A stretch of 64,000 bases of DNA from Mycobacteriales bacterium (lineage in GTDB: Bacteria; Actinomycetota; Actinomycetes; Mycobacteriales; SCTD01): the NCBI GenBank assembly GCA_030447385.1, contig JAUJOY010000003.1, positions 345,000 to 408,999 on the forward strand. Reading direction: 5' to 3'. Position 1 is the first letter of the stretch; each line of letters starts with the position of its first letter. The position numbers were made by a program, and so were the translations under genes. This document shows positions 1-64,000 of the stretch, in pieces. Below the pieces are notes generated by a model. That model searched no databases and was not told where the DNA came from. It saw nothing but the letters and a program-made list of their open reading frames with translations.

Positions 1-573
1 GAGGTGCTGACGCCCGCCGACTACACCCACCACATCGACAAGCGGTCGTTCACGGTCCCGTTCGTGTGTGGGGCGACCAACCTCGGCGAGGCGCTGCGCC
101 GGATCTCCGAGGGCGCGGCCATGATCCGCTCCAAGGGCGAGGCCGGCACCGGCGACGTCTCCCAGGCCACCACCCACATCCGCACGATCCTCGGCGAGAT
201 CCGACGCCTCACGGTCATGGACGAGCCCGAGCTGTTCGCGGCGGCCAAGGTCATGGCGGCCCCGATCGACCTCGTCCGGGAGACCGCCGGGCTCGGCCGG
301 CTGCCTGTCGTCCTGTTCACCGCGGGCGGTGTGGCGACTCCGGCGGATGCCGCGATGATGATGCAGCTCGGGGCCGACGGCGTCTTCATCGGCTCGGGCA
401 TCTTCAAAAGCGGCGACCCCGCTTCGCGGGCCAGGGCGTGCGTCGAGGCCACGGCCTACTTCACCGACGCGGAGCGGATCGCGAAGGTCAGCCGCGGGCT
501 CGGCGAGGCGATGGTCGGCATAGCCGCGGACAGCCTGGGCGCCGCTGAGCTGCTGGCGCAGCGCGGCTGGTGA
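1..573 (+). CDS. pdxS: Pyridoxal 5'-phosphate synthase lyase subunit PdxS (3' part)
   Basis: The window opens inside this gene, so only the C-terminal 190 or so codons of a roughly 300-residue (beta/alpha)8-barrel are present. PdxS condenses ribose 5-phosphate, glyceraldehyde 3-phosphate and ammonia from PdxT into PLP in the cytoplasm. The visible part contains the [10 protein letters not shown] segment, with the second catalytic lysine and phosphate-binding loop of the family, and the later [16 protein letters not shown] and [14 protein letters not shown] phosphate-site segments. The first catalytic lysine lies upstream of the window. The stop overlaps the pdxT start by four bases (GTGA), so the two complex partners are translationally coupled. 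Confidence 0.97.
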
Positions 574-1226
574 CCGCACGTCCCGCTGCCGCGGGGCGGG
601 CGGTCGGCTCGGACGGCTGGCCCGTCCCGCGGGTGGGCATCCTCGCCCTGCAGGGAGACGTGCGCGAGCACGACCGGGCGCTGCGCGACGCCGGCGCCGA
701 GCCGCTGGCCGTGCGGCGGGTCGAGGATCTCCACGGCCTGGACGGGCTGGTGCTGCCGGGCGGCGAGTCGACGACGATGGGCCGGCTGCTCGGCGTGTTC
801 GACCTGCTCGATCCGCTGCGCCGCCTCGTGCAGGAGGGACTGCCGGTCTACGGCTCCTGCGCGGGGATGATCCTGCTGGCCGACGAGGTGCGGGGCGGTC
901 CATCCGACCAGCCCCGGCTCGGTGGCCTCGACATCACCGTGCGCCGCAACGCCTTCGGCCGCCAGGTGGACTCCTTCGAGACCGACCTGGCCTTCGCCGG
1001 GGTGGGGGACGTGCACGCGGTGTTCATCCGCGCCCCCTGGGTCGAGGCGGCCGGCAGCGACGTCCGGGTGCTCGCCCGCGTACCCGACTCCGCTCGCCAG
1101 GCCGCGGGTAGGGTCGTCGCCGTACGCCAGGGGGCGGTCCTGGCCACCTCGTTCCACCCGGAGCTGACCGGGGACTCCCGGATCCATGCGCTGTTCGTGG
1201 ACATGATCAAGGAGGGGGCCGGATGA
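570..1226 (+). CDS. pdxT: Pyridoxal 5'-phosphate synthase glutaminase subunit PdxT
   Basis: Class I glutamine amidotransferase that releases ammonia for PdxS. The core begins at VGILALQGD (about residue 22). GGES lies at residues 64-67, the nucleophile is Cys97 in YGSCAGM, and the His196/Glu198 pair is in SFHPEL, so the triad is complete. The GTG at 570 overlaps the pdxS stop and gives 218 residues with about 21 residues ahead of the conserved core. An in-frame GTG at 633 would give the more usual family length, so the true start could be there. The gene ends in an ATGA overlap with yebC. Confidence 0.95.
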
Positions 1227-1975
1227 GCGGCCATTCCAAGTGGGCGACGACCAAGCACAAGAAGGCGGTCGTCGACGCCAAGCGCGGCAAGCTGTTCGCC
1301 AAGCTGATCAAGACGATCGAGGTGTCGGCCCGCACCGGCGGGGGCGACCCGGCCGGCAACCCGACGCTCGCGGATGCGATCACGGGCGCCAAACGGCAGT
1401 CCGTGCCGGCCGACAACATCGAGCGGGCCATCAAGCGGGGCAGCGGTGCGCTGGGCGACGCCGCGGCCTACGAGGAGATCCTCTACGAGGCCTACGCACC
1501 CGGCGGCGTGGCGGTCCTCGTCGAGTGCCTGACCGACAACCGCAACCGGGCCGCCGCCGAGGTGCGTACCGCCATCACCCGCAACGGCGGTACGCCGGCG
1601 GACCCCGGATCGGTCTCCTACCTGTTCGCCCGCAAGGGGGTGGTCCTCGTCGCCACGACGCCGGGGCTGACGGAGGACGACGTGCTGATGGCCGTGCTCG
1701 ACGCCGGCGCGGAGGACGTCAACGACCTGGGCGACAGCTTCGAGGTGGTGTGCGCGGCGAGCGACACCTCGCGGGTGCGCGAGGCCTGCACCGCCGCCGG
1801 GCTCGACGTGGAGTCCGCGGCGATCGCGCGGCTGCCGAGCCTGTCGGTGCCGCTGGAGGACGAGGTGGCCGTCAGGGTGCTGCGCCTGGTGGACGCGCTC
1901 GAGGACCTCGACGACGTCCAGAACGTGTGGGCCAACTTCGACGTGAGCGACGAGGTGCTCGAGCGGGTGGGCTGA
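1223..1975 (+). CDS. yebC: YebC/PmpR/TACO1 family regulatory protein
   Basis: A 250-residue YebC/PmpR family protein. The N-terminus [20 protein letters not shown] and the downstream motifs NPTLADAI and [12 protein letters not shown] are diagnostic. Members have been described as DNA-binding transcriptional regulators, and the mitochondrial homologue TACO1 and some bacterial members help translation of proline-rich stretches. Which role applies here cannot be read from the sequence. The ATG overlaps the pdxT stop by four bases. Placement upstream of ruvC is the usual actinobacterial arrangement. Confidence 0.95.
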
Positions 1976-2035
1976 GCGTCCGCACCTCGCGGGGTCCGGC
2001 AGGCGCGCCTCCCCGACGGGTCCCGTGCCGGCACG

Positions 2036-2060
2036 TACGCTTCGCCCGAACGCCTGTTCG
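2036..2060 (+). promoter_or_regulatory. ruvCAB promoter with LexA (SOS) box
   Basis: A TANNNT-type -10 (TACGCT, 2036-2041) is followed at 2047-2060 by CGAAC-GCCT-GTTCG, a perfect palindrome matching the Gram-positive/actinobacterial LexA consensus CGAAC-N4-GTTCG. The box overlaps the predicted transcription start, where LexA would block initiation. This makes ruvC-ruvA-ruvB a DNA-damage-inducible operon by inference. Both the motif and its geometry are seen directly. Confidence 0.8.
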
Positions 2061-2087
2061 CATGCAGGCCGAGCGGGAGGCGGGCAG

Positions 2088-2603
2088 GTGCGCGTGCTGG
2101 GTGTGGACCCCGGGCTGACCCGCTGCGGGCTGGGGGTGGTCGAGGGCTCCCCGGGGCGGGCCGAGCTGGTGGCCGTCGGCGTCGTGCGCACCCCGGCGGC
2201 CGACGCCCTCGGTCACCGTCTCGTGGCCCTCGAGAGCGCCGTCGAGGACTGGCTGGACCGCTACCGGCCGGAGGCGGTCGCGATCGAGCGGGTCTTCTCG
2301 CAGGCCAACGTGCGCACCGTGATGGGCACGGCGCAGGCCGGAGCGGTCGCGATCACGTGCGCAGCCCGGCGGGGCCTGCCGGTGGTCCTGCACACCCCCT
2401 CGGAGGTCAAGGCGGCGGTCACGGGTTCGGGACGCGCGGACAAGGACCAGGTCGGGGCGATGGTGGCCCGGCTGCTGCGACTCGACAGCCCGCCGAGGCC
2501 GGCGGACGCAGCCGACGCCCTCGCCCTGGCGATCTGCCACCTGTGGCGGGCTCCGGCGCAGGCCCGGCTCGCGGGAGCGGTCGCTGCCGTGCGGCGCCCA
2601 TGA
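2088..2603 (+). CDS. ruvC: Holliday junction resolvase RuvC
   Basis: Homodimeric RNase H-fold endonuclease that resolves Holliday junctions in the RuvABC complex. The GTG at 2088 is chosen because it begins the conserved core (RVLGVDPG) and has a GGGAGG ribosome-binding site seven bases upstream; earlier in-frame starts add unsupported residues and overlap the SOS box. The four acidic catalytic residues are present: Asp7 (GVDPG), Glu67 (AIERVF), Asp140 and Asp143 ([11 protein letters not shown]). At 171 residues it has the normal family length. It is first in the ruvCAB operon. Confidence 0.96.
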
Positions 2604-2616
2604 TCGTGACGGCCCG

Positions 2617-3219
2617 ATGATCGCCAGCGTCGAGGGCACGGTGACCGCGCTGACCCCCGAGGGGGCCGTCGTGCGCGTCGGCGGCGTCGGCTTGGCCGTG
2701 CACACCACCGCCGGCACCCGCTCGCGGCTGCGCGTCGGGGAGCCGGCGCTGCTGGCGACGAGCCTCGTGGTGCGTGAGGACAGCCTGACGCTCTACGGCT
2801 TCGCCGACGACGACGAGCGCGGCCTGTTCGAGCTGCTGCAGAGCGCCTCGGGTGTCGGCCCGCGCCTGGCGCAGGCGGTGCTGACCGTGCACACTCCCGA
2901 GGCGGTACGCCGGGCGCTGGCCACCGAGGACCTGCGAGCCCTGTGCCTGGTGCCCGGCATCGGCCGCAAGGGCGCGCAGCGGATGGTGCTCGAGCTCAAG
3001 GACAAGGCGCAGCCGGCCGGGCAGGACGCGGCGCCTGCGACCAGCGGTGCCGACGGCTGGCGCGACACCCTGACGTCGGCGCTGGTCGGGCTCGGGTGGA
3101 GCAGCTCGCAGGCCGACGGCGTGGTGGTCGGCCTGGCCGCCGCGCATCCGCAGGCCGGGCAGGACGACGTCCCGGCGCTGCTCCGGGAGGCGCTCGTGCA
3201 GCTGGGGCGCGGACGGTGA
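2617..3219 (+). CDS. ruvA: Holliday junction branch migration protein RuvA
   Basis: Tetrameric junction-recognition subunit that holds the DNA while RuvB drives branch migration. The 200-residue protein has the OB-fold domain I (MIASVEGTV start, [10 protein letters not shown]), helix-hairpin-helix DNA-binding segments ([12 protein letters not shown] and [19 protein letters not shown]), an Ala/Gly-rich linker, and the C-terminal domain III that contacts RuvB (from about residue 148). It starts 13 bases after ruvC and overlaps ruvB by GTGA. Confidence 0.96.
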
Positions 3220-4268
3220 GCACCCCGCAGGACCCGTCCGCCCTCGTACGTCCCGAAGCCGGCGAGGAGGAGCGCCTGGTCGAGGCTGCCCTGCGACCGC
3301 GCCGCCTCGAGGAGTTCATCGGCCAGGAGCGGGTGCGCGAGCAGGTCTCACTGGTGCTGGAGAGCGCCCGCCGACGCGGCCGGCCACCGGACCACATGCT
3401 GCTGTCCGGCGCACCCGGCCTCGGCAAGACGTCGCTGGCCATGATCATCGCCGCGGAGCTCGGGTCCGGCCTGCGGATCACCAGCGGACCGGCGCTCGAG
3501 CGGGCCGGTGATCTCGCCGCGCTCGTGAGCGGCCTGCAGGCCGGCGAGGTGCTGTTCATCGACGAGATCCACCGGATCGCCCGGCCGGCCGAGGAGCTGC
3601 TCTACGTCGCCATGGAGGACTTCCGGGTCGACGTCGTGGTGGGCAAGGGGCCCGGCTCGACGGCGATCCCGCTCGAGGTCGCGCCGTTCACCCTGGTGGG
3701 GGCCACCACGCGGTCGGGGCTGCTGACCGGCCCGCTGCGCGACCGGTTCGGCTTCACGGCCCACATGGAGCCCTACAGCCCGGCCGAGCTCGAGCGGGTC
3801 CTGGTGCGCAGCGCCGGGCTGCTCGGGGTGGACCTGCGGGCCGACGGGGCCACCGAGATCGCGGGGCGCTCCCGCGGCACGCCCCGCATCGCCAACCGGC
3901 TGCTGCGCCGGGTCCGGGACTACGCCGAGGTCCGCGCCGACGGCACCGTCGACCGGCCGGTGGCCCGCGCCGCGTTGGCGGTCTACGACGTCGACGAGCT
4001 GGGCCTGGACCGGCTCGACCGCGAGGTGCTCAGCGCCCTCGTACACCGCTTCGGCGGCGGCCCGGTCGGCCTGTCCACCCTGGCGGTGGCGGTCAGCGAG
4101 GAGCCGGGCACCGTCGAGGAGGTGGCCGAGCCGTTCCTCGTCCGGTCCGGGCTGATCGTGCGCACCTCCCGCGGGCGGATGGCGACACCGGCCGCCTGGG
4201 CACACCTCGGGCTCCGCCCGCCCCGGCCGGTCGACGTCCTCCCGCTCGACCTCGGCGACGCCGGTTGA
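3216..4268 (+). CDS. ruvB: Holliday junction branch migration ATPase RuvB
   Basis: AAA+ hexameric motor of RuvAB. The GTG at 3216 overlaps the ruvA stop and gives a normal 350-residue protein. Visible motifs are Walker [10 protein letters not shown] (Lys71), Walker B LFIDEIHR (Asp116/Glu117), sensor 1 (GATTRSGLL) and the C-terminal winged helix beginning near [16 protein letters not shown]. It is the last gene of the SOS-boxed ruvCAB unit, and a separate promoter follows for yajC. Confidence 0.97.
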
Positions 4269-4294
4269 CGTGCGGCGCGCCGGCCCGCCGTCAC

Positions 4295-4340
4295 TAGGCT
4301 GACCGCTCCCGCGCACCGCACCACCCACAGGATCCGGAGG
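4295..4340 (+). promoter_or_regulatory. Putative yajC-apt promoter and ribosome-binding site
   Basis: TAGGCT at 4295-4300 matches the TANNNT actinobacterial -10. A start near 4307 would give a leader of about 42 bases ending in GGAGG (4336-4340), eight bases before the yajC GTG at 4349. No clear -35 is visible. Confidence 0.5.
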
Positions 4341-4348
4341 TCGAGCCC

Positions 4349-4651
4349 GTGAACGAGGCCGTGCAGCAGCTGGTGTTCTTCGCGCTGCTGATCCTCGGGC
4401 TCTACCTGCTGGTCCTTCGGCCCCAGCGCGCCCGCGCCCGGGCGATCGCCGAGATCCGCGCGGACATGAAGGTCGGCAGCCGGGTGATCACCACGGCCGG
4501 CATCCACGCGACCGTGGCCGCTCTCGAGGGCGACGAGGTGCTGCTCGATGTGGCGCCGGGCGTGCAGGTCCGCTTCGCGCGGGTGGCGGTCGTCGTCCTG
4601 CTGGACGCCGCGCAGGAGCAGCTGCCCGCCGACCCGGACGGGAAGCAGTGA
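4349..4651 (+). CDS. yajC: Preprotein translocase accessory subunit YajC
   Basis: A 100-residue single-span membrane protein. The N-terminal hydrophobic helix (VFFALLILGLYLLVLRPQ, about residues 9-26) is followed by the family LRPQ..R motif and a small cytosolic beta domain (MKVGSRVITTAGIHATVAAL). YajC normally works with SecD and SecF in the Sec holotranslocon. In most actinobacteria secD and secF follow immediately, but here the stop codon overlaps the apt start (GTGA), so there is no room for them. Confidence 0.93.
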   Translation: MNEAVQQLVFFALLILGLYLLVLRPQRARARAIAEIRADMKVGSRVITTAGIHATVAALEGDEVLLDVAPGVQVRFARVAVVVLLDAAQEQLPADPDGKQ

Positions 4652-5184
4652 GCGACGAGCAGCTGTGGCGCTCGCGCATCGTCGACGTCCTGGACTTCCC
4701 CTCCGAAGGCGTGGTGTTCAAGGACATCTCACCGCTGCTGGCCCACCACGACGCCTTCTCGGCGGCCGTGGACGCCGTCGTAGCCCACCACCTGGAGGCG
4801 GCCGTCGACAAGGTCGTCGGCATCGAGGCCAGAGGGTTCATCGTCGCGGCACCCGCCGCCTACCGGCTCGGGGCAGGCTTCGTGCCGGTCCGCAAGCCCG
4901 GCAAGCTCCCCGGGCCGACGCACGAGGAGGCCTACTCCCTCGAGTACGGCGCCAACGTCCTGCAGGTCCACCGGGACGCCTTCTCGCCGGGAGAGCGGGT
5001 GCTCATCGTGGACGACGTCCTCGCCACGGGCGGGACCGCCGCGGCAGCGGCTCGGCTGGTCTTCACCGCCGGCGCCGAGGTGGTCGGCTTCTCGGTCCTG
5101 CTCGAGCTCGGCTTCCTCGCCGGCCGGGCCGCCCTGGCCGCGCAGCACCCGGGCGTCCCCGTGCACGCCCTGCTCGAGTACTGA
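4648..5184 (+). CDS. apt: Adenine phosphoribosyltransferase
   Basis: Type I phosphoribosyltransferase converting adenine and PRPP to AMP (purine salvage, cytoplasm). The 178-residue protein shows FPSEGVVFKDISPLL near the N-terminus, GIEARGFI, the flexible-loop region RKPGKLPG and the PRPP-binding motif VLIVDDVLATGGTA. It overlaps yajC by four bases and precedes relA, as in other actinobacteria apart from the missing secDF. Confidence 0.96.
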   Translation: MSDEQLWRSRIVDVLDFPSEGVVFKDISPLLAHHDAFSAAVDAVVAHHLEAAVDKVVGIEARGFIVAAPAAYRLGAGFVPVRKPGKLPGPTHEEAYSLEYGANVLQVHRDAFSPGERVLIVDDVLATGGTAAAAARLVFTAGAEVVGFSVLLELGFLAGRAALAAQHPGVPVHALLEY

Positions 5185-5239
5185 CCCTGGCGTGCCGAGG
5201 ATGTCGGCAGGCCAGGAAGTTCCGGGGCGGTGTAGTCCT

Positions 5240-5274
5240 TACACTCAGTGTCCAGGGACTCTATCGGGGGAGGG
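5240..5274 (+). promoter_or_regulatory. Putative rel promoter and ribosome-binding site
   Basis: TACACT at 5240-5245 fits TANNNT and would place the start of transcription near 5252. The purine run GGGGGAGGG at 5266-5274 is a strong ribosome-binding site for the TTG at 5278. It argues against an in-frame GTG at 5248, which would lie within a few bases of the -10 and has no ribosome-binding site. Confidence 0.45.
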
Positions 5275-5277
5275 CGG

Positions 5278-7746
<2,469 letters not shown>

Positions 7747-7753
7747 CCGGCCC

Positions 7754-8572
7754 CTACGTCGGCTTCAGGGTCACCTGCACCGTCGAGATCTGCACCGGCA
7801 GCGTCGGCTTGCCGTCGGAGGGACGGGCACCTGCCTCCACACCGGCGGCGGCCACCTTGTCGAGCACGTCGAGCCCCGCCGTGATGGTCCCGAACGGGGT
7901 GTAGCTCGGCGGCAGCGAGCTGTCGGCGTAGACCAGGAAGAACTGGCTGCCGTTGGTGTCGGCCCCGCTGTTGGCCATCGCCACCGTGCCGCGCGGATAG
8001 GTCGCGCCCTCGAGGTTCTCGTCGGGGAACTTGTAGCCCGGGTCGCCCTTGCCGGTTCCGGTCGGGTCGCCGCACTGCAGCACGCTGATCCCCGCCGTCG
8101 TCAGCCGGTGGCAGGGGGTGTCGTTGAAGTAGCCGGACTCGGCCAGGGACCGGAAGCTGTTCACGGTGCACGGCGCCTTCGCGCTGGGCGCCTCGAAGGT
8201 GATCGGCCCCTGACTCGTCGTCAGGGTGACCGCGAACACCGCCGCATCCTCGACGTCCGTGGCGGCCGGCAGCGGGGCCGGCCGAGCCGGCTGCAGCCCC
8301 GTCGGGGTGTACTCGCAGCTGCCGGGCGGCAGGGGGGCCTTCGGCGAGGAGGCCGGGTCGGGTGTGGGGGAGTCGGAGGCGGCCAGGGTCGAGTCCCCAC
8401 CCCGGGTGGCTGCGGCGAGCGAGAGGGCACCACCCGCCACCAGCGCCACCGCGAGGATGCTGGCGATGATCGCGTTGCGCTGGCGGCGCTTGGCCTCGGC
8501 GGCGGCGCGCCTGGCCGCCTGCCGCTCAGCCCGCTGCCGGGCGAGCTCCTTCTCGCGCCTGCTGTTGGCCAC
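7754..8572 (-). CDS. Membrane-anchored cyclophilin-type peptidyl-prolyl isomerase
   Basis: The predicted 272-residue product starts at a GTG (8572) with GGAAAGGA just upstream. A very basic, Arg/Ala-rich cytoplasmic segment (residues 1-33) precedes one transmembrane helix (about 34-55), a Ser/Pro linker, and a C-terminal cyclophilin domain facing outward. Core motifs are CHRL, LQCGDPTGTGKGDPGY and ANSGADTNGSQFFLVY; the catalytic Arg (HRL), Gln (LQCGD) and Phe (SQFF) are kept. It probably assists folding of exported proteins. Being next to rel on the opposite strand is common in actinobacteria. This is one of two confident minus-strand genes in the window. Confidence 0.93.
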   Translation of the reverse strand: MANSRREKELARQRAERQAARRAAAEAKRRQRNAIIASILAVALVAGGALSLAAATRGGDSTLAASDSPTPDPASSPKAPLPPGSCEYTPTGLQPARPAPLPAATDVEDAAVFAVTLTTSQGPITFEAPSAKAPCTVNSFRSLAESGYFNDTPCHRLTTAGISVLQCGDPTGTGKGDPGYKFPDENLEGATYPRGTVAMANSGADTNGSQFFLVYADSSLPPSYTPFGTITAGLDVLDKVAAAGVEAGARPSDGKPTLPVQISTVQVTLKPT

Positions 8573-8633
8573 GCCGGTCCTTTCCCACGAAGGTCGATGC
8601 GGTGACACCGGACACGGCGTTGCCCGCCCGGGG

Positions 8634-8681
8634 AGTCTAGGGAGATCCGAGACGGGCGCCGGGCAGGGCCGCCGGTAGTCT
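8634..8681. promoter_or_regulatory. Divergent promoter pair between the cyclophilin and hydrolase genes
   Basis: On the minus strand TAGACT (reverse complement of 8634-8639) is a TANNNT -10 for the cyclophilin gene. On the plus strand TAGTCT (8676-8681) is a -10 for the metallo-hydrolase/hisS/aspS unit. Leaders would be about 55 and 95 bases. Only the -10 boxes are visible, so this is a motif-level call. Confidence 0.45.
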
Positions 8682-8782
8682 CGGCCTGCGGTCGGGCGCC
8701 GGGCGCCGGCCGGCTGCGGCCGCTCGTCCCGCCTACCGGGTCGCCACGTTCGCGCGCCAGACCTGCCCCCGAGAGGACGTCC

Positions 8783-9487
8783 GTGCTGGTCCGAGGGTTC
8801 CCGGCGCAGGCGTTCGGGACCAACTGCTACGTCGTCGCGGCCGGGCCGGGTGCGCCCTGCGTCGTCGTGGACCCGGGCATCGGGGTGGAGCCGCAGCTCG
8901 AGGAGCTGCTGACCGAGCACCACCTGCAGCCGGTCGCGGTCCTGCTCACGCACGGGCACCTGGACCACACCTTCTCGGTGGCCCCCGTCTGCGGGGCCCG
9001 CGACATCCCGGCCTACATCCACCCCGACGACCGGGACCAGCTCGCGGATCCGCTGAGCTACCTGTCCGACGGCTCCGCCCAGCTGTTCGGCGGACGGCTG
9101 GCCTGGAGCGAGCCGGACGACGTCCGGCTGCTCGACCCCGCGCTCCCGATGGAGATCGCCGGCCTGCGGATCGGGGTCGACCTCGCTCCGGGTCACACGC
9201 CGGGCTCGGTGGTCTTCCGCCTGCCGGGCGAGGAGCTCGACGGTGAGGCCGGAGCGCCGCTGCTGCTGTCGGGCGACCTGCTGTTCGCCGGCTCGATCGG
9301 GCGCACCGACCTGCGCGGCGGCAGCTGGGAGGACATGCAGCGCTCCCTGGTCTCGGTGGTCCTGCCCATGGCGGACGAGACCGTGGTCCTGCCCGGCCAC
9401 GGCCCCGCCACCACCATCGGTCGTGAGCGGGCCGACAACCCCTTCCTGCAGGACCTCCCGCCGGCTCCTCCCGTCCGGGGCCTGTAG
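8783..9487 (+). CDS. MBL-fold metallo-hydrolase (glyoxalase II-like)
   Basis: The predicted 234-residue protein has the metallo-beta-lactamase fold. The metal-binding THGHLDH motif is at residues 56-62 (His57, His59, Asp61, His62), with later metal ligands in APGHTPGS and LPGHGPATT. The arrangement resembles hydroxyacylglutathione hydrolase-like thioesterases that commonly precede hisS in actinobacteria. The physiological substrate is unknown; since actinobacteria usually lack glutathione, a mycothiol conjugate is only a possibility. It overlaps hisS by one base. Confidence 0.88.
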
Positions 9488-10746
9488 TGGGCTTCGCCGC
9501 GCCGAAGGGCGTCCCGGACTACGTCCCCCCTCGCTCGGAGCACCTGCTGGCCGTGCGCGAGGCGATGACGGCGCCACTTCGGCTGGCCGGCTACGGCTAC
9601 CTCGAGCTGCCGGTGTTCGAGGACACCGCCCTGTTCGCCCGCGGCGTCGGCGAGACGACCGACGTGGTCAGCAAGGAGATGTTCACCTTCTCCGACCGCG
9701 GCGACCGCTCGCTGACCCTGCGTCCGGAGGGCACGGTCGGTGCCGTCCGCGCCGTCCTCGGCGCCGGGCTCGAGCGCGGCGCGCTGCCGGTGAAGCTCTG
9801 GTACGCCGGGCCGATGTTCCGCTACGAGCAGCCGCAGTCCGGCCGGCAGCGGCAGTTCAGCCAGGTCGGGGCGGAAGCTCTGGGCAGCGACGACCCAGCG
9901 CTGGATGCCGAGCTCGTCGCGCTGGCCGACCACGCCTACCGCTCGCTCGGCCTCACCCGGACGGTCCTGCACCTGGCCACTCTCGGGGACCCTTCGGACC
10001 GCACCGACTACAGCAGCACCCTGCGGGAGTGGCTGAAGCCGCGGGTGGGTGGGCTCGACCGCGAGACCGACCGGCGCATCGAGCGCAACCCCCTGCGGGT
10101 GCTCGACGACAAGCGTCCCGAGGTGCAGGCGGCGACCGCCGACGCCCCCCTCCTGACGGAGCACCTGGGTCCACGGGCGCGGGCCCACCACGAGTCGGTA
10201 CGCGGGCACCTCACCGACCTCGGCGTGCCGTTCCTCGACGACCCCCGCCTGGTGCGCGGGCTGGACTACTACCGCCGTACGACCTTCGAGTTCGTCCACC
10301 CGCAGCTCGGCGCGCAGTCCACGATCGGCGCAGGGGGGCGCTACGACGGGCTCTCCGAGACCGTGGGCGGGCCGCCGCTGCCCGGGATCGGCTGGGCGCT
10401 CGGCGTCGACCGGACGCTGCTCGCGCTCGAGGCAGAGGGGGTGCTGCCGCACGACCCGCCGCGGGCGCAGGTGTTCTTCGTGCCGCTCGGCGGGGTGGCC
10501 AAGGCCCGCTCCCTGGCCCTCGTCGCCCAGCTGCGCAGAGCAGGGGTGTGCGCCGATCTCGCGTACGGGGAGCGGGGGATGAAGGGCGCGATGAAGGCAG
10601 CTGACCGCAGCGGAGCGCACTACGCCGTCGTCCTCGGCGACCGCGACCTCGAGGCCGGTGTCGGTCAGGTCAAGGACCTGCGCACCGGCAGCCAGCAGGC
10701 CGTCGCGCTGGACGACCTCGTCCCCACCCTGGAAGGACTGCTGTGA
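9487..10746 (+). CDS. hisS: Histidyl-tRNA synthetase
   Basis: Class II aminoacyl-tRNA synthetase of 419 residues charging tRNA-His. Visible are motif 1/2 segments ([32 protein letters not shown]), the histidine-specific region [20 protein letters not shown] and motif 3 [13 protein letters not shown], then the C-terminal anticodon-binding domain (from about VFFVPLGG). It is translationally coupled to aspS (GTGA). Confidence 0.96.
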
Positions 10747-12512
10747 TCCGCACGCACGAGGCCGGGCGGCTCCGGGAGGAGCTCGCCGGCTCGACCGTCA
10801 CCCTGACCGGGTGGGTGGCCCGCCGCCGCGACCACGGCGGGGTCGCCTTCCTCGACCTGCGCGACGGCTCGGGGATCGTCCAGGTGGTGGTCCGCGAGAA
10901 CGAGATCGCCCACGACCTGCGCAGCGAGTACTGCGTCCGGGTCGTCGGGGAGGTCCGGGTCCGGCCCGAGGGCAACCGCAACGGCGCCCTGGCGACCGGT
11001 GGGATCGAGGTCGCGGCGAGCGAGGTCGAGGTGCTGTCCACAGCCGCACCCCTGCCGTTGCCGATCGAGGACGAGGTGGCGGTGGGCGACGAGGTGCGGC
11101 TGCGCTACCGCTACCTCGACCTGCGCCGCTCGGGCCCGGCCGAGATGCTGCGTACGCGCTCGGTCGTCACCCGGGCGATCCGCCGGGTCATGGACGAGCG
11201 CGACTTCCTCGACATCGAGACCCCCACCCTCACCCGGTCGACCCCCGAGGGGGCTCGCGACTTCCTCGTCCCGGTGCGCCTGCAGCCCGGCACCTGGTAC
11301 GCGCTGCCGCAGTCGCCGCAGCTGTTCAAGCAGCTGCTCATGGTCGCCGGGGTGGAGCGCTACTACCAGATCGCGCGCTGCTACCGCGATGAGGACTTCC
11401 GCGCGGACCGGCAGCCGGAGTTCACCCAGCTCGACATCGAGATGTCCTTCCTGGACGAGGAGGACATCTACGAGCTGTCCGAGGCGGTGATGCACCGCGT
11501 CTGGTCCGAGGCGCTGGGTGTCGACCTCCCGAGACCGTTCCCCCGGATGACCTACGACGAGGCGATGCGCCGGTTCGGCGTCGACCGGCCGGACGTCCGC
11601 TTCGGCCTCGAGCTCGCCGACGTGACGGAGCACTTCGCGAGCACGCCGTTCCGGGTGTTCCAGGCCGAGCACGTCGGGGCCGTCGTCATGCCGGGCGGCG
11701 GGACGCAGCCGCGCAAGGCCTTCGACGCCTGGCAGGAGTGGGCCCGCCAGCGCGGCGCGCGCGGTCTCGCGTACGTCACCTTCCTCGAGGACGGCAGCCT
11801 CGGCGGCCCGGTCGCCAAGAACCTGTCCGAGGCCGAACGCGACGGCCTGCGGAGGGCGGTCGGTGCGGACGTGGGGGACTGCGCCTTCTTCGCCGCCGGC
11901 ACCCGGGCCGGCACGCTGGCGCTGCTCGGCGCCACGCGGATCGAGATCGGCCGCCGGCTGGGGCTGATGGACCCCTCGCGGTGGGAGTTCCTGTGGGTGA
12001 CCGACTTCCCGATGTTCGAGCCGATCGAGCGTCCGGACGGCGCCGCGGGCTGGCACGCGGTGCACCACCCGTTCACGGCGCCGGCTGCGACGCACCTAGA
12101 CACCTTCGACACCTCACCGCAGGATGTGCCCACCCGCGCGTACGACCTCATCCTCAACGGCGCCGAGCTCGGCGGCGGCTCGATCCGCATCCACTCGCCG
12201 GCGGTGCAGCGCCGGGTCTTCGACGTCATCGGGCTCAGCGAGGAGCAGGCGGTGGAGCAGTTCGGCTTCCTGCTGCAGGCGCTGGAGTACGGCCCGCCGC
12301 CGCACGGCGGGATCGCCTTCGGCCTCGACCGGATCACGGCGATGCTCACAGGGGCGGAGTCGATCCGCGAGGTGATCGCGTTCCCGAAGACCGGCGGGGG
12401 CAGCGACCCGCTGACCGGGGCGCCCACGACCATCACCTCCGAGCAGCGCCGGGAGGCCGGCATCGATGCCGAGCCGGTCGTCGCGGCCCCGGCTACCTCC
12501 GCGGGGGCCTGA
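10743..12512 (+). CDS. aspS: Aspartyl-tRNA synthetase
   Basis: Bacterial-type class II AspRS (589 residues): N-terminal OB anticodon-binding domain ([20 protein letters not shown]), catalytic core with [12 protein letters not shown], motif 2 ([19 protein letters not shown]), the bacterial GAD insertion domain (about residues 280-410) and motif 3 [13 protein letters not shown]. Many actinobacterial AspRS enzymes also charge tRNA-Asn and rely on GatCAB. The sequence alone does not settle that here. Confidence 0.95.
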
Positions 12513-12576
12513 CCGCCGTACCGCCGCGCGAGGGCGGGGGCGGGGCCGGGTCGGGGGGCGAGCTCCTGCCGTGTCC

Positions 12577-12630
12577 GAGATCTTCGGAACATCCCCAGCA
12601 TCGGGGTGCTGGGGATGCTCCGAAGATCTT
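12577..12630 (+). repeat. Long near-perfect inverted repeat downstream of aspS
   Basis: Arms 12578-12600 and 12607-12629 are 23 bases each, complementary except at one position, separated by a 6-base loop (TCGGGG). A flanking G-T wobble at 12577/12630 extends the stem. Each arm contains an AGATCT core, and the arm ends come close to the self-palindrome CCGAAGATCTTCGG. There is no T-run, so it may be a U-less terminator for aspS or an intergenic repeat element. Confidence 0.8.
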
Positions 12631-12635
12631 GACGA

Positions 12636-12690
12636 GGGCGGGGGGCGGGGGGGGCCGGGGGGCGGGGGGGCGGGGGAGGGCCGGCAGCGG
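12636..12690 (+). repeat. G-run tract with G-quadruplex potential
   Basis: Directly after the inverted repeat the plus strand holds at least six runs of four or more G separated by one or two bases. No gene is visible here. This low-complexity stretch could form intramolecular G-quadruplexes in the non-template strand or nascent RNA upstream of the caspase-like gene, or it may simply be drifted spacer. Confidence 0.6.
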
Positions 12691-12772
12691 GACGGGGGCG
12701 GCGGGCAGCGCCCTCGCCCCACTGCCGCCTCTACCGGTGTACAACAGGGTCCTCAGAGGAAGAAGGACCGGT

Positions 12773-13648
12773 ATGCGGCGAATCGTGGTGGCTGTCCTGC
12801 TGGCCGTGCTCACTGCTGTCACGGCTGCCAGCAGCGCAGCCAGCGGCATCCATCTCAACGGGGACCCGCTCCTGCCCTCGCTCCCGATCATCGGCGGCCC
12901 CTCGCCGCGCCCGGAGCCACCGCCGCCCGCCCCGGCGCCGGAGCCTCCGCCGCCCCCACCGACCGCCACGCCGGAGAACCGCTGGGCGCTGGTCGTCGGC
13001 GTGACCGACTACTCCGGCAAGGTCTCGGACACCGTCGGCGGCGCCAACGACGCCCGCCTGGTGCGGGACCTCCTGCTGCGCAGCGGCTGGCGCGCTGACC
13101 GCATCCGCCTCCTGGTGGACCGGGAGGTGACCGGCGCGAGCCTGTCCGAGGGGCTGCGCTGGCTGGCGGCCAACAGCGCCCCCGAGACCTTCTCCTTCTT
13201 CCACTACTCGGGTCACGTGAAGCAGAGGAACGGCCACGAGTACCTCTGGCCCGCGGACAACGGTTTCATCGAGGACACCGCCATGGTCAACGTCCTGCGC
13301 GGCATCCGTGGCACCGCGTGGACCAGCATCAGCGGGTGCGAGGCAGCCGGCTTTGACGACGGCCTGTCGTCCTCGCGGCACCTGTTCACGGGCTCCTCGG
13401 CGGTCACCGAGAAGTCCTACGAGGATCCGAGGACCGGCTACAGCGTCTGGACCAAGTTCCTCGGCGACGCCCTGTCGAGCTCGGCGAACGACACCGACGG
13501 CGACGGCGCGGTGACGGTCGAGGAGGCCTTCGCCACGGCCGCGCCCGCGGCGCGCAGCTACACCCAGAACCAGCGCCCGTACGGTCCGCAGACCCCGGCT
13601 CTGGCCGGCGGCATCGGGGGCCTGCGGCTGGACTCCCCGAGGATCTGA
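12773..13648 (+). CDS. Secreted caspase-like (peptidase C14) protein with EF-hand loop
   Basis: The ATG at 12773 has AGAAGGA six bases upstream. Order: signal peptide (about 1-24), Pro-rich linker (about 43-66), and a caspase-hemoglobinase fold domain from WALVVGV (residue 71). The predicted catalytic dyad is His148 (FHYSGH) and Cys189 ([10 protein letters not shown]), as in bacterial orthocaspases/metacaspases. Residues 240-251 ([12 protein letters not shown]) are a canonical EF-hand calcium loop with ligands at positions 1, 3, 5 and 12. Export plus a Ca2+ site suggests an extracellular, calcium-activated protease, likely Arg/Lys-specific as in the family. Substrate and role are unknown. It is flanked by aspS and rarA and appears to be an accessory gene in a housekeeping neighbourhood. 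Confidence 0.82.
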
Positions 13649-13660
13649 CTGCGCACGACG

Positions 13661-13666
13661 TAGGGT
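13661..13666 (+). promoter_or_regulatory. Leaderless-type promoter of rarA
   Basis: TAGGGT (TANNNT -10) is followed by seven bases and then the GTG at 13674, placing the transcription start on or next to the start codon. Confidence 0.5.
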
Positions 13667-13673
13667 GCCGGTC

Positions 13674-15113
13674 GTGGCCGGCGACTCGCTGTTCGACGCG
13701 GCTGAGCGCGCGGCGGCCGAGCGGGTGGCGCCGCTGGCCGTCCGGATGAGGCCACGCACCCTCGACGAGGTGGTGGGCCAACGGCACCTGCTCGGGTCGG
13801 GGGCGCCGCTGCGTCAGCTGGTCGAGGGCGACGCGCCGCTGAGCGTGATCCTGCGGGGCCCGCCCGGTACCGGCAAGACGACGCTCGCCATGGTGATGGC
13901 GGCCTCGACGCGGCGCCGGTTCCGGGAGCTGTCCGCGGTGACGGCCGGCGTCAAGGACGTCCGCCAGGTGGTCGACGACGCCAAACGGGCTCTCGGCGAG
14001 ACCGGCAGGCAGACGGTGCTGTTCGTGGACGAGGTCCACCGGTTCTCCAAGACCCAGCAGGACGCGCTCCTGCCCAGCGTGGAGAACCGCTGGGTCACCC
14101 TCGTCGCGGCCACCACCGAGAACCCCTTCTTCAGCATCATCTCCCCGCTGCTGTCCCGCTCGCTGCTGCTGACGCTCGAGCCGCTGAGCGACGAGGACGT
14201 ACGCGCGGTCGTCGAGCGGGCGCTCGTCGACCCCCGCGGGCTGCGCGACGAGGTGGCCCTGGAGGCCGATGCGGCCGACCACCTCGTCCGGCTCGCCGGC
14301 GGTGACGCCCGGCGGGCACTCACAGCGCTGGAGGCCGCCGCCGGCGCCGCCACGCCGCGGGCGGCCGGCCGGTCGGTCGTGACGCTGGCGCTGCTGGAGC
14401 AGGCCGTGGACAAGGCAGCGGTGCGCTACGACCGCGACGGCGACCAGCACTACGACGTCATCAGTGGCTTCATCAAGTCGGTCCGCGGCTCCGACGTCGA
14501 CGCTGCCCTGCACTACCTGGCCCGGATGTTCGAGGCCGGCGAGGACCCGCGCTTCCTCGCACGGCGGCTGGTCGTGCTCGCCAGCGAGGACATCGGCCTC
14601 GCCGACCCGTCAGCGCTGCAGGCGGCCGTCGCCGCGGCGCAGGCGCTCGAGCTGATCGGGATGCCCGAGGCCCGTCTGAACCTGGCCCAGGCGACCGTGC
14701 ACCTGGCGCTCTCGCCCAAGAGCAACGCCGTGCTGGCCGGCATCGACAGCGCGCTGGCCGACGTGCGGGCCGGGCGAACGGGCACCGTCCCCGCCCACCT
14801 GCGCGACGCGCACTACCCGGGTGCGAGGGCGCTGGGCGTCCAGGGCTACCGATACCCTCACGACTTCCCGGGAAGGGTCGTGGCGCAGCAGTACGCGCCC
14901 GACCCGGTTGTCGGGCGGGAGTACTTCTCGCCGGGCGGCCTGGGGGCTGAGCGTGTCGCCTCGCAGCGGCTCGCGGGACTGCGCGAGGTGCTGCGCGGGG
15001 ACCGCGGGGTCGTGCCCGAGGATGCTGCGGACGGCTTCCGGCCCAGGTGCAGGCCCGTACCACCCACCGACGAGGAGCTCTCAGCCCTCGCAGCCCAGAA
15101 GGAGCGTCCCTAG
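13674..15113 (+). CDS. rarA: Replication-associated recombination protein RarA/MgsA
   Basis: AAA+ ATPase of the RarA/MgsA/WRNIP1 family that acts at stalled replication forks. The protein is about 479 residues. Motifs: Walker [11 protein letters not shown], Walker [12 protein letters not shown], sensor (TTENPFF), the C-terminal segment [20 protein letters not shown] and [18 protein letters not shown]. Start 13674 is preferred because of the leaderless -10 spacing; a GTG at 13665 is also in frame. It is followed without a gap by two small membrane-associated genes and alaS. Confidence 0.94.
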
Positions 15114-15521
15114 GTGCTCACCGGCGGTCAGGTCGCGGCTCTCATCGCGGCGGTGTTCTTCGCGCTGCTCATGCTCGTGATGTGCTATCTGGTCATCAAG
15201 CTGGCCAAGACCGTCGAGGAGACCCAGCGGCTCGTCGCCGGCATCACCGACAAGACCGTGCCGCTGCTCGGGGAGGTGACCACCTCGGTGACCCACGTCA
15301 ACGCCGAGCTCACCCGCGTGGACGCGATCACGGCCAACGTGCAGTCCATCACCGGGAACGTCTCCGCGCTCACCTCGCTGTTCGCGGCGACGCTCGGCAG
15401 CCCGGTCATCAAGGTCGCCGCCTTCTCCTACGGCGTCCGTCGGGCGGCGGGCAAGCGGCACTCCGACGACGTCACCAAGCGGGTGCGGGCCGAGCTCAAG
15501 GGCGAGCGGAAGAAGCGATGA
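15114..15521 (+). CDS. DUF948-type small membrane protein
   Basis: The predicted 135-residue protein has one N-terminal transmembrane helix (about residues 8-28, [20 protein letters not shown]), then an amphipathic helical region ([13 protein letters not shown]...[22 protein letters not shown]) and a basic tail ending KGERKKR. It resembles the DUF948 family found just upstream of alaS in actinobacteria. Function unknown. GTG start with AAGGAG ten bases upstream; ATGA overlap with the next gene. Confidence 0.85.
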
Positions 15522-15820
15522 CGCGGCGACTGTTCTACATCGCCATGGGAGCAGCCGTGGGCATCCTCGTGGTCCGCAAGGCCGCCACGGCCGCGCAGCG
15601 CTTCACTCCGGCAGGCCTGCAGACCTCCGCCGCCGGGGCCTTCAGCGGCCTCACCGAGGCGATCCGGGAGTTCACCGCCGAGCTGAAGGTGGCCATGGCC
15701 GAGCGCGAGGACGAGCTTCGCGTGACGCTGGGGCTCGACGGCACGCACGACCTCGTGGACTACCAGCCCGGGCTCACCGGTGGGCTGGACGACGACATCC
15801 CGGACGACGGCCGGCGGTGA
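15518..15820 (+). CDS. Small conserved protein upstream of alaS (DUF6167-like)
   Basis: The predicted 100-residue protein (ATG overlapping the previous stop) has a hydrophobic N-terminus [20 protein letters not shown], a helical middle ([20 protein letters not shown]) and an acidic C-terminus ([13 protein letters not shown]). Small proteins of this kind sit between the DUF948 gene and alaS in many actinobacteria. No function is known. Its four-base overlaps on both sides suggest coordinated translation with alaS. Confidence 0.8.
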
Positions 15821-18498
15821 GGTCCGAGGACATCCGCCGCCGCTTCCTGGCCTACTTCGAGGCGCGCGGCCACACCGTCGTGCCGTCGGCGTCGCTGATC
15901 GCCGACGACCCTACGCTGCTGCTGGTCAACGCCGGGATGGTGCCCTTCAAGCCGTACTTCCTCGGTGAGGCGCCGCCGCCCCACCCCCGCGCGACCAGTG
16001 TGCAGAAGTGCGTGCGCACCCTCGACATCGACGAGGTGGGCAAGACGACCCGGCACGGCTCGTTCTTCCAGATGGCCGGCAACTTCTCCTTCGGCGACTA
16101 CTTCAAGGAGGGCGCGATCCCGTACGCCTGGGAGCTGCTCACCAGCAGCCAGGCGACCGGCGGCTACGGCCTGGACGAGAAGGACCTGTGGGTCACGGTC
16201 TACCTCGACGACGACGAGGCGGCCGAGGTGTGGCAGTCGCGGGTCGGCGTGTCACCCGAACGGATCCAGCGGCTGGGCAAGGCCGACAACTACTGGTCCA
16301 TGGGGGTGCCGGGTCCCTGCGGCCCGGACAGCGAGATCTTCCTCGACCGGGGGCCCAAGTGGGGACCCGAGGGCGGCCCGGCAGTGGGGGGCGAGCGCTA
16401 CCTCGAGCTGTGGAACCTGGTGTTCATGCAGTACGAGCGGGGCGCCTCCACCGGCGGCGATAAGGACGACTACCCCATCCTGCGCGAGCTGCCGAGCAAG
16501 AACATCGACACCGGGATGGGGATCGAGCGGATGGCCGCGGTCCTGCAGGGCGTCGACAACCTCTACGAGATCGACACCTCGCGGCAGATCCTCGACCGAG
16601 CCGCGGCGCTCACCGGCGCCGTCTACGGCGCGGACCCGGAGGGCGACGTGCGGCTGCGGGTCGTGGCCGACCACGCGCGTACCGCCGTCATGCTGCTCGG
16701 CGACGGGGTGACGCCGGGCAACGAGGGGCGCGGCTACGTCCTGCGCCGGATCCTGCGCCGCGCGATCAGGGCGATGCGGCTGCTCGGCGCCGACGAGCCG
16801 ACGCTCCGCTCGCTCGTCGACGCGTCGATCCGCGCGATGGGGCCGCAGTACCCCGAGCTCGTGACCGACCGCGCCCGCATCGAGACCGTCGCGGTGGCGG
16901 AGGAGGGCAGCTTCCTCGAGACGCTCAGCAAGGGCGCCACGGTCTTCGACACGGCGGTGCCGGCCGCCCGGTCCGCGGGCGGCGTCCTGTCGGGCTCGGC
17001 GGCGTTCGCGCTGCACGACACGTACGGCTTCCCGATCGACCTGACCCTCGAGATGGCGGCCGAGCAGGGCCTGCGCGTGGACGAGGAGGGCTTTCGCGCC
17101 CTCATGGCCGAGCAGCGCGAGCGCGCGAAGGCTGACGCCCGGGGCAAGAAGTCCGGCGGCGTCGACACCTCCGCCTACCGGTCGCTGCTCGACGCGGCAG
17201 GAACCACGGAGTTCACCGGCTACCGCGAGGTGGTGTCGGAGGCGGTGCTGCGCGGGCTCCTGGTCGACGGGACCGTCGCCCCCGCGGCGGGCGAGGGCAC
17301 GCAGGTCGACGTGGTGCTCGACCGCACGCCCTTCTACGCCGAGGCGGGAGGTCAGCTCGCCGACGCCGGGCGCATCGTGCTGCCCGACGGGGCGGTGCTC
17401 GTGGTCGAGGACGTCCAGAAGGTGCTGCCCGACCTGACCGTGCACCGGGCGCGGGTCGAGTCCGGCGAGGTCCGCGCCGGGACGAAGGTCCTCGCCGCCG
17501 TCGACGTGGAACGACGCCGGGCGATCTCGCGGGCGCACACCGCGACCCACCTGGTCCACGCGGCGATGCGGTCCGCCCTCGGCGAGCAGGCCACGCAGGC
17601 CGGCTCGGAGAACCGGCCTGGGCGCTTCCGCTTCGACTTCGCCTCTCCCTCCGCGGTTCCGGCGTCGGTGCTGGCCGACGTCGAGCAGGAGATCAACGAG
17701 ATCGCCCTGGCCGACCTCGAGGTCCGGGCTTTCGTGACCAGCCAGGAGGAGGCCCGCCGGATCGGCGCGATGGCGCTGTTCGGCGAGAAGTACGGCGAGT
17801 CCGTACGCGTGGTGGAGGTCGGCAGCTACGCGCGCGAGCTGTGCGGCGGCACCCACGCGGCCCGCTCCGGCCAGCTGGGGATGATCAAGCTGCTGTCCGA
17901 GGCCTCCATCGGGGCGGGGGTCCGCCGCGTCGAGGGGCTCGTGGGGCTGGACGCCTACTCCTACCTCGCCCGTGAGCACGTCCTGCTGGCCCAGCTGGCC
18001 GCGTCGTTCAAGGTGCCGGCCGAGGAGGTCCCCGACCGCGTTGCGGCGACCGTGGCGCGCCTGCGCGAGGTCGAGAAGGAGCTCGACCGCCTGCGGGCGA
18101 CGGCGGTCCTGCAGCAGGCCGCCGCGTTCGCCGCCGCGGCGAGAGATGTCTTCGGCTTCCTCTACGCGGGGGTGGAGGCGCCCGCCGGGACCGCCGCCGG
18201 CCTCGTCCGCCAGCTCGCTCTCGACATCCGCGGGCGACTCCCGGCCGATCGGCCGGCCGCGGTGCTGGTCGCGGCGGGAGGGGACCGGGTGAGCCTCGTC
18301 GCCGCGGTCAACGAGGCCGCCAGGGCGCGGGGCCTGTCCGCCAACGACCTGCTCCGCACCGCCGCCGTCGCGGTCGACGGCAAGGGCGGCGGCCGGGACG
18401 ACGTCGCGCAGGGGGGTGGTTCGCGCTCGGCGGGGATCCCCGAAGCGCTGGTGCGGGCGGAGCACCGCGTCGGGGAGGTGGCGACGGCCGGTGGCTGA
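15817..18498 (+). CDS. alaS: Alanyl-tRNA synthetase
   Basis: Full-length AlaRS of 893 residues: class II catalytic core at the N-terminus ([36 protein letters not shown]), tRNA-recognition region, editing domain with zinc-site motifs HTATHLVH and CGGTH, and C-terminal DHHA1-type oligomerisation domain ([14 protein letters not shown]). The editing site appears intact, so mischarged Ser/Gly-tRNA-Ala should be cleared. GTG start overlaps the upstream stop (GTGA). Confidence 0.97.
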
Positions 18499-18922
18499 CC
18501 GGCGGCCCGCCGGCCCGCCGGGCGTCGTCCTCGCCGTGGACGTCGGGACGGTGCGCATCGGGGTCGCGGCCAGCGACCCGCACCGGATCCTCGCCTCGCC
18601 GGTGGAGACGGTGCCGGCGCCGGGCCACAGCCGGGTGGCCGAGCTCGTGGCGGAGCGGACGGCCGTCCTCGTCGTCGTCGGGCTGCCGGTCTCCCTGTCG
18701 GGAGAGGCCGCGAGCGCCTCCGCCGTCATGGCGCGCGATTGGGCGTCGCTGCTGACGCCGCTCGTCGCTCCGGTCGAGGTGCGCCTGGTGGACGAGCGGC
18801 TGACGACGGTCAGCGCCACCGCGGCGCTTCGTGCCTCCGGCCGCACAGTGCGCGGGAGCCGCCGGGTGGTCGACCAGGCGGCGGCCGTGGCCCTGCTGCA
18901 AGGCGTGCTCGACCAGAGGTGA
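18491..18922 (+). CDS. ruvX: Putative pre-16S rRNA nuclease RuvX/YqgF
   Basis: RNase H-fold protein of 143 residues from the GTG at 18491, which overlaps the end of alaS by eight bases. The N-terminal [14 protein letters not shown] carries the first catalytic Asp (Asp17), followed by [11 protein letters not shown] and the VDERLTT motif. Homologues process 16S rRNA 5' ends. The alaS-ruvX-mltG-aroE order is standard. Confidence 0.93.
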
Positions 18923-18990
18923 GGGGGAAGCGCCCGGTCCGGGCGGACCCGTCGAGGCACGTGCTTTCCCAGCGCGTACTCGGGGACCGA

Positions 18991-18996
18991 TAGTCT
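18991..18996 (+). promoter_or_regulatory. Leaderless-type promoter of mltG
   Basis: TAGTCT (TANNNT) is separated by eight bases from the GTG at 19005, consistent with transcription starting at or very near the start codon. Confidence 0.5.
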
Positions 18997-19004
18997 CCCT
19001 AACC

Positions 19005-20108
19005 GTGACCGACCTGATGGACCTCAGCCGGGAGGACCCCTCGCCGCGTCGCCCGCCTCAGTCCCGCCGCCGCGGCCCGGCCAAGGTCGTCGCCGTCCTG
19101 TTCCTCCTGCTGCTCATCGCGGGTCTCGCCGGGGGCGCCGCGCTGGGGGTCAGCAAGGTGCTGGGGGGAAAGGCGCCGGACTACCCGGGGGAGGGAACCG
19201 GTGAGGCGATCGTCCAGATCCAGCCCGGCGACACCTCGGGAGACGTGGCGGACACGCTCGTCGCGCAGGACGTGGTCAAGAGCCGGAAGGCGTTCTTCAA
19301 CGTCGCCGCCAAGGACCCACGGGCGCTGAGCCTGCAGCCGGGCTACTACCGGGTCAGGACGCAGATGAGCTCGTCGGCCGCCCTTGCGCTCCTGCTCGAC
19401 CCCGGGTCCCGGATGCTGGGCCGGGTGACCGTTCCCGAGGGCCTGACGGTCGAGCAGACGCTGCAGGTCCTCGCGCAGGGCACCGAGATCCCCCTCGAGC
19501 AGTACACCGCCGCCGCCGCCAACCCGGCCTCGCTGGGCCTGCCGCCCTACGCGCAGAACCGGCTCGAGGGCTTCCTGTTTCCGGCGACCTACGACATCGA
19601 GCCGGGCACCAGCGCCGTCGAGATCCTGACCCGGCTGGTCGACCGGTTCGAGCAGGCCGCGCAGAAGACCGGCCTCGTGGAGGGCGCGCAGAAGCTCGGC
19701 CTCACGCCCTACCAGGTGGTGGTCGTCGCGAGCCTCATCGAGCGTGAGGTCAAGCGCGACGAGGAGTACCCCCAGGTCGCCCGGGTCGTCTACAACCGGC
19801 TGGAGCGCAACATGCCCCTCGGGATCGACGCGGCGATCCTGTACGGCGTGGGCAAGACCGCCGGCGGCTCGCTGACCGCGTCGGACCTGGCGAAGGACAC
19901 GCCCTACGAGAACCGGCGCAAGACCGGGCTGCCCCCGACGCCCATCGCCTCGCCGGGGGAGGCTACGCTCCGCGGAGCTCTCAACCCCGTTCCGGGCGAC
20001 ATCCTCTACTACGTCCTGGCGAGCAAGGACGGCACCACGTTCTTCACCCCCGACTACAACGCCTTCCTGCGCCAGCGCGACAAGTCCCGCGCAGAGGGCG
20101 TCTTCTAG
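19005..20108 (+). CDS. mltG: Endolytic peptidoglycan transglycosylase MltG
   Basis: YceG/MltG family protein (367 residues) that cleaves nascent glycan strands and helps set glycan length. A basic cytoplasmic segment (RRPPQSRRRGPAK) precedes one transmembrane helix (about residues 28-50), a LysM-like region, and the catalytic YceG domain. The family catalytic Glu is in VASLIEREVK, followed by VARVVYNRL and PYENRRKTGLPPTPIASPG. The start is set by the leaderless promoter; an in-frame ATG at 19017 is an alternative. It sits four bases upstream of aroE. Confidence 0.94.
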   Translation: MTDLMDLSREDPSPRRPPQSRRRGPAKVVAVLFLLLLIAGLAGGAALGVSKVLGGKAPDYPGEGTGEAIVQIQPGDTSGDVADTLVAQDVVKSRKAFFNVAAKDPRALSLQPGYYRVRTQMSSSAALALLLDPGSRMLGRVTVPEGLTVEQTLQVLAQGTEIPLEQYTAAAANPASLGLPPYAQNRLEGFLFPATYDIEPGTSAVEILTRLVDRFEQAAQKTGLVEGAQKLGLTPYQVVVVASLIEREVKRDEEYPQVARVVYNRLERNMPLGIDAAILYGVGKTAGGSLTASDLAKDTPYENRRKTGLPPTPIASPGEATLRGALNPVPGDILYYVLASKDGTTFFTPDYNAFLRQRDKSRAEGVF

Positions 20109-20112
20109 GCGC

Positions 20113-20892
20113 GTGCGAGCCGCCGTCCTCGGCTCCCCGGTCGCGCACTCGCTGTCCCCGCGCCTGCACCGCGCGGCCTACGCCGCGCTGGGCCTGGACT
20201 GGACCTACGACGCGATCGACCTGCAGCCCGGGGGCCTGCACTCCTTCCTGGACGGCCTCGACCACGAGTGGGCCGGCCTGTCGCTGACGATGCCGCTCAA
20301 GTCGGCGGTCCTGCCGCTGCTCGACACCTGCGCGGACCTCGCCCGGGCCGTGGCCGCTGCCAACACGGTGGTGCTGCGCGGCGGACTGCGCCACGGGCAC
20401 AACACGGACGTGGCCGGGATCGTCGCGGCGCTGCGCGCGCACGGCATCGGTGCGCCGGAGCGGGTGGTGGTCCTCGGCGGGGGAGCGACCGCCCGGTCCG
20501 CCCTCGCGGCCCTGGCCCAGCTGGGCTGCCGCCGCCCGGTCCTGGTGGTGCGCAGCTTCCCCGCCGACACGCTCGCTGCAGCCGACCGGCTGCGCGTGCA
20601 GCCGGAGGTGCGGGCGCTGTCGGCGCAGGTGTTCTCGGGGTGCGACCTGGTGGTCAGCACGCTGCCGCCCGGCGCCGGGGACGTCGCCGCGACCCACGTC
20701 CGCAACGTCCCGGCGCTGCTCGACGTGGTCTACGACCCGTGGCCGTCCGAGCTGGCGTCCGCGTGCCGGGGGACGGTCGTCGGCGGCGCCGAGATGCTCC
20801 TGCACCAGGCGGCGGCACAGGTCGAGCTGATGACCGGGCTCCCTGCGCCGGTCGAGGCGATGCGGGAGGCACTGGCAGACCTCAAGCCCTGA
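20113..20892 (+). CDS. aroE: Shikimate dehydrogenase
   Basis: Reduces 3-dehydroshikimate with NADPH. The 259-residue protein has the substrate-binding Ser13/Ser15 (HSLSP), catalytic Lys63 (TMPLK) and Asp99 (NTD), and the nucleotide loop VLGGGATARSA (about 120-130). The C-terminal GGAEMLLHQA segment is also conserved. The other shikimate genes (aroC, aroK, aroB, aroQ) lie 18 kb downstream beyond the pilus island, so the pathway cluster is split here. Confidence 0.95.
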   Translation: MRAAVLGSPVAHSLSPRLHRAAYAALGLDWTYDAIDLQPGGLHSFLDGLDHEWAGLSLTMPLKSAVLPLLDTCADLARAVAAANTVVLRGGLRHGHNTDVAGIVAALRAHGIGAPERVVVLGGGATARSALAALAQLGCRRPVLVVRSFPADTLAAADRLRVQPEVRALSAQVFSGCDLVVSTLPPGAGDVAATHVRNVPALLDVVYDPWPSELASACRGTVVGGAEMLLHQAAAQVELMTGLPAPVEAMREALADLKP

Positions 20893-20915
20893 CACGAGAG
20901 GGCCGATGGGACTGC

Positions 20916-20944
20916 CATAGGCGGTAGGCCGCCATGTGAAGGAG
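20916..20944 (+). promoter_or_regulatory. Hairpin and ribosome-binding site ahead of the pilus island
   Basis: CAT-A-GGCGG (20916-20924) and CCGCC-ATG (20929-20936) pair around a TAGG tetraloop with one bulged A. AAGGAG (20939-20944) follows immediately and serves the ATG at 20949. Folding could affect ribosome access to the Roadblock gene, or the element may be a protein operator. No convincing -10 is seen in this 56-base gap. Confidence 0.4.
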
Positions 20945-20948
20945 CCTC

Positions 20949-21578
20949 ATGACCGACCTGCACAGCGTCCCTCTGGCCGCCGGCCTGAGCCGCGCCGACC
21001 GGCTCGACCGGACGATCCACACCTTGCTGTCGCAGAACCCTCAGCTCGAGGCGGCTGCGGTGGTCTCCTTCGACGGGCTTCCCATGGCCTCTGCGCTGCC
21101 GCCCTCCATGGACGAGGACCGGGTCGCCGCCATGAGCGCCGCGCTGCTGTCACTCGGCGAACGCGCCGCGCAAGGTCTCGGCCGCGGCGAGCTCTCCCAG
21201 GTCTACATCGAGGGCGACACCGGGACGGTGTTCCTCATCTCCGCCGACGACGAGGCCGTGCTCGTCGCGGTCGCCGCCTCGGGCGCCAAGGCCGGGATGA
21301 TGCTGTACGAGGTACGCCGCGCGGCCGCCCTCGTCGCCGGCATCCTGCAGGCCGAGGACGAGCCCGTCGCACCCGAGCCTGCGCCGGTGCAGGCGCCGCC
21401 CGTCGTCGCGGCCCCCCCGCCGCTGGCGGCCGTGCCGAGTCCCCCACCGCCCACCGTGCCGGCCACGCGCCCGCCCACACCGGCTGTGACCACGCCCGAC
21501 AGCACCTGGACGCCCTCCTACCTGCCGCCCACCACGGTGGTCCCGGGCAGCGGGCCGCCACCGCCGTCGTGGTCCTGA
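20949..21578 (+). CDS. Roadblock/LC7 (MglB-like) protein
   Basis: The predicted 209-residue protein has an N-terminal Roadblock/LC7 domain (about residues 12-115: LDRTIHTLL, AAAVVSFDGLPMASALP, GELSQVYIEGDTGTVFLISA) and a long Pro-rich, probably disordered tail (about 122-209). Roadblock proteins dimerise and act as GAPs or partners for small GTPases; MglB controls MglA polarity in Myxococcus, and CvnB does a related job in streptomycete conservons. A small GTPase is encoded two genes downstream, so a GAP/partner role is likely by context. First gene of the pilus island. Confidence 0.85.
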   Translation: MTDLHSVPLAAGLSRADRLDRTIHTLLSQNPQLEAAAVVSFDGLPMASALPPSMDEDRVAAMSAALLSLGERAAQGLGRGELSQVYIEGDTGTVFLISADDEAVLVAVAASGAKAGMMLYEVRRAAALVAGILQAEDEPVAPEPAPVQAPPVVAAPPPLAAVPSPPPPTVPATRPPTPAVTTPDSTWTPSYLPPTTVVPGSGPPPPSWS

Positions 21579-21618
21579 CCCGCCCGGTCACCTTTCGCCG
21601 CCGATCGACGGGACCGTT

Positions 21619-22752
21619 GTGAGACTCGAGGGGACGCTTGACGCGTTCAGCCTCCCGGACATCTTCCAGCTCTTGAGCTTCACGAAGAAGACCGGGACGC
21701 TGCACCTGCGTCGCGACGGTGCGCACGGGATCGTCCACATGCGGGCGGGGTCCGTCACCGGTGGCCGCGCCGACGTCACCCGGCAGGAGCTCGGGCGGCG
21801 GCTGCTGGGCACAGGGCTGCTGGACGACGAGGTCCTGGCCGCTGCCGCGGAGGAGCTGGCGGCCGACCCCACCTTGAGCCTCGCGCAGCTGCTGGCGGAG
21901 AAGGGCCGGCTGGCCGTCGACACGGTCCGGACCCTCGCGGCGGAGCAGGCGACCGACGCGGTGTTCAGCCTCCTGCGCTGGCCCGACGGCGAGTTCGCCT
22001 TCGTGGTCGACGAGCCCGATCTCGACGATCTCGGTGCGCAGGTGCCTGTCGAGGAGGTCGTGGCCGAGGGGCTGCGCCGGATCACCGCCTGGGAGCAGCT
22101 CGTCGAGGCTCTTCCGGCACCGGACGCGGTGGTGGCCGTGCACGCCGCGCCCGAGGGTGAGCCGGTGCTCAGCCGCGAGGAGTGGGCGCTGCTCTCGCTC
22201 GTCGACGGCCGGCGTACGGTCGCGGACCTCGTCGCCCTGGCCGGACGCGGGGAGTACGCCGTCGTCTCCGAGCTCGCCGGGCTGGTGCGCCGTGGGCTGC
22301 TCGTCGTCCAGCCCGTTCCCGAGGACCGCCTGCTCCAGCGGCAGAAGCTGCTGGCGGCGCTCGAGGGCTCTCCGGTCGACGACGCTGCCGAACCGGCGGC
22401 TCGCACCGCTGCCGAGCCGGCGGCTCGGACGGCGCCGCCCCTGCCCCCGGCGCAGAGCGCCGGACTCCCGGCCCCGGCGGCTCCCTCGCCGCGACAGCCG
22501 GTCCAGCCGCAGCGGCCTGAGCCGTTCACGCCGCCCCGCCGGCCGGAGCACGACCAGCCCGCCCCCGCCATGGCCCGGGCCTCTGCCGCTGTGCCTGGCG
22601 GCCCGCACACGCCCGGAGCGGCCGTGCACGGCGCTGTGCACGGCGCCACCGCCCTGGCCCCCGAGACCTCCGGACCGCCCGCCATCGAACGTGACCCGAG
22701 TGTGAACAAGAGCCTGCTGCTCCGGCTCATCGCCGGCGTGAGGGGTCTGTAG
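21619..22752 (+). CDS. DUF4388 (PATAN) domain protein
   Basis: The predicted 377-residue protein has a DUF4388/PATAN domain at the N-terminus (LEGTLDAFSLPDIFQLLSF, KTGTLHLRR, GIVHMRAGSVTGGRA), a second helical module (DEVLAAAAEEL to FAFVVDEPDLDDLG), a winged-helix-like segment (EWALLSLVDGRRTVADLVAL) and an Ala/Pro-rich tail (about 255-350). PATAN-containing regulators in cyanobacteria interact with the pilus motor PilB. Here the gene lies one block upstream of pilB and immediately before a small GTPase, which supports a pilus-regulatory role by analogy. Confidence 0.82.
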   Translation: MRLEGTLDAFSLPDIFQLLSFTKKTGTLHLRRDGAHGIVHMRAGSVTGGRADVTRQELGRRLLGTGLLDDEVLAAAAEELAADPTLSLAQLLAEKGRLAVDTVRTLAAEQATDAVFSLLRWPDGEFAFVVDEPDLDDLGAQVPVEEVVAEGLRRITAWEQLVEALPAPDAVVAVHAAPEGEPVLSREEWALLSLVDGRRTVADLVALAGRGEYAVVSELAGLVRRGLLVVQPVPEDRLLQRQKLLAALEGSPVDDAAEPAARTAAEPAARTAPPLPPAQSAGLPAPAAPSPRQPVQPQRPEPFTPPRRPEHDQPAPAMARASAAVPGGPHTPGAAVHGAVHGATALAPETSGPPAIERDPSVNKSLLLRLIAGVRGL

Positions 22753-23337
22753 ATGACGACGCGCAGCCCGAACCGGCGCCGCAACGGCGGGACGGCGGTC
22801 AAGATCGTCGTGACCGGCCCGTTCTCGGCCGGGAAGACGACCCTGATCCGCACGATCAGCGAGATCACGGTGCTCTCCACCGAGAAGGACATCACCGACT
22901 CGACGCGGTCGCGCAAGGCCGAGACCACCGTCGCCATGGACTTCGGCCGCATCACGATCGACCGGGACCTCGTGCTCTACCTGTTCGGCACGCCGGGGCA
23001 GGACCGGTTCGACTTCATGTGGGAGATCCTCGGCGAGGGCATGCTCGGCTACATCCTGCTGATCGACTCCTCCCGCGAGGACTCCCTCGACGAGGCGGTC
23101 GGGATCCTCGCAGCGTTCCGCAAGATGGCCCGCGTGCCGTTCGTCGTCGCGCTGAACCGCGCGGTCGGGCTCGAACCGTCCGACGAGGACCGGATCCGCA
23201 GCGTTCTCCAGCTCCACGACGACGTACCCGTCGTCCCCTGTGACGCGACCGACCGGGAGTCGGTCAAGGCCGTCCTGCTCGCCCTGCTCTACTCGGTGGT
23301 CGACCACATCGACGAGCCCGCGGCCGTGCGGGCCTGA
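22753..23337 (+). CDS. MglA/CvnD-like small GTPase
   Basis: The predicted 194-residue protein begins on the base after the previous stop. P-loop GPFSAGKTT (residues 22-30), switch II LFGTPGQDRF (77-86) and VALNRAV (132-138) in place of the usual NKxD. The G3 motif has Thr where classical Ras proteins have Asp, a feature shared with MglA (TxPGQ-type). No membrane segment, so probably cytoplasmic and recruited by partners. With the Roadblock and PATAN proteins it forms a compact regulatory cassette directly upstream of pilB. Confidence 0.85.
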   Translation: MTTRSPNRRRNGGTAVKIVVTGPFSAGKTTLIRTISEITVLSTEKDITDSTRSRKAETTVAMDFGRITIDRDLVLYLFGTPGQDRFDFMWEILGEGMLGYILLIDSSREDSLDEAVGILAAFRKMARVPFVVALNRAVGLEPSDEDRIRSVLQLHDDVPVVPCDATDRESVKAVLLALLYSVVDHIDEPAAVRA

Positions 23338-23341
23338 TCCG

Positions 23342-23875
23342 GTGAGGATCCCGCGGTGGGCACGGGGCTGGTACACGCTGGGCCGGCCCAGCCGCGGCCG
23401 GCACGCACTCGGGGCGGCGGGACCCGCGAGCCCGCGCGGCTCGGTGCCACCGGAGCTTCCGCGGGCGCCGGAGGCCGTGGACGACGACGCCCAGACGGAG
23501 CTCGCGCAGACGGAGCTCGCGCAGCCGGAGCTCGCGCAGACGGAGCTCGCGCGCCCGGCGGGGGAGGAGTCGGCCGGCGCCGGGTCCAGCTGGAGCCGCG
23601 ACGAGTGGACCTGGCCGGTGGATGTCCTTCCCGCCGAGCTCCCGGACCTGCCGGTCGCGGAGCCGGCTCTGCCGCCCGAGGAGGCCGGTCGGATGCCGTG
23701 GCTGGCGGCTCTCGCGGCGCCGACGGAACCCGACGCGGGACACCCGCCGCAGCCCGGGCGGATCTCGCTCGGCTTCCGGGACGGGTCGTCCACGACCCTC
23801 GACCCGGCCTCGGAGCAGGCTGCCGCCCTGGAGGAGCTCGCCCTGCTCCTGACCTCCTCCGACGACAGGGCCTGA
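23342..23875 (+). CDS. Hypothetical acidic protein with pentapeptide repeats
   Basis: The predicted 177-residue protein starts at a GTG four bases after the GTPase stop. Third-codon GC is high throughout, supporting real coding. It has a basic N-terminus (RIPRWARGWYTLGRPSRG), four tandem repeats of Gln-Thr/Pro-Glu-Leu-Ala around residues 51-70, an acidic Trp-containing middle (SRDEWTWPVDVLP) and a C-terminal segment GRISLGFRDGSSTTLD. I recognise no family. As last gene of the Roadblock-PATAN-GTPase cassette it may be an adaptor, but that rests on context alone. Confidence 0.6.
   Translation: MRIPRWARGWYTLGRPSRGRHALGAAGPASPRGSVPPELPRAPEAVDDDAQTELAQTELAQPELAQTELARPAGEESAGAGSSWSRDEWTWPVDVLPAELPDLPVAEPALPPEEAGRMPWLAALAAPTEPDAGHPPQPGRISLGFRDGSSTTLDPASEQAAALEELALLLTSSDDRA
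23492..23551 (+). repeat. Four tandem 15-bp repeats
   Basis: The unit CAGACGGAGCTCGCG occurs four times in a row (third copy CAGCCG...), in frame within the hypothetical gene, encoding the Q-T/P-E-L-A pentapeptides. Such short perfect repeats are prone to slippage, and copy number may vary between strains. Confidence 0.85.
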
Positions 23876-23977
23876 GCCCGGGACGGCGCAGCCGACAGCC
23901 CCCCGCGTACGCACCGGGTCAAGGCCTGCGCGGTTCCGTCCGAAGCAGTCGGCAGACCCCGGCGCCAGGAGACCCAC

Positions 23978-25645
23978 GTGAAGCAGCTCGGCGACATCCT
24001 GCTCGAGGGCGGGCACGTCACCGCGGAGCAGCTCGCCGGCGCCGTGGAGGAGCAGCGCCGGCTCGGCCGCAGCCTCGGCCGGGTCCTCGTCGACCTGGGA
24101 ATGCTCTCGGAGGGCCAGCTCGTAGCCGCCCTGGCCACCCAGATCGGCCTGAAGTTCGTCGACCTTGCCGACTACCCGGTGGACGGCTCAGCCGTCACGA
24201 AGGTCCCCGCGCAGGTCTGCCGCCGCCACAACGCGCTGCCGATCGGTTACGAAGAGGGAAAGCTCGTCGTGGCGATGGCGGATCCGGCGAACGTCTTCGC
24301 CGTCGACGACATCCGCTCGATGACCGGCATGGACGTGCGCTCCGTCGTCGCCACGAAGTCAGACGTCATCACCGCGATCAACCGCTACCACCGCGGCGAC
24401 GACGAGATGGACGAGCTGACCTCGGCGATCGACACCCCGGACGAGGACTCCGACGACCTGTCCAACGTCAGGGAGATCGTCGAGGACGCGCCGATCGTCA
24501 AGTTCGTCAACCTGCTCATCACACAGGCGATCCAGGACCGGGCCTCCGACATCCACATCGAACCGGCCGAGAAGGACCTTCGGGTGCGGTTCCGCATCGA
24601 CGGCGTGCTGCACGAGGTGATGCGCTCGCCGAAGAGCATCACCTCGGGGGTGACCAGCCGCCTGAAGATCATGGCCGACATCAACATCGCCGAACGCCGC
24701 ATCCCGCAGGACGGCCGCCTGTCGGTGAACAGCAACGGGAAGAAGATCGACCTGCGCGTCGCGACCCTGCCGACGGTGTGGGGCGAGAAGATCGTCATGC
24801 GCATCCTGGACAACTCGACCGCGATGCTCAAGCTGTCCGACCTGGGGTTCGGCCAGGCCAACTACGACATCTACGCCAAGAGCTTCACCAAGCCGTACGG
24901 GATGATCCTCGTCACCGGGCCCACCGGCTCGGGCAAGTCGACCACGCTCTACGCCACGCTGAACATCGTCAGCAAGCCCGAGGTCAACGTCATCACCGTC
25001 GAGGACCCGGTGGAGTACCGGCTCGACGGCATCAACCAGGTGCAGACCAACGTCAAGGCCGGGCTGACCTTCGCGGCCGCCCTGCGCTCGATCCTGCGGT
25101 CCGACCCGGACATCGTGCTGCTCGGTGAGGTGCGTGACCACGAGACCGCGCAGATCGCCATCGAGGCGGCGCTGACCGGCCACCTCGTGCTGACGACCCT
25201 GCACACCAACGACGCACCGTCGGCGATCACCCGGCTCATCGAGATGGGGATCGAGCCGTTCCTAGTCGGCTCCGCGCTCGACTGCGTGCTCGCCCAGCGC
25301 CTGGCGAGAAAGCTGTGCCCGAAGTGCAAGGAGGCCTACGTCCCGACGCGCGAGTCCCTCGTCGAGATGCGCTTCCCCTGGTCGCCGGACGAGCCGCCGC
25401 CGACGCTCTACCGGCCGGTGGGGTGCAGCTCGTGCGCGAAGACGGGCTACAAGGGCCGGCTCGCGCTGCACGAGGTCATGGCGGTCAGCGAGGACATCGA
25501 GCGGCTTGCGGTGGAGCACGCCTCCGCGCTGACCATCAGCAAGGTGGCGCTCGCCGAGGGCATGATCACCCTCCGCAACGACGGGCTGAGCAAGGTCAAG
25601 GCCGGCCACACCTCGATGGAGGAGATCCTGCGCGTCGTGGTCTGA
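23978..25645 (+). CDS. pilB: Type IV pilus extension ATPase PilB (GspE family)
   Basis: The predicted 555-residue assembly motor has an N-terminal MshEN/T2SSE_N domain with two 24-residue motifs (residues 3-26 and 32-55) separated by five residues, an N2 domain, and the ATPase core: Walker A GPTGSGKST (about 314-322), Asp box (TVEDPVEY), Walker B (DPDIVLLGEVRD), His box (HLVLTTLHT). A tetracysteine zinc site (CPKC and CSSC, about 447-486) marks it as PilB-type rather than PilT. Both MshEN motifs keep the hydrophobic/Gly/Gln pattern known to bind c-di-GMP but have Gln and Ser where the leading Arg is expected. Start GTG with AGGAG upstream. Confidence 0.95.
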   Translation: MKQLGDILLEGGHVTAEQLAGAVEEQRRLGRSLGRVLVDLGMLSEGQLVAALATQIGLKFVDLADYPVDGSAVTKVPAQVCRRHNALPIGYEEGKLVVAMADPANVFAVDDIRSMTGMDVRSVVATKSDVITAINRYHRGDDEMDELTSAIDTPDEDSDDLSNVREIVEDAPIVKFVNLLITQAIQDRASDIHIEPAEKDLRVRFRIDGVLHEVMRSPKSITSGVTSRLKIMADINIAERRIPQDGRLSVNSNGKKIDLRVATLPTVWGEKIVMRILDNSTAMLKLSDLGFGQANYDIYAKSFTKPYGMILVTGPTGSGKSTTLYATLNIVSKPEVNVITVEDPVEYRLDGINQVQTNVKAGLTFAAALRSILRSDPDIVLLGEVRDHETAQIAIEAALTGHLVLTTLHTNDAPSAITRLIEMGIEPFLVGSALDCVLAQRLARKLCPKCKEAYVPTRESLVEMRFPWSPDEPPPTLYRPVGCSSCAKTGYKGRLALHEVMAVSEDIERLAVEHASALTISKVALAEGMITLRNDGLSKVKAGHTSMEEILRVVV

Positions 25646-25751
25646 GTGCTCCTGGGCGCCTTGCACCCGGAGCGGCTCAAGGGGCCGCAGCGAGGCGCCG
25701 ATGCCTGCGGGGAGCACAGCGCCGGACGCCCCGGCGCCGAGGAAGGACCAC

Positions 25752-27446
25752 GTGGATGCGCAGACTCCCGTCCCGGCCGGGATGGAAGGCTACTTCGGGG
25801 CGAGTCCTGCCCTGAGCCCGCTCGACCCCGACTGGGTGCCTGCCCCGCCGCTGCCGGTCGCGACACCGATGGAGCTGAGCGCCAGCTCCACCCTGTCCTT
25901 CGCCGCACCCGCTCCTGCGGCCCCCGCTCCCGCTGCTCCCAGCGCGTACGCCGCACCGCCTGCGCCGTCTGCTCCCGCCGCGTACGCCGCGCCGGCTGCG
26001 CCCGCCGCGTACGCCGCACCGCCTGCTCCCGCCGCGTACGCCGCACCGCGTGCTCCCGCCGCGTACGCCGCACCGCCGGCCACGGCCTATCCGCCGCCGC
26101 GCACGCAGGCTCCGGCTCCGGGTCCGCCGGCCGTGCCGCCCCCCGTACGCCCGGCGAGCGCGATGCCGCTCGCTCCAGGGCCGGCCGCCCCGTCACCGGT
26201 GGCCGTGGCCCCCCGCATAGCCCCTGCTCCGGTAGCCCTCGCGCCGGCACCCGCACCAGCTCCCGCACCGGCCGCGGCCGCGGCCGCCTCGCTCGTACCC
26301 GCACAGGCAACCCCTTCCGACACGGCACCGGCGGCTCCCGACGCCGCGGTCCGGATCGGCGCCGAGGACACCACCGAGGACGCAGCGTTCCTGTCGGACC
26401 TGCTGCTGTACGTGCTGGAGCACAGGTCCTCCGACCTGCACCTGACGGTGGGGGCCCGGCCGACGGTCCGGCAGAACGGCCACCTGGCGCAGCTGGAGGA
26501 CTTCCCCGTCCTGACGCCTTCGCTGATCCAGAAGACGATGTACGCGATCATGTCGCAGAAGCAGCGCGAGAAGTTCGAGGAGGAGCTCGAGCTCGACTTC
26601 GCCTACTCGCTGCCGGGAAAGGCCCGCTTCCGGGTCAACCTCTACAAGCAGCGGGACTCCGTCGGCGCGGCGTTCCGCCTGATCCCGTACGAGATCAAGA
26701 AGCTCGAGGACCTGGGTGTCCCGCCGTCCGTGGCCAACTTCGCCATGCTCCCGCGCGGGTTCGTCCTCGTCACCGGCCCCACCGGCTCGGGCAAGTCGAC
26801 CACCCTCGCCTCGGTCGTCGACCTGGCGAACCGCAACCGCCGCGACCACATCATGACCGTCGAGGACCCGATCGAGTTCCTGCACAACCACAAGGGCTGC
26901 CTCGTGAACCAGCGCGAGGTCGGCGAGGACACCTGGTCGTTCAAGAACGCCCTCAAGCACGTCCTGCGCCAGGACCCCGACATCATCCTGGTCGGGGAGA
27001 TGCGTGACCTCGAGACGATCGAGATCGCCCTGACCGCAGCGGAGACCGGCCACCTCGTCATGGCGACGCTGCACACCCAGGACGCTGCGCAGACGATCGA
27101 CCGCGTCATCGACGTCTTCCCGCCGTCCCAGCAGCAGCAGGTTCGCGTGATGCTCTCCGGTGCCCTTCAGGGTGTCGTCTGCCAGCAGCTGGTCAAGACC
27201 GCCGACGGCAAGGGACGGGTCGTCGCTGCCGAGGTCATGGTGGCCACCCCCGCCATCCGCAACCTCATCCGCGAGGGCAAGACCCACCAGATCTACTCCG
27301 CGCTGCAGGCCGGCGCGAAGCACGGCATGTCGACCATGGACAGCAACCTGGCGTCGCTCGTCAAGGCCGGCAAGATCACATACGACGCGGCGCTGGAGAA
27401 GTGCCACCACGTCGAGGACTTCAACCGGCTCTGCGGCCGGGCGTGA
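25752..27446 (+). CDS. pilT: Type IV pilus retraction ATPase PilT with long Pro/Ala N-terminus
   Basis: GTG at 25752 chosen for its GGAAGGA ribosome-binding site; an ATG at 25701 is in frame but lacks one. The 564-residue protein is about 200 residues longer than usual because of a low-complexity Pro/Ala N-terminal region with PAAYAAP-type repeats. The PilT core begins about residue 215: Walker A GPTGSGKST (342-350), TVEDPIEF, DPDIILVGEMRD, HLVMATLHT, and the PilT hallmark AIRNLIRE (about 501-508), which is required for retraction in characterised PilTs. No tetracysteine site, as expected. Lies between pilB and pilC. Confidence 0.94.
   Translation: MDAQTPVPAGMEGYFGASPALSPLDPDWVPAPPLPVATPMELSASSTLSFAAPAPAAPAPAAPSAYAAPPAPSAPAAYAAPAAPAAYAAPPAPAAYAAPRAPAAYAAPPATAYPPPRTQAPAPGPPAVPPPVRPASAMPLAPGPAAPSPVAVAPRIAPAPVALAPAPAPAPAPAAAAAASLVPAQATPSDTAPAAPDAAVRIGAEDTTEDAAFLSDLLLYVLEHRSSDLHLTVGARPTVRQNGHLAQLEDFPVLTPSLIQKTMYAIMSQKQREKFEEELELDFAYSLPGKARFRVNLYKQRDSVGAAFRLIPYEIKKLEDLGVPPSVANFAMLPRGFVLVTGPTGSGKSTTLASVVDLANRNRRDHIMTVEDPIEFLHNHKGCLVNQREVGEDTWSFKNALKHVLRQDPDIILVGEMRDLETIEIALTAAETGHLVMATLHTQDAAQTIDRVIDVFPPSQQQQVRVMLSGALQGVVCQQLVKTADGKGRVVAAEVMVATPAIRNLIREGKTHQIYSALQAGAKHGMSTMDSNLASLVKAGKITYDAALEKCHHVEDFNRLCGRA
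25974..26075 (+). repeat. 27-bp-period tandem repeats inside pilT
   Basis: A 21-bp core (CCCGCCGCGTACGCCGCACCG) recurs at 25974, 26001, 26028 and 26055 with exact 27-bp spacing and few changes; a more diverged copy precedes it. The repeats encode a nine-residue PAAYAAPPA-like unit in the disordered N-terminus. Copy-number change would be in frame. Confidence 0.85.
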
Positions 27447-27459
27447 GAGGCGACTGACC

Positions 27460-28680
27460 ATGGCAACCGCGACGTTCGAGTACAAGGTCCGCGACCGGAC
27501 CGGCAAGATGAAGACCGGGACGCTGGACGCGGAGACGCAGGCCCAGGTCGCCAACAAGCTCAAGACCATGGGTTACGCGCCCGTGAGCATCACGCAGTCC
27601 AACTCCGGGCTCAAGAAGGAGCTCTCGATCCCGGGGTTCGGCAAGAAGGTCAAGCTCAAGGACCTGGCGGTCTTCTCGCGGCAGTTCGCCACGATGATCA
27701 ACTCCGGGCTCTCGCTGCTGCGCGCGCTGACGATCCTGACCGAGCAGACCGAGAACAAGGAGCTCGCCCGGATCCTCGGCGAGGTCCGCGGCGACATCGA
27801 GACGGGAAACAGCCTGTCCGCCTCGATGGCGAAGCACCCTGCGGTCTTCCCGCCGTTGATGGTGAACATGTGCAAGGCCGGTGAGGTGGGTGGCTTCCTC
27901 GACTCGGTCCTCATGCAGATCGCGGAGAACTACGAGGCCGAGGTCAAGCTGCGCGGCAAGGTGAAGTCCGCGATGACCTACCCGATCGTGGTCTTCGTCA
28001 TGGCCGTGCTGGCCGTCATCGGCATGCTGATGTTCATCGTCCCCGTCTTCGAGGCGATGTTCAAAGACCTCGGCGCGACCCTGCCGCTGCCCACCCGGTT
28101 CCTGGTGTTCCTCAGCGGTCAGATGAAGATCCTGCTCCCGATGCTCGTGATCGGGCTCGTCGCCTTCTCGATCGTCTGGAAGAAGATCAAGCGGGACGAG
28201 AAGGTGCGCGGGTTCGTCGACCCGCTCAAGCTCAAGGCGCCGGTCTTCGGCTCCCTGTTCAAGAAGATCGCCCTGGCCCGGTTCGCCCGCAACCTCGGCA
28301 CGATGCTCAAGAGCGGCGTGCCGATCCTGCAGAGCCTCGACATCGTGGCGGACACCTGCGGCAACATCGTGCTCGCGCGTGCAGTGCGCGCCGTGCAGGA
28401 GAGCGTGCGTACCGGTGAGTCGGTGACGCAGCCCCTGACCGAGCACCCGATCTTCCCGCCGATGGTGGTGCAGATGATGTCGGTCGGTGAGGACACCGGT
28501 GCCCTGGACACCATGCTCGCGAAGATCGCCGAGTTCTACGACCAGGAGGTCGAGTCCACCACGGAGAGCCTCACGGCCCTGCTGGAACCGCTGATGATCG
28601 CCTTCATGGGCGCCATCATCGGCGGGATGATCGTGGCCCTCTACATGCCGATCTTCAAGATCTTCGAGCTCGTCGAGTAG
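27460..28680 (+). CDS. pilC: Type IV pilus inner-membrane platform protein PilC
   Basis: The predicted 406-residue polytopic membrane protein has two T2SSF domains (each beginning with FSRQFATMINSGLSLL and FARNLGTMLKSGVPIL) and three predicted transmembrane helices (about 172-195, 222-242, 378-400). It anchors the ATPases and moves pilins into the fibre. N-terminal ATFEYKVRDRTGKMKTGTLDA is typical. Starts 13 bases after pilT. Confidence 0.95.
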   Translation: MATATFEYKVRDRTGKMKTGTLDAETQAQVANKLKTMGYAPVSITQSNSGLKKELSIPGFGKKVKLKDLAVFSRQFATMINSGLSLLRALTILTEQTENKELARILGEVRGDIETGNSLSASMAKHPAVFPPLMVNMCKAGEVGGFLDSVLMQIAENYEAEVKLRGKVKSAMTYPIVVFVMAVLAVIGMLMFIVPVFEAMFKDLGATLPLPTRFLVFLSGQMKILLPMLVIGLVAFSIVWKKIKRDEKVRGFVDPLKLKAPVFGSLFKKIALARFARNLGTMLKSGVPILQSLDIVADTCGNIVLARAVRAVQESVRTGESVTQPLTEHPIFPPMVVQMMSVGEDTGALDTMLAKIAEFYDQEVESTTESLTALLEPLMIAFMGAIIGGMIVALYMPIFKIFELVE

Positions 28681-28683
28681 CAC

Positions 28684-28739
28684 CACGGCTCCTCGCGGGA
28701 CGAGTCCCCGCCGGCCTGCAGCCGGCGGGGCTCGCCGTG
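28684..28739 (+). terminator. Strong hairpin after pilC
   Basis: CCCCGCCGGC (28706-28715) and GCCGGCGGGG (28721-28730) form a perfect 10-bp stem with loop CTGCA. CGAG/CTCG extends it past a bulged T, and outer CACGGC/GCCGTG (28684-28689 and 28734-28739) may add more. No T-run follows, as is common for high-GC terminators. It would separate the pilBTC transcript from pilA. Confidence 0.7.
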
Positions 28740-28849
28740 CGTTCCCGCTCCGGTGAAGAAGCAGCCGCCACGAACGGGTGAAGCTTCGCCGTTGTTCCCG
28801 AGCCTGCTCAAGTGAGCCGGGGCCGAGCCCGAACATCAAGAGGTCATCG

Positions 28850-28938
28850 AGTCGCAAGGCACAGCAAGGGCACACCCGTCGCGAGGCGGGGTCGCAAAGC
28901 CGAGGGGCCTGCACCCGCAGGCACGCCTGGCTGCCTGA
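28850..28938 (+). ncRNA. Cyclic-di-GMP-I (GEMM) riboswitch aptamer upstream of pilA
   Basis: The RNA matches the GEMM-I pattern piece by piece. P1 AGGCA/TGCCT (28857-28861 and 28932-28936). Conserved strand GCAAGGGCACACC (28864-28876). P2 CCCGTC/GGCGGG (28875-28880 and 28885-28890) capped by GNRA tetraloop GCGA (28881-28884). The invariant GGGTCGCAAAGCC block (28888-28900). P3 with perfect GCCTGC/GCAGGC stem and ACCC loop (28907-28922). The closing GCCTGGCTGCC (28925-28935), matching the family GCCGGGCTGCC. It should sense c-di-GMP in the pilA leader. P3 is shorter than in the Vc2 example. Strong pattern match, not computed. Confidence 0.88.
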
Positions 28939-29014
28939 GCCGGATCCTCCCCAGGAGGAGCCGCGCGAGGGACCGCAGCACCACCGCGCGGCTCACCTAC
29001 ATCCGTCCAGGAGG
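28936..29014 (+). promoter_or_regulatory. Putative expression platform and ribosome-binding site of pilA
   Basis: Downstream of the aptamer, GAGCCGCGCG (28958-28967) pairs perfectly with CGCGCGGCTC (28985-28994). The alternative TGAGCC (28936-28941, touching the P1 strand) can pair with GGCTCA (28990-28995), which would exclude that hairpin. TCCTCC (28945-28950) can pair either locally with GGAGGA (28954-28959) or with the actual ribosome-binding site GGAGGA (29010-29015). These competing helices suggest translational switching. Direction (ON or OFF with ligand) cannot be decided by eye. Confidence 0.5.
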
Positions 29015-29022
29015 ACATCGCA

Positions 29023-29442
29023 ATGCTGGCTCGCATCCGCAAGGCTGAGCAGAACGACAAGGGCTTCACGCTCATCGAGCTCCTCGTCGTCGTCATCATC
29101 ATCGGCATCCTTTCCGCCATCGCCATCCCGACCTTCCTCAAGCAGCGCGAGAAGGGCTGGGACAAGGCCGTCAAGTCCGACCTTCGCAACAACGCGCTGA
29201 AGATGGAGGAGTACCTGGACGACAAGGGCGTCTACCCGGCCACCGCCGACGCCGGCTTCAAGCAGTCCGACACCGTCGGCCCGACGACTGTCGTCCTCGG
29301 TGCGGGTGGCGCAACCGGCTTCTGCATCCAGGCCGAGTCCACCAAGATCGATGCTGCCTCAGTCGCCCCGATCACGCGCATCCAGCACTTCCTCAGCAAG
29401 AACGGCAAGCCCGCCACCGGTGCTTGCCCCGCGGCGCTGTAG
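29023..29442 (+). CDS. pilA: Major type IV pilin PilA
   Basis: The predicted 139-residue prepilin has a 14-residue basic leader ending KG, cleavage between Gly14 and Phe15 (GFTLIELL), Glu at mature position 5, a hydrophobic assembly helix (about 15-40), and a soluble C-terminal domain with two cysteines (Cys101, Cys135) positioned for a disulfide loop. AGGAGG lies nine bases before the ATG. Its own leader riboswitch and terminator mark it as the separately and strongly expressed main subunit. Confidence 0.95.
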   Translation: MLARIRKAEQNDKGFTLIELLVVVIIIGILSAIAIPTFLKQREKGWDKAVKSDLRNNALKMEEYLDDKGVYPATADAGFKQSDTVGPTTVVLGAGGATGFCIQAESTKIDAASVAPITRIQHFLSKNGKPATGACPAAL

Positions 29443-29459
29443 CCCGCAGCCGTCCACAC

Positions 29460-29505
29460 CGAGCGGCCGGTCCCTCCTCGGAGGGGCCGGCCGTTCGGCT
29501 TTCTC
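29460..29505 (+). terminator. Intrinsic terminator after pilA
   Basis: Arms 29460-29476 and 29481-29497 form a 17-bp stem (two G-T wobbles) with a CTCG tetraloop, followed by GCTTTCTC. It lies 18 bases beyond the pilA stop and should end most pilA transcripts before the minor pilin genes. Confidence 0.88.
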
Positions 29506-29583
29506 GGATCGGTTCACGTACCGCCTCAGGTGGCCCTTCCTGCACGCCGAAGCACCTACTGGAAAAAGAAAGGGGTGGTCCCG

Positions 29584-30084
29584 TTGACCCGTACGCGTCG
29601 CCGCGACGACAGCGGCTTCACGCTGATCGAGGTCCTGGTCACGCTGTCGGTCGGCGCCGTGCTGAGCGGGCTCGCCGGAACCTCGCTGGCGGCCTGGAGC
29701 GCTTCCAACGGGCACAAGGGCACCCGTGACGAGGTCATCAGCGCGCTGCGCACCACCGCGCAGCAGGCCCTCACGGAGGGACGCACCTACTGCCTGGCCT
29801 TCCAGGCCGACGGATCGTGGCTGACCTACCGCCGGTCGTGCGACAGCACCGGAGTGCTCGTCCAGCGCGGGTCGGCGAACTCCGGCGGCAGCACCCTCGC
29901 CCCGACGTTCACCTACGGGTCCGGTCAGACCAGTGCCTGCACCGCGGGAGCGAGCGCATCCGCATGCGCCTACTTCTATCCCCGGGGGACCGCGTCCGCC
30001 GGCACGGTCACCGTGACCCGCACCGGCAAGCCCACCTACACCGTCAACGTGGAGCAGCTGACCAGCCGTGTCTACTCCAACTGA
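29584..30084 (+). CDS. GspH/FimT-like minor pseudopilin
   Basis: Prepilin-like protein of about 166 residues: short basic leader with the RRRDDSG/FTLIEV cleavage site (Gly11/Phe12) and Glu at +5, hydrophobic helix (VLVTLSVGAVLSGLAGTSLAAW), then a Ser/Thr/Gly-rich soluble domain with four cysteines. The TTG at 29584 has AAAGGGGTGG a few bases upstream; an in-frame GTG at 29575 is almost equally plausible, and a GTG at 29530 less so. Likely a priming/tip minor pilin. It overlaps the next gene by 17 bases. Confidence 0.85.
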   Translation: MTRTRRRDDSGFTLIEVLVTLSVGAVLSGLAGTSLAAWSASNGHKGTRDEVISALRTTAQQALTEGRTYCLAFQADGSWLTYRRSCDSTGVLVQRGSANSGGSTLAPTFTYGSGQTSACTAGASASACAYFYPRGTASAGTVTVTRTGKPTYTVNVEQLTSRVYSN

Positions 30085-31753
30085 CTTTCTGAGGCGCCGC
30101 TCCGAGAAGGAGTCCGGCTTCACCCTCATCGAGGTCATCGTGGCGCTGTCCATCTTCGGGGTGGTCGCCATCGCGGCACTGCCCCTGCTCGTGCTCGGCC
30201 TCAAGGTCAGCCAGATGGCACGCGTCGAGACCCTGGCGAAGGACCTCAGCCAGCTGCGCATCGAGCGCCTGCGGAACCTGCCGTTCCAGGTGGACCGCCA
30301 GAACGGGCCGTTCGTCGACCTGCTGGACCGCTACTTCACCAACCTCAGCCCCACGCCCACGGTGAGCGAGGAGGCCGGCTGCAGCGGCCAGTACCTTTCT
30401 GCCGCGCCCGGCAGCGGTGGCGCCCCCAGCGGCCCGGCCTACCGGGTGACCTGCTCCCCCCTCGCCGAGGCGGCGGGCTTCTCCCAGGTCGTGTACCTGC
30501 AGTTCCTGCTGCGGACCGGCGTCCCGGTGACGCCGCCGGCCGGGTACAACAGCCAGACGGTGGGAGCCGACACGGCGCCCACCCGCCTCGTCGGAGTCAC
30601 GGTCCTGACAACGTGGGACCGAGGAGGACAGCAGGGCACGCTGCGGACCTACACCGAGCTCGCGGACGCCCGAGGCAACCGGCCACTCGTCACCACGCAG
30701 GCTCAGGCGGTCGCGCTGCGCGTGACGTCGGATGCGCCGAGCGAGTCGCGCAGCCTGACCGCCGAGGCCGGTGAGGTCAAGGCTGACGGCTCCCTGACCA
30801 CCGGTTCCGTCGCCTCGGTGCAGGCTGTGGGTGCCAGGCTCGACCACACCGGGGTGGGCCAGGCCAGCTCTTCGTCCCAGGGCGTGAACGCGCCCCCCAA
30901 CCCGGCCGGATCGGTGGACGAGGTGAACGGTCCGGTCATCGCGGCGGGCGTTCCGGCGACCACGCTGAGCACGTGGGTCGACTGCGGGTGGGGCTGGGCT
31001 GGCAAGAGCGCCTACGGCAATGTCAGCGCCACCACCGCGCTCGGTGTTCCGGTCGTGCCCTCGGACAACACCGACGACGTCGCGGCCACGACCGGCAGTC
31101 GTACGGCCAGGTCCGGACTGCTCAACAGCGGCGGTGGCTGCAAGAGCTACGCCTTCGGGTTCCGCAACTGGCTGACCGCACCCGCGTACGCCTCGGCGCT
31201 CCAGGTCTCGGACGTGTCACCCCTGGTCTTCATCAAGGACCCCAACGCCGGCGGTGACCTGTCCAACGGACGCGTGCGCGGTGAGGCTGCAGTGACCGCA
31301 ACCGACATCCTGAAGGTCCCGCGCACTGCGAGCGCGATGGCGCGCGCGGCTGTGGCCACGGTGCACATGATCCCGACGACGGAGCGCCCGGAAGGCCTGG
31401 TGACCGCGAAGCTGACCAGCTCCGAGCTTGTCTGTACGTCGGGTGTGGCGGTGTCCGCGAAGTACGACCTCACGGTGACCTGGCCGGGCGGCAGCAAGAC
31501 GATCAGCTATCCCTCCGCGGTACCGAGCCTTCCCGACCCCGCCACCATCACCTTCTTCGAGGGGGGCATCGCACGTACGCTCGCCGACTACCTGGCCTGG
31601 GACGTCAGCACGGGAGTGACGGAGTCCACGACCTCCGGGGCGCAGAGCATCGACCACGTCTTCGGCCTGACGTCGCCGGAGTCGGTCGTCGGTCCCGGCG
31701 GGGTCGCGGTTCGCCTGGGCAGTCTCTCGTGCAGCGCGTCGGACTCCCGATGA
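30068..31753 (+). CDS. Large PilV-like minor pseudopilin
   Basis: The predicted 561-residue protein has a class III leader (SEKESG/FTLIEV; Gly17/Phe18, Glu at +5), hydrophobic helix (about 18-42) and a very large extracellular part of over 500 residues rich in Ser, Thr, Gly and Val, with several cysteines (for example CSGQY, DCGWGW, GGGCKSY). Far longer than a normal pilin, so it may carry an adhesin or tip domain on a pilin stem. I recognise no known domain in the C-terminal part. Overlaps both neighbours. Confidence 0.82.
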   Translation: MSTPTDFLRRRSEKESGFTLIEVIVALSIFGVVAIAALPLLVLGLKVSQMARVETLAKDLSQLRIERLRNLPFQVDRQNGPFVDLLDRYFTNLSPTPTVSEEAGCSGQYLSAAPGSGGAPSGPAYRVTCSPLAEAAGFSQVVYLQFLLRTGVPVTPPAGYNSQTVGADTAPTRLVGVTVLTTWDRGGQQGTLRTYTELADARGNRPLVTTQAQAVALRVTSDAPSESRSLTAEAGEVKADGSLTTGSVASVQAVGARLDHTGVGQASSSSQGVNAPPNPAGSVDEVNGPVIAAGVPATTLSTWVDCGWGWAGKSAYGNVSATTALGVPVVPSDNTDDVAATTGSRTARSGLLNSGGGCKSYAFGFRNWLTAPAYASALQVSDVSPLVFIKDPNAGGDLSNGRVRGEAAVTATDILKVPRTASAMARAAVATVHMIPTTERPEGLVTAKLTSSELVCTSGVAVSAKYDLTVTWPGGSKTISYPSAVPSLPDPATITFFEGGIARTLADYLAWDVSTGVTESTTSGAQSIDHVFGLTSPESVVGPGGVAVRLGSLSCSASDSR

Positions 31754-31764
31754 GGGAGAACCCG

Positions 31765-32496
31765 ATGACCGGTCGGGATCAACGTGATGCCGGTATGACC
31801 CTGGTGGAGCTGTTGCTGGCAGCATCCCTCCTGCTGATCCTGATGTCGGTCGGCTTCACGACGCTGCTCGGCGTCAAGGACGGCGCTGCGCGGGCGCGGA
31901 CGCAGCACGACCTCAACGAGGAGGGCCGCAACGCCCTGAACCGCATGGTCCGCGAGATCCGCCAGGCCAGCGAGCTCACCTTTGTCGTGAACCCCGATGG
32001 TCCGGCGTACGACGGCACGTCCCTGACGGCGCTGTCGTTCAAGGCCGACTTCAACGGCGACGGGTGCGCCGGAAACGCGCCCGCGTGCCCCACGGACAAC
32101 CTGGTCAACCCGGAGTCGCTCACCTACTGCTACGACCCACAGGGCACCGCCACCGACCGGAGCCACCTGTGGCTCATCCCCGTGGAGCTGACAGCCGTTC
32201 CGGCCGACTGCCGGCTGGCGGGAGCTCTGCCCATCCTCGCCGGAAACGTCGCGGGCTTCTCCGCCGAGTACCGCAGCAACCAGTACCGCTTCGACACCGA
32301 CGAGCCGTTGGGCGTGACGACGTGGCGGGAGCTCGACAAGGCCCTCGCGCCGGTCGGTGACGGCGGCGGATCCGACGGAGACATCAACACCAGCGCGATC
32401 CGGGGCGTGAACTCGCTCGTGCTCCACCTGCGCATGGCCAAGGACGGCCGCGAGCAGGCCTACACCACGCAGGTCGACGTGAGGAACAAGCCATGA
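31765..32496 (+). CDS. PilW-like minor pseudopilin
   Basis: The predicted product of about 243 residues starts at ATG 31765 behind AGGGAG (31753-31758); an ATG at 31750 overlapping the previous stop is in frame but has no ribosome-binding site. Cleavage site RDAG/MTLVEL (Gly10/Met11, Glu at +5), hydrophobic helix to about residue 35, then a soluble domain with helical LNEEGRNALNRMVREIRQAS, a segment DFNGDGC, and several cysteines. Typical of PilW/GspJ-like minor pilins. Overlaps the next gene by four bases (ATGA). Confidence 0.83.
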   Translation: MTGRDQRDAGMTLVELLLAASLLLILMSVGFTTLLGVKDGAARARTQHDLNEEGRNALNRMVREIRQASELTFVVNPDGPAYDGTSLTALSFKADFNGDGCAGNAPACPTDNLVNPESLTYCYDPQGTATDRSHLWLIPVELTAVPADCRLAGALPILAGNVAGFSAEYRSNQYRFDTDEPLGVTTWRELDKALAPVGDGGGSDGDINTSAIRGVNSLVLHLRMAKDGREQAYTTQVDVRNKP

Positions 32497-34001
32497 TCCG
32501 AGGCTCTGAGCGCCGCACGAGGGGTGACGAGGGCGTCGCCATGCTGCTGGTCATGGGAGTGGCGTCGATCATCACCGTCCTCACGATGACCGTAGCGACG
32601 ATGTCGCTGAACAACATCAAGAACACCACCCGGGACAAGCAGGCGGGATCGGCCTTCGCCACGTCGGAGGCCGGCGTCGCCGAAGTCGTCGAGGGGATCC
32701 GAAGCGCGCGACTGCCGCTGTCGCGGTTCACCTGCCTCGAGCCAACCGACCCGTCCCTGCCCCTGCCCCCGAGCTGCCTGGGAACGACGATGAGCTGGAC
32801 CAGCGCGGTGGCGCCGATGGAAGTCCCCGTCGACGGTGGCGCAGCACCGTGCCTGCCCAGCCAGACCTGCTACAAGGTCTGGGTCGGCACGCTGCGCGCC
32901 TACGACCCCGAGAACGGCGTCACGTCAGGGCTGTACCGCGTCCACTCCAAGGGCGTCTTCGGCAACGGCCCTGCGGCCAGCACGGTGGTGGTCGACCTCG
33001 ATGTGCGGCCCGAGCCCTTCCCCATCGGCGTCTTCGGCGAGAAGGTCTCCGGCAACGGCGGCACCGCTCTCTACAACGAGAGCCTGTTCACCCGATCCTG
33101 CGTCTCCCCTCGCAACGACGGGTCCGGTAACGGCACGCGGTTCCAGGGGATCGACGCCTTCTGGGACCAGCCCGCCTCTGCGCACTCCACGACGATGGTG
33201 ACGACCACCAGTGGCTGCGGCAGCAACGGGGACGTCCACAAGACCAGCAACTGCCCGGAGAAGGCGGCGGTCAACAACGACCAGGCCGCGGGCGGCGGCC
33301 CGGTCGCGCCAGGCAGCGGCTGTTACCGCACCCGCGTCCGTAAGAACGGGGCGCCGTATCCGGACGCGCTGCCGACGGAGGGCTGCACACCGCGAGCGGA
33401 CGGATTGTGTGACAGCACCAGCTTCACCATCAAGGACCTGCAGCGTTACGGCTACCGCCCGCGCGGGCTGTCCGACGACCAGTACGAGGCCCTCGCGAGC
33501 CGCGCCCGCATCACCGGGACGTACAACGTCTCCGCCGCGTCGTTGCTCAGCAAGCTGCAGACCGCGTTGAACAGCGGCTTCATCCAGCCGGTCGTCTACA
33601 TCGACTGTGACGAGGCGCCAACCCTGTGCCCGAGCGACACCTACGACCTGGGCATCTCCAACATCCCGACCGCGTTCCAGCAGGCTCCGGACCCGGTCGG
33701 CAGCTACACCCGGTGCGCGAGCGGTCCCCAGCCGGTCGTGACGTTCGTGCTGGCCCGCGGAAACCTGGTGTTCCAGGGCGGTACGAGCGACTGGTTCGAC
33801 GCGGCCCTGTTCGTGCCGGACGGGCAGTGGCGGGGCAACGGTGGCTACAACGTCCTGGGAACGCTGTTCGCCAACGACCTCTCCCTCGGTGGCAACGAGA
33901 CCTTCCAGCTCGACTCGTGCTTCATCCGCGACCTGCCCTCCGCGCTGTTGCACATCGAGGCGAAGAAGTTCGCCCAGGACGACGCGCGTGACCTCAACTG
34001 A
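32493..34001 (+). CDS. PilX/GspK-like pilus tip protein
   Basis: The predicted 502-residue protein has a prepilin-like start RGDEG/VAMLLVMG followed by a hydrophobic helix (about 15-40). Unlike the other three, position +5 is Leu rather than Glu, as in GspK/PilX-type subunits that sit at the fibre tip. The long Cys-rich extracellular domain (FTCLE, PPSCLG, PCLPSQTCYKV, SGCGSNG, CSSxC-like spacing absent) ends with a beta-rich region (VVTFVLARGNLVFQGGTSDWFDAALFVPDG), resembling surface-exposed repeats in PilX-N proteins. Function at the tip is inferred. Confidence 0.8.
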   Translation: MIRGSERRTRGDEGVAMLLVMGVASIITVLTMTVATMSLNNIKNTTRDKQAGSAFATSEAGVAEVVEGIRSARLPLSRFTCLEPTDPSLPLPPSCLGTTMSWTSAVAPMEVPVDGGAAPCLPSQTCYKVWVGTLRAYDPENGVTSGLYRVHSKGVFGNGPAASTVVVDLDVRPEPFPIGVFGEKVSGNGGTALYNESLFTRSCVSPRNDGSGNGTRFQGIDAFWDQPASAHSTTMVTTTSGCGSNGDVHKTSNCPEKAAVNNDQAAGGGPVAPGSGCYRTRVRKNGAPYPDALPTEGCTPRADGLCDSTSFTIKDLQRYGYRPRGLSDDQYEALASRARITGTYNVSAASLLSKLQTALNSGFIQPVVYIDCDEAPTLCPSDTYDLGISNIPTAFQQAPDPVGSYTRCASGPQPVVTFVLARGNLVFQGGTSDWFDAALFVPDGQWRGNGGYNVLGTLFANDLSLGGNETFQLDSCFIRDLPSALLHIEAKKFAQDDARDLN

Positions 34002-34026
34002 GGGCCGGACGTCGGTGCTGCTGATC

Positions 34027-34032
34027 TAGCCT
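34027..34032 (+). promoter_or_regulatory. Leaderless-type promoter of pilD
   Basis: TAGCCT, seven bases, then the ATG at 34040. This gives the peptidase its own transcript independent of the minor pilin operon. Confidence 0.5.
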
Positions 34033-34039
34033 CTCGGCC

Positions 34040-34825
34040 ATGGGGCAACTGCTGCTCGCCGTCCTGGCCGGCGTCCTGGGCGTCGTGATCGGCTCGTTCC
34101 TCAACGTGGTCATCCATCGCGTACCGCGCGGGGAGTCCGTGGTCTCTCCGCCGTCCGCCTGTCCCGGGTGCGGCGAGCCGATCCGGCCCCGGGACAACGT
34201 GCCGGTCCTGAGCTGGCTGCTGCTGCGCGGGAAGTGCCGCAGCTGTGGCCAGCCGATCAGGCCTCGCTACCCGCTCGTCGAGCTCGCCTGCGGTGTGCTC
34301 TTCGCGGTCATGGCCCTGCGGTTCGGGCTGGACCCGGTGCTGCCGGCGTACCTCTACCTGGCGGCCGTCGGGCTCGCGCTGGCCGTCATCGACCTGGACT
34401 GCAAGCGCCTGCCGAACGCGCTGACGCTGCCGAGCTACCCCGTCGCGGTGCTCCTGCTCGGGACGGGTGAGTTCTTCTACAGCGACTCCGGCGACCTGCT
34501 GCGGGCGCTGCTCGGCGGAGCGGCGATGTACGCCCTGTACTTCGCCCTGTGCTACGCCTATCCGGCCGGCATGGGGTTCGGCGACGTCAAGCTCGCCGGC
34601 GTGCTCGGGATGTACACCGCCTGGATCGGCTGGGGGGCGTGGTGCGTCGGGCTGTTCCTCGGCTTCTTCCTGGGCGGCGTCTTCGGCATCCTGCTCATCG
34701 CCGCGCAGAGGGGCGACCGCAAGACCAAGGTGCCGTTCGGGCCGTTCATGCTGATCGGCGTGCTGATCGCGGTCCTTGCCGGGGAAGAGCTCGCGCGGGC
34801 CTATCTCGGAGCGACCAGCGTCTGA
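34040..34825 (+). CDS. pilD: Prepilin leader peptidase / N-methyltransferase PilD
   Basis: The predicted 261-residue polytopic aspartic protease cleaves prepilins after the Gly of the leader. The N-terminal GSFLNVVIHRVP and two CxxC pairs (Cys41/44, Cys66/69) form the cytoplasmic zinc/methyltransferase domain. The catalytic aspartates are Asp118 (VIDLDCKRLPN) and Asp182 (GMGFGDVKL, the GxGD motif). Seven or eight transmembrane helices predicted. Processes PilA and the four pseudopilins encoded just upstream. Confidence 0.95.
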   Translation: MGQLLLAVLAGVLGVVIGSFLNVVIHRVPRGESVVSPPSACPGCGEPIRPRDNVPVLSWLLLRGKCRSCGQPIRPRYPLVELACGVLFAVMALRFGLDPVLPAYLYLAAVGLALAVIDLDCKRLPNALTLPSYPVAVLLLGTGEFFYSDSGDLLRALLGGAAMYALYFALCYAYPAGMGFGDVKLAGVLGMYTAWIGWGAWCVGLFLGFFLGGVFGILLIAAQRGDRKTKVPFGPFMLIGVLIAVLAGEELARAYLGATSV

Positions 34826-34844
34826 GCGCAGCCCCCCATCCCGC

Positions 34845-34901
34845 TGATCTACGCCTCCTGGGGATGGTACGCGCTCAGCGACCACCGAGACGGGGAAGAT
34901 C
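34845..34901 (+). repeat. 57-nt intergenic repeat, copy A
   Basis: Begins TGATCTAC and ends GAAGATC; about 65 percent identical without gaps to a second 57-nt copy at 35486-35542, with shared blocks CAGCGAC and CCGA at matching positions. The two copies bracket a decayed gene. Copy A also overlaps CCATCCC/GGGATGG (34836-34842 and 34861-34867), which could form a weak hairpin after pilD. Confidence 0.5.
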
Positions 34902-34974
34902 GACGGTGAACGGCTCGGCAGGGGCTGGAGCACGGGTGCGCGCAGCGTGTCAGGCCCGAACCGCAGGTCGGGCC

Positions 34975-35417
34975 GCGATCGACCGGCGCCGACAGCGAGG
35001 GCCCGCCGCAGCGCGCCCAGTCGTCCGGCTCCGCTGGTCTGGTAGTAGTCGTCCGCGGTGAATCGGCGGACCTCTACCGACAGGTCGTTGATGTCGCCGT
35101 GTGGCGCCTGCGGTCATGGGCGAACTTCTCGCGCTTCAGCCGCTCCGCTCGCCCGTCGTAACGTTCGTGCGCGCTGTCCCGCGGCAGCACGTCCAGCCCG
35201 AGCGCCCACAGGGCCGCCCAATGGCTCAGCACAGCCCCCTCCGGCAGGACTCGCCGGAGGGCGGCCGACCGGGTGGAGGTGTCGTCCGCACGTGCGCGAG
35301 CACGTACGCGCCGCATACGACCCGGCGGTAGCGGCCGTTCGCGACAGCAGTTCGCGCGAGCTCGGGCGCGCCGCAGGTCGAGACCAGCTCGCGCCAGGTG
35401 AAGGTGATCGTGCGCAT
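34975..35417 (-). pseudogene. Decayed AbiEi/DUF559-type protein gene
   Basis: No intact gene fills 34826-35705. On the minus strand an ATG at 35417 begins a winged-helix-like start (TFTWRELVSTCG, GRYRRVVCGAYVLAHV). Near 35290 the frame shifts into TRSAALRRVLPEGAVLSHWA and WALGLDVLP, which reads like the AbiEi-like N-terminal domain common in actinobacterial DUF559 proteins. A short distance on come YDGRAERL and HDRRRH, then near 35095 another frame change leads to INDLSVEVRRFTADDYY and GALRRALA, resembling the C-terminal nuclease core. The linker between domains looks deleted. At least two frameshifts and a deletion indicate a relic. Family assignment is by motif resemblance. Confidence 0.55.
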
Positions 35418-35485
35418 GACCCCAGACTGCTGCCGGCCAGCACCGCCCCACCCGGTTGTCCCCAGCCCCACCGCCGCCCTCGAGA

Positions 35486-35542
35486 TGATCTACCTCCTGT
35501 AGGGCCTCCCCGAGCGCAGCGACGCCCGACAAGACGAAGATC
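35486..35542 (+). repeat. 57-nt intergenic repeat, copy B
   Basis: Same length and orientation as copy A at 34845-34901, starting TGATCTAC and ending GAAGATC. Its outermost bases TGATCT and AGATCA are inverted relative to each other. Lies between the relic gene and pilM. Confidence 0.5.
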
Positions 35543-35705
35543 AGCGCAGGGGGTGGACATCCGCGGGGCGCTGCGCCGTACGGCCCAACTCCGTCACTCT
35601 GCGTGCTCAAGCCGCACCGCCGGACGGTCGATGCGCTCTTCGAACACCGAGTGGGAGACCACCGGACCTCCGCGGTCACCCGGCCGCTGTCTGAGGGGAC
35701 GCGCA

Positions 35706-36767
35706 GTGGCAGGACGACCAGTAGTGGGTCTCGACATCGGGACCTCCGGCGTACGCGCCGCCGAGCTCTCGATGGGACGGGGCGGAACGACACTCGAGCG
35801 GTTCGGGCAGGTGGCCCTGCCCGTCGGGGCGGTGCAGGACGGCGAGGTCATGGACGTCGCCGCCGTGGCAGGCGCCATCTCGCAGCTGTGGGCACAGGCG
35901 AAGTTCGGCTCGAAGCGGGTCGTCGTCGGGGTGGCCAACCAGAAGGTCGTCGTCCGGCAGGTCGACCTACCCTGGCTGCCCGTCCAGGAGCTGCGCAAGT
36001 CGCTGTCGTTCCAGGTGCAGGACTTCATCCCGATGCCGGTCGAGCAGGCGATCCTCGACTTCCACCCCCTCGAGGAGTTCCACAGCGACACCGGTACGCG
36101 GATGCTGCGCGTCCTGCTGGTCGCCGCGGCCCGAGACATGGTGGGCAGCGCGCTCGCGGCGGTCGAGAAGGCGGGGCTCTCGCCGTCGATGGTCGACCTG
36201 ACCTCGTTCGCGGTGCTGCGCTCGCAGGTCACCTCCGCCGCGGGTCTTGCGGTGGAGGCCGAAGCCCTCATCGACGTGGGCGCGAGCGTGACCAACATCG
36301 TGGTGCACCAGGGCGGCGTCCCGCGCTTCGTCCGGATCCTGCTGATGGGCGGCGGCGACATCACCGACGCCGTCGCGGAGCGACTCGGTGTCCCGCAGGA
36401 GCAGGCTGAGTCGGTCAAGCAGACCACCGGCCTCTCACTGGTGGCCGGCAACGCCCAGCCACACCCCGCGAACCGCGCCATCGAGTCGACCGGCAGCGCC
36501 TTCGTCGAGGAGGTACGCGGGTCGCTCGCCTACTACCTGGCCCAGCCCGGCAGCGCCCGCATCGGCCGCGTGGTCCTCTCCGGTGGCGGCTCCCGGCTCG
36601 GCGGGCTCGTCGAGCGTCTGGGGGCCGCGACCCGCCTGCCGGTCGAGGTGGCCCGTCCCATGTCCGTGCTGAAGATCGGCAAGACCGGCCTGACCGACGA
36701 GCAGCTCGCCTACGTCGAGCCGATGGTGACGGTTCCGGTCGGCCTCGCCCTGGGGGTGGCGTCGTGA
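35706..36767 (+). CDS. pilM: Type IV pilus assembly protein PilM
   Basis: Actin-like cytoplasmic ATPase (353 residues) that links the motor platform to PilN. The GTG at 35706 has GAGGGGA upstream and begins VAGRPVVGLDIGTSG (phosphate-1 loop, Asp10). Later motifs include ALIDVGASVTNIVVHQGG and RVVLSGGGSRLGGL. The internal ELRKSLSFQVQDFIPMP segment is typical of PilM. First gene of the pilM-N-O-P-like operon, with GTGA overlap to pilN. Confidence 0.93.
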   Translation: MAGRPVVGLDIGTSGVRAAELSMGRGGTTLERFGQVALPVGAVQDGEVMDVAAVAGAISQLWAQAKFGSKRVVVGVANQKVVVRQVDLPWLPVQELRKSLSFQVQDFIPMPVEQAILDFHPLEEFHSDTGTRMLRVLLVAAARDMVGSALAAVEKAGLSPSMVDLTSFAVLRSQVTSAAGLAVEAEALIDVGASVTNIVVHQGGVPRFVRILLMGGGDITDAVAERLGVPQEQAESVKQTTGLSLVAGNAQPHPANRAIESTGSAFVEEVRGSLAYYLAQPGSARIGRVVLSGGGSRLGGLVERLGAATRLPVEVARPMSVLKIGKTGLTDEQLAYVEPMVTVPVGLALGVAS

Positions 36768-37444
36768 GCGTCCTGTCGGAGCACCTGCAGGACACCAAGC
36801 AGGCCGTGGGAACCGGCCTGCCGGCGCTGCCGCGGGTCAACCTCCTGCCCCCCGAGATCGCCGAGCGGGCGCGCTTCCGGCGCATCCAGTACGGGCTCGG
36901 CGGCGGCGTCCTCGCCGCGGTGGGCGTGGTCGCGCTGCTGTTCCTCGGCGCGGTCGGCAGCGTCAACGACGCGACCGCAGAGGTCGAGGCGGCGGACACC
37001 ACCAACACGGCGCTGAAGGCGGAGACGGCGAAGTACGCCGACGTCCAGCGCGTGTACGGCCAGGCCGCCGCGGCCCAGGCGATGCTCACCCAGGCGATGG
37101 GCAAGGAGGTGCGCTTCTCGCAGTACCTCAACGACCTGAGCCTCACGGTGCCGGAGAACGTCTGGCTCACCAACGTCAGCTTCAAGCAGGCGGAGGCGCC
37201 GGCGACGCTCGGTACGACCGAGCCGGGCATCGGCCAGGTCACCTTCACCGGCGTCGGCTTCAAGCACGACGACGTCGCTGCGTGGCTCGAGTCGCTGGCC
37301 AAGCAGAAGGGCTACACGAACCCCTACTTCACGTCCTCGACCAAGGCCCTTATCGGCACGCGCAGCATCGTCAACTTCACCAGCACGGTCACCATGACGC
37401 CTGCCGCTCTGTCCGGCCGCTACACCACGCCGGCCGGAGGCTGA
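36764..37444 (+). CDS. pilN: Type IV pilus assembly protein PilN
   Basis: The predicted 226-residue bitopic membrane protein carries the short N-terminal cytoplasmic RVNLLPPEI motif that binds PilM (about residues 24-32), one transmembrane helix (about 44-66), a coiled-coil stretch rich in Ala/Glu/Lys and an extracellular ferredoxin-like domain with LNDLSLTVPENVWLTNVS. Couples to pilM (GTGA) and is followed by pilO after one base. Confidence 0.92.
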   Translation: MSVLSEHLQDTKQAVGTGLPALPRVNLLPPEIAERARFRRIQYGLGGGVLAAVGVVALLFLGAVGSVNDATAEVEAADTTNTALKAETAKYADVQRVYGQAAAAQAMLTQAMGKEVRFSQYLNDLSLTVPENVWLTNVSFKQAEAPATLGTTEPGIGQVTFTGVGFKHDDVAAWLESLAKQKGYTNPYFTSSTKALIGTRSIVNFTSTVTMTPAALSGRYTTPAGG

Positions 37445-37445
37445 C

Positions 37446-38150
37446 ATGGACAAGCTCAAGCAGTGGGTCACGATGACCGTGCTCGCCGCGCTGGTCATCC
37501 TGGCCGCAGGCTGGTTCCTGCTGGTGTCGCCGAAGAAGGACGAGGCGGCCGCCTTGCGGGCGCAGGCCGCGGAGCAGGTGGCCGCGAACGCCGTCCTCGA
37601 GACCCAGCTGCAGGTGCTCCGGGCCCAGGCGAAGGACCTGCCGAAGAAGCAGGCCGAGCTCGCCGCCGTCTCCGCCAAGATCCCCGACAACCCCTCGCTG
37701 CCGGCGCTGATCCGGGCCCTCACCGAGGCCAGCACGTCGGCCGGTGTCGAGTTCGTGTCGGTCACGCCGGGGCAGCCGGTGGCGCCGGTCGCGGCTCCGG
37801 TCCAGCCGAGGGCGGCCGAGCCGGCCACCGCGCAGGCCGGCCCGACCGCACCGCCACCGGCTGGCGGCCCGGCGGGAGCTCTCGCCACCATCCCCGTCGG
37901 GATCAAGGTCGTCGGTGACTACTTCGACCTCGCGCAGTTCACCGCCAACCTCGAGAACCTGCCGCGGGCGGTGCGGGTCGTCGACCTCAGCGTCGTACCC
38001 GGCGTCAGCCCCACGGCGGCCAAGGCCGGTACACCGACGGTCGACGACGGCCGTTCGCTGTCCACCACCATCAGCGGCACGGTCTTCATGGCCGTGAACC
38101 GTCCCGCGGCGACCGCTGCCGTCGCGCCGCCCGCCGCCCCGGTCAAGTAG
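37446..38150 (+). CDS. pilO: Type IV pilus assembly protein PilO
   Basis: The predicted 234-residue bitopic protein has a short cytoplasmic start (MDKLKQW), transmembrane helix (about 8-26), coiled coil with many Ala/Glu/Gln ([20 protein letters not shown]), then the PilO domain with [18 protein letters not shown], a Pro/Ala insert (about 112-140) and [22 protein letters not shown]. Forms heterodimers with PilN. Confidence 0.92.
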
Positions 38151-38159
38151 GAGACGACG

Positions 38160-38822
38160 ATGAGCGACTCGCCCTTCCCCTTCTCGAGTGCCGAGGACGC
38201 GGCGACGGCAGGCGACCCCAGCGGCGAGGACAAGGACAGCCGTCGCAACCTCGTGATGCTCGGAGCACTCGCTGCTGTGAGCCTCGCGGCGGGCGCCTTC
38301 TTCTTCCTGGGCGGCAGTGGCGAGGAGACGACCGAGGAGGCTTTCGTCCCGACCAAGCGCGCTCCGCGGGTCGAGGCGCCGGCTGTCCCGCCCGAGCAGG
38401 CAGCCGCCCTGCCCGCTGCCGCCGAGGTGCAGCTCGGCCGCAACCCCTTCCGGGCGCTGTACGTCCAGCCGCCGGCCGCGCCGCCCGCGGCTCCGAAGCC
38501 CCCGCCCCCGCCACCGCCCCCGCCGCCGGCACCTGCGCCCATCGTGGTCGTCAACAACGTGCCGCCGCCCCCGGCCCCCGCACCCGCTCCGGCTCAGCGG
38601 ACCGTCCAGCTGACGAGCGTGACCGTCCCCGCCGGCGCTGCACCGGTGGCGACGTTCCTGCTCAACGGCAAGGAGCTCAAGGGCAGCAAGGGGATGCTGC
38701 TCGACGGCAAGCTGCTCGTGCTCGACCTGAAGCAGGACGACCGCGGCTGGTTCGCGATCCTGCAGTTCGGCGAGAGCTCGGCGTTCGAGGTCTCCAAGGG
38801 GCAGGAAGTCGTCATCCAGTAG
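38160..38822 (+). CDS. Pro-rich PilP-like pilus alignment protein
   Basis: The predicted 220-residue membrane protein has an acidic N-terminal cytoplasmic part, one transmembrane helix (about 32-50), GRNPFRALY (about 95-103, like the GRNPF motif of PilP/GspC proteins), a long proline tract (about 107-142) and a C-terminal beta domain ([27 protein letters not shown]). Position after pilO is that of pilP. It is not a lipoprotein, and there is no secretin to contact, so the proline tract may span the thick cell wall. Symbol withheld because homology is weak. Confidence 0.7.
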
Positions 38823-38866
38823 CCGATCCCGGCCCGGCCCGGGCGACATCTGGGAGACTGCCCGGC

Positions 38867-42103
<3,237 letters not shown>

Positions 42104-42159
42104 CCTCCGCCCTGACGACCGACCTCGCATGGCTCTGTCGCCGCGACGACGCCGGGTCG

Positions 42160-42298
42160 TGACACTAAATGTCATACGCACATAGATGTCCGACGAGTCA
42201 CAATTTCGTCACTCCCTAACTGGGGAGTCTTCCGGGGTTTGGCCGCTGTGCCAGCGGTTACCGCCACTTGACATACCGGAACCAATGATGGTTAGGCT
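42160..42298 (+). promoter_or_regulatory. AT-richer regulatory region with inverted repeats and consensus promoter
   Basis: This stretch is visibly less GC-rich than its surroundings. TGACA-CTAAA-TGTCA (42160-42174) is a palindromic operator candidate. ACTCCC/GGGAGT (42211-42216 and 42223-42228) is a hairpin that could terminate the aro unit. TTGACA (42268-42273), 19 bases, then TAGGCT (42293-42298) is the best two-box promoter in the window, and the ATG at 42305 is six bases beyond, so the message would be leaderless. Confidence 0.65.
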
Positions 42299-42304
42299 GG
42301 ACAT

Positions 42305-42868
42305 ATGACCAAATTGCTGCGGCCGTCGACCCTCGCCGCTGTCGTCGCCCTCGTATTGATCGTCCCGGCTTCTTTGGCCTTCGGCTGCGTCGGCCTCATG
42401 ACGCTCACGACCGCCACCTCGGCCGTGGAGCCCGGCGGCACCGTGGTGGTACGCGGCGGCGCCTTCGGTCAGGACGCCCCCATCGAGATCCGGCTCGACT
42501 CGCCGCAGGGTCCGCTGCTCGCCACCGTCCCAAAGCCGGAATCGACCATGACCGGTCGGTTCGAGGTCCCGGTCGTGATCCCGGCCGGCACGGCGAAGGG
42601 ACAGCACCTTATCGTCGCCGTCCAGGACTCCCACCACATGAACACCGGATCCCCGGCTCGAGCGACGATCCAGGTGGGGGCGACCGCTCCGGTCATCGGC
42701 GCCGTTCCGCCGCCCCGTCCGGCCACGTTGGCGGCTGACGACGGCCCCAGCGTGGGCAGCCTGGCTCTCATCGGCCTGGGAGCGGCTGCCGTGGCTCTGC
42801 TGCTGGCCGCCCTCGCCAGCATGGCGGGGGGGTCGCGCAAGGCGCGGCCGGAGCCGGCAAAGGCATAA
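42305..42868 (+). CDS. Secreted, C-terminally anchored Ig-like protein of unknown function
   Basis: The predicted 187-residue protein has a signal peptide (about 1-27; the following Cys28 does not fit the lipobox well), an all-beta domain (EPGGTVVVRGGAFGQDAPIEI ... PAGTAKGQHLIVAVQDS) resembling IPT/Ig-like folds, a Pro/Ala linker, and a C-terminal transmembrane helix (about 152-175) with a basic tail. No catalytic motif seen. Its strong own promoter and the next gene, also exported with the same topology, suggest they function together at the cell surface. Confidence 0.7.
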   Translation: MTKLLRPSTLAAVVALVLIVPASLAFGCVGLMTLTTATSAVEPGGTVVVRGGAFGQDAPIEIRLDSPQGPLLATVPKPESTMTGRFEVPVVIPAGTAKGQHLIVAVQDSHHMNTGSPARATIQVGATAPVIGAVPPPRPATLAADDGPSVGSLALIGLGAAAVALLLAALASMAGGSRKARPEPAKA

Positions 42869-42993
42869 GTTCCGCCCTGGCTTTCCCTTGCTCGATGAAT
42901 CACTCCGGCTGCCCTGTCCCGCGCCGGCTTGCCGAAAGAAGTGGACCAGTGGTGGGAGCGCCCGGGTCCCGGAACTTCTCGAGATGGGACGAC

Positions 42994-44796
42994 ATGACAC
43001 ACAGCACGATGCGCAGAGCCGTTGTGGCAGCCGCGGCAGTGGGGCTGATCGGCACCACTGCCGGGACCGGGCTGGCGCAGTCCGTCCCCAAGGGAGACAG
43101 GTTCCCCCAGACCACGTTCGCGGAGCAGGACCGGGCCGTCGAACGGGTGACGGCGGCCGTGCACATGACCAAGCAGGAGCTGTCACCTACCCGCGGCTTC
43201 ACCGCGCCGACCTCCATGCTCGCGTCGCCGGACAACCCGAGGATCCTCGTGGCGGCCGTTGCCGACCTGCGCTCCCGCGTGTGCTCCCTGGCCCGCTCCA
43301 CCGACGCCGGCGCCACCTGGAAGATCCTGGACGCCAAGCCCGGACCCCGTGACTTCCAGTACTGCGTGTCGAGCAACGCCGGTGTTCCGCAGGCGGTCAT
43401 CGCGTTCGGACGTGACAACACCCTCTACTACGGCCTGCTCGGTTACGGCGAAGGCGAGGGTGGCCGGCAGGGGAAGGTCAGCCTCCTCGTCTCCCGGTCC
43501 AACGACTTCGGCGACTCCTGGGCGACCACGGTGGTCGATAACAACCGCGGCAAGCCCCAGGCCGGCCCGGCGCCCGACCGGACCGTGGCGCCCGACGCCG
43601 CGCAGCCGCTCCCGTCGGCCGGCGCGGCGGGTCCGCCCGCGGCCACTGCGCCTGGCGCTCAGTCCCCCGCGCAGTCTGCGCCCAGTGCCTCCGGGGTGAC
43701 GACGATGGCGGTCGACACCTCCGGCGAGCGCGACGTGGTGCACGTGGGCTTCAGCCATCGCTTCTTCCCCGCGCCCCCGCAGGGCTCACCCTTGAACAAC
43801 AACCCGGTGTTCGTCGCGACCTCCACCGATGGAGGCGAGACGTTCGGTGCGCCCGTGAACATCAACGACTCCATCAAGCTGACCCAGAACATCGGCGGCA
43901 AGGACTACCCGCTGTTGATGAGCACCTCGTTCGGCAGGCCGTTCATGACGGTTCATGAAGGAGTGCTCCTCGCGGTGTCGGACTCCCGCACGCCGGCCGA
44001 GAACTCGCCCCCGGGATCGCGCGACAGGTACAACGCGATGCCGCTTCTGGTCGGGCGCTCCACCGACCAGGGCCGCACCTGGACGGTGAGCACGCTGGGC
44101 CCGCCGGTCTTCACCGGGGCGGGGGCGATGACCGGCATGGGCTGGACCCCCAAGGGCGGCGACAACGGCACCTTCGTCTTCGCGTACGCCGCCACACCGG
44201 AGACGTCGGAGACCTCCGGCATCGAGGACATCGTCGTGCAGCGTTCGACCGACAACGGCCAGACCTGGACCGCACCGGTGGCCATCGACGACGACAAGCC
44301 GGAGGAGAACGCCACCAGCTTCTACCCCAACCTGGCGGTGGCCCCGAACGGCCGGGTCGACGTCGTCTGGCAGGACAACCGCGGGCTGGCCGACTTCCGC
44401 TTCCACACTCGCTACACCTACTCCACCGACGGTGGCGCGACCTGGGCCAAGAACGTCCAGGTGACCGACCAGCCGATCAACTTCAACATCGGGATCAGCT
44501 TCAACTCCGACGTGCGAACCCCACCGGGAGTGGCCTCCACGAACGAGTACGCCGCGATCGGCTGGGCCGACCCGCGCTTCGGGGACGCAACCTCCCAGAC
44601 CCAGGACGCCTTCGTCTCGATGGCGCAGTTCAAGCCGCTGCCGGCGCAGAACACGCTGCTGCCCAAGCTCGCCGCAGCCTTCGGCGGCCTGCTGCTGGCC
44701 GGCATCGTGCTGGGCATCGTCCTGCTCCGGCGCCGCCAGGGCACGCCTCCGGTGTCGCCGGTCGAGCGCCGCGAGTCGGTCGGGTCGCCGAGCTAG
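42994..44796 (+). CDS. Cell-surface Asp-box (BNR/sialidase-fold) protein
   Basis: The predicted protein of about 600 residues starts at ATG 42994 with a GAGATGGGAC purine stretch upstream; an ATG at 42895 is in frame but lies before the signal peptide. Signal peptide to about residue 30. At least six Asp boxes (RSTDAGATW, RSNDFGDSW, TSTDGGETF, RSTDQGRTW, RSTDNGQTW, YSTDGGATW) indicate a six-bladed beta-propeller like exo-sialidases. A Pro/Ala insert lies near residues 188-225, and a C-terminal transmembrane helix (about 552-574) and basic tail follow. I do not see a clear Arg triad, so glycosidase activity is not assured; it may be a binding propeller. Confidence 0.75.
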   Translation: MTHSTMRRAVVAAAAVGLIGTTAGTGLAQSVPKGDRFPQTTFAEQDRAVERVTAAVHMTKQELSPTRGFTAPTSMLASPDNPRILVAAVADLRSRVCSLARSTDAGATWKILDAKPGPRDFQYCVSSNAGVPQAVIAFGRDNTLYYGLLGYGEGEGGRQGKVSLLVSRSNDFGDSWATTVVDNNRGKPQAGPAPDRTVAPDAAQPLPSAGAAGPPAATAPGAQSPAQSAPSASGVTTMAVDTSGERDVVHVGFSHRFFPAPPQGSPLNNNPVFVATSTDGGETFGAPVNINDSIKLTQNIGGKDYPLLMSTSFGRPFMTVHEGVLLAVSDSRTPAENSPPGSRDRYNAMPLLVGRSTDQGRTWTVSTLGPPVFTGAGAMTGMGWTPKGGDNGTFVFAYAATPETSETSGIEDIVVQRSTDNGQTWTAPVAIDDDKPEENATSFYPNLAVAPNGRVDVVWQDNRGLADFRFHTRYTYSTDGGATWAKNVQVTDQPINFNIGISFNSDVRTPPGVASTNEYAAIGWADPRFGDATSQTQDAFVSMAQFKPLPAQNTLLPKLAAAFGGLLLAGIVLGIVLLRRRQGTPPVSPVERRESVGSPS

Positions 44797-44810
44797 CCCC
44801 AGACGGCTTC

Positions 44811-44846
44811 CGGCCCGCGCCGGCGCTGAGGCGCCGGTGCGGGCCG
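44811..44846 (+). terminator. Intrinsic-type hairpin between the propeller gene and efp
   Basis: Arms 44811-44826 and 44831-44846 form a 16-bp stem with one G-T wobble and TGAG tetraloop. No T-run follows. Well placed 15 bases beyond the propeller gene stop. Confidence 0.8.
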
Positions 44847-44894
44847 AGCTGTCCGCACCGGCAGTCGTCCCGGCTGGGAGGTGCTCCGCCTCGC

Positions 44895-44900
44895 TAGGCT
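44895..44900 (+). promoter_or_regulatory. Leaderless-type promoter of efp
   Basis: TAGGCT, seven bases, ATG at 44908; fits the window-wide pattern of TANNNT boxes directly upstream of start codons. Confidence 0.55.
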
Positions 44901-44907
44901 GGTGGCC

Positions 44908-45471
44908 ATGGCGACGACGAACGACCTCAAGAACGGCATGGTGCTCAGCCTCGACAACGGCCTGTGGGCGGTGAACGAGTTCCAGCACGTCAAGCCGGGC
45001 AAGGGCGGGGCGTTCGTGCGCACCACGCTGAAGAACGTGCTGACCGGCAAGGTGGTCGACAAGACGTTCAACGCCGGCACGAAGGTCGAGGTCGCCACCG
45101 TCGACAAGCGGACGATGACGTTCCTCTACCAGGAGGGCACGGACTACGTCTTCATGGACCAGGACACCTTCGACCAGTTCTACGTGCCGGAGCAGACGCT
45201 CGGCACGGTGAAGGACTACCTGCTGGACAACATGGAGGCCACGGTCGCGCTGCACGAGGGGGCTGCTCTCTACGTCGAGCTGCCGGCCAGCGTCGAGCTG
45301 ATCGTGGCCCACACCGACCCCGGGCTGCAGGGCGACCGCTCCACCGGCGGCACCAAGCCCGCGACGCTCGAGACCGGTGCCGAGATCCAGGTGCCGCTGT
45401 TCCTCACGACCGGGGAGAAGATCAAGGTCGACACGCGCGACGGGCGCTACCTCGGCCGCGTCACCTCCTGA
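44908..45471 (+). CDS. efp: Translation elongation factor P
   Basis: EF-P (187 residues) relieves ribosome stalling at polyproline; many proteins here (PilT, PilP-like, Roadblock, caspase-like) have such stretches. KOW-like domain I with the tip [15 protein letters not shown] (Lys in PGKG is the usual modification position), then two OB domains ending [17 protein letters not shown] at 44908 is supported by the leaderless promoter and family length; an upstream GTG at 44881 is in frame but precedes the promoter. Confidence 0.96.
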
Positions 45472-45505
45472 TGGCCGCGCGGCGCCACAGACAGCAGAGC
45501 CCCTA

Positions 45506-45916
45506 GTGGGGGCCAGGAGCAAGGCCCGCAAGCGCGCCCTCGACATCCTGTACGAAGCGGGGCAGCGGGGCGTCGACCCGGCGACGATCCTGGCTGCGCG
45601 GCTCGCCCAGAACGACCCGCCCGTTCCGGCGTACGCCGCGCACCTCGTCGAAGGCGTGCTCGCGCACCGCGAGCGGATCGACGAGCTGCTGTCGACCTAC
45701 GCCGAGGAGTGGACGCTGGACCGGATGCCGCCGGTGGACCTCGCCGCGCTGCGGATCGGCACCTACGAGCTGCTGTGGTGCGGTGACGTGCCCGACGAGG
45801 TGGCCGTGTCGGAGGCGGTCGCGCAGGTCAGCAGCCTGTCCACCGAGGGCAGCGCGGGGTTCGTGAACGGCCTGCTGGCGCGGCTGCTGAGCCTCAAGCC
45901 GAGCCTGAGCGTCTGA
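45506..45916 (+). CDS. nusB: Transcription antitermination factor NusB
   Basis: All-helical RNA-binding protein (136 residues) of the rRNA antitermination complex: ARSKARKRALDILYEA at the N-terminus, WTLDRMPPVDLAALRIGTYEL and GFVNGLLARLL at the C-terminus. GTG at 45506 gives the family length; the ribosome-binding site is weak. Converges on bldD with 27 bases between stops. Confidence 0.94.
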   Translation: MGARSKARKRALDILYEAGQRGVDPATILAARLAQNDPPVPAYAAHLVEGVLAHRERIDELLSTYAEEWTLDRMPPVDLAALRIGTYELLWCGDVPDEVAVSEAVAQVSSLSTEGSAGFVNGLLARLLSLKPSLSV

Positions 45917-45943
45917 CGGCTCGCGCCGGGCGGGCCGAGCGGA

Positions 45944-46432
45944 TCAGCCCTCGTTGCCCCGGCGGGCGTCTGCCGACAGCACGCCCCAGCCGATGAGCTG
46001 CTCGGTGAGGGCGCTCGGGGAGGCGTCGTAGATGACGGCGAGGGAGCGCAGGTCCTCCTGCCGGATGGACAGCACCCGGCCGTTGTAGTCCCCCCGCTGG
46101 CTCTGGATCGTGGCGGCGTAGCGGGCCAGTGGCGCGGCCTGGTCGGCAGGGACCGAGGACAGCTGCTCGAGGTCGATGACGATGCGCGAGGCGGCCTCGG
46201 CCGCCCCGGCCGACGGGCCCTCGGGGAGCAGCTCGTTGACCGGCACGCCGTAGAAGTCCGCCAGCTCGCTGAGCCGCTGCACGGTCACCGCCCGGTCGCC
46301 CCGCTCGTAGGAGCCCACGACCACAGCCTTCCAGCGCCCCTGCGACTTCTCCTCCACCCCGTGCAGGGACAGGCCCTGCTGGGTGCGGATGGCCCGCAGC
46401 CGGGCTCCCAGTGCCTTGGCGTAGTCCGTCAC
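45944..46432 (-). CDS. bldD: Developmental regulator BldD (c-di-GMP-binding)
   Basis: The predicted 162-residue product (GTG at 46432 with GGGGAGG upstream) has an N-terminal HTH_XRE DNA-binding domain (about 5-65: LGARLRAIRTQQGLSLHGVEEKS, VGSYERGDRAVTV) and a C-terminal domain with Arg113-Gly-Asp115, eight residues, then Arg124-Gln-Glu-Asp127. This is the exact RxD-x8-RxxD signature by which Streptomyces BldD binds tetrameric c-di-GMP to repress sporulation genes. Likely represses a developmental or c-di-GMP regulon here. One of two confident minus-strand genes. Confidence 0.94.
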   Translation of the reverse strand: MTDYAKALGARLRAIRTQQGLSLHGVEEKSQGRWKAVVVGSYERGDRAVTVQRLSELADFYGVPVNELLPEGPSAGAAEAASRIVIDLEQLSSVPADQAAPLARYAATIQSQRGDYNGRVLSIRQEDLRSLAVIYDASPSALTEQLIGWGVLSADARRGNEG

Positions 46433-46539
46433 TGCATCCTCCCCGCGCAGGATCGAACCGGAGAGACCGGCTCGTCATCCTGCGATTACGGAACGTGACG
46501 GTACGGCGCGCCGGGGTAGCGGGTCAAGCAGCCGACGAT

Positions 46540-46566
46540 CACGGCGTGGCTTGCGCCGTGTAGCGT
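46540..46566 (+). promoter_or_regulatory. pyr operon promoter with upstream palindrome
   Basis: CACGGCG-TGGCTTG-CGCCGTG (46540-46560) is a perfect 7-bp inverted repeat abutting the -10 TAGCGT (46561-46566). It covers the -35/spacer and could be an operator. The predicted start is near 46573. Confidence 0.5.
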
Positions 46567-46595
46567 CTGCTCCACGCAGTGCACCCTCCACCGAG

Positions 46596-46621
46596 CCCGT
46601 CCCGTGAGGCGGGGAAGGAGG
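46596..46621 (+). promoter_or_regulatory. Putative PyrR-binding hairpin over the pyrR ribosome-binding site
   Basis: TCCCG-TGAGG-CGGGG (46600-46614) resembles the PyrR binding-loop consensus (UCC-N-G-N-GAGGC). It ends directly at the GAAGGAGG ribosome-binding site (46614-46621) for the ATG at 46627. Uridine nucleotide-loaded PyrR binding here would block translation, as proposed for mycobacterial pyr operons. No attenuator terminator is seen. Confidence 0.55.
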
Positions 46622-46626
46622 CCCAG

Positions 46627-47259
46627 ATGTCGGCTGTCCCGCGGCGCCCAGCGCCTGCGGACGCTCCGCCCCCGCGACCGGTGTCCGGGGACCCCGCGGC
46701 TGCCCGGCCGGTCCTGCACGAGGCCGACGTGGCGCGCGTCGTCGACCGGATGGCGCACGAGCTGCTCGAGAAGACCCGCGGCGGGGCCGACGTCGTGCTG
46801 CTGGGGATCCCCACCAGGGGAGCCACGCTCGCGGGCCGCCTCGCGGAGCGCATCCAGGCCTTCGCGGGGGTGACGGTCCCGAGCGGCTCGCTGGACATCA
46901 CGCTCTACCGCGACGACCTGCGGCTCAAGAGCCCCCGCCCGCTGGAGGAGACCGACATCCCGCCGGGGGGCGTCGACGGCAAGCTGGTGGTCCTCGTCGA
47001 CGACGTGCTGTTCTCCGGGCGCTCGGTGCGTGCGGCGCTCGACGCGCTGGCCGACCTGGGGCGCCCGCGGGCCGTCCAGCTCGCGGTCCTGGTCGACCGG
47101 GGCCACCGGGAGCTGCCGATCCGGGCGGACTACGTGGGCAAGAACATCCCGACGTCGCTTCGCGAGGCGGTGCACGTGCTCCTCGCCGAGGACGACGGCC
47201 AGGACGCGGTGCTTCTGGGCCCGGCGCACCTCGGTCGCGACGAGCGGACCCGGGCATGA
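46627..47259 (+). CDS. pyrR: Pyrimidine operon regulator PyrR
   Basis: RNA-binding regulator with a phosphoribosyltransferase fold (often also uracil PRTase). The ATG at 46627 is selected for its strong GAAGGAGG; an upstream GTG at 46579 would place the putative PyrR hairpin within the coding region. The 210-residue protein shows [23 protein letters not shown] and the PRPP loop [18 protein letters not shown], plus a Pro/Ala-rich N-terminal extension of about 25 residues. Overlaps pyrB by ATGA. Confidence 0.94.
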
Positions 47260-48224
47260 AGCGCCACCTGCTCTCGGCAGCGGACCTGACGCTGACCGAC
47301 GCCACGCTGGTGCTGGACACCGCCGAGGAGCTCGCGCAGGTGTCCGAGCGGACGGTCAAGAAGCTGCCCACCCTGCGCGGGCGCACGGTGGTCAACCTGT
47401 TCTTCGAGGACTCCACGCGTACCCGCACCTCCTTCGAGCTGGCGGCGAAGCGGCTCTCGGCCGACGTCATCACCTTCTCGGCGAAGGGGTCGAGCGTGTC
47501 GAAGGGCGAGACGCTCAAGGACACCGCCCTCACGCTCGAGGCGATGGGCTCGGACGCCGTCGTCATCCGCCACTCGTGGTCCGGTGCGCCGGCCAACCTC
47601 GCCCGCTGGATCCGGGGCTCGGTGGTCAACGCCGGCGACGGCACCCACGAGCACCCGACCCAGGCGCTGCTGGACGCCTTCACGATGCGCCGGCGCTTCG
47701 GGCGGATCGAGGACCTGAAGGTCACGATCGTCGGCGACATCCTGCACAGCCGGGTGGCCCGGTCCAACGTGCTGCTGCTGTCCACCCTGGGCGCGGACGT
47801 CACGCTCGTGGCCCCGCCGACACTGCTGCCGGTAGGCGTCGAGGCCTGGCCCGTGCAGGTCTCCTACGACCTCGATGCGGTGCTGCCCAAGAGCGACGTG
47901 ATCATGATGCTGCGGGTGCAGCGCGAGCGCATGGCGCCCTCCGGGGAGAGGGGAACGGCCTACTTCCCCAGCCTGCGGGAGTACTCCCGGCGCTACGGCC
48001 TCGACGTCCGGCGCGTGCGCGCCCTGGGGGAGGACGCGATCGTGATGCACCCGGGTCCGATGGTGCGCGGCATGGAGATCGCCGCTGAGGTGGCCGACGG
48101 GCCACGCTCGACGATCGTGGAGCAGGTGGCCAACGGGGTCAGCGTCCGGATGGCGGTGCTCTACCTGCTGCTCGGCGGCTCCGAGCCGGCCATCGGCGGC
48201 GGCCTGCCAGGGGGCGGCGCGTGA
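47256..48224 (+). CDS. pyrB: Aspartate carbamoyltransferase catalytic subunit
   Basis: Condenses carbamoyl phosphate and aspartate (322 residues). The carbamoyl-phosphate site [23 protein letters not shown], and aspartate-binding [12 protein letters not shown] are present, and [11 protein letters not shown] lies near the end. No pyrI regulatory subunit is encoded nearby, as usual for actinobacteria. Overlaps both neighbours by four bases. Confidence 0.96.
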
Positions 48225-49525
48225 TCTCCTACCTGCTGCGTGACGTGCGGCCCTACGGCGAGGGCGCGGTCGACGTACGGCTCGCGGAGGGCCGCATCGT
48301 CGAGATCGGCCGGGCGTTGACCGAGGGCGACGCGCGCGTGTACGACGGCGAGGGCGCCGTGCTGCTGCCGGGGCTGGTCGACCTGCACACGCACCTGCGC
48401 GAGCCCGGACGTGAGGACGCCGAGACGGTCGAGAGCGGCACCCTGGCTGCCGCGCTGGGCGGCTTCACGGCCGTGCACGCGATGGCCAACACCGATCCCG
48501 TCGCCGACACCGCCGGGGTCGTCGAGCAGGTCTGGCGGCTGGGGCGCGAGTCCGCGCACTGCGACGTCGCACCTGTGGGTGCCGTCACGGTGGGCCTGGG
48601 CGGCGAGCACCTGGCCGAGCTCGGAGCGATGGCGGACAGCGCTGCGCGGGTGCGCGTGTTCTCCGACGACGGCAGGTGCGTCAGCGACGCCGGCCTCATG
48701 CGGCGCGCCTTGGAGTACGTCAAGGCCTTCGACGGCGTGATCGCGCAGCACGCGCAGGAACCCCGCCTCACCGTGGGCTCGCAGATGAACGAGGGCGTCA
48801 ACTCCAGCCTGCTGGGCCTCACCGGCTGGCCGGCCGTCGCGGAGGAGGCGGTGATCGCCCGCGACTGCCTGCTGGCGGCGCACGTGGACAGCCGCCTGCA
48901 CGTGTGCCACGTCAGCACCGCCGGAAGCGTGGAGCTGCTGCGCTGGGCGAAGGCCAAGGGCTGGGATGTCACCGCCGAGGTCACGCCCCACCACCTGCTC
49001 CTCACCGACGACCTCGCGACCACGTACGACCCGGTGTTCAAGGTCAACCCGCCGCTGCGCACCTCGGCCGACGTCGACGCGCTGCGTGCCGGGCTGGCCG
49101 ACGGCACGATCGACTGCGTGGCCACCGACCATGCCCCCCACGCCCTCGAGGACAAGGAGGCGGAGTGGGGTGCGGCCCTTCCGGGGATGACCGGGCTGGA
49201 GACGGCGCTCGGGGTGGTGGCCCTGACGATGGTCGCGCCGGGGCGCCTGACGTGGCGGCAGGTCAGCGAGCGCATGTCCTCGGTGCCGGCCCGCATCGGC
49301 CGGCTCGAGAACGGCCCGCAGCCGCAGGGGCGTCCGCTCGCGGTGGGTGAGCCTGCCAACCTGTGCCTCGTGGACGACACCCTGAGCTGGGCGGTGGACC
49401 CCGCCGCGTCGGCCAGCCGCAGCCGCAACACCCCCTTCGCGGGCCGGAGGCTGCCGGCCCGGGTCGTCGCGACGTTCCTGCGCGGCCGCCCGACGGTCCT
49501 CGACGGCAAGCCGGCCTCCTCGTGA
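48221..49525 (+). CDS. pyrC: Dihydroorotase (class I)
   Basis: Zinc amidohydrolase closing carbamoyl-aspartate to dihydroorotate (434 residues). Metal motif [10 protein letters not shown], then [38 protein letters not shown], and the catalytic ATDHAPH. GTG start overlapping the pyrB stop. Confidence 0.96.
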
Positions 49526-50030
49526 CGAGTGACCGGGTGCTGCTCACGGCCGGCATGCTCGTGCTGGTCGGGCTGCTCTACCTGCTGATGCTCAAGGGGT
49601 GGCGCTCGCGCCAGCGGCGGCAGGGCGACCTGCCGCAGCCACCGACGCCACCGTCCACCCCGGGCGAGGCCGTGGTGCCGGCGACGGCGGGGCTGTTCGT
49701 CGGGACGACGTTCGCCGACGACTGGCTCGACCGCGTGGCGGTGCACGACCTCGCGCACCGAGCGGCCGGCTGGCTCGTCGTGGCGACGGACGGTGTGCAC
49801 GTGGAGCGGGAGGGGCTCCCCGACCTCTACCTGCCCTTCGACGCCGTGGACCGGGTCTTCCTCGGCGACGCGCTGGCCGGCAAGGTCGTCGGCCGGCAGG
49901 GGCTGCTGCTGCTCGACTGGCGTCTGGGCAGCCGCCTGCTCACCAGCGGCTTCCGGGCCGACGACTCGGCGCGCCACCTGTCGCTGGCCGAGGCCATCTC
50001 CGCCCGCCTGCCGGACCGGCTGGGAGCGCC

Positions 50031-50034
<4 letters not shown>
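49522..50034 (+). CDS. Small PH-like membrane protein between pyrC and carA
   Basis: The predicted 170-residue protein has an N-terminal transmembrane helix (about 5-25: [18 protein letters not shown]), a basic/Pro-rich linker, and a C-terminal soluble beta-rich domain ([42 protein letters not shown]) reminiscent of bacterial PH domains. Such a protein is found at this position in many actinobacterial pyr operons. Function unknown. Overlaps pyrC and carA by four bases each, so it is made with the pathway enzymes. Confidence 0.8.
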
Positions 50035-51149
<1,115 letters not shown>

Positions 51150-51152
51150 GCG

Positions 51153-54499
<3,347 letters not shown>

Positions 54500-54500
<1 letters not shown>

Positions 54501-55348
54501 TGCCGCTGCAGGTGTCGGGCGAGGTGCTGTCGGTACGCCGGGTCGGCGCCTACCAGCTCCTGACCGTCATCGCGCCGGGCATCCCGGAGCTGACCCGGCC
54601 AGGTCACTTCCTCGCCGTCCAGGTCGGCGGCCCGGAGTCGAGCATGCTGCTGCGCCGGGCGTTCGCCATCTACGACGTCAAGGACCGCGGGGTCTACGGC
54701 GGCACCGTGGAGTTCGTCTTCGCGGTCCACGGCAAGGGGACCGCCTGGCTGTCCAGCCGGCGGCCGCAGGACAGGCTCGACGTCGTCGGGCCGCTCGGCA
54801 CGCCGTTCCGCCTGCCGACGACGCCGGTGCAGGCGGCGCTCGTGGGCGGCGGCTACGGCAGCGCACCGCTGCTGCCTCTCGCGGGTGCGCTGCGCGGGCG
54901 CGGCTGCCGGGTGGACATCGTGCTCGGCGCTGGCAGCGCCGACCGGCTGTTCGGCCAGCTCGACGCCAAGCGGACGGCGGCCTCCCTCGTCGTCACGACC
55001 GACGACGGCTCCACCGGGCAGCGCGGGCGGGTCAGCGACGTGCTGCCGGAGGTGCTCGAGAAGAACAGGACCGACGTGGTCTACGCCTGCGGCCCGATGC
55101 CGATGCTGCGGGCGGTGGCGCAGCAGTGCGCCGAGCGCGGCATCCCCTGCCAGGTGGCCGTCGAGGAGTCGATGGCCTGCGGCATCGGCGTCTGCATGAC
55201 CTGCGTGCTGCCGGTGCTGGGCAGCGACGGGCGCACCCGGATGGTCCGCTCCTGCGTCGAGGGGCCGGTGTTCCTCGCCGAACGGGTCCGCTGGGAGGAC
55301 ATCGGAACGGTGCCGGCGGACACCGTCGGCGCACCCGTACGCCCATGA
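54500..55348 (+). CDS. pyrK: Dihydroorotate dehydrogenase electron transfer subunit PyrK
   Basis: The predicted 282-residue FAD and [2Fe-2S] protein has an FAD domain (PELTRPGHFLAVQVGG, LLRRAFAIYDV), NAD-binding VGGGYGSAPLLPLA and YACGPMPMLRAV, and a C-terminal ferredoxin cluster with Cys in ACGIGVCMTCVLPV and RSC. Passes electrons from PyrD to NAD+. Its presence makes the pathway's PyrD a class 1B enzyme, in contrast to the quinone-linked class 2 form of most actinobacteria. Confidence 0.93.
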
Positions 55349-56334
55349 CCGACCTGACGACGATCCTCGCCGGGGTGCGCTTCCCCAACCCGGTCTTCAC
55401 CGCCTCGGGCTGCGCCGCCGCCGGCAGGGAGCTCGACCAGTTCTTCGACGTCACCTCGCTCGGCGCGGTCGTGACGAAGTCGATCATGCTGGACGCCCGC
55501 TCGGGCCGGGCCACGCCCCGGATGGCCGAGACCCCGAGCGGGATGCTCAACTCGATCGGCCTGCAGGGGCCGGGAATCGATGCGTTCCTCGACCACGACC
55601 TCGCCTGGCTGGCGCAGCGGGGTGCGCGGGCGGTGGTGTCCATCGCCGGGTCCAGCGTCGAGGACTACGCCCGGCTCGCGTCCCGGCTGCGGGGCCGCCC
55701 CGGGTTGTCGATGATCGAGGTCAACATCTCCTGCCCGAACGTCGAGGACCGCGGCCAGGTGTTCGCCTGCGACCCGCGGGCGTCCTCCGGTGTCCTCAGC
55801 GCCGTCCGCAAGAACACCCCGGCCGAGATCCCGGTGTTCGCCAAGCTCTCGCCGGACGTGACCGACATCGTGGCGATCGCGGCGGCGTGCGTGGACGCGG
55901 GGGCCGACGGGCTCTCGCTGATCAACACCCTGCTCGGGATGGTCATCGACACCACGACGATGCGACCGGCGCTGGCCGGCGTCACCGGCGGCCTGTCCGG
56001 CCCGGCGATCCGGCCGGTCGCGGTGCGCTGCGTGTGGCAGGTGCACCAGGCGATGCCCGACGTCCCGCTTCTCGGCATGGGCGGCATCCGGACCGGTTCG
56101 GACGCCCTGGAGTTCCTCCTCGCGGGCGCGAGCGCCGTCAGCGTCGGGACCACGGTCTTCGGTGACCCGACGGCGCCGATGCGGATCCTCGGCGAGCTGA
56201 CGCAGGAGCTGTCCGACCGCGGGATCGCGCGCCTGCGCGACGTCATCGGCCTGGCCCACCGACCCGCGCAGCCGCACGTGCCCGAGGACCCCGACCCCGT
56301 CGGGGACGTCCCTGCCGCCAGGAGGAGCTCGTGA
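55345..56334 (+). CDS. pyrD: Dihydroorotate dehydrogenase, class 1B catalytic subunit
   Basis: FMN barrel enzyme (329 residues from the ATG at 55345, overlapping pyrK). Catalytic Cys in NISCPN marks class 1 (class 2 enzymes have Ser). Other motifs: NPVFTASGCAAAG, MLNSIGLQGPG, PVFAKLSPDV, LLGMGGIRTGSDALEF. Cytosolic, no membrane-binding N-terminal helix. Overlaps pyrF (GTGA). Confidence 0.95.
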   Translation: MTDLTTILAGVRFPNPVFTASGCAAAGRELDQFFDVTSLGAVVTKSIMLDARSGRATPRMAETPSGMLNSIGLQGPGIDAFLDHDLAWLAQRGARAVVSIAGSSVEDYARLASRLRGRPGLSMIEVNISCPNVEDRGQVFACDPRASSGVLSAVRKNTPAEIPVFAKLSPDVTDIVAIAAACVDAGADGLSLINTLLGMVIDTTTMRPALAGVTGGLSGPAIRPVAVRCVWQVHQAMPDVPLLGMGGIRTGSDALEFLLAGASAVSVGTTVFGDPTAPMRILGELTQELSDRGIARLRDVIGLAHRPAQPHVPEDPDPVGDVPAARRSS

Positions 56335-57044
56335 AGGCCCCCATCGCCGTCGCGTTGGACGCGCAGGACGCCGAGACCGCAGCCCGCTGGGCGCTCGCCG
56401 TCACCCCGCACGTCGCCGTCGTCAAGGTGGGCCTCGAGCTGTTCTGCCGGGTGGGGCCCTCCATCGTGCAGAGCGTGCGGGGGGCGTCGGGGACCGAGTT
56501 GTTCCTCGACCTCAAGCTGCACGACATCCCCAACACGGTGGCCGGCGCCGTTCGCGCCGTGGCCCGGCACAAGCCGCGCTACCTGACCGTGCACGCCGGC
56601 GGCGGGGCCGACATGGTGCAGGCGGCCGTCGAGGCCGCGGACGGGGTGACCATCGCCGCCGTGACCGTGCTGACCAGCATGTCGGAGGAGGCGCTGGCGG
56701 CGACCGGGCTTGCCGGGCCGCCGCTGGACGCCGTGCGCCGGCTGGCCGCGCTGGCCGTGGGCGCCGGCGCCGGCGCCGTGGTCTGCTCCCCGCACGAGGT
56801 CGCGGCGGTACGCGCCGAGGTCGGCCCTGCGGTGGTGCTGATCACCCCGGGAGTGCGGCCGGCCGGCGTCGAGGCGAACGACCAGGCGCGGGTCGCCACG
56901 CCCGAGCAGGCGCTTGCCGACGGCGCTGACCTGCTGGTGATCGGCCGCCCCATCACCGGCGCGCTCGATCCCGGCGCAGCGGCTGCCCGTATCGCCGCTT
57001 CGCTGCAGCCCGCACCAGCCGGGCGGCCCGGACGAGCCCGCTAG
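56331..57044 (+). CDS. pyrF: Orotidine 5'-phosphate decarboxylase
   Basis: Barrel enzyme producing UMP (237 residues). IAVALDAQDAETAARWA start, catalytic FLDLKLHDIPNTV (Asp-x-Lys-x-x-Asp), LVIGRPIT phosphate site. It is the short form typical for organisms with pyrK-linked operons rather than the longer mycobacterial type. Last gene of the pyrimidine operon. Confidence 0.95.
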   Translation: MKAPIAVALDAQDAETAARWALAVTPHVAVVKVGLELFCRVGPSIVQSVRGASGTELFLDLKLHDIPNTVAGAVRAVARHKPRYLTVHAGGGADMVQAAVEAADGVTIAAVTVLTSMSEEALAATGLAGPPLDAVRRLAALAVGAGAGAVVCSPHEVAAVRAEVGPAVVLITPGVRPAGVEANDQARVATPEQALADGADLLVIGRPITGALDPGAAAARIAASLQPAPAGRPGRAR

Positions 57045-57096
57045 CCGGCCCGGCAGCCGCCGCCCCCTGACATTGCCCCCCGGGGCTGCGCGCGGC

Positions 57097-57102
57097 TAGG
57101 TT
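57097..57102 (+). promoter_or_regulatory. Putative mihF promoter
   Basis: TAGGTT fits TANNNT; a start near 57109 gives a leader of about 42 bases with GAGGTGA about eight bases before the GTG at 57151. Confidence 0.45.
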
Positions 57103-57150
57103 CCCCCCCACGGTCCATCCTGCTCCGTCCCTACCTCGAGGTGACCCCGC

Positions 57151-57468
57151 GTGCCGCTGCCGTCCTTGACGCCCGAGCAGCGAGCCGCAGCCCTCGAGAA
57201 GGCGGCGGCCGCACGCCGGGCCAGGGCGGCGCTCAAGGTCCGGCTCAAGTCCAGCGGCACGAGCCTGAACGACGTGCTCGCCGACGGCGCCGACGACGAG
57301 GTGATCGGGAAGATGAAGGTCGTCGCCGTGCTCGAGGCCATGCCGGGGGTCGGCAAGATCCGAGCGGCCAAGATCATGCAACGGCTGGAGATCTCCCCCT
57401 CCCGGCGCATCCGCGGGCTGGGCGTGAAGCAGCGGGAAGCGCTCGTCCGGGAGTTCGGCGGCTCTTGA
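57151..57468 (+). CDS. mihF: Actinobacterial integration host factor mIHF
   Basis: The predicted 105-residue nucleoid-associated protein is unrelated to classical IHF. N-terminal LTPEQRAAALEKAAAARRARAA helix, then a helix-two turn-helix DNA-binding region (MPGVGKIRAAKIMQRLEIS) and RRIRGLGVKQREALVREFG. Bends DNA and supports phage integration and nucleoid compaction in mycobacteria and streptomycetes. Followed by gmk with a TTGA overlap; the mihF-gmk-rpoZ order is typical of actinobacteria. Confidence 0.95.
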   Translation: MPLPSLTPEQRAAALEKAAAARRARAALKVRLKSSGTSLNDVLADGADDEVIGKMKVVAVLEAMPGVGKIRAAKIMQRLEISPSRRIRGLGVKQREALVREFGGS

Positions 57469-58022
57469 GCGCTGCGGCCGGTCGGCTCACGGTCCTGTCC
57501 GGTCCCTCCGGCGTCGGCAAGGACAGCGTCATCGCTGCGGTGCGCCGGCGCCATCCCGACGTCTGGCTGTCGGTGAGCGTGACGACCCGGCCGCCGCGGC
57601 CGGGGGAGGTCGACGGGGTCGAGTACCACTTCGTGGACCAGGCCGGATTCGACCGGATGGTCGAGGCGGGCGAGCTGCTGGAGCACGCGTCCTACGCCGG
57701 GAGCTCCTACGGCACGCCGCGGCGTCCGGTCGAGCAGCGACTGGCCGAGGGGAAGTCGGCCCTGCTGCAGATCGACCTGAACGGCGCCAGGCAGATCCGG
57801 GAGCGTGTCCCTGAGGCCCGGCTGGTCCTGCTCGTCCCACCCTCGTTCGACGAGCTCGCCCGCCGGCTGTCCGGCCGCGGCACCGAGGACACCGGACGCC
57901 TCCACCGGCGGCTCGACCTGGCCCGCACCGAGCTGGCCGCGGAGGACGAGTTCGACGAGGTCATCGTCAACGACGAGGTCGAGGCGGCCGCCGACCGGCT
58001 GGTAGCGTTGCTCGAGATCTAG
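57465..58022 (+). CDS. gmk: Guanylate kinase
   Basis: Phosphorylates GMP (185 residues). P-loop [10 protein letters not shown] (Lys19), GMP-binding [32 protein letters not shown], and [13 protein letters not shown]. The start is a TTG at 57465 overlapping the mihF stop; no other start lies ahead of the P-loop in a sensible place. The P-loop ends KDS rather than the common KST/KGT. Confidence 0.94.
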
Positions 58023-58057
58023 CCCGACCGCACTCCCCCCGCGTCTGGAGAAACCCC

Positions 58058-58330
58058 GTGTCCGGCACCGTCGCGAACCCGATCGGCATCACCAACCCCC
58101 CGATCGACGAGCTGCTCGCCGCGACCGACTCCAAGTACAGCCTCGTGATCTACGCGGCAAAGCGCGCGCGCCAGATCAACGCCTACTACTCCCAGCTCGG
58201 CGAGGGCCTGCTCGAGTACGTCGGGCCGCTCGTGGAGACCGGGGTGCAGGAGAAGCCGCTGTCGATCGCGCTGCGGGAGATCAACGGCGGGCTGCTCACG
58301 CACGAGCAGGTCGCCGACCCCGCCGCCTAG
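58058..58330 (+). CDS. rpoZ: RNA polymerase omega subunit
   Basis: The predicted 90-residue subunit aids core RNA polymerase assembly and is the site of ppGpp contact in some bacteria. [34 protein letters not shown] is split across the conserved core (cited in part), with C-terminal [18 protein letters not shown] start with a purine-rich CTGGAGAAA upstream. Confidence 0.94.
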
Positions 58331-58343
58331 CCCGGCGTTCCTC

Positions 58344-59585
58344 TTGGCCGTCCCCGCATGTCCCCGGGTCGTCCTGGGCGTCGCGGGCGGCATCGCCGCC
58401 TACAAGGCGGTGGAGCTCCTGCGGTTGTTGTCCGAGAGCGGCTGCGAGGTCACCGTCGTTCCGACGAAGTCCTGCCTGCGCTTCGTCGGGGCACCGACGT
58501 GGGCGGCGCTGTCGGGCCGGCCGGTGCCTGAGGACCTGTGGTCGCAGGTGCACGAGGTCCCGCACGTGCGGCTGGGCCAGGAGGCCGACCTCGTCGTAGT
58601 GGCGCCCGCGACCGCCGACCTGCTGGGCCGGGCGGCGCACGGCCTGGCCGACGACCTGCTCACCAACGTCCTGCTGACCGCGCGCTGTCCGGTGGTCCTC
58701 GCGCCCGCGATGCACACCGAGATGTGGGAGCACGCGGCCACCCGCGCCAACGTCGCGCTGCTTCGGGCGCGGGGAGTTCTCGTCGTCGAGCCTGCGGTCG
58801 GGCGCCTGACCGGCGCCGACAGCGGCAAGGGCCGCCTCCCCGAGCCGGGAGAGCTGGCCGAGCTGTGCCGGCGGGTCCTCGCCGGCACCGAGCAGGACCT
58901 GTCGGGGCGCCGGGTGGTCGTCTCCGCCGGCGGCACCCGCGAGCACCTGGACCCGGTGCGCTTCCTCGGCAACCGCTCGTCGGGCAAGCAGGGCTACGCC
59001 CTCGCCAGGAGGGCCGCTGCCCGGGGTGCGCAGGTGGTGCTCGTCAGCGCGGTGTCCGCAGGCGCCCTGGCGGACCCGACGGGGGTCTGCGTCGTGCGCG
59101 TGACCAGCGCCCTCGAGCTGCGCGACGTCGTGCTGGCCGAGGCTTCGAGCGCCGACGCGGTCGTCATGGCGGCGGCCGTGGCCGACTACCGCCCGGTCGA
59201 GCGCGCCGCGTACAAGCGCAAGAAGTCCGGCCCGCTGACCGTCGAGCTGGTCCAGAACCCGGACGTGCTCGCCGAGCTGGTCGCCGCCCGGGCGGCCGGG
59301 CAGGTGCTGGTCGGCTTCGCCGCCGAGACCGGCGACGACGACGGCGACGCGCTGTTCCACGGCCGGGCGAAGCTGGCGAGGAAGGGCTGCGACCTCCTGG
59401 TGGTCAACCAGGTGGGGGACCCTGGCTACCCGACGGGCTTCGAGGTCGACGACAACGCCGCCACCGTGCTGTCCGCTGGCGGGTCCTCGACGGACATCCC
59501 GGTGGGCAGCAAGGACGTCCTCGCCGACGCCGTCTGGGACCTCGTCCGCGCCTTCTGGACAGGTACGCTCGCCGCCACCGACTGA
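58344..59585 (+). CDS. coaBC: Bifunctional phosphopantothenoylcysteine decarboxylase/synthetase
   Basis: Two-domain coenzyme A enzyme (413 residues). CoaC flavoprotein half: RVVLGVAGGIAAYKAVELL, PAMHTEMW (His where the common form is PAMN). CoaB ligase half from about residue 190: VVVSAGGTREHLDPVRFLGN and SSGKQGYALA, then VMAAAVADYRP and AYKRKKSG. The start is a TTG 14 bases after rpoZ; no ATG/GTG precedes the flavin motif in frame. Confidence 0.94.
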   Translation: MAVPACPRVVLGVAGGIAAYKAVELLRLLSESGCEVTVVPTKSCLRFVGAPTWAALSGRPVPEDLWSQVHEVPHVRLGQEADLVVVAPATADLLGRAAHGLADDLLTNVLLTARCPVVLAPAMHTEMWEHAATRANVALLRARGVLVVEPAVGRLTGADSGKGRLPEPGELAELCRRVLAGTEQDLSGRRVVVSAGGTREHLDPVRFLGNRSSGKQGYALARRAAARGAQVVLVSAVSAGALADPTGVCVVRVTSALELRDVVLAEASSADAVVMAAAVADYRPVERAAYKRKKSGPLTVELVQNPDVLAELVAARAAGQVLVGFAAETGDDDGDALFHGRAKLARKGCDLLVVNQVGDPGYPTGFEVDDNAATVLSAGGSSTDIPVGSKDVLADAVWDLVRAFWTGTLAATD

Positions 59586-59612
59586 CCACGGCCCAGTTGC
59601 CCGAGGAGCTTC

Positions 59613-60806
59613 GTGTCCCGACGCCTGTTCACCTCCGAGTCGGTGACCGAGGGCCATCCGGACAAGATCGCCGACGCGATCAGCGACTCGATCCTCGACG
59701 CCCTGCTGGCGCAGGACCCCACCAGCCGGGTCGCGGTGGAGACTCTGATCACGACCGGTCAGGTGCACGTGGCCGGCGAGGTCACCACCGAGGCCTACGC
59801 CGACATCCCCACGATCGTGCGCGAGCGGATCCTCGAGATCGGCTACGACAGCAGCAAGAAGGGCTTCGACGGGCTGTCGTGCGGGGTGAGCGTGTCGCTC
59901 GGGTCGCAGAGCCCCGACATCGCCCAGGGCATCGACGAGGCCTACGAGGCGCGCGTCGAAGGCGAGACCGACGAGCTCGAGCGGCAGGGCGCCGGTGACC
60001 AGGGGCTGATGTTCGGCTTCGCCTGCGACGAGACGCCCGAGCTCATGCCCCTGCCGATCGCCCTGGCGCACCGGCTCGCCCGCCGGCTGGCCGGTGTGCG
60101 CAAGGACGGCTCCGTCCCCTATCTGCGGCCGGACGGCAAGACCCAGGTCACCATCGAGTACGTCGAAGGCCGTCCCGTGCGCCTGGACACCGTCGTCGTG
60201 TCGAGCCAGCACGCCGCCGACATCGACATCGAGACGCTGCTCAAGCCCGACATCGCCGAGCAGGTCATCGACCCCGAGGTGTCGGGGCTGGCGATCGAGA
60301 CCGAGGGCTACCGGCTGCTGGTCAACCCCACAGGCCGGTTCGAGATCGGGGGCCCGATGGGTGACGCCGGCCTCACCGGCCGCAAGATCATCGTCGACAC
60401 CTACGGCGGCTACGCCCGCCACGGCGGCGGCGCCTTCTCCGGCAAGGACCCGTCCAAGGTGGACCGGTCGGCCGCCTACGCGGTGCGCTGGGTGGCCAAG
60501 AACGTCGTGGCTGCCGGGCTCGCGACCCGCTGCGAGGTCCAGGTGGCCTACGCCATCGGCAAGGCCGAGCCCGTAGGGCTGTTCGTCGACACCTTCGGCA
60601 CCGGCCTGCTCGACGACGAGAAGCTGCAGGACGCCGTCGTCGAGGTGTTCGACCTGCGACCGGCGGCGATCATCCGCGACCTCGACCTGCTGCGTCCGAT
60701 CTACACCCCGACCTCCTCCTACGGCCACTTCGGCCGCGAGGGCAAGGACTTCACCTGGGAGTCCACCGAGCGCTCCGACCTGCTGCGCCAGGCCGCCGGC
60801 CTGTAG
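59613..60806 (+). CDS. metK: S-adenosylmethionine synthetase
   Basis: Makes SAM from methionine and ATP (397 residues): [48 protein letters not shown], and the C-terminal [14 protein letters not shown]. Only 27 bases separate it from coaBC, and no SAM riboswitch is visible there. Confidence 0.97.
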
Positions 60807-60809
60807 GCG

Positions 60810-60825
60810 CGGACCGGCCGGTCCG
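60810..60825 (+). repeat. 16-bp perfect palindrome after metK
   Basis: CGGACCGGCCGGTCCG lies four bases beyond the metK stop. It could fold into a short hairpin ending the metK transcript or be a protein site; no T-run follows. Confidence 0.5.
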
Positions 60826-60856
60826 GCGGCGGCCGGAGCCTGTCGCGATGCCCACC

Positions 60857-60862
60857 TAGCCT
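60857..60862 (+). promoter_or_regulatory. Leaderless-type promoter of priA
   Basis: TAGCCT, seven bases, GTG at 60870. Confidence 0.5.
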
Positions 60863-60869
60863 CGCCGGG

Positions 60870-62912
60870 GTGACCGCAGAGGATGCGCTGCCGCTGGGGC
60901 CGCCGCGGCCGCGCGGGCGCGCGTCTCAGCGGGCGCCGGCCCTCGCCCCTGACCGGCCCGTCGCCCGGGTGGCCGTGGACAGCGGGCTGGCCCACCTCGA
61001 CCGGCCCTTCGACTACGCGGTCCCGGCGGCCGTGACGGGGGTGGCCGAGGCGGGCGTCCGCGTGCGGGTGCGCTTCGCGGGGCGCCTGGTCGACGGCTGG
61101 CTGCTGGAGCGGGTCGAGGCCACCGAGCACCCGGGGCGGCTCGCACCGCTGCACAGCGTGGTCAGCGCCGAGCGGGTGCTGACCCCCGCCGTGGCGGCCC
61201 TGGCCCGCGCGGTCGCGGACCGCAACGCCGGCACGCTTGCCGACGTCCTGCGCCTCGCGGTCCCGCCCCGCCACGCGCGGGTTGAGGCGGAGGCCGCCGG
61301 GGCTGCGCGGTCCGCGGCCGAGCAGCCGCAGGCGGGCGGTGCAGCAGCCGGCGGCCAGGCGCAGCTGCCCCCAGGGGCGGGCCGCCCGTGGCGGCGCTAC
61401 CAGGCCGGCCCGGCCTACCTCTCGGCGCTCGCGGCCGGGCGCTCGCCACGCGCGGTCTGGTCGGCGCTGCCCGGGCCTACCTGGCCGGGCGAGGTCGCCC
61501 TCGCGGTGCAGGCCTGCCTGGTCAGCGGGCGCGGAGCCGTCGTCGTCGTCCCGGACCGCCGGGACCTGGACCGGGTCGCGGGGGCGCTGGCCGAGCTCGC
61601 GGTCCCGGCGGCCGCGCTGTCGGCCGACCTCGGCCCGGCCGAGCGCTACCGCCGCTGGCTGTCGGTGCTGCGCGGCGAGGTCCGCGTCGCGGTCGGGACG
61701 CGGGCCACGGCCTTCGCCCCGGTGGCCGACCTCGGACTGGTCGTCCTCTGGGACGACGGGGACGACCTGCACGCCGAGCCGCGGGCGCCCTACCCGCACG
61801 CGCGGGAGGTGCTCGCGCTGCGCGCACACCTCGCCGGAGCCGCCCTGCTCGTCGGTGGGCACGCGCGTACCGCCGAAGGCCAGCTGCTGCTCGACTCCGG
61901 CTGGGCCAAGCCGCTCGTGGCCGAGCGGCGCCAGGTACGCGCCTGCGCCCCAGTGGTGGACGGCACCGCAGAGGACCAGCTGGCCCGGGACCCCCTGGCC
62001 CAGGCGGCCCGGCTGCCCACCCTCGCCTTCGACGCGGCCCGCGCAGCGCTGGCCGGGGGGCTCCCGGTGCTGGTGCAGGTGCCCCGCCGGGGCTACCTCC
62101 CGAGCCTGGCCTGCGCGCTCGACCGCACCCCCGCGCGCTGCCCGGCCTGCGCGGGGCCGCTCGGCACAGCCTCCAGCAGCGCCGTCCCCGGCTGCCGGTG
62201 GTGCGGGCGGCTGGCCGCCGACTGGGTCTGCCCCTCCTGCGGGGGGCGGGCGCTGCGCGCAGCGACCGTCGGCGCGGGGCGGACGGCCGAGGAGCTGGGC
62301 CGGGCCTTCCCGGGCACCCCGGTCCGGACCTCGGGCAGGGACGGGGTCCTGGCAGGGGTCCGGGCCGCGCCCGCCCTCGTCGTCAGCACTCCAGGCGCGG
62401 AGCCGGTCGCGGACGGCGGCTACGGCGCCGTCCTGCTGCTGGACGGCTGGGCCGCCCTGGGCCGCGCCGACCTGCGCGCCGGCGAGGAGGCGCTTCGGCG
62501 CTGGTTCGCGGCGGCCGCCCTCGCCCGGCCGGCTCCGCAGGGACGGGTGGTCGTCATGGCCGACCGCGCCCTGCCGGCCGTGCAGGCCCTGATCCGCTGG
62601 GACCCGGCGGGCGCCGCCGTCCGCGAGCTCGGCGAGCGCAGGGCGCTGCGGTTCCCCCCCGCGGTGCGGATGGCGGCTCTCGTCGGCTCTGCCGCCGCCC
62701 TGGCCGAGCTCCTGGCGGCGGTGCCGGAAGCCGCCCGGCGGGACGTGCTCGGGCCGGTCCCGGCCGGCGAGGACAGCGAGCGGCTGCTGCTGCGGGTCCC
62801 GCTCGGCGCGGGAGCGCAGCTCGCCTCGGCCCTGGCCGCAGCTTCGGCAGTACGCAGTGCGAAGAAGGGCGAGCCGGTGCGCATCGAGCTCGACCCGCGC
62901 ACCCTCGTCTGA
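60870..62912 (+). CDS. priA: Helicase-deficient primosomal protein N' (PriA)
   Basis: The predicted 680-residue PriA-like protein has an N-terminal DNA-binding domain (VARVAVDSGLAHLDRPFDYAVP, GVRVRVRFAGRLVDGWLLE), helicase-like domains and a zinc-binding region with paired CxxC motifs (CPAC, CRWC, CPSC). At the Walker A position the sequence is LPGPTWPGEV instead of GVTGSGKTEV, losing the essential Lys, and the DEEH box is replaced by WDDGDD. It is therefore not an active ATPase, as known for mycobacterial PriA, and probably serves as a replication-restart scaffold. Confidence 0.9.
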   Translation: MTAEDALPLGPPRPRGRASQRAPALAPDRPVARVAVDSGLAHLDRPFDYAVPAAVTGVAEAGVRVRVRFAGRLVDGWLLERVEATEHPGRLAPLHSVVSAERVLTPAVAALARAVADRNAGTLADVLRLAVPPRHARVEAEAAGAARSAAEQPQAGGAAAGGQAQLPPGAGRPWRRYQAGPAYLSALAAGRSPRAVWSALPGPTWPGEVALAVQACLVSGRGAVVVVPDRRDLDRVAGALAELAVPAAALSADLGPAERYRRWLSVLRGEVRVAVGTRATAFAPVADLGLVVLWDDGDDLHAEPRAPYPHAREVLALRAHLAGAALLVGGHARTAEGQLLLDSGWAKPLVAERRQVRACAPVVDGTAEDQLARDPLAQAARLPTLAFDAARAALAGGLPVLVQVPRRGYLPSLACALDRTPARCPACAGPLGTASSSAVPGCRWCGRLAADWVCPSCGGRALRAATVGAGRTAEELGRAFPGTPVRTSGRDGVLAGVRAAPALVVSTPGAEPVADGGYGAVLLLDGWAALGRADLRAGEEALRRWFAAAALARPAPQGRVVVMADRALPAVQALIRWDPAGAAVRELGERRALRFPPAVRMAALVGSAAALAELLAAVPEAARRDVLGPVPAGEDSERLLLRVPLGAGAQLASALAAASAVRSAKKGEPVRIELDPRTLV

Positions 62913-62943
62913 GTCTCGCCGAAGCCGGGCAGGAGCAGCCGCC

Positions 62944-62949
62944 TATCAT
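62944..62949 (+). promoter_or_regulatory. Leaderless-type promoter of def
   Basis: TATCAT, six bases, GTG at 62956. An AGGAG at 62930-62935 upstream could also be read as a ribosome-binding site for a read-through transcript. Confidence 0.5.
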
Positions 62950-62955
62950 CGACAG

Positions 62956-63504
62956 GTGGCCACCCGACCCATCCGCCTGTTCGGCGACCCGGTGCTGCGC
63001 ACCCCCGCTGCGCCTGTCACGACGTTCGACAAGGAGCTGCGGACCCTCGTCAAGGACCTCGCCGACACGATGATCGACGCGCCCGGCGTGGGCCTTGCAG
63101 CGCCGCAGATCGGGGTGGGGCTGCGGGTGTTCGTCTTCGACGTGGGCGACGTGCTCGGGCACCTGGTCAACCCGGTCCTGCACTTCCCGAGCGAGGAGGA
63201 GCAGGACGGCCCGGAGGGCTGCCTGTCACTGCCCGACCTCACCTTCGACTGCCGCCGTCGCCAGCACGTGATCGCCCACGGGCAGAACGGCTACGGGGAT
63301 CCGGTCACGATCGAGGGCAGCGACATGCTCGCGCGGTGCGTGCAGCACGAGACCGACCACCTCGACGGGGTCCTGTTCATCGACCGGCTCGACGTGGCGA
63401 CCCGGCGTGCGGCTCTGGAGGCCATCCGCCTGGCCGAGTGGTCGGACTCGCCGGCGCCGGTGGTCAAGGCGAGCCCGCACCCGCTGTTCGGACAGGCCCG
63501 CTGA
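62956..63504 (+). CDS. def: Peptide deformylase
   Basis: Removes N-formyl groups from nascent proteins (182 residues from the GTG at 62956). The three metal-site motifs are intact: [18 protein letters not shown] and QHETDHLDG. Positioned before fmt, which adds the formyl group to initiator tRNA, as in most bacteria. Confidence 0.96.
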
Positions 63505-63565
63505 CCTCCCGCCCTCCAGGGGTGCACCTCTGCCGCCGGGCCCGCTGCCGGCCGGCAACCGCTCC

Positions 63566-64000
63566 ATGAGGCTCGTCTTCGCCGGCACGCCTGCAGCGGC
63601 GCTGCCCGCCCTGGAGGCCCTGCTCACGAGCCGGCACCAGGTGCTGGCGGTCCTGACCCGCCCCGACGCGCCGGCCGGGCGCGGGCGCACGCTGCGCCCG
63701 AGCCCGGTGCGCACGCGGGCCGAGGGCGCGGGGCTGGAGGTCCTGACCCCCCGCTCCCCCCGCGAGCAGGCCTTCGGGGACCGCCTGCGGGAGCTGGCCC
63801 CCGACTGCTGCCCGGTCGTCGCCTACGGCGCCCTGCTGCCCCCGGCGGTCCTCGCGATCCCAGCGCACGGCTGGGTCAACCTGCACTTCTCCCTGCTGCC
63901 GGCCTGGCGCGGTGCCGCCCCGGTGCAGCACGCGATCCTCGCCGGGGACGAGGTCACGGGGGCCAGCACGTTCCGGCTCGAGGAAGGTCTCGACACCGGC
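63566..64000 (+). CDS. fmt: Methionyl-tRNA formyltransferase (5' part)
   Basis: The gene runs off the right edge; 145 codons are present of the usual 310 or so. N-terminal [20 protein letters not shown], the hydrolase-fold [12 protein letters not shown], and the folate/catalytic motif [14 protein letters not shown] are visible, as is [18 protein letters not shown] at the end. ATG at 63566 fits the conserved N-terminus. Confidence 0.94.

Follow-up and report, generated by a model that had tools for sequence, protein, structure and literature searches.

A predicted class I c-di-GMP riboswitch, closed by a covarying long-range helix, behind a WhiG-type promoter in the leader of an actinobacterial type IV pilin gene

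Control of type IV pilin or other pil genes by riboswitches that sense cyclic dinucleotides has been described in C. difficile, where the class II riboswitch Cdi-2-4 lies in the leader of pilA1 (PMC6200980), and in Geobacter, where a GEMM-I aptamer precedes pilM (PMC9262584). Cdi-2-4 is an ON switch that acts by transcription read-through. The G. metallireducens pilM riboswitch is also an ON switch and works through a transcription terminator, but its ligand is cGAMP; its P1 forms solely with ligand, and its switching strand lies upstream of the strand that stabilises the aptamer (PMC9262584). At the level of the promoter, the anti-sigma factor RsiG holds WhiG when c-di-GMP is present, and RsiG has been implicated in type IV pilus control in the genus Rubrobacter (PMC8325347). 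In the literature searched, which was mostly open-access, we found no described c-di-GMP riboswitch from the actinobacterial phylum.

The locus studied here lies in a 64,000-nucleotide stretch of actinobacterial DNA (the window), and has features of all these systems. Like Vc2 and Cd1, members of the c-di-GMP-I class (Rfam RF01051), it has the core sequence and fold of the class, the equivalents of G20 and C92, and a GNRA tetraloop on P2. Unlike them, it has a P3 without the 11-nt tetraloop receptor and a covarying helix, here named P0, around the aptamer and an adjoining hairpin A, and it lacks a canonical terminator. It shares with Cdi-2-4 the position of a c-di-GMP riboswitch directly before the gene for the major type IV pilin, albeit with a class I instead of a class II fold. 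With the pilM riboswitch it shares a GEMM-I aptamer before pil genes and a switching strand upstream of the aptamer-stabilising strand, although the gene is pilA and not pilM. As in Rubrobacter, the pil cluster has WhiG-type promoters and the genome encodes an RsiG with motifs of the form E(X)3S(X)2R(X)3[Q/H](X)3D (PMC8325347); RsiG is twin-motif here, however, and a riboswitch is absent from the text of that paper, whereas here pilA appears to have both layers. As far as the searched, mostly open-access literature shows, three things are new: the use of such a riboswitch before an actinobacterial pilA, the leader with P0, and the combination with RsiG-WhiG.

When the whole window was scanned against Rfam 15 with cmscan, RF01051 was the sole match at gathering level. 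The alignment spans the complete model (positions 1-87), and its score of 54.7 bits (E 6.1e-8) is well above the gathering cut-off of 35. This covariance-model search had been proposed in an earlier note on this DNA, which had recognised a GEMM (c-di-GMP-I) riboswitch in the pilA leader of an actinobacterium, and the result bears out that reading: the pilin gene lies directly downstream, and the host has a Frankiales/Actinomycetes affiliation. Also as described there, the riboswitch lies between a strong hairpin that follows pilC (stop at 28680) and the start of pilA, and the core strand, the GCGA tetraloop, the GGGTCGCAAAGCC block and the closing GCCTGGCTGCC are all present. The aptamer thus occupies a 5'-leader position, with 84 nt between its end and the pilA start, in keeping with a class whose members head genes for motility, pili, membrane or environmental functions, and its predicted membership of the RF01051 class is clear. 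On its own the aptamer folds no better than shuffled sequences (z -0.5), which is expected for a GC-rich tertiary fold.

In the RF01051 alignment, the equivalents of the pocket bases G20, A47 and C92 (Vc2 numbering) are G28869, the A of GCAAAGCC and C28934, and the ligand-contact positions are intact (G20 at 28869, the A of GCAAAG, and C92/C93 at 28934-28935). These cytosines bear on the assignment of P1. The earlier note had paired AGGCA with TGCCT, but that pairing would consume both C92/C93 equivalents and was rejected; comparison with homologues indicates that P1 is most likely the helix given in Table 1. Covariation in P1 is slight (199 pairs versus 193 ± 2.4), since the helix is nearly invariant among homologues.

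Table 1. Predicted features of the pilA leader and of related sites in the window
Feature	Position	Strand	Basis
WhiG/sigma28-type site before the roadblock/DUF4388/small-GTPase unit	20882-20907		motif match
WhiG/sigma28-type site before pilB	23919-23944		motif match
WhiG/sigma28-type site before pilT	25677-25702		motif match
Strong hairpin downstream of pilC, lacking a U-tract; likely an insulator or the 3' terminus of pilC mRNA	28700-28742	+	-31 kcal/mol, z -3.65
Putative sigma28/FliA/WhiG-type promoter TCAAG-N16-CCGAA	28808-28833	+	motif at flagellar spacing; homologous leaders
P0 helix, 5' strand GAGUCGC	28849-28855	+	covariation in aligned leaders
P1 helix (most likely), 5' strand GGCACAG	28858-28864	+	homologue comparison; 6 of 7 pairs
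c-di-GMP-I (GEMM-I) aptamer core, P2 (GCGA tetraloop) and P3 (ACCC loop)	28859-28938	+	RF01051 match
P1 helix (most likely), 3' strand CUGAGCC	28935-28941	+	homologue comparison
Hairpin A (GGAUCCUCC-CCA-GGAGGAGCC)	28942-28962	+	-10.2 kcal/mol
Hairpin B (GAGCCGCGCG/CGCGCGGCUC)	28958-28994	+	-24.2 kcal/mol, z -3.9
P0 helix, 3' strand GCGGCUC	28988-28994	+	covariation in aligned leaders
Small hairpin GUCC-AGGA-GGAC holding Shine-Dalgarno AGGAGG (29009-29014)	29005-29016	+	-5.3 kcal/mol, z -3.1
pilA, major type IV pilin, 139 aa	29023-29442	+	N_methyl PF07963, 1.6e-9

Alignment of 41 actinobacterial pilA leaders points to a long-range covarying helix, P0, that closes a junction around the aptamer and hairpin A. 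One P0 strand lies just 5' of P1 and the other about 27 nt (range 21-38) upstream of the start codon, and the two are complementary in nearly all 41 leaders in spite of different sequences (GAGCCGC/GCGGCUC, GAGCUGC/GCAGCUC, GAGCCAC/GUGGCUC, GACCGCU/AGCGGUC, AGACGC/GCGUCU and others). Pairing was found in 89.5% of cells, compared with 30-45% when the strands were slid by 1-3 bases. The 24 distinct strand pairs form 142 of 168 possible pairs, against 123.6 ± 2.9 when strands were re-dealt among leaders, a value reached in 0 of 20,000 trials; without the four rows placed by hand, three of which have a different strand sequence, the count was 129 versus 120.3 ± 2.1 (p 0.0003). Re-dealing keeps the relatedness of the leaders, so that these figures are not strict probabilities. 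The unit accordingly extends further upstream than position 28850, where the earlier note had begun it, to take in the P0 5' strand and the promoter.

Other elements of the leader are conserved to different degrees. Most aligned leaders have a hairpin where hairpin A lies, and visual inspection of these shows compensating changes; the hairpin that holds the Shine-Dalgarno sequence is similar in many but not all. Hairpin B competes with P0 for 28988-28994 and also with the base of hairpin A; in leader L001 it is about 2 kcal/mol better than P0 when no ligand is present. Of the 41 leaders only about 18, that of the window included, have this long competitor stem, and the others have P0 without it.

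In the mechanism that we propose, binding of c-di-GMP would stabilise P1, a ligand dependence that has been measured for P1 of the related pilM riboswitch (PMC9262584), and a stable P1 would bring the P0 5' strand beside its 3' strand. P0 would then, in this clade, beat hairpin B, and the closed, compact junction would alter the translation or the lifetime of the pilA mRNA, and c-di-GMP would in this way change PilA production. No canonical (U-tract) terminator was found on the + strand of the leader, which makes an effect on translation or mRNA lifetime likelier than attenuation. Simple masking of the Shine-Dalgarno sequence, as a translational switch, was rejected, since constrained folding of the 41 leaders with P0 enforced or forbidden gave no consistent direction of change in Shine-Dalgarno exposure; P0 and hairpin B share their last base, so that neither alone masks the start site. 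Three further pairings were also set aside: one between the beginning of the coding sequence and the P0 5' strand, once freed, does not covary, and those of CCUCC in hairpin A with the Shine-Dalgarno sequence and of the anti-Shine-Dalgarno arm with a stretch GGGACC exist only in some lineages. As to the sign at the RNA level, we lean slightly towards ON: P0 would close only a few bases from where the transcript is predicted to begin, and might thereby shield the mRNA.

Transcription attenuation, in which hairpin B would terminate without a U-tract and P0, stabilised by ligand, would be the antiterminator (an ON switch), or the reverse, seems unlikely. Hairpin B is very stable and takes up the whole seven-base 3' strand of P0, so that the two exclude each other, and U-tracts are said to be missing from some actinobacterial terminators; however, no terminator-like site lies on the + strand of the leader, and over half of the leaders with P0 have no hairpin B. 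Sensing of 3',3'-cGAMP, as by GEMM-Ib of Geobacter, is far less probable still. A single base can switch the specificity of GEMM-I, and G20A-GEMM-I has been crystallised with 3',3'-cGAMP (PMC6274999), but the base equivalent to G20 is a G here, the c-di-GMP form, and a c-di-GMP signal system is present in the genome as ordinary GGDEF and EAL genes. Since this G is kept in the pocket, c-di-GMP is the expected ligand and cGAMP specificity was rejected. It is likewise very improbable that the aptamer, although present as exactly one copy in the 3.41-Mb genome by RF01051 model search, is a decayed relic in a leader that merely insulates pilA or sets mRNA stability independently of ligand, because the bases that contact the ligand are intact both in this copy and in those of about 40 relatives, across genera, while the stems vary. 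The pilA leader very probably contains a genuine c-di-GMP-binding riboswitch of the G20 type.

The earlier note had considered the short P3 with its 4-base loop unusual. The loop (ACCC) is as described, but the feature is the rule in actinobacteria: by a simple pattern search, the 11-nt receptor in P3 is absent here and from all 109 actinobacterial members, which marks the short P3 as a trait of this clade and not a peculiarity of the window copy. The GNRA loop is nevertheless kept in 99 of the 109 aptamers. Docking of a GNRA loop in the 11-nt receptor is common in c-di-GMP-I riboswitches and is not required for membership of the family; in the window copy the GCGA tetraloop is present and the receptor deleted. 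It is possible that the tetraloop of receptor-less aptamers docks simply in the minor groove of a helix.

Upstream of the leader, the putative promoter of pilA has the sequence (a TCAAG/TAAA-type -35 and a CCGAW-type -10 element) and spacing of flagellar-type promoters, which would place the transcript start at about 28843. Of 44 pilA leaders, 33 have a WhiG-type site at about -50 to -56 relative to the aptamer, compared with a mean of 0.34 in shuffled sequences. The window holds four TCAAG-N14-17-CCGAW sites against 0.35 expected, a number that no shuffle reached. Genome-wide, enrichment of a similar pattern is mild (22 versus 13 in the reversed control), so that isolated matches elsewhere mean little. 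The genome encodes two FliA/WhiG sigma factors above the curated cut-off (TIGR02479, 287 and 286 bits), and no flagellin genes were found in it; the pil cluster looks like a WhiG regulon in a flagellin-less genome. Together with the WhiG-family sigma factors there is an RsiG orthologue (PF22802, 9e-32; structure 6PFJ of S. venezuelae RsiG, 3.5e-33) that carries two c-di-GMP motifs, EADLSYIRRMIQGRLD and ERAVSAKRRALHDVLD. In total, two RsiG-like proteins were seen (L254:1360-1941 and L253:1138-1674 (-)); the second carries a perfect motif and another whose final D is replaced by G, and perhaps pairs with the second WhiG-like sigma factor.

With a WhiG-type promoter, RsiG and a riboswitch at one gene, the same messenger probably has two points of action on pilA, the promoter and the RNA. 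By analogy with Streptomyces and Rubrobacter, high c-di-GMP would turn the promoter layer OFF through RsiG and WhiG. We tentatively propose, as a reading that could well prove wrong, that Actinomycetes have a conserved two-layer c-di-GMP module on the major type IV pilin, in which RsiG-gated WhiG transcription is combined with a class I riboswitch whose expression platform, a P0-closed junction set a constant distance ahead of the start codon, would be a switching architecture without earlier description. If such a module is real and the signs of its two layers are opposite, it would give pilus production a band-pass response. In a large and poorly studied actinobacterial group, the major pilin would be tied directly to c-di-GMP, and a gene under both a riboswitch and the RsiG-WhiG anti-sigma switch would offer a testbed for how two readouts of one second messenger are combined, with the P0 helix as a concrete, mutable switching element.

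Of the 24 genomes in the taxonomic family, 20 have one or more c-di-GMP-I riboswitches, as do 30 of 399 and 43 of 395 genomes of the order and class samples, respectively. Among named records, the closest aptamer subtype is found in Frankiales, Frankiaceae and other Actinomycetes. About 40 actinobacterial copies precede pilA, with some 55-110 nt between aptamer and start. At the pilA starts of the 41 aligned leaders (29023-29034 in the window, for example), the third codon (Ala) is nearly always GCT or GCA. In GC-rich genomes GCC or GCG would be expected at an Ala codon, and the bias suggests selection for weak structure at the pilA start.

Some copies outside pilA leaders lie 10-40 nt ahead of genes for secreted or membrane proteins. 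At several loci (L003, L006, L012, L013, L028, L172-L174, L182 and L186) the riboswitch ends only 14-37 nt from the start of a small secreted protein; the Shine-Dalgarno sequence directly follows the aptamer, and the protein has a signal peptide followed by a SAFTxSN-like sequence. A second actinobacterial c-di-GMP-I subtype (GGCACACCG...GGGCCGCAAAGGCA) lies mostly about 75-95 nt ahead of genes for short secreted proteins (L196, L197, L203, L207, L217, L218, L220, L222, L231-L233, L240, L241 and L243), and several riboswitches of this subtype also have WhiG-type promoters.
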